Part shown: piece by piece, positions 1 to 37,166 of the stretch
Numbering within the stretch: the first letter of the stretch is position 1
How the letters are laid out: each line of letters begins with the position of its first letter
NCBI GenBank assembly: GCA_024278215.1
Contig: JAJRTR010000036.1
Location: 1-37,166 of the forward strand
Length of the DNA stretch: 37,166 nt
Source of the DNA: a bacterium
Lineage (GTDB): Bacteria > UBP15 > UBA6099 > JAJRTR01
Direction of reading: 5' to 3'
Translations under genes and position numbers: made by a program
Notes under the pieces: generated by a model
Database searches by the model: none
What the model saw: only the letters and a program-made list of their open reading frames with translations
What the model was told of the DNA's origin: nothing

Positions 1-689
1 CAACGGCGCGGGCACCGTGCTGGTCGTCGACAACAGCGGCAATATATTCTCCAGCGGCACCATTTCCGCCGACGGCGGCTTCGACGCACCGATCTCGGCC
101 ACGCAAACAGCGGTGGTCGGCTACGCCGCCTATTTCAACGTCAGCAATGTCGGCAATGCCGATGCGGCCCTCAAAGTTGAAACCATCGGCACCGGCTCCG
201 CCCTCTACGCCGACAACACGGGCGGCGGCACCGCCGCGCAGCTCTACAATACCAACGCCGGCAACACGAATCCCGTTCTGTTTCTCAGTCAGGCGGGCAC
301 CGGCGACTTCATCAACGCCTACAACGGCGCGGGCACCGTGCTGGTCGTCGACAACAGCGGCAATATATTCTCCAGCGGCACCATTTCCGCCGACGGCGGC
401 TTCGACGCACCGATCTCGGCCACGCAAACAGCGGCGGTCGGCTACGCCGCCTATTTCAATGTCAGCAATGTCGGCAATGCCGATGCGGCACTCAAAGCTG
501 AAACCATCGGCACCGGCTCCGCCCTCTACGCCGACAACACGGGCGGCGGCACCGCCGCGCAGCTCTACAACACCAACGCCGGGAACACGAATCCCGTTCT
601 GTTTCTCAGTCAGGCGGGCACCGGCGACTTCATCAACGCCTACAACGGCGCGGGCACCGTGCTGGTCGTCGACAACAGCGGCAATATAA
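1..689 (+). repeat. 321-bp in-frame tandem repeat (2 full copies plus partial)
   Basis: Copy 1 covers 1-321 and copy 2 covers 322-642. A third copy starts at 643 and diverges after about 46 bases. By eye the two full copies differ at six positions, of which two change an amino acid (both Val to Ala). The array begins at or before the window edge, so more copies probably lie upstream. Confidence 0.92.
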
Positions 690-3322
690 ATGCGAGCAAT
701 ACGCTCTATGCAAGCGCGACGGTACTTACAGGAGACTATATGAACTTCGGCGGCACACTCGGCGACACGGGCTATGGATTGCGCGACAACGCCGGTGATG
801 TCGAATACAAGGACAACGGCGGTTCATGGACAGCACTCAATAGCCTGGGCGGCGCAGGCGGCTACGTCAGCGACACAGGCGACACAATGACAGGTTCGCT
901 CGTTATAAACGCTGATACGGCTACGTCTTCTCTCTACATCTCGAACACAGACAATGCAGGTACCGGATACGCGGCTTACTTCACAACGACCGGTGCGACA
1001 AACGCAAGCGCGACGTTATCCGTCATGCAGGACGGCACCGGCAAAGCCGCCTATTTTGAAAAAAGCGTGGACAACACCGGCGCGGCTATTGCCGGAAGAA
1101 CCGCTGGAACAGACATAGACGCTATCGGAATTTCAGGTTTCGCGGCCGGCCTTGGAAGTGGCGTGCGTGGTTACAATGCCGCAGGCGGCAAGGGCGTGAT
1201 GGGAGTGAACGAATCCAGCGGCTACGGGATAGTCGCGGCCAACACAGGTACCGGCACTGCTCTCGGCGTCCAGCACTCAGGCACATCTGGCCTGCTGGTC
1301 GAGATGAATGACGGCGCAAATACCATGTTTACAATCGACAGATCGGGGAGCATCAACGCCTCGGGAACAATAGATGTCGAAGGGGAGATCCACACAGACC
1401 TGGGGTTTGACTCCGGATTGAATGTGCCGGGCTACGTCGCTTTCAAATCCGTAGGCGGCAACACGGACGGCATATATATCGACAATCCGGGAACAAGCGG
1501 CAAAGTCGCCCAATTCCTCGCAACAAGCGGCGCAAACAGCAATTACACACTCACCGCGATCAACGACGGCACCGGCGGCGCCGCGCTCTTTACGGCAAAT
1601 GGCTCGTCGGGCACCGCCACGGACGTTGTACTGATAGAAACGAACAACACGACAATTGACAGCGTCGGACTGCATGTGAACCACACGAGCAGCGGTGTAG
1701 CCGCAATATTCGAGAGCATCGGAGCGACACCGACCGTCAAAGTGCAACAACACGGCAGCAATACCGGACTGGATATCTCTACAGTTGACGGCAATATCAT
1801 TGTCGGTCGCAGCCTCGGCGCGGGCAACCTCACGGTATTGTCGAATTCGACAGGCCAGGGCTTCACCATCGATAACAATGGAAATGTTTACGCAAGCGGC
1901 ACGGCGAACTTTGCCGGCGGTATTACAGGTTCCGTAGCGAACACAGGCGACACAATGACCGGTTCGCTCGTCATCAGCACGAATACTGCGACCGACGCGC
2001 TCTATATAAACAACACCGGCGGCGGCGACGCAATCGCAGCCAGCGGAACAGTCTCCATCGGCAGCGACACCGGCGCGGACGGTTACGATGTTAACTTCTA
2101 TGGCACTTTCAGCGCGGGTGCAGGTAGTGACCGTATGTTCTGGAACGCCTCGAAAGATGCTTTAGGCGTGGGCTTCGACTCTACAGGCTCACGCTGGAGC
2201 GACGCCAATATGGGCGAATACTCGTTCTCCGCAGGCTACGACGCATTAGCCACCAACACCACCGCCGTCGCGCTCGGCTACCAGACCAACGCAGGCGGTC
2301 AGTACTCCACCGCGATGGGTAACGGCTCGACCGCAAGCGGTGATTATTCCACTGCTACGGGAAATGGCTCGACTGCCTCCGGTCTGGCTTCGACTGCCTT
2401 TGGCAACGTTACCATCGCTTCCGGCGACTTTTCTACCGCAATGGGATATTATTCAGACGCCTCCGGCGACTATTCCATCTCTGCCGGTGAATATGTAACC
2501 GCTGGCACAGCCGCCAACACTATCACCCTCGGCCAGGGAGCATCCGCCGCCAACAGGCTGGTAAACAACACGGCATCTTCTCTTATGGTCGGCTTCAACA
2601 CCGACCAGCCCACTCTCTTCGTCGGCCCCGGCAGCGGCGTGGGCACATACGGCAATGTTGGCATAGGCACGACCGCCCCCGGCGCAAGGCTGGGTGTCCT
2701 CACCACCGATGTCAGCGTAGCGGCGGCAATTTTCGAAACAAACAACACAGTAGCGGCTACATCCACTGTAATAATAAGATCAAACACGAATACTTCCGGG
2801 GGACAAGCTCTTTACGTAAACCAGTCCGGCAGCGGTGACGGCGCAATACTTGCCGAGATCACAGGCAACACCAGTATCCAGACAATTTACGAGGGCAACA
2901 CCACCGGAAGCGGACCGCTTATCAATCTAAAACAAGCGGGATCAAACAAATTCTTTGTCGGCAACGACGGCAGCATTTTCGCCAGCGGCACAATCGAAGT
3001 CGGATGTCCTCCCACCATGAAGGACGCCGGAAGCTACTGCATCGATATCGACGAAAATGCCGGCAACACCTTCTTTACCGCCGCCAACACATGTCAGGCA
3101 CAGGGCAAAGTTCTTTGCACCACATCACAGTGGATAGCCGCCTGCAACAACGTCGCCGGTCTCAACACAATGATCGACAACGACGAATGGGTGGATTCGG
3201 TCTTCTGGAACAACGGCTCGACCAGCATCCAGAGTGTGGTCATCGGCAACGGAGCTTGTAACAGTGTTAATAACAACGACCTTACAGGAACCCAAACATT
3301 CAGATGTTGTCTTAACAATTGA
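2..3322 (+). CDS. Giant repetitive surface/fibre protein, 3' part (5' end outside window)
   Basis: The frame is open from the first base, so the N-terminus is missing; about 1106 residues are visible. From the left are two 107-residue repeats and a fragment of a third. Low-complexity beta-rich modules rich in G/T/N/S follow, with two GDTMTGSLVI motifs as in phage tail-fibre repeats. At about nt 2215-2515 there are YadA/Hep_Hag-type head repeats (A-x-G-x-x-S-x-A-S-G pattern, for example YSTAMGNGSTASGDYSTATG). A C-terminal domain (about nt 3001-3319) has eight cysteines and the C-T-x-x-Q-W-x-x-A-C pattern seen in FGE-sulfatase/C-type-lectin folds. There is no YadA membrane anchor, so it is not a classic trimeric autotransporter. 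I infer an extracellular trimeric fibre or adhesin with a binding tip; the ligand is unknown. The stop codon lies at a mobile-element junction. Confidence 0.8.
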   Translation, partial: NGAGTVLVVDNSGNIFSSGTISADGGFDAPISATQTAVVGYAAYFNVSNVGNADAALKVETIGTGSALYADNTGGGTAAQLYNTNAGNTNPVLFLSQAGTGDFINAYNGAGTVLVVDNSGNIFSSGTISADGGFDAPISATQTAAVGYAAYFNVSNVGNADAALKAETIGTGSALYADNTGGGTAAQLYNTNAGNTNPVLFLSQAGTGDFINAYNGAGTVLVVDNSGNINASNTLYASATVLTGDYMNFGGTLGDTGYGLRDNAGDVEYKDNGGSWTALNSLGGAGGYVSDTGDTMTGSLVINADTATSSLYISNTDNAGTGYAAYFTTTGATNASATLSVMQDGTGKAAYFEKSVDNTGAAIAGRTAGTDIDAIGISGFAAGLGSGVRGYNAAGGKGVMGVNESSGYGIVAANTGTGTALGVQHSGTSGLLVEMNDGANTMFTIDRSGSINASGTIDVEGEIHTDLGFDSGLNVPGYVAFKSVGGNTDGIYIDNPGTSGKVAQFLATSGANSNYTLTAINDGTGGAALFTANGSSGTATDVVLIETNNTTIDSVGLHVNHTSSGVAAIFESIGATPTVKVQQHGSNTGLDISTVDGNIIVGRSLGAGNLTVLSNSTGQGFTIDNNGNVYASGTANFAGGITGSVANTGDTMTGSLVISTNTATDALYINNTGGGDAIAASGTVSIGSDTGADGYDVNFYGTFSAGAGSDRMFWNASKDALGVGFDSTGSRWSDANMGEYSFSAGYDALATNTTAVALGYQTNAGGQYSTAMGNGSTASGDYSTATGNGSTASGLASTAFGNVTIASGDFSTAMGYYSDASGDYSISAGEYVTAGTAANTITLGQGASAANRLVNNTASSLMVGFNTDQPTLFVGPGSGVGTYGNVGIGTTAPGARLGVLTTDVSVAAAIFETNNTVAATSTVIIRSNTNTSGGQALYVNQSGSGDGAILAEITGNTSIQTIYEGNTTGSGPLINLKQAGSNKFFVGNDGSIFASGTIEVGCPPTMKDAGSYCIDIDENAGNTFFTAANTCQAQGKVLCTTSQWIAACNNVAGLNTMIDNDEWVDSVFWNNGSTSIQSVVIGNGACNSVNNNDLTGTQTFRCCLNN

Positions 3323-3461
3323 TTCGTGTGTAATTAGCCATTTTCAATACAGCCGTTGTTGTTAATGTCAGCGGAAATGCACAAAAACGCTATTTGCGAG
3401 TTCGCTATTGTTGCTTATTGTCTGTTGACAAATGTCATCCGTGCCTTTTTACACACGAATC
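3321..3461. mobile_element. 141-bp MITE-like insertion with 12-bp TIRs and 7-bp target duplication
   Basis: The ends are perfect inverted repeats, GATTCGTGTGTA at 3321-3332 and TACACACGAATC at 3450-3461. They are flanked by identical direct repeats AACAATT at 3314-3320 and 3462-3468. No reading frame of note lies inside, so any transposase must act in trans. Without the insertion the surface-protein gene would read L-N-N-TAG. With it the gene reads L-N-N-TGA, the T coming from the target duplication and GA from the element, so the protein is unchanged. Confidence 0.8.
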
Positions 3462-3470
3462 AACAATTAG

Positions 3471-3534
3471 TCGGATTTTCCTCATGAGAAATCCGGGGCG
3501 GGAACAGTAAGCGGCTTATGAGCCAATTGCAAAC
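3471..3534. repeat. REP-like palindrome followed by a solo MITE end
   Basis: An imperfect palindrome (CGGATTTTCC-TCATGAGAAATCCGG) is followed by a spaced AGTAAGCGG. It is related to sequences at about 23571-23608 and 34833-34853. GAGCCAATTGCAAA at 3520-3533 matches the terminal inverted repeat of the 178-bp element found at 18624 and 37027, but no body of that element follows. Confidence 0.6.
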
Positions 3535-3616
3535 CCGGTGTCGAAATAAACCTACGGATTCCGAGACAGAGCTCCATTTGATTAGAATTTCCAATAAATC
3601 TATAATTCCAATTGAC

Positions 3617-6022
3617 ATGAACTATCTCCAGAGAAAACAATTTATCCGGGTGAAAGCCGGACATGCGGCAATCCTTTTTTTGTTCATCGCAGCGGCAATT
3701 TGCACTCCCGCAAATGCCGAGACGGCGGCGGGAAGCCTCTTCACAAATGAAATAACCGCGAACTGCGCCATAACGCTCCAATTCCCTTCAGTAGGCGGCG
3801 GTAAAGAATCCCTCGAATCGCTGTCCATCACCGTCAACGACGAAGAACTGCGGTGCGGCGGCGTAAAAAAGGACCAGAACTGGATATACTTCTCCGCAAC
3901 TACCGACGGGCACCCCGACACATTGTACGCCGGCCTGCTCGCGATTATGAAAACCGGTGTCGCTAAACTCGAGATCAAACGGCGCGACGGCGAACCCGTG
4001 CTATGGCGTGCCGCCTTCAACGCTACCGCGGACGAGCATTACTACGGGTTCGGCGAGAAAGCCGGCTGGTTCGACTATCACGGCCACGTGTCGACAGTTG
4101 TCAACCATGACGCGAACCCTGTGACCGACCATGAATTTCGTGGCGACAACTCATCTGAAAGCGTGCCTTTTTTCTCGAGCAGCCGCGGCTTTGGAGCATG
4201 GCTCGACGATACAGTTGTCGCAACATTCGACATGGACACCGGCGGGCGAGGCGAATGGTCTGTCGAGTTCGAGGACGACTACCTGCGCATGTATTTTTTC
4301 GCAGGTCCCTACCCTGCCGACATCCTCTCGCGCTTCACTGCTCTCTCCGGTCGTCCTCCATTGTGGCCCGCGTGGGTGTTCGCACCCTGGAAGTCCCGCG
4401 ACGTATATACTGGCGCAAACGAGGTCGAAGAGGACATCGTCCGACAGCGCGAACTCGACATCCCCGGCTCCATAATCATGATCGACAGCCCGTGGGAGGA
4501 CTCGTACAATTCGTTCAGCTTCAACAGCATTCAGTTTCCCGACCCGGCGGCTCTGATGCGCAAAGCGCACGGCTACGGCTACAGGGTGATTGTCTGGATG
4601 ACGCCGATAACCAACATACTCAACAACACCGACATGCTCGGCATAAAACCCGGCAAAACGGACAACTACGACTTCATAGCGAATAGAAAAGGATTCGTGC
4701 GCGGCGAAAACGACGCCCCCGTCGTATTCGATTGGAGGAAAGGGCGCGGTTCGCTGTTCGATTTCACAAACCCCGCGATGAAAGATTACCTGAAAGATGT
4801 CGTGAAACGACTCGCGGAAATCGGCGTCGATGGTTTCAAGGCTGATGGCGGCGATGGTTATTATGAACGTGGCACGCGGTTTTTCGACAACACAATACCC
4901 GCCCGGCGTATGAAAAACTATTATTCATATCTCTATACCGGATCGGCTTACGAAGCGTGGAAAAAGGCGACCGGCGAGCCTGTCGTCCGGGCGCGTTCGG
5001 GCGCGGCGGGTGCGCAGAAATATTCTATCCAGTGGTCCGGCGACAATAACGCCGACTGGAGCCCCAACGGACTTCCGGCGGCTGTAATCGCGGCGCAATC
5101 AGCGGCCATGAGCGGCTTCTCCGTCACGGGCCACGACATAGCGGGCTATCTCGGCGAACCCACTCCGGAACTTTTCATCAGGTGGGCACAATTCGGTTCG
5201 CTCTCGCCGATAATGTCTCTGATGATGCAATGCAACAAAGGGCCATGGGACTTCGGCACGAATGCGCTCGATATATACAGAAACTACGCGAAACTTCACA
5301 CATCACTTTTCCCGTACATATACAAATACGCCAGGGACGCTTCTGAAACCGGACTGCCCGTCATCCGTCCCCTGCCCCTGCTCTACCCCGCGGACCCCGA
5401 GTCGCATGTTCAGCGCTACCAGTACATGTTCGGCAATAGTATTCTCGTCGCCCCCGTGATCGAAGAAGGCGCGTCGTCGCGGGAAGTGTATTTCCCCGGC
5501 GACACAACGTGGTACGAATTCTGGGGTAACATTACACACGAGGGTGGAACCCTGGAAGTCGTCGACGCCCCTCTCGATGAACTACCCTTCTTCGTCCGCG
5601 AAGGCTCGATTATCCCTATGCTTCCGGGCGACGTGGACACATTAGTTCCGGCGGCGGCAATCGCCCGCGAAGATGTGGTTGCCATGGATGACAGACTCGT
5701 TGTCCGCGCATGGCCGTCTGATCGAAAATCGAGTTTCCGCATGACAGACGGCACATATTTCTCGACACGCAGAAAAGACGGCGACGTCATTGTCAAGCTC
5801 AAATCTATCCCGCGCCGGCTCTGGCTCGATGTCGCAGCCACAGACGCGGCGTCTGTAAGGATAGATTCGCGGAAACTCGATAAGATACCCTGTGGGAACG
5901 TCGCCGCCATGCAGACCGGCTGGTGCCGCAACGCCGACCTCGAAAACACTCTGATTTTTTTTAACACAACAGAGGAACAGCACACAATTGTTATCAGCGA
6001 ACAGCCTGCGGCGCGTCAATGA
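3617..6022 (+). CDS. Secreted glycoside hydrolase family 31 (alpha-glucosidase/xylosidase type)
   Basis: About 801 residues. GH31 enzymes are retaining exo-acting alpha-glycosidases or transglycosylases. Visible family features are the W-x-x-P-W-x-F-A-P-W-K-S approach to the (beta/alpha)8 barrel, the nucleophile region DGFKADGG (catalytic Asp about residue 410) and the acid/base region WSGDNNADW (Asp about 476). The late motif LPVIRPLPLLYP is followed by beta-sandwich domains. I start at the ATG at 3617 because it opens a typical signal peptide (basic start, hydrophobic stretch AAILFLFIAAAI, then A-N-A). An in-frame ATG at 3518 sits inside a repeat (solo MITE end) and adds 33 unlikely residues. 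The product is probably periplasmic or secreted, acting on alpha-linked oligosaccharides; the substrate cannot be read from sequence alone. The 3' end overlaps the convergent gene by 29 bases. Confidence 0.9.
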   Translation: MNYLQRKQFIRVKAGHAAILFLFIAAAICTPANAETAAGSLFTNEITANCAITLQFPSVGGGKESLESLSITVNDEELRCGGVKKDQNWIYFSATTDGHPDTLYAGLLAIMKTGVAKLEIKRRDGEPVLWRAAFNATADEHYYGFGEKAGWFDYHGHVSTVVNHDANPVTDHEFRGDNSSESVPFFSSSRGFGAWLDDTVVATFDMDTGGRGEWSVEFEDDYLRMYFFAGPYPADILSRFTALSGRPPLWPAWVFAPWKSRDVYTGANEVEEDIVRQRELDIPGSIIMIDSPWEDSYNSFSFNSIQFPDPAALMRKAHGYGYRVIVWMTPITNILNNTDMLGIKPGKTDNYDFIANRKGFVRGENDAPVVFDWRKGRGSLFDFTNPAMKDYLKDVVKRLAEIGVDGFKADGGDGYYERGTRFFDNTIPARRMKNYYSYLYTGSAYEAWKKATGEPVVRARSGAAGAQKYSIQWSGDNNADWSPNGLPAAVIAAQSAAMSGFSVTGHDIAGYLGEPTPELFIRWAQFGSLSPIMSLMMQCNKGPWDFGTNALDIYRNYAKLHTSLFPYIYKYARDASETGLPVIRPLPLLYPADPESHVQRYQYMFGNSILVAPVIEEGASSREVYFPGDTTWYEFWGNITHEGGTLEVVDAPLDELPFFVREGSIIPMLPGDVDTLVPAAAIAREDVVAMDDRLVVRAWPSDRKSSFRMTDGTYFSTRRKDGDVIVKLKSIPRRLWLDVAATDAASVRIDSRKLDKIPCGNVAAMQTGWCRNADLENTLIFFNTTEEQHTIVISEQPAARQ

Positions 6023-6944
6023 ACCAGAGCCTCCAGCCGGACATGCCGGGTGTAACGCGCTTTTTCTGTTCGGATGACGTTATCAGGATCACAGGCTCGC
6101 GCTCATCCTTCAATAGTTTCGGCAGCCGCTCGAACCTGCTGTAATGATCATGGCTCAGCAGGTCGATGTCCCGCGCAGAGACACCGAGCGCGACGAGAGC
6201 TACCTGCATCATCTCGGCGATATCGACATGGCCGCGCGTGTACCAGTCGTTGTAGACAGTGACGTCATGTATTATTCCGTCCCGGTACAGCTTCGCGGCG
6301 GTTCGCAGTCTGAGCGCGAGTGCGGGAGATGGAAACTCCAGCGGCTCATCCGAATGGTAATCCTCGAAAACGACCGCCGCGCCGGGCGCTTCGCCTATCC
6401 AGCCGGGAGGCTCGACGGTCTCGAGCATCTCGTATTCCTTGCCTGTCGGCGCGGGGTTGGCGAATGCTGTTTTGACTTTGAACCCCGCGCTCCGGAATAT
6501 CGGTTTCGCCCTCATCAAGTGATACGACTGCGATATAATAAAGGCCTTTTTCTCCCAACCGAGCCTGTCGAAAAGCATACTCGCAAACTTCGCGTTTTCA
6601 ACGGTCGTTCCCGCGCGCGGCTCCTCGATAATACGCTCTTGCGGCACGCCGAACGCTACGAGTGTGATCTTCATCATTCTCGCTTCGGAGATATGGTCGC
6701 GCGTGTATCCTCCTGTCACGACAATCCTGTTTATCACACCCCTGCGATACAGCCGGAACGCTTTCATGCAGCGCGCGTTCTGCTGTGCGGTGGGAGTCCG
6801 CGCGCCTGCCGGATACTCCCCGAGCACAATTCCCGGCCTGGGGGTTTCCGACGCCGCGTCCGCGACAGTGGTAAAAAATACCGCCAGCGCGAGAGAGGCG
6901 ATCAGCGCAAATACGAATGGATCATACTTTTTCGAAGGCAACAT
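5994..6944 (-). CDS. YdcF/SanA-type DUF218 protein with an internal duplication
   Basis: 316 residues with an N-terminal signal or anchor segment (FVFALIASLALAVFFTTVADA). DUF218 (ElyC/SanA/YdcF) proteins are envelope-associated and linked to cell-wall or membrane-barrier maintenance; their biochemistry is poorly defined. The first domain has the usual IVVTGGYTRDHISEA and AGTTVENAKFA motifs and the IISQSYHLMRA strand. The second half (about residues 205-316) repeats the same layout: LYRDGIIHDVTV aligns with LYRRGVINRIVV, and MMQVALVALGVSARDI with MMKITLVAFGVPQERI. The glycine-rich and TTVENA motifs are lost in the second copy. The start is ATG with AAGGA upstream. It lies 83 bases downstream of the exopolysaccharide kinase and on the same strand, so they may be cotranscribed. 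Confidence 0.82.
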   Translation of the reverse strand: MLPSKKYDPFVFALIASLALAVFFTTVADAASETPRPGIVLGEYPAGARTPTAQQNARCMKAFRLYRRGVINRIVVTGGYTRDHISEARMMKITLVAFGVPQERIIEEPRAGTTVENAKFASMLFDRLGWEKKAFIISQSYHLMRAKPIFRSAGFKVKTAFANPAPTGKEYEMLETVEPPGWIGEAPGAAVVFEDYHSDEPLEFPSPALALRLRTAAKLYRDGIIHDVTVYNDWYTRGHVDIAEMMQVALVALGVSARDIDLLSHDHYSRFERLPKLLKDEREPVILITSSEQKKRVTPGMSGWRLWFIDAPQAVR

Positions 6945-7027
6945 ACTGTGTTTCCTTTACGCAATAGATGAAACCAGATAAAAGAAGATTTTGGTTTACA
7001 GTATACACGCAACAGTCACCGGGCGCG

Positions 7028-9100
7028 TCATCTTTTTTGGTTCTTGCTGTCGTAGTAGTAATACAAATGTTTGTAATAACTATGAGAAAGCTTTGTGCCG
7101 TTGAGGACGGCGCCGAGAACCGGCGCCCCGGCGGACCCGAGGGTCCCGGCAGCGGAAATTATTTCTCTTTTCGGCACACGACCGGCATTCGCCACGAATA
7201 GTATTCCGCCTGCAAGCGGCGCGATCACCATCACATCCGCAACCGCCATCACCGGCGGTGTGTCGATAATCACTACATCATAGGAAACCTTCAGCAGGTC
7301 GATCATGCTGCGGACGATGTCGCTCTCGAAAACTTCGGAAGAAATCAGGGGCGTGTCTTCCGTGAGCACGAGCGGCCCCGCTGGAAGTATGGAAAGATTT
7401 GCCGTTTTCGACTCGACGATAAGTTGCGAAACGTCAAGTTTATCAATATAAATGTTCGTTATCCCGCGGTTCTCTATCTCAAACCGCTTGTGTATCGTAG
7501 GTCTTCTGAGGTCTCCGTCCACGAGTACAACTTTTTTCCCGAACTGCGCGAATGTGACAGCGAGATTCAGGGCGGTCGACGATTTACCCTCGCGCACGAC
7601 ACCGCTGGTAACAAGAAATGAGTTCGCGTTCTTCTCCTCGAGCGCAACTTTGAGGCGGCTGCGCAGGGCGCGATAACTCTCCGCAATCGGCGTGTTGGGT
7701 TTTTCGGCGCAAACGGCTCCGTTTCCCTTCATCGACTCATCGTAAGGAATCTGCGAAAGCACTTCAAATCCCGTGGCTTCCCGGAGTTCTTCCGCGGTTT
7801 CGATAGTGTCCGACAGCGATTCTCTTATAATAGCGATGGCGAAACCGAGCAGGAGCCCTCCGAAAATTGAAATGGCGAGCAGGATGAAGTTATACCTTCG
7901 TGTTATGTTCTGTGAAGTTACCGCCGCTTTGAGAATCTCACCCGGCGGCCTGGGCGAGCGACCGAACACTTTTAATTTCTGGAACTTATCTTGCAGTGCG
8001 ATATACAGCTTTTCCGCGAGATTACGTCTTCTCATTAGACGGACAAGCGTATACTCGGACTCAGGCAGCTTCTTTAGTTCACGTTCCATTTTCTTCGTGA
8101 CGGATTTCAGGCTGTCTACTTTTGTCTGGAGCGCCATTTCATCTGCTTTCAAGGCGCCAAGGCTCTGTAGAAGCACCTGGTACTGCGGGTTCGGCGCTGT
8201 AACATCCTGGCTAATGATCTTCACTTCCAGTCCGCGCAATTGTTTTTTTATCTCTTCGATCTGCGCGGAGACGGAAAGCACATCGGGGTGAATGTCACTG
8301 TACAATTGTGTAAGTTTTGCATATTCGATTTCGAGTTCGGCGAGCCGGGCGTTAAGCTTCTCGGCGATGGGATTGGACGTCACGGTCCGTTGAGACAGCC
8401 GTTCCTGGTCGCTCTCGCTAAGTTGCAACTGCACCTCCCGGATTCGGGAGCGAGTGGATTCGAGGTCGACACGCGCCTGTTGCAGATCGGTCTCGAACTG
8501 CATCAGGCCGCCGACCATCCGGTCTGTCTCCGAACTCAGGTCTTTTATTCGATTCGACTCCTTGAACTCGCGAAGCGTATCTTCAGTGACCTTCAGCTCC
8601 TTCTGTGCTTTTTGCACCTGTTCTTCGAGATATTTTCGTTCGTCCTCGGCTTCGGCACGCTCTTTTTCCATCAAGTAGCTGAAAAATGTTTCAGGCAGTA
8701 TATTCGCGACATTTATCGCGATCCTCGGTTCGGGCGAAAGAACACCTACCTCGATGACTTCCGAATTCGGGACGACCTTTATCCGGAGTTCCATCCTTGC
8801 AAGTTCTTCGGCCGTCATATCGAGAGTGTCAGCGGTCCGTTTGATAATTACATCGCTGCGCATAATCTCGACAAAGGTGTTTATGTTTATATATGGGCCG
8901 GGCGAGTTGGAATCGCGCGAAAGGGCGCGGTCATTATCTCCGGATCGTTTTGGTGGCAATATGCGCAACCTGCATGTCGCGAGGTACATATCGTCGCGGC
9001 GCGTGCAGAAAATCGTCGTTGCGACGCCCGCGACGAGTGTAACGGCGACGATAATCCACCATGATTTTCTGACAGCTCTGTTTATAATTAAGCTCTTCAC
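7028..9100 (-). CDS. Wzc-like polysaccharide co-polymerase / bacterial tyrosine kinase
   Basis: 690 residues. These inner-membrane proteins control chain length and export of capsule or exopolysaccharide by cyclic autophosphorylation. Domains in order: TM1 (about residues 13-31), a Wzz domain, a long coiled coil (about 150-390), a GNVR-like segment before TM2 (YNFILLAISIFGGLLLGFAI), then a BY-kinase. The kinase has Walker A GVVREGKSS (Lys about 506), Walker A' VVLVDGDLRRP and Walker B VVIIDTPP. A C-terminal tyrosine cluster (SYYKHLYYYY) is the expected phosphorylation tail. The start is GTG; an in-frame stop lies 12 bases upstream, and the next Met would remove TM1. No Wza, Wzx, Wzy or glycosyltransferase is adjacent, so the cluster may be split or begin elsewhere. 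Confidence 0.9.
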   Translation of the reverse strand: MKSLIINRAVRKSWWIIVAVTLVAGVATTIFCTRRDDMYLATCRLRILPPKRSGDNDRALSRDSNSPGPYININTFVEIMRSDVIIKRTADTLDMTAEELARMELRIKVVPNSEVIEVGVLSPEPRIAINVANILPETFFSYLMEKERAEAEDERKYLEEQVQKAQKELKVTEDTLREFKESNRIKDLSSETDRMVGGLMQFETDLQQARVDLESTRSRIREVQLQLSESDQERLSQRTVTSNPIAEKLNARLAELEIEYAKLTQLYSDIHPDVLSVSAQIEEIKKQLRGLEVKIISQDVTAPNPQYQVLLQSLGALKADEMALQTKVDSLKSVTKKMERELKKLPESEYTLVRLMRRRNLAEKLYIALQDKFQKLKVFGRSPRPPGEILKAAVTSQNITRRYNFILLAISIFGGLLLGFAIAIIRESLSDTIETAEELREATGFEVLSQIPYDESMKGNGAVCAEKPNTPIAESYRALRSRLKVALEEKNANSFLVTSGVVREGKSSTALNLAVTFAQFGKKVVLVDGDLRRPTIHKRFEIENRGITNIYIDKLDVSQLIVESKTANLSILPAGPLVLTEDTPLISSEVFESDIVRSMIDLLKVSYDVVIIDTPPVMAVADVMVIAPLAGGILFVANAGRVPKREIISAAGTLGSAGAPVLGAVLNGTKLSHSYYKHLYYYYDSKNQKR

Positions 9101-9252
9101 TCGCTGTGTTCAGTCCATAATTTATTCCTTGAACAAAGGATCGTCATTTTTCAATCGTCCACACGATCCACCCTGAAAACATTAAATAACCATTATATAT
9201 ATCATCAAAGATCATACATTAAAAGGACAAAAGACACGAGGAGAGACACGAA

Positions 9253-10272
9253 TCACTGTTCCGCCGCCCTCATCGCCGCTATTTCATCGAGATATACGTT
9301 GGAAACATATTCCGTGTCGAAATCGGCGATCGGTCCGGCATGGTAAAGTATCGCTTTGGCCGGGTCGAAAAACCAGTCGCCCCGCACAACATCGCCGCCC
9401 GTCGCCTGGCCGTAGCCCCAGGGCGTGTTGGCGGAATCGCGGCCCCATGTGTTGCCGTCGATCTGCGCAGGCAGCGTTGCGCCGCGATAATCGAACGGGC
9501 CGTCAAAACACATCTCCTGGCCGACGCAGTCGCGGTGTGCCCAGAATGTCTCGTGTATCGGCGCGAGATCATATCCCACAAGCCTGTCGGAAACACCGGT
9601 CGGTTCCTCCGCCTCACCCTTGTACACGTATCTTATAGTATTTGTAACATGCGGATTGGCGCTGATGCTGTCGTTCATATTGCCGTAAATGCCGTGTCCG
9701 TATTGCTCGACAAAAACTTCCGGTCTGCCTTTTTTCATCGTAATGCCGCCACGCACTTTCAGCGCGCCGCCCTTTATGTATTTCTTGTTTGTGTAAAGAG
9801 CAATCTCACTGTGGAAAAGAGTTTCCATAAGTTCAAGATCACCGCGCGGCGAGCCGTCCTTGCGCACTACGAGCTGGAGAGCCTCCAAATCGTTCTCGTG
9901 ACAGCCGCTGGGACAGTTGATGTCGGGTGTGTAGTCGCGCGGATGATAAAGCGCGTAAAATAGAAACCAGTGCGTATCCGTTTCTTTGACATCGTAATAG
10001 ACAAAGGCGGGATGTGGATAATAGTTGAAGTTTTCCCAGTTGTTGGAGCCGATCCAGTCACCGTCGAAATCCATTGTTGTGATGAAATCTGCGGTGGTGG
10101 CAACCGCCTGGTTGATAACGGGCGCCCATATTTCCTGTATTCTTTCGGTGTCTGTCGCGGCGTTTGCCGCCGCCGCCGGATACGCAAAAACAGCCACCGT
10201 GACAAGGACAATAACTATCAGTGAAAATGACATAAACGTACAATATTTGACGGACTCACGGTTATTTGTCAT
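9253..10272 (-). CDS. Exported protein of unrecognised family
   Basis: 339 residues from the ATG at 10272, which is preceded by AGGGG at good spacing; an upstream in-frame ATG at 10347 would put 25 unlikely residues before the signal peptide. The signal peptide is FMSFSLIVIVLVTVAVFAYPAAAANA. The mature part is rich in aromatics and in H/D/E. A segment WFLFYALYHPRDY...GCHENDLEALQLVV recalls the layout of NPP1/Vps62-type folds, where an H-x-x-D-x-E metal motif follows a W-Y-F-P element. That is a distant, by-eye resemblance only. Two cysteine pairs (CPSGC, and C...C near HRDCVGQEMC) suggest disulfides. No function is assigned. It is codirectional with the exopolysaccharide kinase but separated by about 150 bases. 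Confidence 0.7.
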   Translation of the reverse strand: MTNNRESVKYCTFMSFSLIVIVLVTVAVFAYPAAAANAATDTERIQEIWAPVINQAVATTADFITTMDFDGDWIGSNNWENFNYYPHPAFVYYDVKETDTHWFLFYALYHPRDYTPDINCPSGCHENDLEALQLVVRKDGSPRGDLELMETLFHSEIALYTNKKYIKGGALKVRGGITMKKGRPEVFVEQYGHGIYGNMNDSISANPHVTNTIRYVYKGEAEEPTGVSDRLVGYDLAPIHETFWAHRDCVGQEMCFDGPFDYRGATLPAQIDGNTWGRDSANTPWGYGQATGGDVVRGDWFFDPAKAILYHAGPIADFDTEYVSNVYLDEIAAMRAAEQ

Positions 10273-10395
10273 ACTACCCCTCACATTTTTATTGTCGGCG
10301 CGCCGTTTCGCGTTGAAATCCTGACTTGAATGATTTAGTATAGACATGGATATGCCGGTCCGCCGGAACTTTTACTATTTTACAGTGGTTCTGTT

Positions 10396-10427
10396 CTTTG
10401 ATCAAAGATATTGCGACATTATATAAC
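10396..10427 (+). promoter_or_regulatory. Possible thrC promoter with overlapping palindrome
   Basis: TTGATC (10398-10403) and TATAAC (10422-10427) are 18 bases apart, about 30 bases upstream of the threonine synthase start. A perfect 12-bp palindrome CTTTGATCAAAG (10396-10407) overlaps the -35 box and could be an operator. This is inference from pattern only. Confidence 0.4.
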
Positions 10428-10456
10428 AAACAGCAGAACCGCCGAAAAGGTGCAAG

Positions 10457-11797
10457 ATGAAATTCAAAGCCTGGTTTCAATGTATCGCCGGTTGCGATGG
10501 GAAACACGACCTTGGAGAAATTATCTACAGATGTCCGAAATGCGGCGACCTGCTCGAAGTCAAGCACGACATGGAACTTCTCAAGCAACTCGACGCCGGG
10601 GAGTGGAAAAAGAAGTTCGAAGGCCGCTTCTGCCACACCGAATGGCCCTACGGCAGTGGTGTGTGGGGCAAGAAGGAAATGGTCAATCCACAGGTGGACA
10701 ACGACAATGTCGTCAGCATGTTCGAGGGCGCCAGCAACCTTTTCTGGGCCGAACGGCTCGGCAGGGAAATCGGCCTGGAAGACCTCTGGATCAAGCAATG
10801 CGGGAACGGCCACACAGGCAGCTTCAAAGACCTCGGCATGACTGTGCTCGTGTCACAGGTAAAACAGATGCGGGCCAACGGTATAAATATCCCCGCCGTC
10901 GCCTGCGCCTCGACCGGAGACACTTCGGCCGCCCTCGCCGCCTACTGTGCCGCCGCCGGCATACAGGCTATCGTCCTGCTGCCCAAGGACAAAGTGTCCA
11001 ATGCTCAACTCATCCAGCCTATCGCAAACGGCGCTCTCACTCTCGCGCTCGAAACCGACTTCGACGGCTGCATGAAAATCGTCAAGGAACTCACGGAAAA
11101 AGAAAATATATATCTCGCCAACTCGATGAATTCTCTAAGAATCGAAGGCCAGAAAACTGTAAGTATCGAACTGACACAGCAACTCGAATGGGAAGTCCCC
11201 GATTTCGTCATTATTCCCGGCGGCAATCTGGGCAACGTGTCCGCACTCGGCAAGGGCTTCCTTGAAATTCAGGAAATGGGCCTCATCGACAAACTGCCAC
11301 GCATCGTCTGCGCACAGGCCGAGCGCGCGAATCCTCTCTACCAGAGCTACCTCAAGGGATTCGAAGAATTCACGCCGATGACTGCTCAAAAAACTCTCGC
11401 AAGCGCCATTCAGATCGGAAACCCCGTCAGCATAAACAAGGCCATTCGCACACTTAAAATATTCAACGGCATCGTCGAGCAGGCAACCGAAAGCGAACTC
11501 GCGAACGCCGCCGCCCGCGCCGACCGCACCGGCCTCTTCTGCTGTCCCCACACAGGTGTCGCGCTCGCGGTACTCTTCAAACTGATAGATCGTAAGCAGA
11601 TCGATTCAAAATCGCGTGTCGTTGTTATATCCACGGCCCACGGCCTTAAATTCACCGAGTTTAAAATCAACTATCACGAATCGAAACTGGATAATGTCGA
11701 CTCGAAGTATGCAAACCTTCCCATCACACTACCACCGGATTTTCATAAGGTACGAGACGCCGTCTACCGTGCTATCGAAACCAGAGAAAACAATTAG
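10457..11797 (+). CDS. thrC: Threonine synthase
   Basis: 446 residues. It converts O-phospho-homoserine to threonine with pyridoxal phosphate, the last step of threonine synthesis in the cytosol. An N-terminal zinc-ribbon (C9, C13, C26, C29) is found in a subgroup of threonine synthases. The PLP-binding lysine is K124 in the motif GSFKDLGM. The segments [15 protein letters not shown] and [12 protein letters not shown] are the phosphate- and cofactor-binding loops of fold-type II enzymes. ATG start with AAAGGTG upstream. No homoserine pathway genes adjoin it, so it is probably a single-gene transcript. Cysteate synthase or a threonine dehydratase-like role is less likely, given the full-length match. 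Confidence 0.93.
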
Positions 11798-11827
11798 GTT
11801 GTGGCTGTACGAAGACCTGGTTTTTCA

Positions 11828-11841
11828 TGCACAGCTGTGCA
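11828..11841. promoter_or_regulatory. Perfect 14-bp palindrome upstream of the TRAP genes
   Basis: TGCACAGCTGTGCA is fully self-complementary. It lies in the 243-base gap between thrC and dctQ, about 125 bases before the putative dctQ promoter. It could be a regulator site or part of a hairpin; nothing identifies the regulator. Confidence 0.3.
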
Positions 11842-11965
11842 GAGCATTTCTTCCCGGAGCGAAGTCGAATGGTAAATGCCGTAGATGTCCTCCAACTTAG
11901 CACGGGAAGCATCTTCTGATTAGTCTTGTGTCCCGCCTTCATACTCTGAAATTCAGACAAAAAAA

Positions 11966-11993
11966 TTCAAAAGCGCACAAGTTTGGATATAAT
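11966..11993 (+). promoter_or_regulatory. Putative promoter of the TRAP operon
   Basis: A perfect TATAAT (11988-11993) is preceded at 16 bases by a weak TTCAAA. Downstream, a CCCGG-AAAAG-CCGGG hairpin ends directly at the GGGGAGG ribosome-binding site of dctQ and could mask it. Confidence 0.45.
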
Positions 11994-12040
11994 ATGCGCT
12001 TATAACGGCATGCCCGGAAAAGCCGGGGGAGGTTCCGAGG

Positions 12041-12544
12041 TTGTTTCATAGACTTATCAGGTTCACAGACAAAGCAATTCACTATTTTGAAGTGAGCTTC
12101 CTGACGATTGCGCTTACGGCAATGACAGGCTCATTGTTTTTGCAGGTGATATGCGGATTTTTCGAGAAGTCTGTCCCCTGGGCCGGCGAAGTGGCGAGAT
12201 ACCTCATGATCTGGGTAACATGTGTTGGAGCGAGCGCGGCGACAAGGAACCGCGGGCATATCGCTATAGAAGCGCTGGTCAATAAACTTCGAGGGAAACC
12301 ACGCCGCGCCGTCGAAATATTTGTTGTTGCATTATGTGTTGTCGTGTGCGCGGTTTCATTCGTTTTCGGCGCTCAATATGCGCTCGACGCCCGCGAGATC
12401 GGTCGCACGACACTTGTTCTGAAACTTCCGCTCTGGATGATTTTCTCCGCACTTCCCATATCGGCCGCATTTATCGGACTGCGTTTTGTGCTGACTCTTG
12501 TTCTTCCGCCTGAAGATCCTGCGAAAGAAAGCAGGGCAGACTGA
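12041..12544 (+). CDS. dctQ: TRAP transporter small permease (DctQ family)
   Basis: 167 residues with four hydrophobic segments, as in DctQ. The segment W-A-G-E-V-A-R-Y-L-M-I-W (residues about 47-58) is the family signature. Together with DctM it forms the sodium- or proton-driven membrane part of a tripartite ATP-independent periplasmic transporter, typically for C4-dicarboxylates, sialic acid, keto acids or other organic acids. The start is TTG at 12041, supported by GGGGAGG eight bases upstream; no ATG gives a comparable reading. It overlaps the next gene by one base (TGATG), so the two are translationally coupled. No DctP binding protein is in the window, so the substrate is unknown. Confidence 0.88.
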   Translation: MFHRLIRFTDKAIHYFEVSFLTIALTAMTGSLFLQVICGFFEKSVPWAGEVARYLMIWVTCVGASAATRNRGHIAIEALVNKLRGKPRRAVEIFVVALCVVVCAVSFVFGAQYALDAREIGRTTLVLKLPLWMIFSALPISAAFIGLRFVLTLVLPPEDPAKESRAD

Positions 12545-13818
12545 TGATTTCCGCGTCCATTATCGCAGTTTTTATCATATTGCTGCTGCTCGGCGTACCC
12601 CTCTTTATCGTCATCGGGTCTGTGACTGCGCTGTGCATGGTGTTAGTGGGCGACTATCCGCTGATGATAATGTTCCAGCAGATGTTCTCGATGACCGACA
12701 GCACGGCGCTGCTTGCGATTCCGCTGTTTATCGTCGCTTCCACATTTATGACGCGCGGCAAAAGCGCGGGCCGGCTCGTCGAGTTCGTGCGTGCGCTTGT
12801 CGGCTGGCTGCCCGGCGGCATGGCGCTGTCGACAATCTTCGGGTGCCTCATCTTCGCGGCGCTGGCGGGCCTTTCGCCCGCCGCGATAATCGCCGTCGGC
12901 TCGATGATGCTGCCCGGTTTGACAAAAGCCGGCTATTCCGAGCGTTTCTCTCTCGGGCTCGTCACATCTTCGGGCTCGATCGGTATTCTCGTGCCGCCGA
13001 GTATAGTCGTCCTTATTTTCGGCATTGTCGGCGAACTCAACATCGAAGCTCTTTTTATCGCGGGTGTTGTTCCGATAATAATAATCGTGACGCTTTTCAT
13101 GGCATATTCACTCGCCGTCGGCAAGGCAGTCGAGCGCGAACATTTTGATCTCGGCAGGGTATTCAGCAGCATAAAAAACGGATTCTGGGCGATCCTGCTG
13201 CCTGTTATTGTGGGCTGGGGAATATTTTCAGGTGTTATGACAGTCGTGCAGGCGGGCGCCATCGCTGCAGTTTACGCTTTCGTTGTCGAATTCGCTTTCT
13301 ACAGGTCCGTGCGTCTCAAAGACATCCCCGAACTCATGCGCGAAGCCGGCTCGATGATCGGTATGTTGCTTATTATTATCTCCGTCACTTACGGTTTCAA
13401 CTGGTTTCTTACCGTCCAGGGAATACCGATGACGCTCACTGACTGGCTGCTCGAACACTTCAAATCTCCGATACTGTTCCTGCTGTCGGTCAACATTCTG
13501 TTGCTGTTTCTAGGATGTCTGATGGATATTCTTTCGGCGGTTTTCATCACAGTTCCGCTGCTGCTGCCTGCCGCCGTCGCCATGGGAGTCAATCCGATAC
13601 ACTTCGGCATAATATTTATAATCAACTTCGAGATCGGCTACCTGACACCACCTGTTGGGATCAATCTTTTCACTTCCGGCGCAGTCTTCAAAAAACCGGT
13701 CGAGACAGTCGCGCGCTCCGTGCTGCCCTTCCTGCTGCTCCTGCTCTGCACTCTCGCGCTCGTTACATACGTCCCCTCCGTCACCCTGTGGCTCGTCCGC
13801 CTTTCGGGGAATATGTGA
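12544..13818 (+). CDS. dctM: TRAP transporter large permease (DctM family)
   Basis: 424 residues, highly hydrophobic with about twelve membrane segments, the usual DctM length. Recognisable are the N-terminal LLLLGVPLFIVIGS, the SPAAIIAVGSMMLPGL region, the SSGSIGILVPPS motif that lines the transport path, and the late TPPVGINLFTSGAV motif. It is the channel-forming subunit partnering the upstream DctQ and is coupled to it by overlapping stop and start codons. No gene for the solute-binding protein follows; the next gene starts 160 bases later with its own promoter-like sequence. Confidence 0.93.
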   Translation: MISASIIAVFIILLLLGVPLFIVIGSVTALCMVLVGDYPLMIMFQQMFSMTDSTALLAIPLFIVASTFMTRGKSAGRLVEFVRALVGWLPGGMALSTIFGCLIFAALAGLSPAAIIAVGSMMLPGLTKAGYSERFSLGLVTSSGSIGILVPPSIVVLIFGIVGELNIEALFIAGVVPIIIIVTLFMAYSLAVGKAVEREHFDLGRVFSSIKNGFWAILLPVIVGWGIFSGVMTVVQAGAIAAVYAFVVEFAFYRSVRLKDIPELMREAGSMIGMLLIIISVTYGFNWFLTVQGIPMTLTDWLLEHFKSPILFLLSVNILLLFLGCLMDILSAVFITVPLLLPAAVAMGVNPIHFGIIFIINFEIGYLTPPVGINLFTSGAVFKKPVETVARSVLPFLLLLLCTLALVTYVPSVTLWLVRLSGNM

Positions 13819-13907
13819 TATTCCGGAAAATAATTGCCCGGACAATACAGATAAGTTTTTATCCCGTATTCATTTCGGTATTCCATTTGAAAACGACCGG
13901 CGGCATC

Positions 13908-13936
13908 TTGTTATCATCGCCCAGCACTGGTAAAAT
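13908..13936 (+). promoter_or_regulatory. Putative promoter for the DUF2505-like gene
   Basis: TTGTTA (13908-13913) and TAAAAT (13931-13936) with a 17-base spacer, about 40 bases upstream of the ATG at 13978, which has GGAGGG before it. Confidence 0.5.
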
Positions 13937-13977
13937 ACGTCAAAACATAATTCAAATATCCTGCCGATGGAGGGCTC

Positions 13978-14517
13978 ATGCAACGCTACAAGATCACTCA
14001 CTATTATGATTACGGACTTGATACTGTATGCGATATATTGATGGACAGCAAAACGCCGCTCTATGAACTGGTGGACCTGCCCAATGTTTCCGCAACAAAA
14101 CCTATCAGCGAAAAAGATACGGGCGATAAGAAATACATAAAAAACGAGTGGTGCGTTCATGGACAGATACCCAAAATCGCTCAAAAGCTTATCAAGCCCG
14201 AGATGCTCACCTTCATCGAGGACTCGGTCTGGGACCGGAAGAAAAAAACATATACCGCGAAGATTATCCCCCATTTTTTCAAGAAACAGCTCAACGCCCG
14301 CCACAAGGTCGTGTTCTCCGACAACGGCGACGGTCGCACGAAACGAGACCTCGTGGGCTTCATCGAAGTAAAATTACCGATCATCGGCAGAGTGTTCGAG
14401 CTCGCCGTGATCCAGCATCTTAAGGATAATGCCGAAGCCGACTTCAAGATAAGCAAAGAGGCACTCACCCAATACATCGAGAAATACGGCGATCCACATG
14501 CGGACAAGGCGGATTGA
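13978..14517 (+). CDS. DUF2505-like / START-fold protein
   Basis: 179 residues, no signal peptide, no membrane segment. The beginning (RYKITHYYDYGLDTVCDILMD) and the later K-x-x-x-I-x-F-x-E-V-K-L-P-I-I-G-R-x-x-E pattern (here DLVGFIEVKLPIIGRVFE) are typical of DUF2505, a member of the SRPBCC/START-like helix-grip superfamily that binds hydrophobic ligands. No enzymatic residues can be named. The start is supported by GGAGGG six bases upstream. It stands alone on the plus strand between the TRAP genes and a phosphoesterase gene. A lipid-handling role would fit with the SCP2 proteins further along, but that is speculation. Confidence 0.7.
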   Translation: MQRYKITHYYDYGLDTVCDILMDSKTPLYELVDLPNVSATKPISEKDTGDKKYIKNEWCVHGQIPKIAQKLIKPEMLTFIEDSVWDRKKKTYTAKIIPHFFKKQLNARHKVVFSDNGDGRTKRDLVGFIEVKLPIIGRVFELAVIQHLKDNAEADFKISKEALTQYIEKYGDPHADKAD

Positions 14518-14660
14518 ACAACCCCGGAGTAAACTCCGCATTGCCCGATGTCGTCAGCTCTTTGGCTCTCAGGTGAAACTATTTCTTTTCAGGTGTTGTG
14601 ATTTCTAAAAGCAGACTCATAGAATAATGTGTCGGAAAAACAAGTGGAGGAACCTGTTGA

Positions 14661-15884
14661 ATGAGACATTACAGACTTAGCGCGATATTGCTGATTTTAT
14701 TATTGTTGTCTTCCGGATTTGCGGTCGGCGCGACGCAGGAAATCAAAGAGATAAAAGCGCCCACTTTTTCGCAACCGTTTTTTGTAAAGAGCGGTGGCGA
14801 TGTGGAGATCAATATTGATGTTGCCGAAAAGGGACTTTTAAAAGAGATAACGCTTTCCAACTCGAACACCCACCGGCAGGCAGCGCCGATCATAGTGGAT
14901 CTGCCTCTTTCGGAAGGTGCGAATAAAAACACTTTTTCCGTTCCGTCCGACATCGAGCCCGGGCTCTACGACATGTGTGTTTCCATACAGACCACAACAG
15001 CGATACAGGACTGCCAGAGGCATTCCGTTGCAGTTGTCGATTCGTTCGATCCGCCGTTCAAGTTCGTTCAGATCACGGACTATCATGTCGGCGACCCGCG
15101 CGCTGAAAAACAGTTTCCGGGAGTCGATATACAGAAAGTCCGGCGCGCCGCTTTAGAAAAAGCAAACGAGCTTAAACCGGATTTTGTCATCATGACCGGC
15201 GACATCACCGCCTACCCGAGGACTTATGATGTCGATTATCCGGCCGCCGTCGACGAGATTCTGGACAACATCAAAGAGCCGGTACTGATAATCCCCGGGA
15301 ACCACGATCGTTACACATACATGGCTGACGATTACGATGGAATAATAGAAGGAGATGACTACTGGGCGAGATACTTCGGGGCGAAACATCGAGTGCTGGA
15401 CTATGGGCGGGTCAGGTTCGTCATGTTCAACAGCTATGACTGGGACCAGGTGACGCGAAACAGGAACAGGCCGTGGCACCTCAACAGGCCGTCGTCTCAC
15501 ACATACCAGGGCACGCTGTCGAAAAGCGAATACGCATGGGTGAAAAAAGCGCTGAAAACCGGCGACGGCAGAATGCCGGTGCTTGTCGCGCATCACGACC
15601 CGCGCTCGTTCGAGGTGATGCCGCAACAGTGGTGCAAAGATTGTATTTCCCGGACAAAATTCCTATCTTTAATCAGGAAAGCGAAGGTCCCGTATTATTT
15701 ATTCGGACACATACACAGAAACGAAGAATACACCGTTGGAAAAACCCACTATATAGCGACAACATCCTCCGGGAGCGATGTCGATGCGGAAGATTTGTGG
15801 TGCATAAGGGAGTTCACCGTCGGCAAAGACCTTAAGATCGAATCGCGCTTAATCAAACTATTCGACAGCCCGCCCATGAAATGA
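14661..15884 (+). CDS. Exported calcineurin-type metallophosphoesterase
   Basis: 407 residues with a signal peptide (LSAILLILLLLSSGFAVG). An N-terminal beta-rich domain of about 110 residues precedes the catalytic domain. All five metal-site motifs of the family are present: ITDYHVGD (D-x-H), MTGDITAY (G-D), PGNHDR (G-N-H-D), LVAHHDPR (H) and FGHIHR (G-H-x-H). The domain resembles the CpdA/Icc and purple-acid-phosphatase-like group of phosphodiesterases; the substrate could be cyclic nucleotides, phospholipid head groups or another phosphoester. Four cysteines, two of them in WCKDCIS, fit an oxidising periplasm. GGAGG precedes the ATG at 10 bases. Confidence 0.88.
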   Translation: MRHYRLSAILLILLLLSSGFAVGATQEIKEIKAPTFSQPFFVKSGGDVEINIDVAEKGLLKEITLSNSNTHRQAAPIIVDLPLSEGANKNTFSVPSDIEPGLYDMCVSIQTTTAIQDCQRHSVAVVDSFDPPFKFVQITDYHVGDPRAEKQFPGVDIQKVRRAALEKANELKPDFVIMTGDITAYPRTYDVDYPAAVDEILDNIKEPVLIIPGNHDRYTYMADDYDGIIEGDDYWARYFGAKHRVLDYGRVRFVMFNSYDWDQVTRNRNRPWHLNRPSSHTYQGTLSKSEYAWVKKALKTGDGRMPVLVAHHDPRSFEVMPQQWCKDCISRTKFLSLIRKAKVPYYLFGHIHRNEEYTVGKTHYIATTSSGSDVDAEDLWCIREFTVGKDLKIESRLIKLFDSPPMK

Positions 15885-15953
15885 ATGAATCGAAACACGA
15901 GGGAGTCACAGAGTTGTCCTGTGGACACGCGGAGAACACAAAAGGTATAATTC

Positions 15954-16421
15954 GTGAAGATGGAAAACCGCCTGTCCCAGATAATAAAATCATTGCCGCC
16001 ATGGTCAAAACCGGTAGCGGTCCCGGTCTGTGTTCTTATCATTATCATTCTTATAGTCTGGATGCGAAGACCCACGCCTGAACCCGGCGAGATCGTGAAA
16101 CAATATGTAAATGATATATCGGCCGGCAGATGCTCCGCCGCTTATGATCTGGTGTCCGATTACGCGCGGACATATTTCCTTGAATACGGCACATATAAAG
16201 ATTTCAAAAAGAATGTGTGCGACAGGTCTATCAACAAATATGAGGTGCTGCGCGTTTATCGGATTGACGATACGGTGGAAGGTGTCAATGAAGCGGTTGT
16301 TTATATCAGGTTGAGGTACCGCGCTTCATGGATGACAACGGAACAGGACAGGCCGATGAAGTTTAATCTCAGCCGCAAAGGTAAACGCTGGAGCCTTGAC
16401 GGCCCGTTTCTCGAATTATAA
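15954..16421 (+). CDS. Membrane-anchored small protein, NTF2-like/DUF4878-type
   Basis: 155 residues if started at GTG 15954 (AAGGT seven bases upstream); an ATG two codons later at 15960 is the alternative. One N-terminal membrane segment (AVPVCVLIIIILIVW) is followed by a domain of about 110 residues. That domain begins EPGEIVKQYVNDISAGRCSAAYDLVSDYART, the pattern of NTF2-like accessory domains such as DUF4878. Such domains usually sit outside the membrane and are thought to bind ligands or partners. Two cysteines could pair. It ends 22 bases before pyruvate kinase and may be cotranscribed with it. No function is assigned. Confidence 0.65.
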   Translation: MKMENRLSQIIKSLPPWSKPVAVPVCVLIIIILIVWMRRPTPEPGEIVKQYVNDISAGRCSAAYDLVSDYARTYFLEYGTYKDFKKNVCDRSINKYEVLRVYRIDDTVEGVNEAVVYIRLRYRASWMTTEQDRPMKFNLSRKGKRWSLDGPFLEL

Positions 16422-16443
16422 AGACTGTACTAATGGAGAAAAC

Positions 16444-17871
16444 ATGAAGAGAACGACAATAATCGCGACACTCGGTCCGGCATCGGCGAACAGGAAGATT
16501 ATCGAACAACTCGCGCGTGCGGGAACAAATGTTTTCAGGTTAAACTTTTCTCACGGCGCATACAGGGACCATGCCGCGAGCATCAGGATGATCCGGACAG
16601 TATCGAAAGCGCTCGGAACGCATATAGCGATTCTCCAGGACTTGCAGGGGCCGAAGATACGTGTCGGCACGATGCCGGAAAAAGGTATCCTGCTGAAGAA
16701 TAAGCAGGGGATAAGAATTGTCACAAAAGATGTCGTGGGCAGCAGCGATACGATTCCGACACAGTATAAGCACCTTCCGAAGGATGTGAAAAAGGGAGAC
16801 AGGATACTGCTCAATGACGGCTATCTGGAACTGAAAGCGCTTGGAACAGGCCGTGGATATGTGGATTGCAAAGTGGTCAGGGGCGGTATGCTGACATCAC
16901 ACAAGGGTATAAATCTTCCCGGTGTGAACGTGAGCGCGCCGTCGTTGACAAAAAAGGACATCGCCGACCTGGAGTTCGGAATAGGTCAGGGTGTGGATTA
17001 TGTAGCTATGTCGTTCGTGCGAGATGAAAAAGATATAAAAAAATTACGAAGGAACGTGCTACGGCTGGGTGCGGATGTGCCGCTGATTGCAAAGATCGAA
17101 AGGCCCGAGGCAATCGAAAAACTCGAACAGATTATTGATGAAGCAGACGGCGTGATGGTGGCAAGAGGCGACCTCGGGGTCGAGATGCCGCCTGAGAAAG
17201 TGCCGCAATTGCAGAAGCGTATCATCGAGCAGGCGAATATGCGCGGCAAAATGGTGATAACGGCGACGCAGATGCTCGAGTCGATGATCACAAACGCGCG
17301 CCCGACACGCGCCGAGGCGTCGGATGTCGCCAATGCCGTCTACGACATGACCGGAGCGATCATGCTTTCCGGTGAAACCGCTGTCGGCAACTATCCGGTC
17401 GAGACAGTGAAGTTTGCAGCGAAAATAGTCGAAGCTGCCGAAGAAGGCCTTATCGACCAGCCGGTGATGGAGCCTTCTGAATTCCTTCTGACAGCTGCCG
17501 GTTTCAGCGGCGCCGTCGCCTACGCCGCTGTGCGCACAGCGAAAGAACTCGGCGCAAGGGCGATCCTGACTTTCACACAGTCCGGCACCACGGCGCGCCT
17601 GGTCTCAAAATACCGGCCTTCATGCAATATCATCGGCGCGACGATGAGCGAAGATGTCGCAAGAAAGATGAGTATGTACTGGGGTGTCGACCCCATTCTT
17701 TTCAATAAAATTACAAGTACGGATTCTCTTGTCAGGGATGTGGATAAAATACTGCTTGGAAGCCACTTCATTAAAAAGGGCGATATTATTGTAATTACAT
17801 CCGGTGTGCCTGTCGGCAGAAAGGGCACGACAAACCTGATAAAGATTCATCGCATCGGCGATGTTGATTAG
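16444..17871 (+). CDS. pyk: Pyruvate kinase
   Basis: 475 residues. It catalyses phosphoenolpyruvate plus ADP to pyruvate plus ATP, the last step of glycolysis. All signature blocks are present: TIIATLGPAS, FRLNFSHG, ILQDLQGPKIRVG, LIAKIERPEA with the catalytic lysine K217, VARGDLGVEMP (metal binding) and MLSGETAVGNYP. A C-terminal domain of the usual size follows. I start at ATG 16444 because GGAG lies at a good distance and the family N-terminus begins MKRTTIIATLGP; an in-frame ATG at 16396 lies inside the preceding gene and adds 16 foreign residues. There is no C-terminal phosphohistidine-like extension. Confidence 0.96.
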   Translation: MKRTTIIATLGPASANRKIIEQLARAGTNVFRLNFSHGAYRDHAASIRMIRTVSKALGTHIAILQDLQGPKIRVGTMPEKGILLKNKQGIRIVTKDVVGSSDTIPTQYKHLPKDVKKGDRILLNDGYLELKALGTGRGYVDCKVVRGGMLTSHKGINLPGVNVSAPSLTKKDIADLEFGIGQGVDYVAMSFVRDEKDIKKLRRNVLRLGADVPLIAKIERPEAIEKLEQIIDEADGVMVARGDLGVEMPPEKVPQLQKRIIEQANMRGKMVITATQMLESMITNARPTRAEASDVANAVYDMTGAIMLSGETAVGNYPVETVKFAAKIVEAAEEGLIDQPVMEPSEFLLTAAGFSGAVAYAAVRTAKELGARAILTFTQSGTTARLVSKYRPSCNIIGATMSEDVARKMSMYWGVDPILFNKITSTDSLVRDVDKILLGSHFIKKGDIIVITSGVPVGRKGTTNLIKIHRIGDVD

Positions 17872-18008
17872 GCCCAATACCGGTCACTTAAGATCACAAG
17901 GCGCGGCAAGTGATTGTCGCGAAAAATCCGGCGCCGCCGCAACAGAGAGGCATTCGGAGTTCGGAGCGGGGACACCGTACCCCAATACAGATAACTGGAG
18001 CTATTTAT

Positions 18009-18323
18009 ATGAGTAAAAAAGACGTGGAATATGACGAACCGGAAACGATAATTTCCGACGAGGTTAAACTTGGTGAATATGCAAACTTCGTAAAGATACA
18101 ACATTCAGGCATCGATTTCCGGTTCGACTTCGCGAAGGTGCTGCCCGAAGAAAACGCGGTATATATAAACACACGGATGTTCATGAGCCCTGTTCATGCA
18201 AAATTGTTCTACAAAGCGCTGGAGGAGAATATACAAAAATACGAAAAGAATTTTGGCCCGATAAATATTGGAGGCACACATGGGATACCTATTCCGGGAG
18301 TTCCATCCCGGGAAAAGCACTGA
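18009..18323 (+). CDS. DUF3467 family protein
   Basis: 104 residues, soluble. The core VKLGEYANFVKIQHSGIDFRFDF...FMSPVHAKLFYKALEENIQKYEK is the DUF3467 pattern. This is a small, widely conserved family of unknown function; many members share the YANxxxVxxSxxDFxxDF start and the M-x-P-x-x-A-K/R-x-x-x-x-x-L end. The start at ATG 18009 is preferred over an in-frame ATG at 17910 because GGAG lies eight bases upstream and the longer form adds a basic, unconserved leader. It lies about 137 bases after pyruvate kinase and 92 bases before a tiny zinc-ribbon gene, all on the same strand. Confidence 0.8.
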   Translation: MSKKDVEYDEPETIISDEVKLGEYANFVKIQHSGIDFRFDFAKVLPEENAVYINTRMFMSPVHAKLFYKALEENIQKYEKNFGPINIGGTHGIPIPGVPSREKH

Positions 18324-18415
18324 ACAGGGATTCTGTTTCCGGGGCTGGTCGCTCCAGGCAATATTTGGTTGATGTAATCAATAAATGCCGGTAAAATTAT
18401 CTTTGTCGGGACGTG

Positions 18416-18613
18416 ATGGATATGGCGAAGAATGCCGGAAAAAAATATATCGGCGTTCACTTTGAATGTTGCGGTGTGTACACAAGAATATACTATGACA
18501 GTAAGCAGAATGCGTATGTGGGCAATTGTCCGCTGTGCCGGCGGCCCGTAAGGGTGCTCGTAGACCCGTCGACCGGTATCGAGGCCCGTTTTTTCAAAGC
18601 TAAGAAGAATTAA
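18416..18613 (+). CDS. Small zinc-ribbon-like protein
   Basis: 65 residues (starts at GTG 18413, ATG 18416 or ATG 18422 are all possible; the ribosome-binding site is GGGA). A cysteine pair ECCG and a second knuckle NCPLCRRPV suggest a single treble-clef or zinc-ribbon fold. The body GVYTRIYYDSKQNAYVGNCPLC is typical of stand-alone ribbon domains. The C-terminus is basic (FFKAKKN). It follows the DUF3467 gene and precedes a MITE. Coding status is supported by the coherent cysteine pattern; no function can be assigned. Confidence 0.6.
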   Translation: MDMAKNAGKKYIGVHFECCGVYTRIYYDSKQNAYVGNCPLCRRPVRVLVDPSTGIEARFFKAKKN

Positions 18614-18623
18614 TTACCCGGAT

Positions 18624-18801
18624 GAGCCAATTGCAAAATTATGATTCTGCTGCGGTCGGCTGCAATTGTCCATAGCTGCGTTGTCGGCATAAAATCGTCC
18701 TCGACATACTCTACAAGTATGCCTGCGAGGATTTTACACCTCCGTCTTGCTCTGAACAATTTCGCTCGACCTCGCTACGAACATAATTTTGCGATTGGCT
18801 C
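18624..18801. mobile_element. 178-bp MITE with about 20-bp terminal inverted repeats
   Basis: The left end GAGCCAATTGCAAAATTATG and the right end CATAATTTTGCGATTGGCTC are inverted repeats with one mismatch in 20. GGAT flanks both sides (CGGAT if the last C is counted as target), a likely short target duplication. Inside, about 18698-18730, is a hairpin whose arms are CCTCG..CATACT and AGTATG..CGAGG. There is no coding capacity. The first 140 bases are repeated without indels at 37027-37166. Confidence 0.85.
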
Positions 18802-18945
18802 GGATTAATACGATTTGATATTGTACCGATTGCATCCCGATGAGTATTCTTTCATGGGAGTGCCTAGATGTGAGATACCCGGTGGCAAACAATTCGCAGC
18901 CCACCGGGAACTTTTATATGTCATTCCTGTCTGAATAAGCAGGAT
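18802..18945. other. Gap between the MITE and the sigma-factor gene
   Basis: Non-coding. The sequence just after the MITE right end contains TATTGTACCG, which recurs after the solo MITE end near 36960. Further on is the strong hairpin listed separately. I see no RNA gene. Confidence 0.5.
18878..18917 (+). terminator. Hairpin with T-rich tail upstream of the sigma-factor gene
   Basis: A perfect 8-bp stem CCCGGTGG (18878-18885) / CCACCGGG (18901-18908) with a 15-base loop, followed by AACTTTTATAT. It could terminate upstream transcription or act as a leader attenuator for the sigma/anti-sigma operon, whose start is only about 50 bases downstream. Confidence 0.5.
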
Positions 18946-18966
18946 ATGAGACAGTTAGAGGAAAAA

Positions 18967-19599
18967 ATGCAGCGACAACAGGATACCGGAGATTATGCCG
19001 GCGAACCTGACGATTCCAGATTGATCGAAAGGACATGCAACGGCGACTTGGCTGCATTTGACACTCTCGTCGAGAGATATCAGGACCGCGTATATGGTTA
19101 CACATGCCGGATGCTGGGCGACCCTGAGACGGCACGAGAGGTGACACAGGATATATTCCTGCGCGTCTATCGCTACCTGGACCGTTTCAGGGGCGACTCG
19201 AAATTCAGCACATGGCTTTACACAATTGTCTCGTCCACCTGCAAGAACGCGCTCTCATACTACGGGCTTCGCGCGAAACACAGAGCGGACGACAGACCCG
19301 CAAACGATATCGATGGAGAGAGGACCTCTTTGCTGGACAGAATACCCGACAAGACGCTGTCGCCGGATGTCGTCGCCGGACGCAGTGACATACAGGCAAT
19401 GGTAAGAGAGGCAATATCGAAACTGCCGGAACACTACAGGCAGGTGATAATACTCAAAGATATAAACGGGTTTTCCTATGACGAAATATCCAGGATCGTC
19501 GATTGCAAGGTAGGCACAGTGAAATCACGACTTGCACGCGCCCGGCTTATCGCACGGGAAGAACTCACGAAAGCGGGTCTGGCGGGCCCGGAAGGATGA
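18967..19599 (+). CDS. ECF-type RNA polymerase sigma factor
   Basis: 210 residues. Region 2 is DTLVERYQDRVYGYTCRMLG, followed by REVTQDIFLRVYRYLDRFRG and FSTWLYTIV. Region 4 is LPEHYRQVIILKDINGFSYD with the helix-turn-helix VDCKVGTVKSRLARAR. There is no region 1 or 3, the layout of extracytoplasmic-function sigma factors of the RpoE/SigW kind. It redirects RNA polymerase to stress or envelope genes. I prefer the ATG at 18967 (AGAGGA four bases upstream) to the one at 18946, whose AGGA is only one base away. The anti-sigma gene follows after six bases, so the pair is one operon. Confidence 0.9.
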   Translation: MQRQQDTGDYAGEPDDSRLIERTCNGDLAAFDTLVERYQDRVYGYTCRMLGDPETAREVTQDIFLRVYRYLDRFRGDSKFSTWLYTIVSSTCKNALSYYGLRAKHRADDRPANDIDGERTSLLDRIPDKTLSPDVVAGRSDIQAMVREAISKLPEHYRQVIILKDINGFSYDEISRIVDCKVGTVKSRLARARLIAREELTKAGLAGPEG

Positions 19600-19605
19600 A
19601 GAAAT

Positions 19606-20946
19606 ATGAATTGCAGTGATGTCAGAGAACTTATAAACGCATACATCGACGGCGAACTCGGACAGTTCGAAGCACATCAGGTCGAGCGTCATATCGATAA
19701 GTGCGAAAGTTGCCGCGAGGAGACTGAACAGTTCCGTAAAACAAGCGCTCTGATCGCCGAGTATGGCCGTGAGACGGCACCTGCCTCATTGATCAACGAT
19801 ATCCGCATGAAAATGGAAAAGGAAAAATCCGGCATGATAAATCTCCGGTCATTCCGAAAAACAGGGTGGTGGGCTCTGGCGGCAAGTTTCATCCTTATCG
19901 TGCTTGGCGGCGCATATATGAATGTCTTCAAAATAAATGGAAACAGTCCGGCACCCGCGCAACAGGTGATGGCCGCCGCACCGACAGTCGTAAAGCCGGA
20001 AACACTATCGCACGCCGCAGTGCCTGAACCTGAAGAAATGCACGCGGCAGAGGCCGGCGGCACAGGCGCGCTTCTCTCCGATACGGCAGCGGCTGAAATT
20101 GCCGCGGAAGATACGGTCGGAGAAGAAGATAGCGCGGGAGTCACATCGCCATCACCCGCACTGCCTGCGAAACGCATGGCAACCGCGGCATCGGCACCGG
20201 TCCCATCACACACTACGGCTGACACTGCGGCCTCGGAGGACAAACCGGCAGAAGGCATGACCGACCGGGAAGTAGTCCTCACCAGGGTTCGCGAAGAATT
20301 CGATAATATGGAACATAAACTGGAGATGAAACGCATACTGAACGGAGGGTCGGATTCCGAACCGGCTGATGGTCATGCAGCCGGCTTTTCCGCCGAACCC
20401 TCCGGAGTAATTGTGCCGGTATCGGCGCGAACAGCGGAAGGCAGGTCCGCGGCAGGCCGGATCATTACAGTGGGCGCGGGCGGCGTATCGCCCAGAGTAG
20501 TCACAGGCGGATTCAACATCATGGAGGAAGTACCATCATACGAATCTGCTGCCTACGGTGATACTCCGTCCGGCGTTTCGGCCTTCGCAAGGTCCGCTGC
20601 GGCGGTTGATACATCTCAATATATGCGCAGGGTGCTTCGGGCTGAAGATGTCTATTCTGTAGAGAATGCGGACGCGGCGGCGGCTGAATGCGAGCGGATC
20701 ATCGAAGAAACACTTGCCGCCGCCGGAGACAACGACACGAAATATATCCGCGACGGTCGAAGTGTCATCCTGCGCGGCAGGTTCAGCACAGTGGATGCCA
20801 TCAGAAGAAAACTCATCTCGAACTTTACGGGCAACGACGACATCGGAGAATCGACAATAACCGGTATCACATCGTCCAGCGCTACATCCACACAGCGGAT
20901 ACCTCCGGACCTGACGGCTGTTCTTCAAATAAACTTTACATATTAG
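19606..20946 (+). CDS. Zinc-finger anti-sigma factor with large extracytoplasmic domain
   Basis: 446 residues. The N-terminal anti-sigma zinc finger (zf-HC2) has C3 and H29-x3-C33-x2-C36 in the setting LINAYIDGELGQFEAHQVER. One membrane segment (WALAASFILIVLGGAYM, about 87-105) follows. A long Ala/Glu/Pro-rich linker leads to a folded C-terminal region (about 345-446). That region has alternating strands (KYIRDGRSVILRGRFSTVDAI, LQINFTY) reminiscent of DUF4349- or secretin-like modules. By family knowledge it holds the sigma factor at the membrane until an envelope signal triggers release. The extracytoplasmic part is far larger than in most such anti-sigma factors. Confidence 0.85.
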   Translation: MNCSDVRELINAYIDGELGQFEAHQVERHIDKCESCREETEQFRKTSALIAEYGRETAPASLINDIRMKMEKEKSGMINLRSFRKTGWWALAASFILIVLGGAYMNVFKINGNSPAPAQQVMAAAPTVVKPETLSHAAVPEPEEMHAAEAGGTGALLSDTAAAEIAAEDTVGEEDSAGVTSPSPALPAKRMATAASAPVPSHTTADTAASEDKPAEGMTDREVVLTRVREEFDNMEHKLEMKRILNGGSDSEPADGHAAGFSAEPSGVIVPVSARTAEGRSAAGRIITVGAGGVSPRVVTGGFNIMEEVPSYESAAYGDTPSGVSAFARSAAAVDTSQYMRRVLRAEDVYSVENADAAAAECERIIEETLAAAGDNDTKYIRDGRSVILRGRFSTVDAIRRKLISNFTGNDDIGESTITGITSSSATSTQRIPPDLTAVLQINFTY

Positions 20947-21052
20947 TGTCGTGTCAACTTTGTATCGACGTTTTGAGTGTAGACAAGGGCGCGGTCACTG
21001 TACCGCACCTGAGCATATATTACGCATAACTGTTTGTACGACCAAAAGTTGA

Positions 21053-21086
21053 GGCGCGCCGCGGTGACCGCGCCCTACACTTTTTC
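21053..21086 (+). terminator. Probable terminator of the sigma/anti-sigma operon
   Basis: Stem GGCGCG (21053-21058) / CGCGCC (21069-21074) followed by CTACACTTTTTC. The same right arm also pairs with 20987-20998, so alternative folds are possible. Confidence 0.5.
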
Positions 21087-21256
21087 TGTTCCTGCCACTA
21101 AATCATTTTCTTACGTCTTTTCATCGCCGACACGACAATAAAAAGTGTTCTTTCCTTTGTACATGATAATCGTAACTATGCGAGCCGCTTACGAAAGTCT
21201 GAATTGTTATCGACGACGGCGGTCCTGTGTGCACAATGACGTTCTTCCGGTTTTTG

Positions 21257-21283
21257 AACCCGCATTTGTGAAATAAGCGGGTT
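21257..21283. terminator. Hairpin after the FKBP gene
   Basis: A 7-bp stem AACCCGC / GCGGGTT lies about 17 bases beyond the stop codon of the minus-strand isomerase gene. The T-tract is poor in either direction, so it is only a candidate terminator. Confidence 0.35.
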
Positions 21284-21299
21284 ATTTATGCCGTGGTCT

Positions 21300-21731
21300 T
21301 TACATGATTTCAAGCAGTTCGAGTTCGAACTGGAGGTCTTTGCCGGCGAGCGGATGGTTGGCGTCGAGAGTTACCATGTCGTCTGTGACATGTGTTATCT
21401 CGGCCACAAGCTGCTGCCCGTCTCCGCGGTCGACCTGCAGGAACTGGCCGACAACAAGATTGATGTTTTCCGGCAGCTTACTTCTTTCCACCTGTGCCAC
21501 CATATCTTCGCGGTGCGGGCCATAACCCTCTTCGGCGGTAAAGCATATCGTCTTCTTCTCGCCGGTTTTCATGCCCAGCAGCGCCTTTTCAAAGCCCGGT
21601 ATGACCTGGTTTTCCCCGAGTTTCACTTCGAGCGGCTCGTTTCGTTCTACAGACGTGTCGAATATTTCTCCATTATTGAATGTCCCTGTATAGTGTACTC
21701 GCACTGTGTCGCCAGCATTCGCAGTTGCCAT
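21300..21731 (-). CDS. slyD: FKBP-type peptidyl-prolyl isomerase, SlyD-like
   Basis: 143 residues. The protein has the FKBP core VRVHYTGTFNNGEIFDTS, the LGENQVIPGFEKALLGMKTGEKK motif, and an inserted-in-flap domain (PENINLVVGQFLQVDRGDGQQLVAEITHVTDDMVTLDANHPLAGK), the SlyD/FkpB layout. It catalyses cis-trans isomerisation of proline bonds and acts as a folding helper in the cytosol. The histidine-rich metal-binding tail of E. coli SlyD is absent, as in many SlyD-like proteins. ATG start with AGGAG upstream. It is preceded by a strong terminator, so it is probably transcribed alone. Confidence 0.92.
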   Translation of the reverse strand: MATANAGDTVRVHYTGTFNNGEIFDTSVERNEPLEVKLGENQVIPGFEKALLGMKTGEKKTICFTAEEGYGPHREDMVAQVERSKLPENINLVVGQFLQVDRGDGQQLVAEITHVTDDMVTLDANHPLAGKDLQFELELLEIM

Positions 21732-21767
21732 GATTTTCTCCTGTTTCTGTCGTTTGCTACGGTAGCA

Positions 21768-21793
21768 AAACAGCCCCGTTCCCGGGGCTGTTT
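21768..21793. terminator. Strong bidirectional terminator
   Basis: A perfect 11-bp stem AAACAGCCCCG (21768-21778) / CGGGGCTGTTT (21783-21793) with a four-base loop. On the minus strand it is followed by a short T run (GTTTTG). It lies between the SCP2 gene (ending 21847) and the FKBP gene start. Confidence 0.75.
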
Positions 21794-21846
21794 GAATATC
21801 GATACAATTAAGTTCGATTGAAAGCTTTTGAAAAATCAGTCAATGA

Positions 21847-22176
21847 TTATTCAGGTTTTTTGAAGACCTTCTGCGATTTCATGACATCTGCCATATTTCC
21901 CTGAATGCGGATTTTACCTGTCATGAAAGCTGTTGTCGGTTCAACTGTGCCCTCTGCGATTCCAACCCATGTTTCGGCATCGGTTTCGAGTGTGGCTGTG
22001 GCATCATCTGCTGAGCCCGCTTCGACTGTGCATGCGCCGCCCGAGACTGTGACTACCCACTCTCCTCCGCCTTCGCCATCAATTTTGTACTGAACTTTTG
22101 CTTCCCAGTCGCCCGCGGCTTCCGCATCGAACTGATTGGGCATTTCGGTGAAGATTTCCTCGCATGTGTAACCCAT
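21847..22176 (-). CDS. SCP2 sterol-binding domain protein
   Basis: 109 residues, a single SCP2 domain. The pattern W-E-A-K-V-Q-Y-K-I-D-G-E-G-G-G-E-W (residues 24-40), then DATATLETDAETWVGIAEGTVEPTTAFMTGKIRIQGNM, is the family signature. The K-I-x-x-x-G-N/D ending precedes the ligand-cavity helix. SCP2 folds bind hydrophobic molecules such as fatty acyl chains; the bacterial roles are mostly unknown. GGAGG upstream of the ATG and a promoter-like pair further upstream support this start. It is followed by a strong terminator, so it is a stand-alone unit. Confidence 0.88.
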   Translation of the reverse strand: MGYTCEEIFTEMPNQFDAEAAGDWEAKVQYKIDGEGGGEWVVTVSGGACTVEAGSADDATATLETDAETWVGIAEGTVEPTTAFMTGKIRIQGNMADVMKSQKVFKKPE

Positions 22177-22255
22177 TTACAACACCTCCAGTATTTTTAT
22201 TTCTTTTTAATTTCTCCAATTGATAAACTGCCATATATGACAAAACAATGCCAGC

Positions 22256-22284
22256 ATAATATCAGACGATAACACCTTTGTCAA
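22256..22284 (-). promoter_or_regulatory. Promoter of the SCP2 gene
   Basis: On the minus strand TTGACA (22284-22279) and TATTAT (22261-22256) are separated by 17 bases, about 80 bases upstream of the SCP2 ATG. This is one of the best sigma-70-like matches in the window. Confidence 0.6.
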
Positions 22285-22417
22285 GCGATTTCAACTGCCG
22301 TGGCCGGATGATTTTTACAGGGTGATTCTCGTACCGCATCCTGTCCATTATCGCTGCAATCGCCGCTACCGTCTGCATGGTAACAATGTCGGTTACTTGC
22401 CCGTTATTTACTGTTCA

Positions 22418-23203
22418 TTATTGCGTGATAAGTTTTGATTCACGCTCGATCAGATCGTATACTTTCTCGAAAACGATTTCCCTTTCAACATCCAGCGTCA
22501 CCACATGGCCCGACCTGTCGAGTTTCACAAACTCCTTTTTCTCGCTGGAAATATTATTAAAAATAAGCTCCGCGTTTGACATTGTGAGCATCTCGTCGCT
22601 TCGGCTGTGCAGGATCAGCATTGGACATTTGATCCCGGGCAAACCGGCACGCACCTGTGGAAGCCCCACATTGTTCAGGCTCGCAATGCAGGGGAGCGGG
22701 AAATGATCGTAGGATTTATGGAGCTTGCGCATTTCCGGGTCCTCAAATTCATCGGCTTTATCTTTCGGAAAATATTTTACGAAACGCCCGATTACGGGCA
22801 GCAGCCATTTGACGCGCCAGTCGGTCACGAGCGTGGCGCCCGCCAGACTTGCCGCTCCCGGCAGATCGTATCGAGCCGCAAGGTAGAGAGTCAGCGCACC
22901 ACCCATCGAAAGCCCGGCTACAAACACTTCTTCGCACTCTTTTCGCAGGTCGAAAAGGCCCTGTTCGGCAGCTCCGGCCCAGTCTTCCCATCGCGTTTTT
23001 ATCATATCCTGAGGTGTTGTGCCGTGGCCCGGCAGCTGGATGCAGCTCACAGTTATGTCGCGCTGGGCGAGATATTCGCCCAGCGGCAGCAATTCGGGCG
23101 GTGTGCCAGTGAACCCGTGCAGGAGTAGGCATCCCACCGGGCCGCGTTTGAGATAAAAAGGTTCTGTGTTCAGAGGTTCCGGGTTTCCGGGATTAAAATT
23201 CAT
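22418..23203 (-). CDS. Alpha/beta hydrolase, carboxylesterase Est30-like
   Basis: 261 residues, cytosolic. The oxyanion-hole motif LLHGFTGTP (H29-G-F) is followed by the nucleophile elbow GLSMGG with Ser99. The acid HSRSDEML and the base RSGHVVTLD complete the triad. This is the order and spacing of carboxylesterase/monoacylglycerol lipase-type proteins. It would cleave short or medium acyl esters; the natural substrate is unknown. The gene is codirectional with, but 240 bases away from, the SCP2 gene. ATG start with a purine-rich GAGAGA upstream. Confidence 0.88.
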   Translation of the reverse strand: MNFNPGNPEPLNTEPFYLKRGPVGCLLLHGFTGTPPELLPLGEYLAQRDITVSCIQLPGHGTTPQDMIKTRWEDWAGAAEQGLFDLRKECEEVFVAGLSMGGALTLYLAARYDLPGAASLAGATLVTDWRVKWLLPVIGRFVKYFPKDKADEFEDPEMRKLHKSYDHFPLPCIASLNNVGLPQVRAGLPGIKCPMLILHSRSDEMLTMSNAELIFNNISSEKKEFVKLDRSGHVVTLDVEREIVFEKVYDLIERESKLITQ

Positions 23204-23666
23204 GGTTTCATTCTCTCAGATTCCAGTTCTGCGTTTTTATAATATACCATCAATAAATTTTTCGGACAACAAAAAAGTGACACTTCGCTATATGGTGTGG
23301 GTATGGAAATATAGTGTGCTTGTGGTCGAACTGATAATTTGGCAACGACATCTGTAGAGTTTACGCTTATTCTTTGCAGGCTTTTTGTCATAATCCGGCA
23401 TTTTCAGGTGGGAAGTTCAGGCTAAAGCAAGCAGTATTGGGGTTGGGGGCCTGTGAGACGCAGCAGCACAGGTGTCACGCCTTGTACCGCCCATGAACTT
23501 TTCATCGTCCCGGGGCTCCGCCCCCCCGGAACACAGGGAATGAACACTCCGCGTTCACCGATCTCTTTTTCAGCATTTCTTTGTGAGAAATCCGGGTTAA
23601 GTAAACGGTATTGCCTTTAGTTACGGATCGTGTCCCCGGGAAATTCTTCGCCTGGTTAAAGTGTTA
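23204..23666. other. 463-base intergenic region with several hairpins
   Basis: No gene is visible. It holds a GC-rich inverted repeat CCGGGGctccgcCCCCCCGG near 23514-23539 and a pairing GCCTGTG / CACAGG around 23450-23480. A copy of the REP-like GAGAAATCCGGG palindrome lies at about 23571-23608. The spacing suggests debris of small repeats rather than regulatory DNA. Confidence 0.5.
23571..23608. repeat. REP-like palindrome, second copy
   Basis: ATTTCTTTGTGAGAAAT followed by CCGGGTTAAGTAAACGG. It matches the copy near 3476-3512 in both the hairpin and the trailing AGTAA-CGG. Confidence 0.6.
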
Positions 23667-24905
23667 CTACGAACCGAATTCGTCTTTGACTATTTTATAT
23701 GCGGCGTCCGCATGTTCGAGGGTTTTATTGATGTCGTCCTCGGTGTGCGCCGAACTGAGGAACCAGTTGTGGTGCGGGTGGAAGAACGAACCACGCTTTG
23801 TCACTTCGGCGCAGAAGAGCTGGTTGCGTAAAAAGTTGTCCTCGTTGGCAAAGCGCATGAACGGTATCGAGTACGGACCGGATATTTTCACCTGAAGCCC
23901 ATGTGTTTTCGCGAGGTCTTCGAGTCCTTTCATGAGTTTTTCGCCCATATCCATCATAATCTTCACGGAGTTTTCTTCCGCCATCACATCGAGCACGGCG
24001 CACGCGGCGGCCATGGGCACGGAACTGTTCCAGTAGCTGCCTGTCAGGAAGACTTTCGAGGCGTCGTTTTTGAACTTGTCTTTGCCCATGCACGCGCTGA
24101 GTGGATGGGTGTTGCCAATGGCCTTGCAGAAGCAGACGAGGTCGGGCTCGAAACCGAAATAAACGTGCGAGCCGCGTGGGTCGAGCCTGAAGCCTGCGCG
24201 CACATCGTCCACGATCAGAACGATCTCCTCTTCGTTGCATGTTTTCTGTATTGTCTGCCACCAGCCGTCAGCCGGCATGATCGAGTCGCCGAACGCGGGG
24301 TGGTGGTAAGGTGTCATTATAACAGCGGCGATTTCGCCACGATATTTTTCTATCTGCTGGTGGAAGCTCGACTCGTCGTTCCATGTGAAGAGATGAACAT
24401 TCGAGCGGTCTTCCGCGATCAGGCCCGCGTGTCCTGGTGTGCACCAGGCGTGCGCGCCGTGATACGCGCCCGATACCATCAGGACTTTCGAGCGGCCTGT
24501 GTGTTCCCTCGCCACCTGTATCGACCACGAAGTTACGTCCGAGCCGTTTTTGGCGAAGACCGACCAGTCCATGCCGGAGACGAGATTGACGAGTTTTTCC
24601 GCAAGCTCGACCATCACCGGACCGGGATGGTTGAAGCAGTTGCCCTTCTTGCTCTGCTCGCTGACCGCCGCCTCGACTTTCGGGTGGTTGTAGCCGAGCA
24701 CCATCGGGCCATAAGCGCATATATAGTCGATAAACTCGTTGCCGTCGATGTCCCAGTAGTGGCTGCCCTGCCCTCTTTCGGCGTAGTAAGGAAAAGAGCC
24801 GGGCACGAGAATCGCCGGGCTTTCGTGGCCGTAGATTCCCGAAGGAATCAATGTCGTGGCCTTCTTGAACAATTCCATTGATTTATCGAATTTGTATGTT
24901 TCCAT
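23667..24905 (-). CDS. PLP-dependent class III aminotransferase (glutamate-1-semialdehyde aminomutase-like)
   Basis: 412 residues. This is a class III aminotransferase fold: SHYWDIDGNEFIDYICAYGPMVLGYNHP at the N-terminus, the Asp that contacts the pyridine nitrogen in LIVDDVRAGFRLD, and the Schiff-base lysine K261 in FCKAIGNTHPLSA. The overall pattern is nearest to HemL-like enzymes, but the usual HemL GGG and tetrapyrrole neighbours are missing. It could be a transaminase for another amino acid or amine. ATG start with GGGGGA upstream. It lies 44 bases downstream of the SCP2-like gene and is probably cotranscribed with it. Confidence 0.85.
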   Translation of the reverse strand: METYKFDKSMELFKKATTLIPSGIYGHESPAILVPGSFPYYAERGQGSHYWDIDGNEFIDYICAYGPMVLGYNHPKVEAAVSEQSKKGNCFNHPGPVMVELAEKLVNLVSGMDWSVFAKNGSDVTSWSIQVAREHTGRSKVLMVSGAYHGAHAWCTPGHAGLIAEDRSNVHLFTWNDESSFHQQIEKYRGEIAAVIMTPYHHPAFGDSIMPADGWWQTIQKTCNEEEIVLIVDDVRAGFRLDPRGSHVYFGFEPDLVCFCKAIGNTHPLSACMGKDKFKNDASKVFLTGSYWNSSVPMAAACAVLDVMAEENSVKIMMDMGEKLMKGLEDLAKTHGLQVKISGPYSIPFMRFANEDNFLRNQLFCAEVTKRGSFFHPHHNWFLSSAHTEDDINKTLEHADAAYKIVKDEFGS

Positions 24906-24949
24906 TTTTGCAGTCCCCCTTGCGTCACAGGAGTTGTGTATATGTGAGA

Positions 24950-25714
24950 TTAAGGCAACAGTACGCTGAGCCTGTCGAGAAAAGCGTTGACGTTGTCCAC
25001 GAAAGGAATCAGGCCGCGAATGCGAATATCGGTCAGGCCGAGCGCGGCCATAGCGTCCGTCTGTCCGCTGAAAAGTTCGTACGCGAGTTGCACGCCTTCA
25101 ATGTCCATATATGCGTCGGCAGCGCCCGGGGCCTCGCCCTTTGCGGCGCTGAACACTCCACCCGTTTTTTTGATATACGCCGCCGGCCCGTCGGGCAGTA
25201 TCTTTATCTGCAAGACGCCCTCGGCTGTGTTCTGCGAAAGGCTCGCCACATGATCGTCGTGGTTTGCGACCTCGCACGCGCCGAACACCGCCGCATACAA
25301 CATAAGCTTCACGATGAAAGCGTAATTCGCCTTGTCCGACAGCACTTCGTCCGTCGGCTGCATGTAGTACTCCAGCCGCTTTGTAAGTTCCGTGAATTTC
25401 GCGAGTATACCGACATGCCAGAAACCCATCCACGGTATCGGTATCACGTTCTGGCCCTGGAACATCGCATTCAGTTTCGCCGGTTCGGTGAGATAGAGCG
25501 CAATAGAAGGTATAGTAATACTCCTGCGCAACGCGTCGCACTTACCGTTTCTGAACACAAGTGTCGTAGCCGGTCCGCCCGCCTGGTGGAGCATGATCGA
25601 ACATTTCCAGCTCTTCACCATCTCCTTTGCCACATCGTCGTAGCCCACGACTTCTTCGAGCAGCGGCAGAACAGCCCTGAGGTAAATACGTGAGAGAACC
25701 TGTTCCGAGTTCAA
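24950..25714 (-). CDS. SCP2-like domain protein, otherwise unrecognised
   Basis: 254 residues from a TTG start at 25714. GGAGG lies eight bases before TTG, whereas a GTG at 25723 would be inside the ribosome-binding site. The final third (MDIEGVQLAYELFSGQTDAMAALGLTDIRIRG and the following LDRL tail) resembles the last strands and cavity helix of SCP2 domains. The N-terminal 180 residues are helical and unrecognised. No signal peptide is present. It is first in a likely two-gene operon with the class III aminotransferase, under a palindromic operator. The function is unknown; a lipid- or acyl-binding partner of an amine-using enzyme is a guess. Confidence 0.7.
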   Translation of the reverse strand: MNSEQVLSRIYLRAVLPLLEEVVGYDDVAKEMVKSWKCSIMLHQAGGPATTLVFRNGKCDALRRSITIPSIALYLTEPAKLNAMFQGQNVIPIPWMGFWHVGILAKFTELTKRLEYYMQPTDEVLSDKANYAFIVKLMLYAAVFGACEVANHDDHVASLSQNTAEGVLQIKILPDGPAAYIKKTGGVFSAAKGEAPGAADAYMDIEGVQLAYELFSGQTDAMAALGLTDIRIRGLIPFVDNVNAFLDRLSVLLP

Positions 25715-25761
25715 GAAGGGCACCTCCCGTTTTCGTTTTAAAAACAGTAGTTTGAAATATT

Positions 25762-25795
25762 TATTCCAACTTTTGGAATATCCAACAAATGGAAT
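25762..25795 (-). promoter_or_regulatory. Tandem palindromic operator overlapping a promoter
   Basis: A perfect palindrome with 8-base arms, TATTCCAA-CTT-TTGGAATA (25762-25780), is followed by a weaker second one, TATCCAACAAATGGAATA (to about 25796). On the minus strand the TTGGAT / TAAATA pair at 16-base spacing would be covered. It lies about 48 bases upstream of the TTG start. The shape suits a dimeric regulator such as a TetR- or GntR-type protein; no regulator gene is nearby. Confidence 0.55.
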
Positions 25796-25904
25796 AATAT
25801 CACCTTTTTTTTATGTTTGCAAGTATGAACCGATTGCTATATTCAGTTCTGCCGCGTCCGGCTGCAATCGGCCTGTATGTGTTTCAGTATTTCATCCCGC
25901 GCTT

Positions 25905-27248
25905 CTATCTCTTTTTCCTGATGGCGAAATCGACAGCCTTGATCAGCGGGTCATAAGCCTGCGAGACAGCCGGGCAATAGGCGAGTTCGAGCCGCGACAT
26001 CTGTTCGAGCGTCATGCCGGCCGCGATGGCTGTCGACACGACGTTCACACGGGAAGCGGCCCCGCTCGCCCCCACCGCCTGCGCGCCGAGCACGCGGCCT
26101 GTTTTCTTATCGGCAACAACTTTTATCGTTATTTCCGTGCCGCCGGGATACCAGTCGTACAGCGTCATGTCCTTGATTTTTCCGAATACCGGTTCATACC
26201 CGAGTGTTTTCGCGAAGGCGAGCGTGTAGCCGACCGCCGCGACATCCAGTTCGCCCACCCTCGACACGAACGCGCCCGTGACGCCCGGATACTTCGCGTC
26301 GCCGCCCGCCGCGCATGTGCCCGCTATTGTCGCCTGCGCCCAGGCGGTTGTCGATAACTGAAGTGTGAATGGTTTCCCGTCGATCAGCGCGCGCGTCTGC
26401 ACGCAATCGCCCGCCGCGTATATGCCGTCGACTGTCGTCTTCATGTTTTCGTCGACAACGATCCCGACATTACCGGTTTCTGCACCGGCTGTGGCGGCGA
26501 TTTCCGTATTTGCCCGAACGCCCGCAGCCGCGACTACTATGCCGGCGTCCTGCTCTTCGCCGTCGATCACGACCTTCTCGACTTTATCCGTTCCGCATAT
26601 TTCATCCACTTTCGCGCCGCACATCACTTTTATTCCGAGACTTTCGAGATGTGCCTGGAGGACAGACGCAATGTCCGCGTCCAGCGCGCGCGGCATCACA
26701 CCCGGCAGCATTTCCGCGACTGTAACTTCCATGCCGCAGCGCCGCAGAGCGACCGCCGTCTCGAGCCCGATCGCGCCCGCCCCGATGCACACAGCGCGAC
26801 CACCGATCCGCGCGACGTCGCGAAGTCCGGCGGCGTCTTCCGGCGTCGAAACCGTGAAGACGCCCCTGCCGATGAAGTCCGCGAGACCGGGCACAGGCGG
26901 AATGAACGTCCGCGCGCCGGTCGCGATAATCAGGCTGTCGTAATCGACCGCCAGTTCTTCACCTGTCGATTCGTTCACTGCCGTTACATTGCCGCGCGCC
27001 GGGTCGATCCGCTTCGCGCGAAAAGGCCGGATGTGCCCGACCTTCATTTTTGCCAGGTTAAGCTGGTGCTTGAGCTTGTCGAACGAGTCGATGACGCCCT
27101 CGACCGCGTAGGGCAGTCCGCACGGGTGCATCAGGTCATAGGTCTTATCGTCGATAACTACAATTTCCGCGCGCCGGTCCGTTTTTTTTGCAGCCATCAA
27201 CGCGGCGAATCCCGCCGCACCAAGCCCGATAATCACGATTTTCGCCAT
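25905..27248 (-). CDS. FAD/NAD(P) oxidoreductase, CoA-disulfide reductase/NADH oxidase type
   Basis: 447 residues. The protein has an N-terminal FAD site IIGLGAAGFAAL, a redox Cys43 in HPCGLPY and an NAD site CIGAGAIGLET. It also has the FAD-binding TVDGIYAAGDC and a C-terminal dimerisation domain. The single active cysteine at position 43 marks the CoA-disulfide reductase/NADH oxidase/persulfide reductase branch, not the dithiol dihydrolipoamide dehydrogenase (which needs C-x4-C). Start: ATG 27248 is 12 bases after the gcvH stop; an alternative TTG at 27263 overlaps that stop. It is the last gene of the gcvT-gcvH operon, suggesting a redox role coupled to glycine cleavage, but that is inference. 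Confidence 0.85.
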   Translation of the reverse strand: MAKIVIIGLGAAGFAALMAAKKTDRRAEIVVIDDKTYDLMHPCGLPYAVEGVIDSFDKLKHQLNLAKMKVGHIRPFRAKRIDPARGNVTAVNESTGEELAVDYDSLIIATGARTFIPPVPGLADFIGRGVFTVSTPEDAAGLRDVARIGGRAVCIGAGAIGLETAVALRRCGMEVTVAEMLPGVMPRALDADIASVLQAHLESLGIKVMCGAKVDEICGTDKVEKVVIDGEEQDAGIVVAAAGVRANTEIAATAGAETGNVGIVVDENMKTTVDGIYAAGDCVQTRALIDGKPFTLQLSTTAWAQATIAGTCAAGGDAKYPGVTGAFVSRVGELDVAAVGYTLAFAKTLGYEPVFGKIKDMTLYDWYPGGTEITIKVVADKKTGRVLGAQAVGASGAASRVNVVSTAIAAGMTLEQMSRLELAYCPAVSQAYDPLIKAVDFAIRKKR

Positions 27249-27259
27249 ATTGCCGCCGT

Positions 27260-27646
27260 TCAATCTCTGTTCTCAACAAAATCAATATATTTGCCGGCCG
27301 ACATAAGCAAGTCGAGTTCAGCCGGATCGGACATTTTTATCTTGACCATCCATCCGTCACCGAACGGCGACTGATTAACCAGTTCGGGAGCCTCCTCGAG
27401 CGCTTCGTTTACTGCTGTCACCGTTCCGCTTACAGGCGCGTACACATCGCTGACGGCCTTCACGCTCTCGACCACGACGAGTTCATCGCCCTTCGACACT
27501 TCTCGCCCCACCTCGGGCAGCTCGACGAAAACTATGTCCGTCAGTTCTGTCTGCGCGAAATCCGTTATGCCCATCCTCACTTCGCCGTCTTCGTTGCGCA
27601 CCCATTCGTGTTGATCCGAATATAACAGTTCTTCAGGTGTTTCCAT
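27260..27646 (-). CDS. gcvH: Glycine cleavage system H protein
   Basis: 128 residues, the normal size. GcvH carries lipoate and shuttles the aminomethyl group between P, T and L proteins. The lipoylated lysine is K63 in VVVESVKAVSD. The flanking YSDQHEWVR and VSKGDELVVVESVKA signatures are complete, and the end is SPFGDGWMVKIKMSD. Start ATG 27646 lies one base after the gcvT stop (TGATATG) with GAGGAGAG upstream, so it is translationally coupled. A longer in-frame reading from 27700 would lie within gcvT and is rejected. Confidence 0.95.
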   Translation of the reverse strand: METPEELLYSDQHEWVRNEDGEVRMGITDFAQTELTDIVFVELPEVGREVSKGDELVVVESVKAVSDVYAPVSGTVTAVNEALEEAPELVNQSPFGDGWMVKIKMSDPAELDLLMSAGKYIDFVENRD

Positions 27647-27647
27647 A

Positions 27648-28733
27648 TCATTTCTCTCCTCTGAATTTGATGAAGGGGCGTTTGACAATCCGCGCGGCAT
27701 ACGCCCTGCCCCTGATTATTATTTCGACATCTGTGCCGGGCACGGCGTAATTCGAGTTCAGCATCGCAAGCCCGATACCTTTCCTGAGCGTCGGCGAAAA
27801 ACAACCGCTGGTGACAACTCCGACCTCTTCGCCGCAATGAGCTACTCCATAATTTTCGCGCGGCACACCCCTCGACGTCAATTCAAAAGCCGCGATTTTC
27901 CGGTCCGTTCCCTCATCCATCTGCCTGTATATGAACTCACAGCCCGGGAAATTCTTTTCGCGCGCCACAGCGAAGCCGATTCCCGCTTCGACAGGCGTTG
28001 TGTCCTCATTTATCTCATGTCCATACAGACTGTAACACGCTTCGAGCCTCAATGTGTCGCGCGCGCCGAGTCCGGTGGGTTTCAGTCCGCGGGGCGTGCC
28101 CGCCTCGAGCAGCGCACGCCACAGCGCCGGCGTTTCCGCAGCCGGGCAGTACAGCTCGACACCGTCTTCTCCCGTGTAACCCGTGCGCGACACCAGTGTT
28201 TCCACCCCCGCGACATCCTGCCGGTTGAAGCAGAAACGCCGCGGCGCGGGCGCGGATGCTATTTCGTCGAACACGGCAATCGCCGCCGGCCCCTGGAGCG
28301 CGACCATGCCATATTCGCCGCTTCGGTTCTCGACAGCGACATCGCCGCCTGCGCGCGCCGCTATCCACTCGAAATCCGCATCCGTGCGTGAAGCGTTCAC
28401 GCACAGCATATATTTATTATCGTCCAGCATATAAACCCACAGGTCATCGACGCAGCCGCCTTTTTCGTTGGTCAAAACAGCATAAACGGCACATCCGGGA
28501 CTTAATCCGCCGATGTCGTTTGTCAGCAGCGACTGTAGAAAAGCCCGGCTGTCGCCGCCCGACACGAAAAGCTCGCCCATGTGCGAAGTGTCGAAAAGCC
28601 CCGCATGTTCACGGGTCGCCGTGTGCTCCTCGATGACGGCTGAATATTGAACCGGCATATCCCAGCCGCCGAATTCGACAATAGTCGCGCCGAGTGCCTT
28701 ATGTTCGTCGAAAAGAGGTGTTTTCTTTGCCAT
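27648..28733 (-). CDS. gcvT: Glycine cleavage system T protein (aminomethyltransferase)
   Basis: 361 residues. It transfers the methylene of the H-bound aminomethyl group to tetrahydrofolate and releases ammonia. The N-terminal TPLFDEHKALGATIVEFGGWDMPVQY, the SHMGE motif, RTGYTGEDGVELYCP and the late GVVTSGCFSPTLRKGIGLAML are all diagnostic. It is first of three genes: gcvT, gcvH and a flavoprotein disulfide reductase. The P protein gene (gcvPA/PB or gcvP) is not in the window. Confidence 0.95.
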   Translation of the reverse strand: MAKKTPLFDEHKALGATIVEFGGWDMPVQYSAVIEEHTATREHAGLFDTSHMGELFVSGGDSRAFLQSLLTNDIGGLSPGCAVYAVLTNEKGGCVDDLWVYMLDDNKYMLCVNASRTDADFEWIAARAGGDVAVENRSGEYGMVALQGPAAIAVFDEIASAPAPRRFCFNRQDVAGVETLVSRTGYTGEDGVELYCPAAETPALWRALLEAGTPRGLKPTGLGARDTLRLEACYSLYGHEINEDTTPVEAGIGFAVAREKNFPGCEFIYRQMDEGTDRKIAAFELTSRGVPRENYGVAHCGEEVGVVTSGCFSPTLRKGIGLAMLNSNYAVPGTDVEIIIRGRAYAARIVKRPFIKFRGEK

Positions 28734-28858
28734 AGCGCCATCCCCGTGAGCAGCAATTGTTAATGAATAATATTAATAGGAATAACACGCGAATAAAACA
28801 ATATAATCCCGCAAAAACAAACTCAGTTCCCAATACCGCTTGTTTCAAAGCGCAAACA

Positions 28859-28949
28859 ATTTGGAGTGCGACATTTCAATATCGCTTTCATCGCCGGGAA
28901 TCAATTCCCGGATAAAGACAAAGCGGTGATTTATCACCGCACTCCAAAT
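28859..28949. repeat. 91-bp nested palindrome
   Basis: Outer arms are ATTTGGAGTGCG (28859-28870) and CGCACTCCAAAT (28938-28949). Inside lie CGCTTT/AAAGCG and the perfect inner hairpin CCGGGAAT-CA-ATTCCCGG. It sits in the gap between the defence gene 3' end and gcvT and has no coding content. The nested layout suggests a mobile or REP-type element or a structured RNA. Confidence 0.7.
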
Positions 28950-28978
28950 CCCATTTTCTTATCGTAGTAGTATTGGAA

Positions 28979-29632
28979 TCAGCCTTTTATCTTATCTGAT
29001 AGTTCCGCAAGATGTTTCATAAGAAGATCGACGCTTGACGATGGGTTGGAATGTTCAGAATTACCATCCCCTTTGTGTTTTTTTCTCAGATTTTCCGATC
29101 TGCGGTGTGCTTCTTCCAACTTACCGCATGTCAGCCCAAAAACCCCTTCCATTCCTTTTTCATAATTTGGTATACACTTCCTTAATTCCTTTAAAACTTT
29201 ATCACGTTCAATATGCGCTGTTTGATCCTGGTAGTGAAGAAGCAGCCACAGTTCGAAAGACGGCAGCGAATACGCAAGTCCGAAATTATTTCCCTTTGCC
29301 TGATCTATCGCTTCGGCAATCCTTTCGTGTTCGTCCCGGTCGAAGACACACCAGACATTTCCCGGGTCGACTTTTTCACCGTCTTTCCGCCCCTTACCTC
29401 TTTCAATCTCTAATTTCTTATCCTGTGCGCTTTTTACGAGTCTCGATGGATCCTGACCCAGCCCGAGTATGGACACGCGAGTAAGGTTGTACTGTCTGCA
29501 ACAATCTGTGAAGTATTTAGCTTCTGTTTTTTCCCCTTCACAGGCTATGATGATAATCGGCTGTGGATTTCTGCTCGACCGCCTTCTCAGGAGAGAATTG
29601 TTGTCTCTTTTTCTCCTCTGAGATCTATTCAT
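28979..29632 (-). CDS. rloB: RloB-family protein of an AAA ATPase/RloB pair
   Basis: 217 residues. The start at ATG 29632 overlaps the end of the upstream ATPase gene by eight bases; a TTG further upstream is possible but adds little. A basic N-terminus (RRKR, RRRSSR) is followed by IIIIACEGEKTEAKYF (E32, E34, E37), the start of a Toprim-like fold. The second acidic motif is CVFDRDEH (D98, D100). This is the RloB (restriction-linked ORF B) layout. In related two-gene systems (AbiL, and the analogous PARIS system) a Toprim-like effector is released or activated by its ATPase partner, acting on nucleic acid during phage infection. That function is inferred here, not shown. Confidence 0.8.
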   Translation of the reverse strand: MNRSQRRKRDNNSLLRRRSSRNPQPIIIIACEGEKTEAKYFTDCCRQYNLTRVSILGLGQDPSRLVKSAQDKKLEIERGKGRKDGEKVDPGNVWCVFDRDEHERIAEAIDQAKGNNFGLAYSLPSFELWLLLHYQDQTAHIERDKVLKELRKCIPNYEKGMEGVFGLTCGKLEEAHRRSENLRKKHKGDGNSEHSNPSSSVDLLMKHLAELSDKIKG

Positions 29633-30953
29633 TGACACACTCGCTGTCAAATTTTCTCAGAATGGGAATCGCCCCATATTTCCCATCAAGGTACTTTTTA
29701 CTGAAATCTTCGCCTGTCCGGACATCTTTGATATCGCTCAAAGAAAACAGGGAAGTCGCACCGGTTGCGTGATCCTTCTCCGCAAACCATATCTGGTCTC
29801 TCCTGAAAATCTCCGGATCGAGCAGGTTCGTATTATGAGTGGTAAAGATCATCTGACCGCACAAACCGCTTTCCGTTTCTCTCATAAACATATCTCTGAT
29901 AAATTCCTCTGCCAGCAATGGATGCAGTCCCATGTCCATTTCGTCGATTGCAATGACAGAAGATGACCACGCTCCCCTTATTAATAAAAATAACCATAAT
30001 AAAATATATTTTCTGGTTCCATCCGACTCTTCGGATAAATCCAACATCGCTTCACCCGGCACACCATCTTCATTCATTGAGTAATGAGCGAATTTTACCT
30101 TAACAGAATCGTCAAGATTTTTCAGGAACCTCTCTTTTTCAACGACCTCAGCTTTTTCGTCATCCTTCAGTGCGGGTCCTAATTTATCTATTATGTCCGC
30201 CGGATATTTTAAATTAATACTTTTAATGCCAGTGTCCGCCAGTTGCAATTTTGATGCTATCTTTTTCTTGAAATCAGAACCAGGCAATTCATTGATAAAC
30301 ATTACGTTAAGTTTGATGAAGTCATCATATTGAAATTCATTTGACAATATATAACTCTTCATATTACCTGACATAAAATGAAAATATGAAAAGAGAGCAT
30401 TTGCTGTTTTGTTGTCGAATTGTGCTGCTGTGGACAGAAATAAAGCGTTTTTTCTTGTCAGTCCTTCAATTGCCTTTTTTTCGCCTTTAAGGCTTGTCCC
30501 GAATTTTATCGGTTCTCCTGAATATCGTTCGAATAACAGCGCTTCCTTGCCTTTTGGGGCATGATACAACCATTCTTCATGCACTTTTTCCGTGTCAACG
30601 ACAAAACCATATCTGTACCGGACACCTTCGGAAATAAAAATCATTTCAAACTCAGACGGTTTGTTGGCACACGATGCATCTAATTTAAAGGGAACAACAT
30701 TTATTCTGGTCGTGTCGGTGCCGACGTGAGAATTCACAATGAATTTGCACATAAACTCGAGTGCTTTTATCAGATTAGATTTGCCTGAAGCGTTGGCGCC
30801 GTATACGGCAGCGACCTTGAGGAGGTCGATGCCGGTTCCGCCCGCGTCAGCGATCACGTTACGGGGGTGTATTTTGTCCTTTGAGGCCACCATGCTCAGC
30901 ACAACTCTATCTTTAAAAGAAAGGTAATTCTTAACACTGAACTCTATTAACAT
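29625..30953 (-). CDS. rloA: AAA/OLD-type ATPase (RloA-like) of an AAA ATPase/RloB pair
   Basis: 442 residues of the SMC/OLD-like AAA family (AAA_15/AAA_21). Walker A is GANASGKSN (residues 52-60). The core includes a signature-like LSEESDGTRKY, then Walker B IAIDEMDMGLHP and the H-loop FTTHNTNLL. No HNH or nuclease domain is fused; the partner gene downstream supplies the second component. Overlap of the two genes by eight bases indicates translational coupling. The regions flanking the pair are AT-rich (30954-31100) and bear a palindrome (28859). Lower GC than the neighbours and a different codon feel suggest acquisition by horizontal transfer. Confidence 0.85.
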   Translation of the reverse strand: MLIEFSVKNYLSFKDRVVLSMVASKDKIHPRNVIADAGGTGIDLLKVAAVYGANASGKSNLIKALEFMCKFIVNSHVGTDTTRINVVPFKLDASCANKPSEFEMIFISEGVRYRYGFVVDTEKVHEEWLYHAPKGKEALLFERYSGEPIKFGTSLKGEKKAIEGLTRKNALFLSTAAQFDNKTANALFSYFHFMSGNMKSYILSNEFQYDDFIKLNVMFINELPGSDFKKKIASKLQLADTGIKSINLKYPADIIDKLGPALKDDEKAEVVEKERFLKNLDDSVKVKFAHYSMNEDGVPGEAMLDLSEESDGTRKYILLWLFLLIRGAWSSSVIAIDEMDMGLHPLLAEEFIRDMFMRETESGLCGQMIFTTHNTNLLDPEIFRRDQIWFAEKDHATGATSLFSLSDIKDVRTGEDFSKKYLDGKYGAIPILRKFDSECVNE

Positions 30954-31210
30954 ATCAGCACACCACCATTCAGTTCACAACTAATCCGGACATAATAATT
31001 ATAAGACTATTTTAAGGATTACATATATAATTAACACAATATTTGCAAAATTACAACAAATCGTGAAGTTATTTTGCATGTCTGCATAATAATCCCCGTG
31101 CTGTTTTTGCGAGAAACCATAGTTGCATGAACGATGATTAGTATGTGCCTATATTTACATGCAGTTAAATACAGGCAAATAGGGGTTAAAGCTTGTAATT
31201 GGGGATAATC

Positions 31211-31271
31211 TGTGGAAAATGTTAAAAACATTATCCGGGATGTGGAAAAATATGCCCGGAGATGTGGAAAA
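31211..31271 (+). repeat. Three DnaA-box-like TGTGGAAAA repeats
   Basis: TGTGGAAAA at 31211-31219, 31241-31249 and 31263-31271; each differs at one base from TGTGGATAA, the reverse complement of the DnaA box TTATCCACA. They are adjacent to GGGGATAATC and TTATCCGGG. They lie just upstream of the nrdD promoter. Confidence 0.5.
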
Positions 31272-31335
31272 TATCTATATGTAGGGTTTTTTCGAGCTGA
31301 TCGTAAAAAAAAGCACAAAATTTTGTGCAGGCATC

Positions 31336-31363
31336 TTGACAAATGTCTGGATTCGTATAGAAT
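31336..31363 (+). promoter_or_regulatory. Putative nrdD-nrdG promoter
   Basis: A perfect TTGACA (31336-31341), then a 16-base spacer, then TAGAAT (31358-31363). It lies about 240 bases before the nrdD start, implying a long leader. Confidence 0.55.
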
Positions 31364-31608
31364 GGCAAATGTTACTCAAACACACTTAACTATATCAAAA
31401 ATAGTTTAGATAGCCGGTAATACTATAAAACAACATTTTTACAAACCGGCAAGCCGGGGATAAGGGGCAGTTTGTTTTATTGGATGTGCAGTGCCCGTGG
31501 GGATCATAACCAGAGTTTTGCCCACCACAAGCCCGAATCCTGACATAAAAGAAAAGATACTCGATTATAAACTTCAGTTCATTTCGTTGTTTCACTTTCG
31601 GAGGAATA

Positions 31609-33036
31609 ATGAGCGGTAAAGTTATAAATCTTATAAGGAAGCGTGACGGCAGGCTGCAGGAGTTTAACAAGTCGCGCATCACTGAAGCCATTGCGAAAGC
31701 ATTCGCCGCCGTCGGCGACCCGGACCTGATCAAGGCAAAGGAAGTCACGGACAGAGTCGTGACCGTCCTCAGAATTTTCTATAAGGACAACAAAAACAGA
31801 ATACCGTCTGTCGAGGAGGTGCAGGACCTCGTCGAGTTGAAGATGATCGAAATGCGGTACAGCGAAGCCGCAAAGGCCTACATCCTCTACAGGGACAGGC
31901 GTGCCAAGATGCGCGATGGAAAATCTCTTCTCGACGAAGCGCTGGAACTCGTCGAGTCGTATGTCGGACGCGCCGACTGGCGGGTAAATGAAAACAGCAA
32001 CATGGACTATTCGCTCCAGGGTCTCAACAACTATATTTCCTCGTCGGTGATATCCAAATACTGGCTTGCGGAAATTTATTCGCCGCAGGTGAAAATGGCG
32101 CACGAAGAAGGCTGGTTCCACGTACACGACCTTGGTCTTCTCAGTGTGTATTGCTGCGGATGGGACCTGCAACAGCTGTTGCTGAAAGGTTTCAGGGGCG
32201 CGTTCGGCAAGGTGGCAAGTTCGCCCGCGAAGCATCTGCGCAGCGCGCTCGGACAGATCGTGAACTTTTTCTACACGATGCAGGGCGAAGCGGCCGGCGC
32301 GCAGGCGTTCTCGAACTTCGACACGTTGCTCGCACCGTTCATACGCTATGACGGACTGGATTACAAAGAAGTGAAACAGGCCGTCCAGGGTTTCGTGTTC
32401 AACCTGAATATTGCGACACGTGTCGGATTCCAGACACCGTTCACAAACCTGACGATGGATCTCCAGCCCTGCCCTACCCTGGCCGGTGAGCCGATAATAA
32501 TCGGCGGCGAACGCAGGAACGACGTGACCTATGCCGACTTCCAGCCCGAAATGGACATTCTCAACAAGGCGTTCGCCGACGTGATGATGGAAGGCGACGA
32601 ATCGGGCCGCATTTTCACGTTTCCGATCCCGACCTACAACCTCACCGCTGACTTCGACTGGGACAACCCCAAGCTGGATTCGCTGTGGCGCATGACAGCG
32701 AAATTCGGCATACCCTACTTCGCCAATTTCATCAACAGCGACATGAAGCCGGAAGACGCGCGCAGCATGTGCTGCCGCCTGCGTCTCGACAAGAGGGAGC
32801 TGCTCAAACGCGGCGGCGGCCTGTTCGGCTCGAACCCGCTCACAGGCAGCATCGGCGTCGTGACGATAAATCTACCGCGTCTCGGCTACACGGCGAAAAT
32901 GAAGATGATTTCTTCACCAACCTCGACCGGCTGCTCGACCTGGCACGCGAGAGCCTCGACACCAAGCGCAAAGTGCTCGAAAGCTTCACCGACCACAACC
33001 TGTACCCGTACTCGAAGTACTATCTCGGCGATATGA
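31609..33036 (+). pseudogene. nrdD: Class III ribonucleotide reductase, N-terminal and central part, frameshifted
   Basis: Residues 1 to about 430 are normal. An ATP-cone (VINLIRKRDGRLQEFNKSRI through YRDRR) precedes the catalytic barrel. Motifs include GWFHVHDLG, MQGEAAGAQAFSNFDT, FQTPFTNLTMDL, FTFPIPTYN and GSIGVVTINLPRLGYTA. This enzyme makes deoxynucleotides without oxygen, using a glycyl radical. At about 32893-32900 (GCGAAAATG) the normal protein continues in the -1 frame, so the last 46 codons to 33036 are out of frame and without homology. A fifth A in the A-run would restore one frame. GGAGG lies eight bases before the ATG. Either a real mutation or an assembly/sequencing error. Confidence 0.85.
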
Positions 33037-33644
33037 AAAAAGCGAAAGACTGCTACTGGTCGAATCATTTCTCCACCATCGGCCTCATAGGTATGCACGA
33101 GTGCTGCCTCAACCACATCGGCTCAGGTATCGAAACCGAAGAGGGACGCGAGTTCTCGCTAAGAGTGCTGCGCCACATGCGCGAAAAAGTTTCTTACTAC
33201 CAGGAAACAAGCAAAGAACAGGTGCTGTACAACCTCGAGGCGACACCCGGCGAAGGCACCTCCTACAGTCTCGCGAGGCTGGACAGGAAGCAGTATCCGG
33301 ACATCATCGCGTCGGGCGACGAAGAACCTTACTACACGAATTCGACACAATTGCCGGTGGGCCACACGGACGACATTTTCGAGGCTCTCAACCACCAGGA
33401 ACCGCTCCAGACAAGTTACACCGGCGGCACAGTGTTCCACGGCTTCATCGGCGAACGCATCGAAGACCCGGAAGTGTGCAAGAGGCTGGTGAAAAAGATT
33501 GCTTCCAACTTTACACTTCCTTATTTTACGATTTCACCTACATTTACCATTTGCCCCATTCACGGCTACATACCCGGCGAGCACTTCGAGTGCCCACACG
33601 ACGCCGGGCCGGAAGACGAGCCCGTGAGTGCAGAACAGGCATGA
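32898..33644 (+). pseudogene. nrdD: Class III ribonucleotide reductase, middle to C-terminal part in the -1 frame
   Basis: Starting at about NEDDFFTNLDRLLDLARESLD, this frame gives a normal NrdD continuation. It includes FSTIGLIGMHECCLNHIGSG, MREKVSYYQETSKEQVLYNLEATPGEG, YYTNSTQLPVGHTDDIFEAL, QTSYTGGTVFHGFIGE and PYFTISPTFTICPIHGYIPG (a cysteine/zinc region). It has no proper start codon at this position and no ribosome-binding site. It ends at a TGA at 33644, before the glycyl-radical tail. Expression would require a frameshift or repaired sequence. Confidence 0.8.
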
Positions 33645-33883
33645 TCACAGGAAAGGAAATACCATTGTCAAAATGCACAGGAAAGACAGAAGTCTACTCG
33701 AGGATAGTCGGCTATTTCAGGCCGGTGCAGCAGTGGAATAAAGGAAAGCGGCAGGAGTACCATAAAAGGACAATGTTCGATGTCTCGGGCGCGGACAGGT
33801 ATGAGCCGAATGTCTATGAATTCAAGGCGGTGAATGATGCACCATTGCTCGATCAAAGGATTTCAAGGCACGTCGCTAATTGA
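33641..33883 (+). CDS. nrdD: Glycyl-radical C-terminal domain of NrdD, detached
   Basis: 80 residues. EVYSRIVGYFRPVQQWNKGK contains the glycyl-radical motif R-I-V-G-Y (Gly24), normally at the very C-terminus of NrdD. The ATG overlaps the preceding stop (ATGA), which could allow coupled translation. One inserted base near 33640 would instead fuse both parts in frame (AEQA-MITGKEIPLSKC). So this is either a second frameshift in the same gene or a natural split, in the manner of the detached radical domain YfiD/GrcA for pyruvate formate-lyase. It overlaps nrdG by 50 bases. Confidence 0.7.
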   Translation: MITGKEIPLSKCTGKTEVYSRIVGYFRPVQQWNKGKRQEYHKRTMFDVSGADRYEPNVYEFKAVNDAPLLDQRISRHVAN

Positions 33884-34643
33884 CTATCCCGGCAGGATAG
33901 CGTCGATAATCTTTACCGGCGGCTGCAACTTCAGATGCCGTTATTGCTATAACACGCAACTTGTATCGGCCACGGCACTGCCCGATCTGGATTACGACGC
34001 TGTAATCGCCGATCTGAAAAAGCGCAAGGGATTCATCGAGGGCGTTGTCGTCACAGGCGGCGAGCCTACGATTCACCCCGGCATTATCGACCTTCTTTAT
34101 GCTGTAAGGCGCATGAAGCTGGACGTCAAGCTCGACACAAACGGCACACACCCCGAGATTCTGGAATGGGTCATCGAAGAGAAACTCGCGCAGTATATCG
34201 CTATGGACTACAAAGCTCCGATCAGCAAGCTGGAAAAGGTCGCAGGCATCCGGGGCGCGGCGCAGAGGGTCGAGGCGTCGGCGCGGCTTCTCATAAAAAA
34301 TGCGGACAGGTACGAGTTCCGAACCACCGTCCACCCGCTGCTCCACGATCTCGACGATCTCGACACTATTGCCAACGAAATAGCCGGTGCCCGCGCTTAC
34401 TATCTGCAACAGTATCATCCATTCAATTCGCTCGACGAAAAACTCATGAAGTCCAATCCGTACAACCCGGATTTCTTCACGACCGCCGCGCGGCGGCTCC
34501 ACTCGAAGTTCCCGGTCTTCGGACTGCGCAACCTGCCCGACTGCGAAGATACAATATGGCGCTCGGAAAATGTTGCTTACCGTGAGACATCGGATTCGGC
34601 CGGGGTTCGAAGCAACAGTGTGCCCTCGACCACAATTCAATGA
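33834..34643 (+). CDS. nrdG: Anaerobic ribonucleotide reductase activating protein (radical SAM)
   Basis: 269 residues. The radical SAM cluster motif CNFRCRYC (C-x3-C-x2-C) is preceded by KGFQGTSLIDYPGRIASIIFTGG, the typical NrdG/pyruvate formate-lyase-activase-like start. VVTGGEPTIHP is the SAM-binding GGEP motif. It generates the glycyl radical on NrdD. Start ATG 33834 (or 33837) with AAGGCGG upstream. It overlaps the 3' end of the glycyl-radical fragment by 50 bases and is thus translationally coupled. An intact nrdG next to a broken nrdD suggests either a recent lesion or an assembly error. Confidence 0.9.
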   Translation: MMHHCSIKGFQGTSLIDYPGRIASIIFTGGCNFRCRYCYNTQLVSATALPDLDYDAVIADLKKRKGFIEGVVVTGGEPTIHPGIIDLLYAVRRMKLDVKLDTNGTHPEILEWVIEEKLAQYIAMDYKAPISKLEKVAGIRGAAQRVEASARLLIKNADRYEFRTTVHPLLHDLDDLDTIANEIAGARAYYLQQYHPFNSLDEKLMKSNPYNPDFFTTAARRLHSKFPVFGLRNLPDCEDTIWRSENVAYRETSDSAGVRSNSVPSTTIQ

Positions 34644-34832
34644 CATTTGGAGGTGTGCCGCACACAAACCGTTTGTGTGAAATTGCTCTTACAACAACTG
34701 CATAATACACGGAGATTGCTTCGAATATCTTCCCCCCGAATGCGAAGATCGTTTTAAGTTTTGCCTTATAGCAACAGATACAAACGAAGCGGTCTCCTTT
34801 TTTATTGGCGACAACACGTTATCGCGATTTTC

Positions 34833-34853
34833 CGGATTTCTCTGTGAGAAATC
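34833..34853. repeat. REP-like palindrome, third copy
   Basis: GGATTTCTCTGTGAGAAATC (about 34834-34853), a palindrome with an ATTTCTC/GAGAAAT stem, matching copies near 3476 and 23575. It lies just beyond the 3' end of the secreted protein gene on the minus strand. Confidence 0.6.
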
Positions 34854-34874
34854 AGTTGTCGCCATAAAAAGCAT

Positions 34875-36908
34875 CTACAAATACGATGGAATATATCCGA
34901 AATAGCGTCCCATCCAGTACGGCGTGATAACGTCGACACCGGCGAAGTTCCTGCCGTTGCCTGATGAAGGCCATGTGGCGTTTACTCTGTATGGACTGCG
35001 CTGCCACTGGAAATCCGACGGTTTTCTATATTGCACCGGCACAGGCTCGCAAGCCCAGTCTTCATGGCCCGGTACGGTCTCGAACTCGACAGGTTCCGAG
35101 ACAACGAACGGGGCGCGCGGCCCCTGCGGAAACACGATCAGTTCGGAGAGCGCTTCGAAGATTTTGTCCGGCTCGCGGTCGCCCTGCGCTGCGAGATACT
35201 GCCATGTAAAATGCGGGTTCTTCTCTCTTCCGGCGCGCCGCTCTTCGGGTGCCTCACAGCCGTTTTTCATCTCTTTTTTATCTTCCCAGAGATTTCGCAG
35301 CACGGCCCTGTATCTCTCGCGCAGTTTCGGGCGTTTCTCGTTTCGGATCAGGTGAAAGTAATTATTGAACAGCAGGTTGAGGTTAAACCATACGGTATCC
35401 CAATAGCTGTTATACGCTTCGCCGTACACGTAAAGTTTCTTCAGGTGTGATGTGTAGCTTCTCTCGAACGATCTGCCCGGCGCGGGATTCGGCTTGTTCG
35501 ACACAAGATTTTTGTAGCGTTCGCGCCATAGTTTTCTTGTTTTCGCGTCGCGCGCCGCTGTGGCGGCCATGTTGAACCAGTTCAGGACGAGCGCCCCGTT
35601 GAAACCGTTGGGCATCCTTGCCGGGCTCGTGTAAGGATCATAGTTCACGTGTCCTTCCGAATCCTGGATGCCGTAGCCGGACATCACACCGTGCCTGGTG
35701 GGCTTGCCGTCCTTGTCCATGATGTGCATTTTGTTGTCCCATATATGCGCCGCCATCGAGACGATATTTTCAACAGCCGGGTCCACGAGCGCCGGATCGT
35801 CGAACAGGTCGACCACTGTGTCGTTGCCCCACAGAACGCCGGTGAACTGGTCACGGCTGGCTGTGCTGATGAAGCGCCACCCTTTATATTTCCCCTCTTC
35901 CACGAGATAAGAGTTTTCCGCCGGGTTGACTTTTATGTAGGGCGCGTCCCTCCTGCCTTTCCATTCGTCGAATTCATAAGCGCGTGCGATGAGACCCGGT
36001 ACACCGGTGATCTCGCGGAGTTTTGTTGTCGCGTTCAGGGCCTTTTCGAGATTGGCGCGTGCGAAGTCTTCGCCAGTGACAGCATAATAGTAGGCAGCGC
36101 CCGCGAGATATGTACCCGTCCACATCGCCGCGTCGCCATACGAGTGATACGCGCCGTTGGGGTCGATCTCGAGAGTGAGTCCGTAGGGCGAAAAGCGCGC
36201 CTGGTAGTCGCGGTTGTACTCACGCGCTTTTGCTTCGAGCCAACCGGCGCTTCCCGGGTCGGCGGCACTCCTCAGCGCATAGAATTCCTCAGCCTCCGCA
36301 CCGTCCGCATCAGCCGCGCCGATCAGCATCAGCACAATCGTATCCTCATCCGGCTCCGCCGTCAGGGTGCAATCATTCGAGAGGGTCAGCCAGCCCGGCG
36401 CTTCGTCCACAGCAGGCGCCTTCGCTCCGGGTTTCGCAGCACCGCCGTTCCTGAATGTCCGCACCTTACGCAATGTGCAGCGATAGGGCGCGGTGCCGCC
36501 GGTTCCTTCAATTCGCATCTCGGCTTTTTGTCCTTTTTCAGCAATAGGAAGCTCCCTGTACAACAGCCTGACGCCATTGCCGACGACACGGAAAGTCACA
36601 GAACCTTTCACTTCATTTCCGGCGTCATCCACCGCGACAAAATCCGCGCGGCTTTCCTGCACAGCAGTCGGGTATCCTTCTATCACGCCCGCATCTGTAA
36701 GTCTCAGCCCGTAAGGCAGACTTCCCCCCGCTATTCTTACAGAGTAATCGTCTCCAATGCCGTCGACTTCGACCTTCTGCTCATAGTATGAAGTTATTTC
36801 AATAGCATCCGCACCGGGCAAAACAACCTCCTGAGAAGCCACGGAAACAGACGCTGCAAAAAGCATCAGAATCGACAATACAAGCAATTCATAGTGTATT
36901 TTCATCAT
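34875..36908 (-). CDS. Secreted protein with Ig-like modules and a helical toroid-like domain
   Basis: 677 residues from the ATG at 36908 (or 36905). A TTG at 36941 lies inside a solo MITE end and is rejected. Signal peptide: YELLVLSILMLFAASVSVA. One or two Ig-like modules of the putative-Ig (He_PIG) type follow (about residues 35-190; SLPYGLRLTDAGVIEGYPTA is the hallmark). Then comes a long helical domain with W/Y-rich repeats (AMWTGTYLAGAAYYYAVTGEDFARANLEKAL), typical of alpha/alpha toroid glycosidase or lyase folds. No catalytic residue can be named. With the GH31 enzyme it could belong to an extracellular polysaccharide-handling function. Only the toroid resemblance supports this. Confidence 0.7.
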   Translation of the reverse strand: MMKIHYELLVLSILMLFAASVSVASQEVVLPGADAIEITSYYEQKVEVDGIGDDYSVRIAGGSLPYGLRLTDAGVIEGYPTAVQESRADFVAVDDAGNEVKGSVTFRVVGNGVRLLYRELPIAEKGQKAEMRIEGTGGTAPYRCTLRKVRTFRNGGAAKPGAKAPAVDEAPGWLTLSNDCTLTAEPDEDTIVLMLIGAADADGAEAEEFYALRSAADPGSAGWLEAKAREYNRDYQARFSPYGLTLEIDPNGAYHSYGDAAMWTGTYLAGAAYYYAVTGEDFARANLEKALNATTKLREITGVPGLIARAYEFDEWKGRRDAPYIKVNPAENSYLVEEGKYKGWRFISTASRDQFTGVLWGNDTVVDLFDDPALVDPAVENIVSMAAHIWDNKMHIMDKDGKPTRHGVMSGYGIQDSEGHVNYDPYTSPARMPNGFNGALVLNWFNMAATAARDAKTRKLWRERYKNLVSNKPNPAPGRSFERSYTSHLKKLYVYGEAYNSYWDTVWFNLNLLFNNYFHLIRNEKRPKLRERYRAVLRNLWEDKKEMKNGCEAPEERRAGREKNPHFTWQYLAAQGDREPDKIFEALSELIVFPQGPRAPFVVSEPVEFETVPGHEDWACEPVPVQYRKPSDFQWQRSPYRVNATWPSSGNGRNFAGVDVITPYWMGRYFGYIPSYL

Positions 36909-36933
36909 AAAAGCCCCAATCCATTTCTGATTG

Positions 36934-36948
36934 TTTTGCAATTGGCTC
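36934..36948. repeat. Solo MITE terminal repeat (right-end orientation)
   Basis: TTTTGCAATTGGCTC, the reverse complement of the 178-bp element's left end, without the element's body beside it. It is followed by TATTGTACCG, as after the full element at 18801. Confidence 0.55.
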
Positions 36949-37026
36949 TATCAGATTCGTATTGTACCGTCAAAGTGAAACACTTTCCAGTCGGAAACCC
37001 GGAATGAATAAACTCTGAGACATTCA

Positions 37027-37166
37027 GAGCCAATTGCAAAATTATGATTCTGCTGCGGTCGGCTGCTATTGTCCATAGCTGCGTTGTTGGCGCGAAATCG
37101 TCCTCGACGTACTCTACAAGTACGCCTGCGAGGATTTTACACCTCCGCCTTGCTCTGAACAATTTC
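37027..37166. mobile_element. Second copy of the 178-bp MITE, cut by the window end
   Basis: The same 140 leading bases as at 18624-18763, with no gap and only a few substitutions (for example GGCTGCAATTG to GGCTGCTATTG). The right end lies outside the window. Confidence 0.88.

Follow-up and report, generated by a model that had tools for sequence, protein, structure and literature searches.

Bacterial miniature inverted-repeat elements (MITEs) of about 141 bp, the size of the element described here, are well known (PMC2229807, PMC10969869, PMC6382973). RUP of Streptococcus pneumoniae and the Correia/NEMIS elements of Neisseria are likewise MITE-like, 107–155 bp long, present in many copies and largely intergenic, and their transcripts form hairpins (PMC2229807). 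In RUP and most of the listed elements the targets or ends are of the TA type, whereas the element here has GATTC ends and a YAAnnTTR target that is duplicated over 6–8 bp. MITEAba12 of Acinetobacter (113 bp) also has terminal inverted repeats, target duplications and AT-rich targets, but its duplications are 9 bp and it has a known partner, ISAba12 (PMC6382973). One MITEAba12 copy fuses to the 3′ part of a gene and supplies its stop codon (PMC6382973); that stop is premature, costing 398 residues, while the stops treated here are the natural ones.

As described in a review, the Chunjie MITE of Geobacter uraniireducens is likewise short and non-coding, with terminal inverted repeats and direct repeats, and has about 38 full copies in one genome, mostly intergenic. 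It is larger (178–235 bp), it is likened to ours by description and not by sequence, and the review makes no mention of exact landing on stop codons. Our literature search, which had most subscription papers outside its reach, found no report of repeated stop-codon landing. The family presented here is unlike described MITEs in its YAAnnTTR target, in its 6–8 bp duplications and, above all, in its repeated, protein-silent landing on stop codons.

The element and its host gene

The window, the whole 37,166-nt stretch of DNA analysed, reads AACAATT at 3314–3320 and again at 3462–3468, and between these target-site duplications lies a 141-bp element (3321–3461, forward strand) reading GATTCGTGTGTA...TACACACGAATC. 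The original prediction had placed it correctly to the base, with 3314 and 3468 as the outer limits of the duplications. It had given perfect inverted ends of 12 bp; they are indeed perfect and slightly longer, 13 bp, reading GATTCGTGTGTAA on the left (3321–3333, forward strand) and TTACACACGAATC on the right (3449–3461, reverse strand). As also predicted, the element is short and non-coding, with no coding ORF inside it.

The host gene (17–3322, forward strand) encodes a large protein with YadA head repeats. With the element present it ends CTT AAC AAT TGA (L-N-N-stop), the TGA at 3320–3322 taking its T from the end of the left duplication and its GA from the start of the element; when the flanks are joined without the element it ends CTT AAC AAT TAG. 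The claim of a protein-silent insertion after the T of TAG thus holds, L-N-N being kept. The right duplication is followed by the AG of the original TAG (3468–3470, forward strand), now apart from the gene. Separation from the natural 3′ flank, a further part of the prediction, was also found: the flank is displaced by 148 bp, together with its hairpin GGATTTTC-CTCAT-GAGAAATCC (3471–3497, forward strand). The gene downstream of the element encodes a GH31 glycosidase.

The window holds other repeats as well. The hairpin at 3471–3497, directly after the MITE, belongs to a set of similar short palindromes found between genes in this genome, REP-like and of the form GGATTT-loop-AAATCC; others lie on contigs C142, C126, C144, C151 and C207. 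Another dispersed repeat family has ends GAGCCAATTGCAAAATT, with about 178 bp between outer ends; it occurs in the window at 18624–18801 and at 36932–36948 plus 37027–37043, with a fragment at 3520–3536, about 50 bp past the MITE. Its end core has 36 matches in 308 kb of genome sequence, and the reversed control has none.

A family of related copies

Searching the genome for the element was a test named beforehand. The genome is a draft assembly of 4.55 Mb in 207 contigs with 95% completeness, and the search found about 40 related stretches across many contigs, in other flanks and mostly with target duplications of their own, so that what had been called a MITE-like insertion is one copy among many. 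These 141-bp stretches are a new lineage-specific MITE family. Complete copies number 34, mostly 140–144 bp long, with pair identities of up to 99%. There are two main subfamilies, A (13 copies, including the window copy, which is 96.5% identical to the subfamily consensus) and B (17 copies), and each consensus is exactly 141 bp. The left end reads GATTCGTGTGTAATwAGTC and the right end GATTCGTGTGTAAAAAGTC or GATTCGTGTGTAATAAGTC, giving terminal inverted repeats of 13 bp when perfect and about 20 bp when imperfect.

Exact target duplications flank 22 of the 34 complete copies (6 bp in 16, 7 bp in four and 8 bp in two), and about six further complete copies have duplications with one mismatch. 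When flanks were mismatched as a control, only 24 of 1122 pairings had at least five matching bases. If T and A are instead assigned to the element and the duplications shortened, the empty site is unchanged, and for AAnnTT targets the two parses are indistinguishable; we kept the duplication length at 6–8 bp because exact matches extend that far.

Two enlarged copies of 278 bp (L062, C56:5422–5699) and 168 bp (L077, C77:11275–11442) carry extra internal sequence and keep exact target duplications. A third variant is one-ended (L068, C44:18342; L064, C112:123255; L144, C9:9978); its members are homologous over about 135 bp and diverge near TTTGACA, and two of the three are placed at gene stop codons.

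Recurrent landing on stop codons

Each complete copy was excised together with one duplication, and the empty sites so reconstructed show that five of the 34, including the window copy, split a natural stop directly behind its T (T|AG or T|GA). The original stop was TAG in the YadA-like gene of the window and in a glycosyltransferase gene (C83), and TGA in the genes for a TPR plus cyclase protein (C57), an amylo-alpha-1,6-glucosidase (GDE; C84) and a sodium symporter of the SNF transporter type (C144, on the other strand). The four genes outside the window all match known protein families, and in the GDE case the next called gene begins just 12 bp past the original stop. With the element in place all five stops read T|GA and the proteins are unchanged. 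Recurrence at stop codons was absent from the original prediction, and follows from the element ends and the target preference.

Single element ends add three cases. The alpha-mannosidase adjoining a truncated copy on C9 stops at the codon where two relatives and a paralogue, all without the element, also stop. The C-terminal domain of the alpha-L-fucosidase adjoining another truncated copy, on C112, is complete (88/88). The third, on C59, was rejected as a silent insertion and counted as a broken gene, its response regulator being cut within the domain (78/111). Counting the window copy, six insertions that hit natural stops are confirmed, five by reconstructed empty sites and the sixth by homologues; the fucosidase of C112 is probably a seventh.

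Of the long coding frames that enter an element end, eight of eight use the T|GA frame and none uses either of the other two, for which (1/3)^8 = 1.5e-4. Sixteen copies lie no more than 200 bp downstream of a gene 3′ end, the five at distance 0 and the others at 7–179 bp.

Target preference

The target model draws on 38 half-sites of copies that lie away from stop codons. The duplication's final base is T in all 38, and a purine follows in 33; the target forms a palindrome, Y-AAnnTT-R. T almost invariably closes the duplication, and either end of the element opens with GA, so that the junctions spell TGA. The TTR on the right side of the target is what a stop after an AT-rich codon offers, so a stop codon with A/T before it is a good target.

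Whether this is sufficient depends on the null model, for which about 308 kb of sequence sampled from the genome was used. All nulls together give 0.4–2.9 expected stop-codon copies against the five seen, with P from 3e-5 to 0.14. There is a small chance that stop codons are actively preferred, T|RR being favoured beyond AAnnTT by the transposase or by a process linked to transcription or translation, with GA ends that evolved or were selected to re-form TGA. The five copies of 34 at distance 0 speak for such a preference, as do the additional cases on C9 and C112, and the target-motif null in the sampled genome, with no gap limit or a limit of 500 bp, expects only 0.4–1.1 (P 3e-5 to 5e-3). 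Once gaps are limited to 250 bp, however, the same null expects 1.9–2.8 (P 0.04–0.14), and a null drawn from each copy's own intergenic gap expects 1.8–2.9 (P 0.0016–0.06); the gene calls behind these figures come from a simple codon model, and the related GATTCCGG family has no stop-codon case among its five complete copies. The target motif and selection against broken genes explain most of the excess at stop codons; an extra preference for stops beyond the motif is possible.

A slightly smaller chance attaches to the idea that the element is kept at 3′ ends for its usefulness, serving as a 3′ hairpin by which the mRNA is protected or terminated. The terminal stem is long, with arms of 22 nt each (3319–3340 and 3442–3463) at 86% complementarity, and for the strand of the window copy, folding surpasses that of 200 shuffles (z −3.2 as DNA and −3.9 as RNA). 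In six or seven genes the stop is immediately followed by the element, and MITE hairpins in transcripts are known to affect mRNA, for example in Neisseria (PMC2229807, PMC10969869). Against this, the orientation of the element relative to genes is mixed and many copies lie away from any 3′ end.

That the stretches are a structured RNA, an integron attC site, a REP/REPIN or a terminator instead of a transposon, as a hairpin-forming intergenic sequence of about 140 bp might suggest, is highly improbable, being contradicted by the target duplications and different flanks of most copies; an Rfam search gave no match, and the surroundings of the window copy show no sign of an integron.

Our main reading carries high confidence: the 141 bp are a copy of a lineage-specific, non-autonomous DNA transposon family whose GA ends and YAAnnTTR target make landing on a stop silent.

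Transposase and a related short family

The original prediction had expected the transposase to lie elsewhere. End-pattern scans of the assembled draft genome found no two matching ends, inverted, at 0.5–5 kb from each other, and inspection of the 3-kb flanks of single ends found no autonomous partner. Four transposase families were searched in the genome (PF01609, PF07592, PF12762 and PF13612). The DDE_Tnp_1 (PF01609) search gave three matches, one transposase gene (L101) and two fragments (L102 and L103), which were rejected as partners, none having recognisable GATTC ends; judging by eye, we take the first to be IS4-like and the fragments to be IS1634-like. Models for ISAzo13, IS1595 and IS982 had no match in the genome, the ISAzo13 negative being weak in that its control was empty everywhere. 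The autonomous partner may have been lost, may be missing from the assembly or may belong to a family other than those searched. L101 itself, on C200, appears intact; its inverted ends, CCAATrCCGTTCAGTTAAG, are separated by about 1.5 kb.

A GATTCCGGCGCAAAAAGTC repeat family of 102–140 bp in the same genome shares with the 141-bp MITE the end skeleton GATTCnnnnnnAAwwAGTC and AT-rich duplications of 6–7 bp; it differs in its interior, and stop-codon insertions were not found in it. The common skeleton and the similar duplications suggest that one transposase type served both short families. Members with GATTCCGGCGCAAAAAGTC ends are L067 (C62:33368–33469), L145, L146, L141 and L142, with duplications such as AAAATT and AATGTTT, and in one case the family adjoins an end of the 141-bp MITE family.

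Occurrence in other genomes

A search of 59 other genomes, of which six belong to the same order, did not detect the element. When about 85,000 species genomes were scanned with the end sequence, a single match appeared in an unrelated bacterium, which we rejected as a chance coding match because it lies within a NUDIX-type coding sequence of a Methylococcaceae MAG (by eye, presumably RppH-like), and a scan of viral contigs gave none.

The original prediction had also looked to relatives for empty sites. The nearest relatives that have the host gene belong to the same order but to another family. In two such genomes its homologues end -NNRTFRCCL-TGA without the element, while the window gene ends -GTQTFRCCLNN-stop; RCCL-stop in the homologues against RCCLNN-stop in the window places the element where the gene naturally ends. 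The DNA downstream of the homologues differs from the downstream flank in the window, so the exact AACAATT-AG empty site is a reconstruction from the duplication. Both the host gene and the alpha-mannosidase thus have element-free homologues that stop at the matching position, at gene-end and not base-exact resolution. Both conditions that the original prediction had set for its own refutation were examined, and its interpretation withstood them.

Discussion

The transposon reading implies the following course of events. A transposase, which we assume to be of the DDE class, would act in trans on GATTC-type ends, cutting the short palindromic AT-rich target Y-AAnnTT-R and duplicating 6–8 bp, as the copies show. 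Insertion at a stop would re-form a stop at once and so keep every residue, as seen directly in five copies and through homologues in the sixth. Most insertions within genes would be lost by selection, leaving the silent ones at gene ends and those in gaps. In the window copy, the element would add a strong predicted hairpin to the 3′ part of the mRNA while shifting the native 3′ flank by 148 bp.

Mobile elements limit harm to their hosts in various ways, often by entering the gaps between genes. Here the target preference and the element ends jointly make stop-codon insertion protein-silent, and this has occurred at least six times in one genome. It offers a simple, testable route for mobile DNA into dense genomes and between closely spaced genes, as at the GDE gene with its neighbour 12 bp downstream, and a means of adding hairpins at mRNA 3′ ends with proteins unchanged. 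If true, stop-tuned transposition would be a safe-site strategy, allowing entry at gene ends, even between close genes, without loss of protein.
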